NCBI GenBank assembly: GCA_905215045.1
Contig: CAJMOO010000100.1
Coordinates: 1 to 6,548, forward strand
Source of the DNA: an uncultured bacterium
Lineage (GTDB): Bacteria > Bacillota_A > Clostridia > Lachnospirales > Lachnospiraceae
Length of the DNA stretch: 6,548 nt
Direction: 5' to 3'
The translations under genes and the position numbers were made by a program. Shown piece by piece: positions 1 through 6,548 of the stretch. The first letter of the stretch is position 1. The number at the start of each line of letters is the position of its first letter. The notes under the pieces were generated by a model. That model was not told the DNA's origin and searched no databases. It was given only the letters and a program-made list of their open reading frames with translations.

Positions 1-84
1 GCTGCGCTTCCAATCGTTTATTTATTTTTTATCATATACTCGAAATCTACAGTTGACCAACTTACAAAAATTTAAATTTATTTC
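1..84. other. Non-coding flank downstream of the amt-PII gene
   Basis: AT-rich sequence after the amt-PII stop codon, running to the window edge. I see no convincing gene, RNA or GC-rich hairpin with a T-tract. The only symmetry is a weak AGTTG-GT-CAACT palindrome around 49-60, with no T-run after it on the minus strand. The transcript end of the amt-PII gene is therefore either outside the window or not of the simple intrinsic type. Confidence 0.5.
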
Positions 85-1827
85 TTATTCAACGTCTGCT
101 AATGCTGCAAGATTTTCTTCTCCTGTACGGATTTTAATAACTTTATCTACGTTGTATACAAAGATCTTACCATCTCCGATATGACCTGTGTAAAGAGCTT
201 TCTTCGCAGCTTCAATGATGTTTTCTACTGGGATATTTCCTACGATAACTTCAACTTTAACTTTTGGAAGTAATGTTGCATCGACTTCAGCACCTCTGTA
301 ACGTTCTCCGGCACCTTTCTGGATACCACAACCCATTACCTGAGTAACTGTCATACCAGTAACTCCGACATCGTTCATAGCTTTTCTTAACTTGTCGTAT
401 CTTGTTAATTTTGCGATAATAACAACTTTGTACATTCCTGTTACAAGATCTGGAGCTTTGCTAACCTGTACGGCTGCTGCTTTCTGAACTTCAGAAGCCT
501 GTTCGTAATCTTCCTGTCCAAGAACTGTATTTGCATTTTCTTCCATGATCATTGTGTTAGAAATATCCATCATACTGAATCCAGCGTATGCTGATGTTAA
601 ACCATGTTCTGGTCCATCCAGACCGATGATCTCTTCTTCTTCTGTTACACGAAGACCAATCGTTGCTTTGATAATTGTAAATGTTAAACTGATCGTCACG
701 GCTGTCCAAGCGCAGACACAAACAATACCGATGATCTGAATCTTTAATAATCCAAATCCACCACCATAGAAAAGTCCATTTAATTCACTTCCTGGTGCAG
801 TTTTTGTTGCAAATAATCCTGTTGCTAATGTTCCCCATAAACCGTTCATAAAATGAACTGCTACGGCTCCAACTGGGTCATCAATTCTTAATTTATAATC
901 TAATAACCATACTCCAAAACAAACAAGTAATCCAGAAACTGCTCCGATCACAATTGCTCCAAAAGCATCTGTGACATCACATGGTGCTGTGATCGCTACA
1001 AGTCCTGCAAGAGATGCATTTAATGACATTGATACATCAGGTTTTCCATATTTTACCCATGTAAATACCATACAAACAACTGTTGCGACTGCTGGTGAAA
1101 TTGTTGTTGTTACGAAGATAGATCCTAACTGTTCAACAGATGTTGCTGCTGCACCGTTGAATCCATACCAGCCAAGCCATAAGATAAATACTCCTAATGC
1201 TCCAAGTGGAATATTATGTCCTGGGAATGCATTTACTTTTGTAATATTTCCATCTTTATCTTTTGTGAATTTACCAATACGTGGTCCTAAGAATTTTGCT
1301 CCGATCAGTGCGGATAATCCACCAACCATATGAATTGCACAAGATCCTGCGAAATCGTGGAATCCCATCTGTGCTAACCATCCACCGCCCCAGATCCAAT
1401 GTGCTTCGATCGGATAGATCAATGCAGAGATTACTGCGGAATAAATACAGTAAGATAAGAATTTTGTTCTTTCTGCCATGGCTCCGGATACGATCGTTGC
1501 TGTTGTTGCACAGAATACTAAGTTGAATACGAAACTGGACCAGTCAAAATTTGCATAAGATGTAAAAATATCAAATCCAGGTTTTCCGATCAACCCGATC
1601 ATATCTTCCCCGAGTAATAAACTGAAACCGATCAGAATAAATACACAAGTACCAATACAGAAGTCCATCAGGTTTTTCATGATAATATTTCCGGCATTCT
1701 TAGCTCTTGTAAATCCGGCTTCAACCATAGCGAATCCGGCCTGCATCCAGAATACCAGTGCGGCTCCGATCAGGAACCATACCCCAAAGATCTGGGTGTT
1801 CATTGCGTTCATAATTTCTTTTGTCAT
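85..1827 (-). CDS. Ammonium channel fused to a C-terminal PII signalling domain (Amt-PII)
   Basis: A 580-residue membrane protein predicted to conduct ammonium and to carry its own PII regulator. The Amt part (about residues 10-415) has many hydrophobic helices and family landmarks: MQAGFAMVEAGF near 28-39, the GAMAER stretch near 115-120, HDFAG with Asp158, and the pore twin histidines His166 (AIHMVGG) and His325 (AVHFMNG). After an acidic GLDGPEHG tail and a linker of about 45 residues comes a complete PII domain from Met465 (MYKVVIIAKL). It has the GMTVTQVMG core, QKG, a T-loop with YRGAE, the TGHIGDGKIF nucleotide-binding loop and a closing RTGEE. The residue matching the uridylylated Tyr51 of E. 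coli GlnB is Val515 here, so UTase-type control is not expected; ATP/ADP and 2-oxoglutarate sensing is the inferred input. In free PII/Amt pairs the T-loop plugs the channel; here the plug is tethered. The start at 1827 was chosen because it has a GGGAGG site, whereas an in-frame ATG at 1866 has none. Confidence 0.93.
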   Translation of the reverse strand: MTKEIMNAMNTQIFGVWFLIGAALVFWMQAGFAMVEAGFTRAKNAGNIIMKNLMDFCIGTCVFILIGFSLLLGEDMIGLIGKPGFDIFTSYANFDWSSFVFNLVFCATTATIVSGAMAERTKFLSYCIYSAVISALIYPIEAHWIWGGGWLAQMGFHDFAGSCAIHMVGGLSALIGAKFLGPRIGKFTKDKDGNITKVNAFPGHNIPLGALGVFILWLGWYGFNGAAATSVEQLGSIFVTTTISPAVATVVCMVFTWVKYGKPDVSMSLNASLAGLVAITAPCDVTDAFGAIVIGAVSGLLVCFGVWLLDYKLRIDDPVGAVAVHFMNGLWGTLATGLFATKTAPGSELNGLFYGGGFGLLKIQIIGIVCVCAWTAVTISLTFTIIKATIGLRVTEEEEIIGLDGPEHGLTSAYAGFSMMDISNTMIMEENANTVLGQEDYEQASEVQKAAAVQVSKAPDLVTGMYKVVIIAKLTRYDKLRKAMNDVGVTGMTVTQVMGCGIQKGAGERYRGAEVDATLLPKVKVEVIVGNIPVENIIEAAKKALYTGHIGDGKIFVYNVDKVIKIRTGEENLAALADVE

Positions 1828-1835
1828 ATCTTTGT

Positions 1836-1841
1836 CCTCCC
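1836..1841 (-). promoter_or_regulatory. Ribosome binding site of the amt-PII gene
   Basis: GGGAGG on the minus strand, with 8 nt between the GGAGG core and the ATG at 1827. It fixes the start of the Amt-PII protein at MTKEIMN rather than 13 codons upstream at 1866, where the preceding bases (TTTCTCCTGA) are pyrimidine-rich and could not serve as a Shine-Dalgarno site. Confidence 0.85.
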
Positions 1842-1929
1842 ATTTCGAAAGTTTTTGTTTTTTCATTCAGGAGAAACGCGCGTGTCTTTACTCAATGAAT
1901 TGATTGAAGGCCTTTAGAAATCCTTCTTG

Positions 1930-1982
1930 ATAAAAAGAAAAGGCGTTATGAAGAATGATCTGTGTCATCTCATAACGCCTTT
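1930..1982 (-). terminator. Intrinsic terminator/attenuator in the amt-PII leader
   Basis: Read on the minus strand, AAAGGCGTTATGA (1982-1970) pairs perfectly with TCATAACGCCTTT (1951-1939), a 13-bp stem. The 18-nt loop contains a further small hairpin. The stem is followed by TCTTTTTAT (1938-1930), so it has the form of an intrinsic terminator for minus-strand transcription; on the plus strand only a short T-run follows. It lies only a few bases downstream of the predicted amt-PII transcription start, so it must stop or be bypassed by amt-PII transcripts. It is also the first good terminator after the response regulator gene, so it may end the upstream operon as well. Confidence 0.82.
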
Positions 1983-1988
1983 GTTATG
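1954..1988 (-). promoter_or_regulatory. Candidate ANTAR-type dual-hexaloop antiterminator
   Basis: Two short hairpins compete with the terminator. P1 is CATAAC (1988-1983), hexaloop AAAGGC (1982-1977), GTTATG (1976-1971). P2 is GATGA (1969-1965), loop CACAGA (1964-1959), TCATT (1958-1954), five pairs with one G-U. P1 uses the 3' arm and loop that form the left arm of the terminator, so P1 and the terminator exclude each other. ANTAR proteins such as EutV and NasR bind paired hexaloops with A at position 1 and G at position 4. P1 fits exactly; P2 has the AxxG spacing displaced by one base, a weaker match. The 5' arm of P1 lies at the predicted RNA 5' end, so its full stem depends on the exact start. 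The function is inferred; the fold and the mutual exclusion are visible. The downstream ammonium channel gene is the kind of target expected. Confidence 0.5.
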
Positions 1989-1994
1989 GTTGGA

Positions 1995-2023
1995 ATTATA
2001 AACGCCTTATTTTTATTTGTCAA
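1995..2023 (-). promoter_or_regulatory. Consensus sigma-70/SigA promoter of the amt-PII gene
   Basis: Minus-strand TTGACA (2023-2018), a 17-bp spacer and TATAAT (2000-1995): both hexamers are exact consensus at the optimal distance. AT-rich sequence upstream of the -35 box could act as an UP element. Transcription is predicted to start near 1987-1988, giving a leader of about 160 nt before the ATG at 1827. So strong a promoter directly ahead of a terminator suggests that control lies in elongation rather than initiation. Confidence 0.88.
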
Positions 2024-2074
2024 TAATATTTTTAGCATTTTTTATGCAAAGAATGTATCTTTTTTAGCACAATC

Positions 2075-2788
2075 TTAACTATTTAATTCGTTCTCAAGCA
2101 TACGGTATCCGACTCCGACTTCTGTAAAAACATACTTTGGAACTGCTGGATTTTCCTCGATCTTGCGGCGGATATTTGCCATATTTACTCGCAAAATCCT
2201 ATTGTTCGTATCTGCGTGAGGTCCCCAGATATCTTTGATGATAGACTCATATGTAATAACCTTTCCTGCATTCTCTGCAAGAAGGGATACCAGTTTATAT
2301 TCAATCTGTGTAAGACGGATTTCTTCTTCTCCAAGAAAGACTCTTCGCTTATCAAAATCAATCTTTAACTGACCTGCATGATACATTGGTGTCTTCGTCT
2401 CTGCTCCCATTGGTTGTCTTCTATGTCTTAGGGCAGTACGGATTCTTGCAAGCAATTCCTGATTACCAAATGGTTTGGTGATATAGTCATCTGCTCCGGC
2501 ATCCAGGGCTTTTACTTTCTCTGATTCTCTGTTTCTCGCAGAAATCACGATGATCGGCGTAACTGCCCATTTTCTGATTTCAGAGATCACATCGATTCCA
2601 TCCATATCCGGCAGTCCAAGATCTAATAAGATCACATCCGGACAGTATGATTCCGCACACTGGATCGCCTGATTTCCTGTAGTCGCTATGATTGGTTTGT
2701 AGCCATTGGTTTTTAAGATCGTTGATATAAAATTGCCAATGTTTTCTTCATCTTCAGCAATCAATACATTAAATTTTATCTCTGTCAT
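2075..2788 (-). CDS. KdpE-like OmpR/PhoB-family response regulator
   Basis: A cytoplasmic DNA-binding regulator of 237 residues, the normal length for the family. The receiver domain (about 6-120) has the acidic pocket Glu12/Asp13, the phospho-acceptor Asp56 in LLDLGLPDMDG, Ser83 and Lys105 in TKPFG. The winged-helix domain (about 136-232) has RLTQIEYKLVSLL, NAGKVITYESI, the DIWGPHA turn and the closing TEVGVGYRM. LDLGLPD, the spacing and the WGPHA element match KdpE most closely among OmpR-type regulators. The ATG overlaps the kinase stop codon by 4 nt (ATGA), and a GGAGG lies 10 nt upstream inside the kinase gene, so the pair is probably translationally coupled. Targets cannot be read from the sequence; no kdpFABC genes are in the window. 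Partner assignment is firm; a K+-linked role is only a family-based guess. Confidence 0.92.
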   Translation of the reverse strand: MTEIKFNVLIAEDEENIGNFISTILKTNGYKPIIATTGNQAIQCAESYCPDVILLDLGLPDMDGIDVISEIRKWAVTPIIVISARNRESEKVKALDAGADDYITKPFGNQELLARIRTALRHRRQPMGAETKTPMYHAGQLKIDFDKRRVFLGEEEIRLTQIEYKLVSLLAENAGKVITYESIIKDIWGPHADTNNRILRVNMANIRRKIEENPAVPKYVFTEVGVGYRMLENELNS

Positions 2789-3936
2789 AGTTCCTTTTCC
2801 TCCGTCAATTCTTTTTCATCCATTGGCAGACTAAAACTAAACTCTGCTCCATCCTCATAGTTTCTTGCATAGACATCACCTTGATGTGCCATAACAATTG
2901 ATTTACAGATACTTAACCCAATACCCATACCCTTACGACTTTCATGATCTATAGCACCTGCACAACCGTCGAACAACTGGTCCAAGCGCTCTGGTGCGAT
3001 ACCATTTCCGTGGTCACGGATATAGAATACAACTTTGTTACCTTCTTCTTTGATATCAAGTTCAATAGGTGCATCACTTCCAGAATGTACCCATGCATTT
3101 TCCAAAAGGTTCATAATTACCTGCTCAATCAAAGTCGGATCCATTGGAACCATTAAAAAATCTTCTGGGATCTTTACCTTTAATTCACTGTCTGGATATC
3201 GCTTCTGATAACGCTGGATTGCTTCTGCTACAACTTCTTCGAGAGGTTCCGGTACTTTCTTTACATGTGGCTGTGTGTCACTTCCATTGCTCTGGATCCT
3301 CGTGATACTAAGCAGGTTTTCTACCATATTTAACAACCAGTTTGCATCTTCTTTGATTCCCATGACAAGCTGATCTTTTGCATCTTCATCCAGCTGGTCT
3401 TTGGCTTCTAAATACGTCGAACTTGCCCCGATCATTCCAGTCAGCGGAGTCCTAAGATCATGTGAGATCGCTCTTAATAAATTTGAGCGCATCTTCTCCT
3501 TTTCTTTCTCAATCTGAAGCTCATTGATCTGCTTGTTATATTCATTTAATTTTGCAAGTTCTTTCTCTCTCTTGACAGCTGCTTCTTTCTCTCGGTTTAA
3601 GCTTGTTGTTGTCATATTCGTGATGATTGCGATCACTAAAATTCCAAGAAATGTCATCGGATATCCGTCAATCATGAAATTAATCTTAAAGTATGGAAAC
3701 GTAAATCTCCAATTAATAAAAATAACGCTTAACAGTGAGGAAACAATTCCCCATCCATATCCTTTTGTATATCTTGAGATAAAAAAAGTTGCCAATGTAT
3801 AAATCATTGGCACATTAATGTTGTGAGCTGTCTGATAGAAAAAAATATGCGCAATGATGGTCGCAATGATCAGGATCGTGATCGAGATCAAAAAATCCTT
3901 CTCCCACTGCATCAAACCTTTTTCATTCTGCTCCAT
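2785..3936 (-). CDS. KdpD-like membrane sensor histidine kinase, short form
   Basis: A 383-residue sensor kinase that should autophosphorylate and pass phosphate to the regulator encoded next to it. The N-terminus has about four hydrophobic helices (near 14-33, 42-55, 62-76 and 93-108) resembling the DUF4118 membrane unit of KdpD. A highly charged, probably coiled-coil stretch (about 113-150) leads to the dimerisation helix with His159 in RAISHDLRTPLTG. The ATPase domain shows the N box (NLLENAWVHS, about 276-285), the G1 box DHGNGI (308-313) and the G2 box GMGIGLSIC (336-344). Full-length KdpD is more than twice as long because it starts with cytoplasmic KdpD and USP-like sensor domains; these are absent. 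The start lies 2 nt after the DUF1934 stop, with a GGAG site 7 nt upstream, so the protein is complete rather than truncated by mutation. The signal is unknown. Confidence 0.9.
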   Translation of the reverse strand: MEQNEKGLMQWEKDFLISITILIIATIIAHIFFYQTAHNINVPMIYTLATFFISRYTKGYGWGIVSSLLSVIFINWRFTFPYFKINFMIDGYPMTFLGILVIAIITNMTTTSLNREKEAAVKREKELAKLNEYNKQINELQIEKEKEKMRSNLLRAISHDLRTPLTGMIGASSTYLEAKDQLDEDAKDQLVMGIKEDANWLLNMVENLLSITRIQSNGSDTQPHVKKVPEPLEEVVAEAIQRYQKRYPDSELKVKIPEDFLMVPMDPTLIEQVIMNLLENAWVHSGSDAPIELDIKEEGNKVVFYIRDHGNGIAPERLDQLFDGCAGAIDHESRKGMGIGLSICKSIVMAHQGDVYARNYEDGAEFSFSLPMDEKELTEEKEL

Positions 3937-3938
3937 GT

Positions 3939-4361
3939 TTATTCTCCATTCGGCCGGATATTCACATCTATCTTACATTTTGAGACGTGATCAGAGTTCA
4001 TACTCAGATCATAATCCACTTTAAGGTGCATCTGTTCTTCTTCTTCGATCCAGTCAATATTGCTTGTATTGACCCCCATCAAAAGACTTCCAAATGGTGT
4101 ATCGTAGTAAGAGAGGTTTTCTTTTCCCTCTTCAAAGACCATATGAGAAGACTGTCCTCCTTTTCTTGTAAGTTCCACACTCTTTGGTCCGATCTTTATG
4201 ACATTTTTTACGATCTCGTTATCTTCAGAAAGTTCATCGTATAAAATATAATGTTTTCCATTTCTCAGGTAATAGGCACCTGTCGTCATCATCTCGATCG
4301 GATCATTTGGATCTACATCCATCTGAAGTCCTGAAATATTAATTAATATATCTTTTGTCAT
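3939..4361 (-). CDS. DUF1934 (YwiB-like) small beta-barrel protein
   Basis: A 140-residue cytoplasmic protein without signal peptide or membrane helix. The alternating beta pattern and several blocks fit the DUF1934/YwiB family, which is predicted to adopt a calycin-like barrel: TTGAYYLRNGKHYILYDE near 26-43, VELTRKGGQSSHMVFEEG near 62-79, YYDTPFGSLLMGV near 85-97 and KVDYDLSMN near 114-122. The biochemical function of the family is not established. It sits 14 nt after murI and 2 nt before the sensor kinase gene, so it is an internal member of the wall-precursor/two-component operon. The ribosome binding site is modest (AGGAAGTGAAG before the ATG), so translation may partly depend on readthrough of ribosomes from murI. 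Family assignment is by recall of the pattern, not by search. Confidence 0.8.
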   Translation of the reverse strand: MTKDILINISGLQMDVDPNDPIEMMTTGAYYLRNGKHYILYDELSEDNEIVKNVIKIGPKSVELTRKGGQSSHMVFEEGKENLSYYDTPFGSLLMGVNTSNIDWIEEEEQMHLKVDYDLSMNSDHVSKCKIDVNIRPNGE

Positions 4362-4375
4362 CTTATCTTCACTTC

Positions 4376-5179
4376 CTAATAATTCTCAATATCTACCGGC
4401 TGTACCTGATCCACACGGCATGGAAGTACTTTGTCGGCAAATGATAAAAACTGGTCAGCCATATCACTGACATAATATTCATACCTTGCAGTATGATCTT
4501 CTGAAGCCGCCATATCTCTCTGTGCAAGCATCTGCTTTAAAGTCTTCGCAACTTCATAAGCAGGATTTACAAGTGTAACCTTATCCCCGACAAATCGCTG
4601 GATCGGATTGATCAACAGTGGGTAATGTGTACATCCAAGGATCAGAGAATCAATATCATATTGCTTAAATTCTCTTAAATATCTAGATACCATATCTTCT
4701 GTAATGCGATCATCAATCAATCCCTCTTCTACCAGAGGGACAAATAATGGACATGCTTTTGTAACGACAGTCACAGATGGATCTAGTTTCCTTAAATATT
4801 GGCCATACTGTCCACTCTTGATCGTTGCATTTGTCCCAATGATCCCGATATTCTTGTTCTTCGTCGCATTCATTGCTGCGATCGCACCTGGCTGTACCAT
4901 ACCGATGATCGGCACATTATAAAGTTCCTGTAAATCAGCTAAGGCGAGCGCACTCGCTGTATTACAGGCGATGACCACTGCTTTAACACCCTTGCTCAAC
5001 AGAAAATTGACAATCTGTCTGGAATAGCGCACGATCGTATCCTTAGACTTCGTTCCATAAGGTACACGTGCGGTATCCCCAAAATATATCATACTTTCTT
5101 CCGGGAGCTGGCGCATGATCTCTCTTGCAACAGTGAGTCCGCCAACTCCAGAATCAAACACCCCGATTGGTGCATTCAT
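4376..5179 (-). CDS. murI: Glutamate racemase
   Basis: Cofactor-independent racemase converting L-glutamate to D-glutamate, the second amino acid of the peptidoglycan stem peptide; cytoplasmic. At 267 residues it has the usual length. The signatures are all present: IGVFDSGVGGL with Asp9/Ser10, YFGDTARVPYG (32-42), the first catalytic cysteine Cys72 in VIACNTASA, and the second catalytic cysteine Cys183 followed by His185 in LGCTHYPLL. The two-cysteine arrangement separates it from aspartate racemase-like relatives only together with the FGDTARVPYG block, which is also present. It starts 12 nt after the ddl stop; the TAG of ddl is embedded in a TTAGGAGG ribosome binding site 8 nt before the ATG. 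Pairing with ddl places synthesis of D-Glu and D-Ala-D-Ala under one promoter. Confidence 0.96.
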   Translation of the reverse strand: MNAPIGVFDSGVGGLTVAREIMRQLPEESMIYFGDTARVPYGTKSKDTIVRYSRQIVNFLLSKGVKAVVIACNTASALALADLQELYNVPIIGMVQPGAIAAMNATKNKNIGIIGTNATIKSGQYGQYLRKLDPSVTVVTKACPLFVPLVEEGLIDDRITEDMVSRYLREFKQYDIDSLILGCTHYPLLINPIQRFVGDKVTLVNPAYEVAKTLKQMLAQRDMAASEDHTARYEYYVSDMADQFLSFADKVLPCRVDQVQPVDIENY

Positions 5180-5191
5180 ATCAAATTCCTC

Positions 5192-6253
5192 CTAACGATA
5201 TCTTGTCATTGCCTGATCGATCAATGTATCAAGTAACTCAGGAATGTCAAGTCCGCATGCTTTCCATAACATTGGATACATACTGATCGATGTGAATCCT
5301 GGCAATGTGTTGATCTCGTTAAATACAACTCTTCCTGATTCTTCTAAAAAGAAGTCAACTCTTGATAATCCAAATCCGTCAACAGCTCTAAAGATCGCTT
5401 CTGCATCTTCTTTGATCTTGCGTTTAGATTCTTCTGGCATCTCTGGATCAACAACCGTTTTAGACTCTGCATTGTTGTATTTTGCATCAAAATCATAGAA
5501 CGCGGCTTCTTCGGCTGCAAGGATCTCTCCAACACATGTACTCTTCACCTGTGTTCTGTCACCTAACACCGCACATTCCACTTCTCTTCCGACAATTGTT
5601 TCCTCACAAAGGATATTACGGTCATGTTTCACTGCTTCGTATAATGCCGCTTCCAATTCTTTTCTATTCTCTGCTTTGGAAACTCCCTTAGAAGATCCTG
5701 CACAAGATGGTTTTACGAAGATTGGATATGGAATTTCCTTTTCCACACGATCCATTGCTTCTTCTAAATGTTCAAAATCGCTTTCTCTGACATGAACAAA
5801 CTTTGCCTGATCGATTCCAATATGATCGACGATGATCTTTGTATATACTTTATCCATTGAAACTGCTGATGCCAATACACCACATCCAACATATGGAATT
5901 TTAGATAATTCAAACAATCCCTGAACGGTTCCATCTTCACCATTCATCCCATGAAGAACTGGGAAGATCACATCAACTTTCTGAAGTTTATATGTACCTT
6001 CTGCAAGAATTACTAAAGAACGAGTTGTTGTATCAGGAGAAATAAATGCTTTCACTTCTCCTTCTCTCCAACTTCCATCTTCGATATCTTTAACACTATC
6101 TACTAATAACCATTTTCCTTCTTTTGTGATTCCAACTAAAATCACATTATATTTTTCAGTGTCCATGTTTTTGATGACTGTTGTTGCTGACAGACATGAA
6201 ACATCATGTTCAGAGGAATCTCCTCCAAAGATCACTACTACATTCTTTTTCAT
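5192..6253 (-). CDS. ddl: D-alanine--D-alanine ligase
   Basis: ATP-grasp enzyme joining two D-alanines for the end of the peptidoglycan stem peptide; cytoplasmic, 353 residues. Visible landmarks are the N-terminal GGDSSEHDVS with Glu15, VLHGMNGEDGTVQG (99-112), VKPSCAGSSKGVSKA (180-194) for ATP binding, the omega-loop FYDFDAKY (252-259) and the metal-binding FNEINTLPGFTS (311-322). The DFDAKY loop is the type found in ordinary D-Ala-D-Ala ligases, not in VanA-type D-Ala-D-Lac ligases, so it is housekeeping rather than glycopeptide resistance. I place the start at 6253 because AAGGAG lies 9 nt upstream; an in-frame ATG at 6274 would add seven residues (MIKEFRS) but has no ribosome binding site and would use the site itself as codons. 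It is the first gene of the five-gene operon. Confidence 0.95.
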   Translation of the reverse strand: MKKNVVVIFGGDSSEHDVSCLSATTVIKNMDTEKYNVILVGITKEGKWLLVDSVKDIEDGSWREGEVKAFISPDTTTRSLVILAEGTYKLQKVDVIFPVLHGMNGEDGTVQGLFELSKIPYVGCGVLASAVSMDKVYTKIIVDHIGIDQAKFVHVRESDFEHLEEAMDRVEKEIPYPIFVKPSCAGSSKGVSKAENRKELEAALYEAVKHDRNILCEETIVGREVECAVLGDRTQVKSTCVGEILAAEEAAFYDFDAKYNNAESKTVVDPEMPEESKRKIKEDAEAIFRAVDGFGLSRVDFFLEESGRVVFNEINTLPGFTSISMYPMLWKACGLDIPELLDTLIDQAMTRYR

Positions 6254-6262
6254 TGATCTAAA

Positions 6263-6268
6263 CTCCTT
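6263..6268 (-). promoter_or_regulatory. Ribosome binding site of ddl
   Basis: AAGGAG on the minus strand, 9 nt before the ATG at 6253. It decides the start: the upstream in-frame ATG at 6274 is preceded only by TTTTTATA. Confidence 0.8.
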
Positions 6269-6303
6269 TATCATTATAAAAAGTATTTCATCATTATCAT
6301 TTG

Positions 6304-6332
6304 ATTATAGCACAAATTTTTCAAAAATAAAT
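6304..6332 (-). promoter_or_regulatory. Extended -10 promoter of the ddl operon
   Basis: Minus-strand TGCTATAAT places a perfect TATAAT at 6309-6304 with the TG of an extended -10. The hexamer 17 bp upstream (ATTTAT, 6332-6327) is a poor -35 box, which an extended -10 can tolerate. The predicted start is near 6297, leaving a leader of roughly 45 nt. The -10 box overlaps the stop codon of the upstream gene remnant. A second TATAAT at 6279-6274 lacks any -35 and is too close to the gene. Confidence 0.65.
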
Positions 6333-6548
6333 CCTTCAAAGTAAGGTTCATTCTCTTTATATGCTTTTTTGTCACGAAATGTCCATCCGTAAATTGGAAT
6401 CTTGTAAAATCTGCGGCAGATCCTGAGTGGAAGACAGTCTTTGTATTTGTAGTGATAGGCTATAAAATCCGGTTTTGTAATAAAATTTGTCAATAAATTA
6501 TATATGTCTTTTTGACTATCTTTTTATATCTCCTTAAATGTCCGCAAA
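6305..6548 (-). pseudogene. 3' remnant of a glycerophosphodiester phosphodiesterase-like gene
   Basis: From 6523 to the TAA at 6307-6305 the minus strand encodes sequence resembling the C-terminal end of a GDPD-family TIM barrel: LLTNFITKPDFIAYHYKY, then RFYKIPIYGWTFRDKK and FEGFIFEKFVL. This matches the family pattern of a late PDFI(A/S)Y strand, a (I/V)P(V/I)xGWT strand and a terminal FIFE. The same frame contains TAA at 6526-6524, and in-frame codons upstream of it (LRTFKEI) could still belong to the protein, so the gene seems to be interrupted by a nonsense mutation or a nearby frameshift. The first non-AUG candidate start downstream (TTG at 6493) has no ribosome binding site. The rest of the gene lies outside the window. 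Family assignment is by recalled pattern and is moderate; alternatives are a sequencing error, or a gene that lost only its 5' part. Confidence 0.5.

Follow-up and report, generated by a model that had tools for sequence, protein, structure and literature searches.

The amt-PII leader and its two exclusive folds

The window (the whole stretch of 6,548 nucleotides that was analyzed) carries on its minus strand, at 85–1827, a gene for an ammonium channel fused to a C-terminal P-II domain (amt-PII; PF00909 plus PF00543). The leader of this gene raises the question of whether it is controlled by an ANTAR-type antiterminator and, if so, whether with one hexaloop hairpin or with two. The start codon was read as position 1827 (MTKEIM) by analogy with relatives, which begin MTKEIM; on the same grounds a start at 1866 was set aside.

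The promoter, TTGACA-N17-TATAAT, lies on the minus strand at 1995–2023 and agrees with the consensus at 12 of 12 positions. It is the only one of 23 promoter-like sites in the window with this score, the total being not above shuffle level (21.6). From the usual promoter spacing, the transcript is expected to start near 1989–1987. The stem of a hexaloop hairpin, CATAAC[AAAGGC]GTTATG (1971–1988, minus strand), the proposed antiterminator, starts 6 nt past the −10 box; its loop AAAGGC occupies 1982–1977, and its 6-bp stem CATAAC/GTTATG ends in a C-G closing pair. An intrinsic terminator follows at 1932–1982 on the same strand, with 13-bp arms (1982–1970 and 1951–1939) and a T-rich tail (1941–1932). 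The loop and 3′ arm of the hexaloop hairpin form the 5′ arm of the terminator, so the two folds are mutually exclusive, and the terminator thus overlaps the antitermination hairpin as in ANTAR dual-hexaloop target RNAs. The predicted fold of the leader is the terminator (−20.9 kcal/mol, z −6.4, equalled by none of 200 shuffles), which is far more stable than the hexaloop hairpin (−20.4 versus −4.0 kcal/mol). A G4 hexaloop in a closed stem, the minimal single-hexaloop ANTAR motif according to passages of PMC8934654, is present as AAAGGC on its 6-bp stem. Both the 13-bp terminator with T-rich tail right after a consensus promoter and the hexaloop AAAGGC sharing the left terminator arm (P1, here 1988–1971 of the minus strand) had been proposed in a sequence-only reading of this DNA, and both were confirmed.

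The terminator was missing from a simple terminator scan of the window because its loop exceeds the 8-nt limit of that scan. A search of the window with 4227 Rfam models gave five matches at E up to 10, all under their gathering scores and rejected for that reason (eukaryotic miRNA and snoRNA families, SAM-II).

Two other features were observed around the leader. A block CGCGCG-TTT within a weak hairpin (1862–1897, minus strand) was recognized by eye in four amt leaders of the genus, those of the window and of genomes G025, G002 and G001. Upstream of the amt promoter and on the same strand, 2075–3936 encodes a response regulator and a DUF4118 histidine kinase, a pair which we take to be KdpDE-like.

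Conservation and covariation in relatives

The leaders compared were those of the best 80 of at least 591 matching amt-PII relatives, plus the window, 81 in all; three (L056, L060, L071) are shortened by contig ends and one (L051) holds a run of N. Elements were defined by a loop [AG]ANG[AG]N, a stem no shorter than 3 bp and at least seven of eight terminator pairs. In this set of best-matching loci, 60 of the 81 leaders hold 77 elements, and 21 hold none by the same definition.

For alignment, 54 elements having a terminator and a stem no shorter than 3 bp were picked by hand, nine more being dropped by eye, so the covariation in this set is there partly by construction. Position 1 of the loop is A in 49 elements and G in five, A2 and G4 are invariant (54 each), and G5 occurs in 52. 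The C-G closing pair is found in 54/54, these elements having been chosen for the motif. Around this nearly fixed loop the stem varies (CATAAC/GTTATG, AAAGC/GCTTT, AAGAC/GTCTT, AACGC/GCGTT, TGTAC/GTACA). The hexaloop helix is 80.2% paired, with changes on both sides in five of six pairs, and its covariation score of 0.499 compares with 0.228 in shuffled alignments (0/500 as high) and with at most 0.147 after sliding. The terminator is 96.2% paired and scores 0.685 versus 0.251 shuffled. Covariation of P1 and the terminator, the check proposed with the initial reading, was thus obtained for both.

A shuffle test free of selection on the 5′ arm was run on terminators beginning [AG]ANG[AG]. Of 93 such terminators, 66 are preceded by a matching 5′ arm no shorter than 3 bp (shuffled mean 21.8, maximum 31) and 35 by one no shorter than 5 bp (shuffled 5.6, maximum 12), counts in which registers of one terminator may appear more than once. 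Among terminators lacking that start, a matching arm was found in 1/87.

One hexaloop or two

The sequence-only reading had drawn a double hairpin, with a second hexaloop, P2, inside the terminator loop: GATGA[CACAGA]TCATT, 1954–1969, minus strand. This part of the proposal did not hold, and P2 was rejected as a functional hairpin and judged a chance feature. Its loop has C at position 1 and A at position 4 and so lacks A1/G4, and the joint fold of P1 and P2 reaches a z of only −1.8, 14 of 200 shuffles being as good. P2 is absent from the amt leaders of three genomes of the genus group (G001, G002, G024), and G025 cannot serve to test it because its leader is almost identical to that of the window. 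Between the conserved hexaloop and the terminator end, an A1/G4 hexaloop on at least 3 bp occurs in 4 of the 77 amt-leader elements, the window's not among them. The window thus has one hexaloop hairpin where the dual-hexaloop target has two A1/G4 hairpins in tandem, and the 5–12 nt linker is lacking with the first hairpin. P1 of the earlier reading corresponds to the canonical P2, the hairpin overlapped by the terminator, and the absent partner is the canonical P1.

Each of the 77 elements was examined for a promoter in the preceding 70 nt. One was recognizable for 38, in 38 leaders, and the distance from its −10 box to the stem start is 5–15 nt in all 38, with a median of 11. Given a normal transcription start, this leaves no space for an upstream recruitment hairpin in these 38 elements, to which the 5′-end placement applies; among the 39 elements without a recognized nearby promoter are second copies and some that lie behind other genes.

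Under strict rules, a scan for tandem hexaloops returned 75 single and no dual elements in the amt leaders, and 49 single and one dual in 48 loci of class genomes with an ANTAR gene. Of the four loci around EutV-like genes that served as controls, L295 and L296 gave two duals each, and L268 and L297 none. Under relaxed rules, by which 14% of random positions qualify as dual, the amt elements gave 73 single and two dual; the stems of both duals measure 3 bp and fall between the −35 and −10 boxes. A hidden upstream dual hexaloop was rejected on these results. The class elements gave 43 single and seven dual by the relaxed rules, three of them with 5-bp first stems (L215 of G032, L258 of G066 and L212 of G122). 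Each of these three genomes has an ANTAR protein bearing the acceptor Asp, an association of small numbers that includes kinship, and no dual was found in three other acceptor-Asp genomes examined (G030, G092, G127). An earlier, loose scan had given 5/71 duals; for random positions the figure was 18%, a control value raised by the true elements. The loci L265–L274 gave no dual by the first rules; looser ones picked out two weak cases, L267 in G084 and L269 in G074, the latter genome having an acceptor-less regulator. The short loci L289–L291 gave none and, since neither these nor L268 and L297 yielded any, the sensitivity of the scanner for duals is incomplete.

The candidate ANTAR regulator

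Genome G025, whose amt leader is 94% identical, was used as a stand-in for the genome of the window. The search for an ANTAR gene that had been proposed gave one there (PF03861, 40.1 bits, cut-off 27.3). As read by eye, it follows a glutamine synthetase-like frame, as do four other ANTAR genes read. NitR likewise is an ANTAR protein encoded with glnA. Exactly one ANTAR gene is present in 19 of 20 genomes of the amt loci and in 10 of 11 genomes of the genus; the same search in 14 control genomes gave no match.

In a sample of 196 genomes of the class, 99 have an ANTAR gene above the cut-off and 86 have a match to the terminator model (E up to 1e-4, stricter filters). These matches occur in 64/99 genomes with the gene and in 22/97 without it (Fisher 2.6e-9, with common ancestry still included in the figure). 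The model used for the genome scan pairs the terminator only and leaves the 5′ arm unscored. When this arm was considered, in 48 of the 64 genomes with the gene and 20 of the 22 without (the best match of each, the second best for G082), it was paired in 44/48 versus 3/20. Two of the four ANTAR-positive loci without the arm end at a contig end. Elements in genomes without an ANTAR gene (those 3/20, and also G024 and G018) possibly reflect incomplete assemblies.

Concerning the protein, the best relative with a solved structure is EutV (E 7e-5), and conservation was examined in columns assigned by our own alignment. ANTAR proteins were obtained for 58 of the 99 genomes, and 57 were aligned after one unreadable sequence was dropped. 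The phospho-acceptor Asp is lacking in 42/57, G025 having Gly at that column; the G025 protein gave no receiver match in Pfam and thus has no EutV-type receiver with an acceptor Asp. The acidic pair at the receiver start is missing as well from many of the proteins that bear the acceptor. Model matches accompany 31/42 acceptor-less and 7/15 acceptor-bearing proteins, a difference that is not significant (p = 0.11).

The RNA contacts of EutV were taken from passages of PMC8934654, according to which Tyr164 stacks on G4 of the loop. Lys149 and Glu160 are conserved in 57/57 class proteins and Met172 in 56/57, all three being present in G025. At the Tyr164 column, both the G025 protein and 39 of the 42 acceptor-less proteins carry His, and in G025 Arg142 is replaced by Val and Lys147 by Glu. 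These substitutions weigh against the ANTAR reading of the element, and the conserved residues weigh for it. Ahead of the ANTAR domain, where EutV forms a coiled coil, several relatives have a segment rich in Arg/Lys and containing a proline (e.g., L091 and L086; IERRRRKARQKPRERS in L091), so dimerization may differ.

Genes behind related elements

In genomes G025, G002, G022 and G019, 41 of 54 model matches (E up to 0.1) were read, and 24 of these have the hexaloop motif with a 5′ arm of at least 3 bp. Products were named by family searches for ten plus ten proteins and the remainder by eye. The 24 precede amt-PII fusions (three), a separate amt with a PII gene (two), amino-acid permease–iron alcohol dehydrogenase fusions (two), nitrilase-like proteins (two, the frame of L160 being split), PxpB, a sodium:alanine symporter, a tyramine oxidase subunit B-like protein, and a 705-aa glutamine synthetase-like protein (under the family cut-offs) with a glutamate synthase-like frame. 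The 705-aa protein is presumably of type III. The others precede the atpB operon (two), a 96–99-aa protein (three), orphan or unclear positions (four) and IleRS genes (two), the leaders of the last being probably T-boxes in our assumption. Matches without a 5′ arm, among them those at rnf, rib and IleRS genes (by eye), were put down to ordinary terminators or leaders of other kinds. The expectation that such targets stand ahead of nitrogen genes was borne out by amt, PII, glutamine synthetase-like, PxpB, nitrilase-like and amino-acid carrier genes. In G016, an element precedes the glutamine synthetase–ANTAR operon itself; in G025, none of the listed model matches lies before that operon.

Several of these positions deserve separate mention. 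The permease–iron alcohol dehydrogenase fusions of 881–882 aa follow the hexaloop in L162 (annotated) and L180 (by similarity). In two genus genomes, the F0F1 ATP synthase operon has a promoter and GAAC[AAGGGT]GTTT or AAAC[AAGGGT]GTTT upstream of atpB (L163, named by family search; L186, by eye). The 96–99-aa protein lies behind an element in three genus genomes (L158, L168, L177), that of L158 having no match in Pfam or NCBIfam. Orphan hexaloop-terminators with a consensus promoter occur in L159 (G025, C1:2136305), L182 (G002), L104 (G001) and L144 (G021), with no same-strand frame of at least 70 aa beginning within 300 nt. A similar leader precedes a PII-amt operon in L134–L136, L142 and L143. 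The orphans are candidates for an ANTAR-sequestering small RNA or a relic.

Proposed mechanism and alternative explanations

The amt-PII leader is, with good probability, a single-hexaloop ANTAR-type transcription attenuator/antiterminator that switches on amt-PII and other nitrogen genes; the binding, the antitermination and the signal are what we infer. RNA polymerase would start at the hexaloop hairpin or a few bases before it, so that the hexaloop would be the first structure leaving the polymerase. Unaided, the far more stable terminator is expected to form, in keeping with the computed folds and energies, and amt-PII would be off. An active ANTAR regulator, encoded beside glutamine synthetase, may bind the AAAGGC loop (G4) and the C-G closing pair and hold the hairpin; GGCGTTATG could then not pair with CATAACGCC, and transcription would read through into amt-PII. 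The same switch would act ahead of the other nitrogen genes. To judge by the genes under control, nitrogen limitation is the most likely signal; as there is no phospho-acceptor Asp in the closest regulator, it would probably not pass through ordinary phosphorylation. The earlier proposal that an ANTAR regulator switches on amt-PII under nitrogen limitation therefore stands as regards the mutually exclusive ANTAR-type hexaloop and terminator, supported by sequence and relatives, and the ANTAR gene of G025, while nitrogen control and binding are put forward as probable.

It could be argued that the leader is a canonical dual-hexaloop target in which the second loop, that of P2 or of a hairpin that escaped notice, has degenerated or shifted. 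Passages of PMC3369931 give the canonical motif two loops, P2 can be drawn in the window, and the class sample includes three convincing duals (L215, L258, L212). This is nevertheless quite improbable, since the strict scan left none of the 75 amt elements as dual and the relaxed one only two, with 3-bp stems placed within promoters, and since P2 is missing in three sister genomes and an A1/G4 hexaloop at its position is rare (4/77). Somewhat less improbable, though still unlikely, is the use of two hexaloops with the second one distant, in a downstream tandem attenuator, on another transcript or on a second dimer bound to RNA. By permissive criteria, some chance matches included, 17 of the 60 element-bearing leaders hold two or more elements, and passages of PMC8934654 describe the EutV dimer as binding one hexaloop at a time; by those same criteria, however, 43 of the 60, including that of the window, hold one, and the same passages report that a linker 20 nt longer abolishes EutV antitermination.

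The hairpin might instead serve another protein or RNA regulator, the association with ANTAR genes being due to shared ancestry only. The His in place of the G4-contacting Tyr in most of these proteins and the relatedness included in the Fisher test lend themselves to that reading. We hold it to be improbable, because the loop and closing pair fit the rule for EutV (A1, G4 and fixed closing pairs, in passages of PMC3369931), the core contacts are conserved, and the presence of the 5′ arm differs sharply between genomes with and without an ANTAR gene (44/48 versus 3/20). The strength of the terminator would also suit a plain constitutive terminator beside which a hairpin arose by chance. That is hardly credible, however, for one placed just past a consensus promoter and whose 5′ flank covaries with it in relatives.

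The single-hexaloop antiterminator being preferred, a tentative extension, possible rather than probable, is that across Clostridia ANTAR antitermination commonly relies on one hexaloop at the RNA 5′ end, bound as it emerges and without a recruitment hairpin. A phosphorylation-independent pseudo-receiver regulator made with glutamine synthetase would then read nitrogen through the enzyme or its ligands, and dual hexaloops would occur mainly with acceptor-Asp regulators.

Comparison with known systems

ANTAR targets were defined by Ramesh et al. 2012 as two hairpins, both required and separated by 5–12 nt in Enterococcus faecalis; passages of that paper (PMC3369931) state that the EutV system requires both hairpins in vivo and already report dual-hairpin matches ahead of ammonium transporters and P-II genes. 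PMC8164766, in the part consulted, likewise demands two stem-loops, allowing a linker of 2–25 nt. Parts of PMC8934654 present the current model, in which the ANTAR dimer visits two hexaloops in turn to overcome the terminator, together with a crystal structure in which it binds one, and its authors call for the study of natural single-hexaloop sites. In the present element, a single hexaloop does take part in a race with the terminator; it would thus act like an ANTAR antiterminator, and yet it falls outside the dual-hexaloop family definition. Since this leader class provides dozens of single-hexaloop candidates with a matching regulator, the requirement for a second hairpin becomes directly testable. 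The class also offers a candidate nitrogen-control circuit for gut Lachnospiraceae, of which our literature searches found no description.

With NitR, an antiterminator of clostridial ammonia assimilation (PMC4676874, as far as consulted), the proposed regulator shares nitrogen assimilation and the nature of an antiterminator protein. The orphans L159, L182, L104 and L144 resemble the ANTAR-sequestering small RNA EutX/Rli55, in the description given in parts of PMC8934654, in carrying hexaloops on a short RNA, but they have one hexaloop and a terminator.

The other comparisons are those with EutV-like targets. The control loci L295 and L296, analyzed with the same scanner in the same bacterial class, share a P2-like hairpin with a terminator; they differ in their P1-linker-P2 arrangement, with linkers of 6 and 9 nt and of 9 and 9 nt, e.g., GTAC[AACGGC]GTAC -6- AAGC[GATGAA]GCTT. 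The eutP antiterminator of E. faecalis, the target of EutV described in passages of PMC3369931 and PMC8934654, has in common with the amt element the G4, a mostly A1 loop, a fixed closing pair, a hairpin overlapped by an intrinsic terminator and a nitrogen theme, the P2 of eutP corresponding to the hairpin found here. Unlike eutP as described there, the amt element has neither the recruitment hairpin P1 nor the 5–12 nt linker, its hairpin lies at the 5′ end of the RNA wherever the promoter is visible, and position 5 of its loop is G in 52/54 elements.
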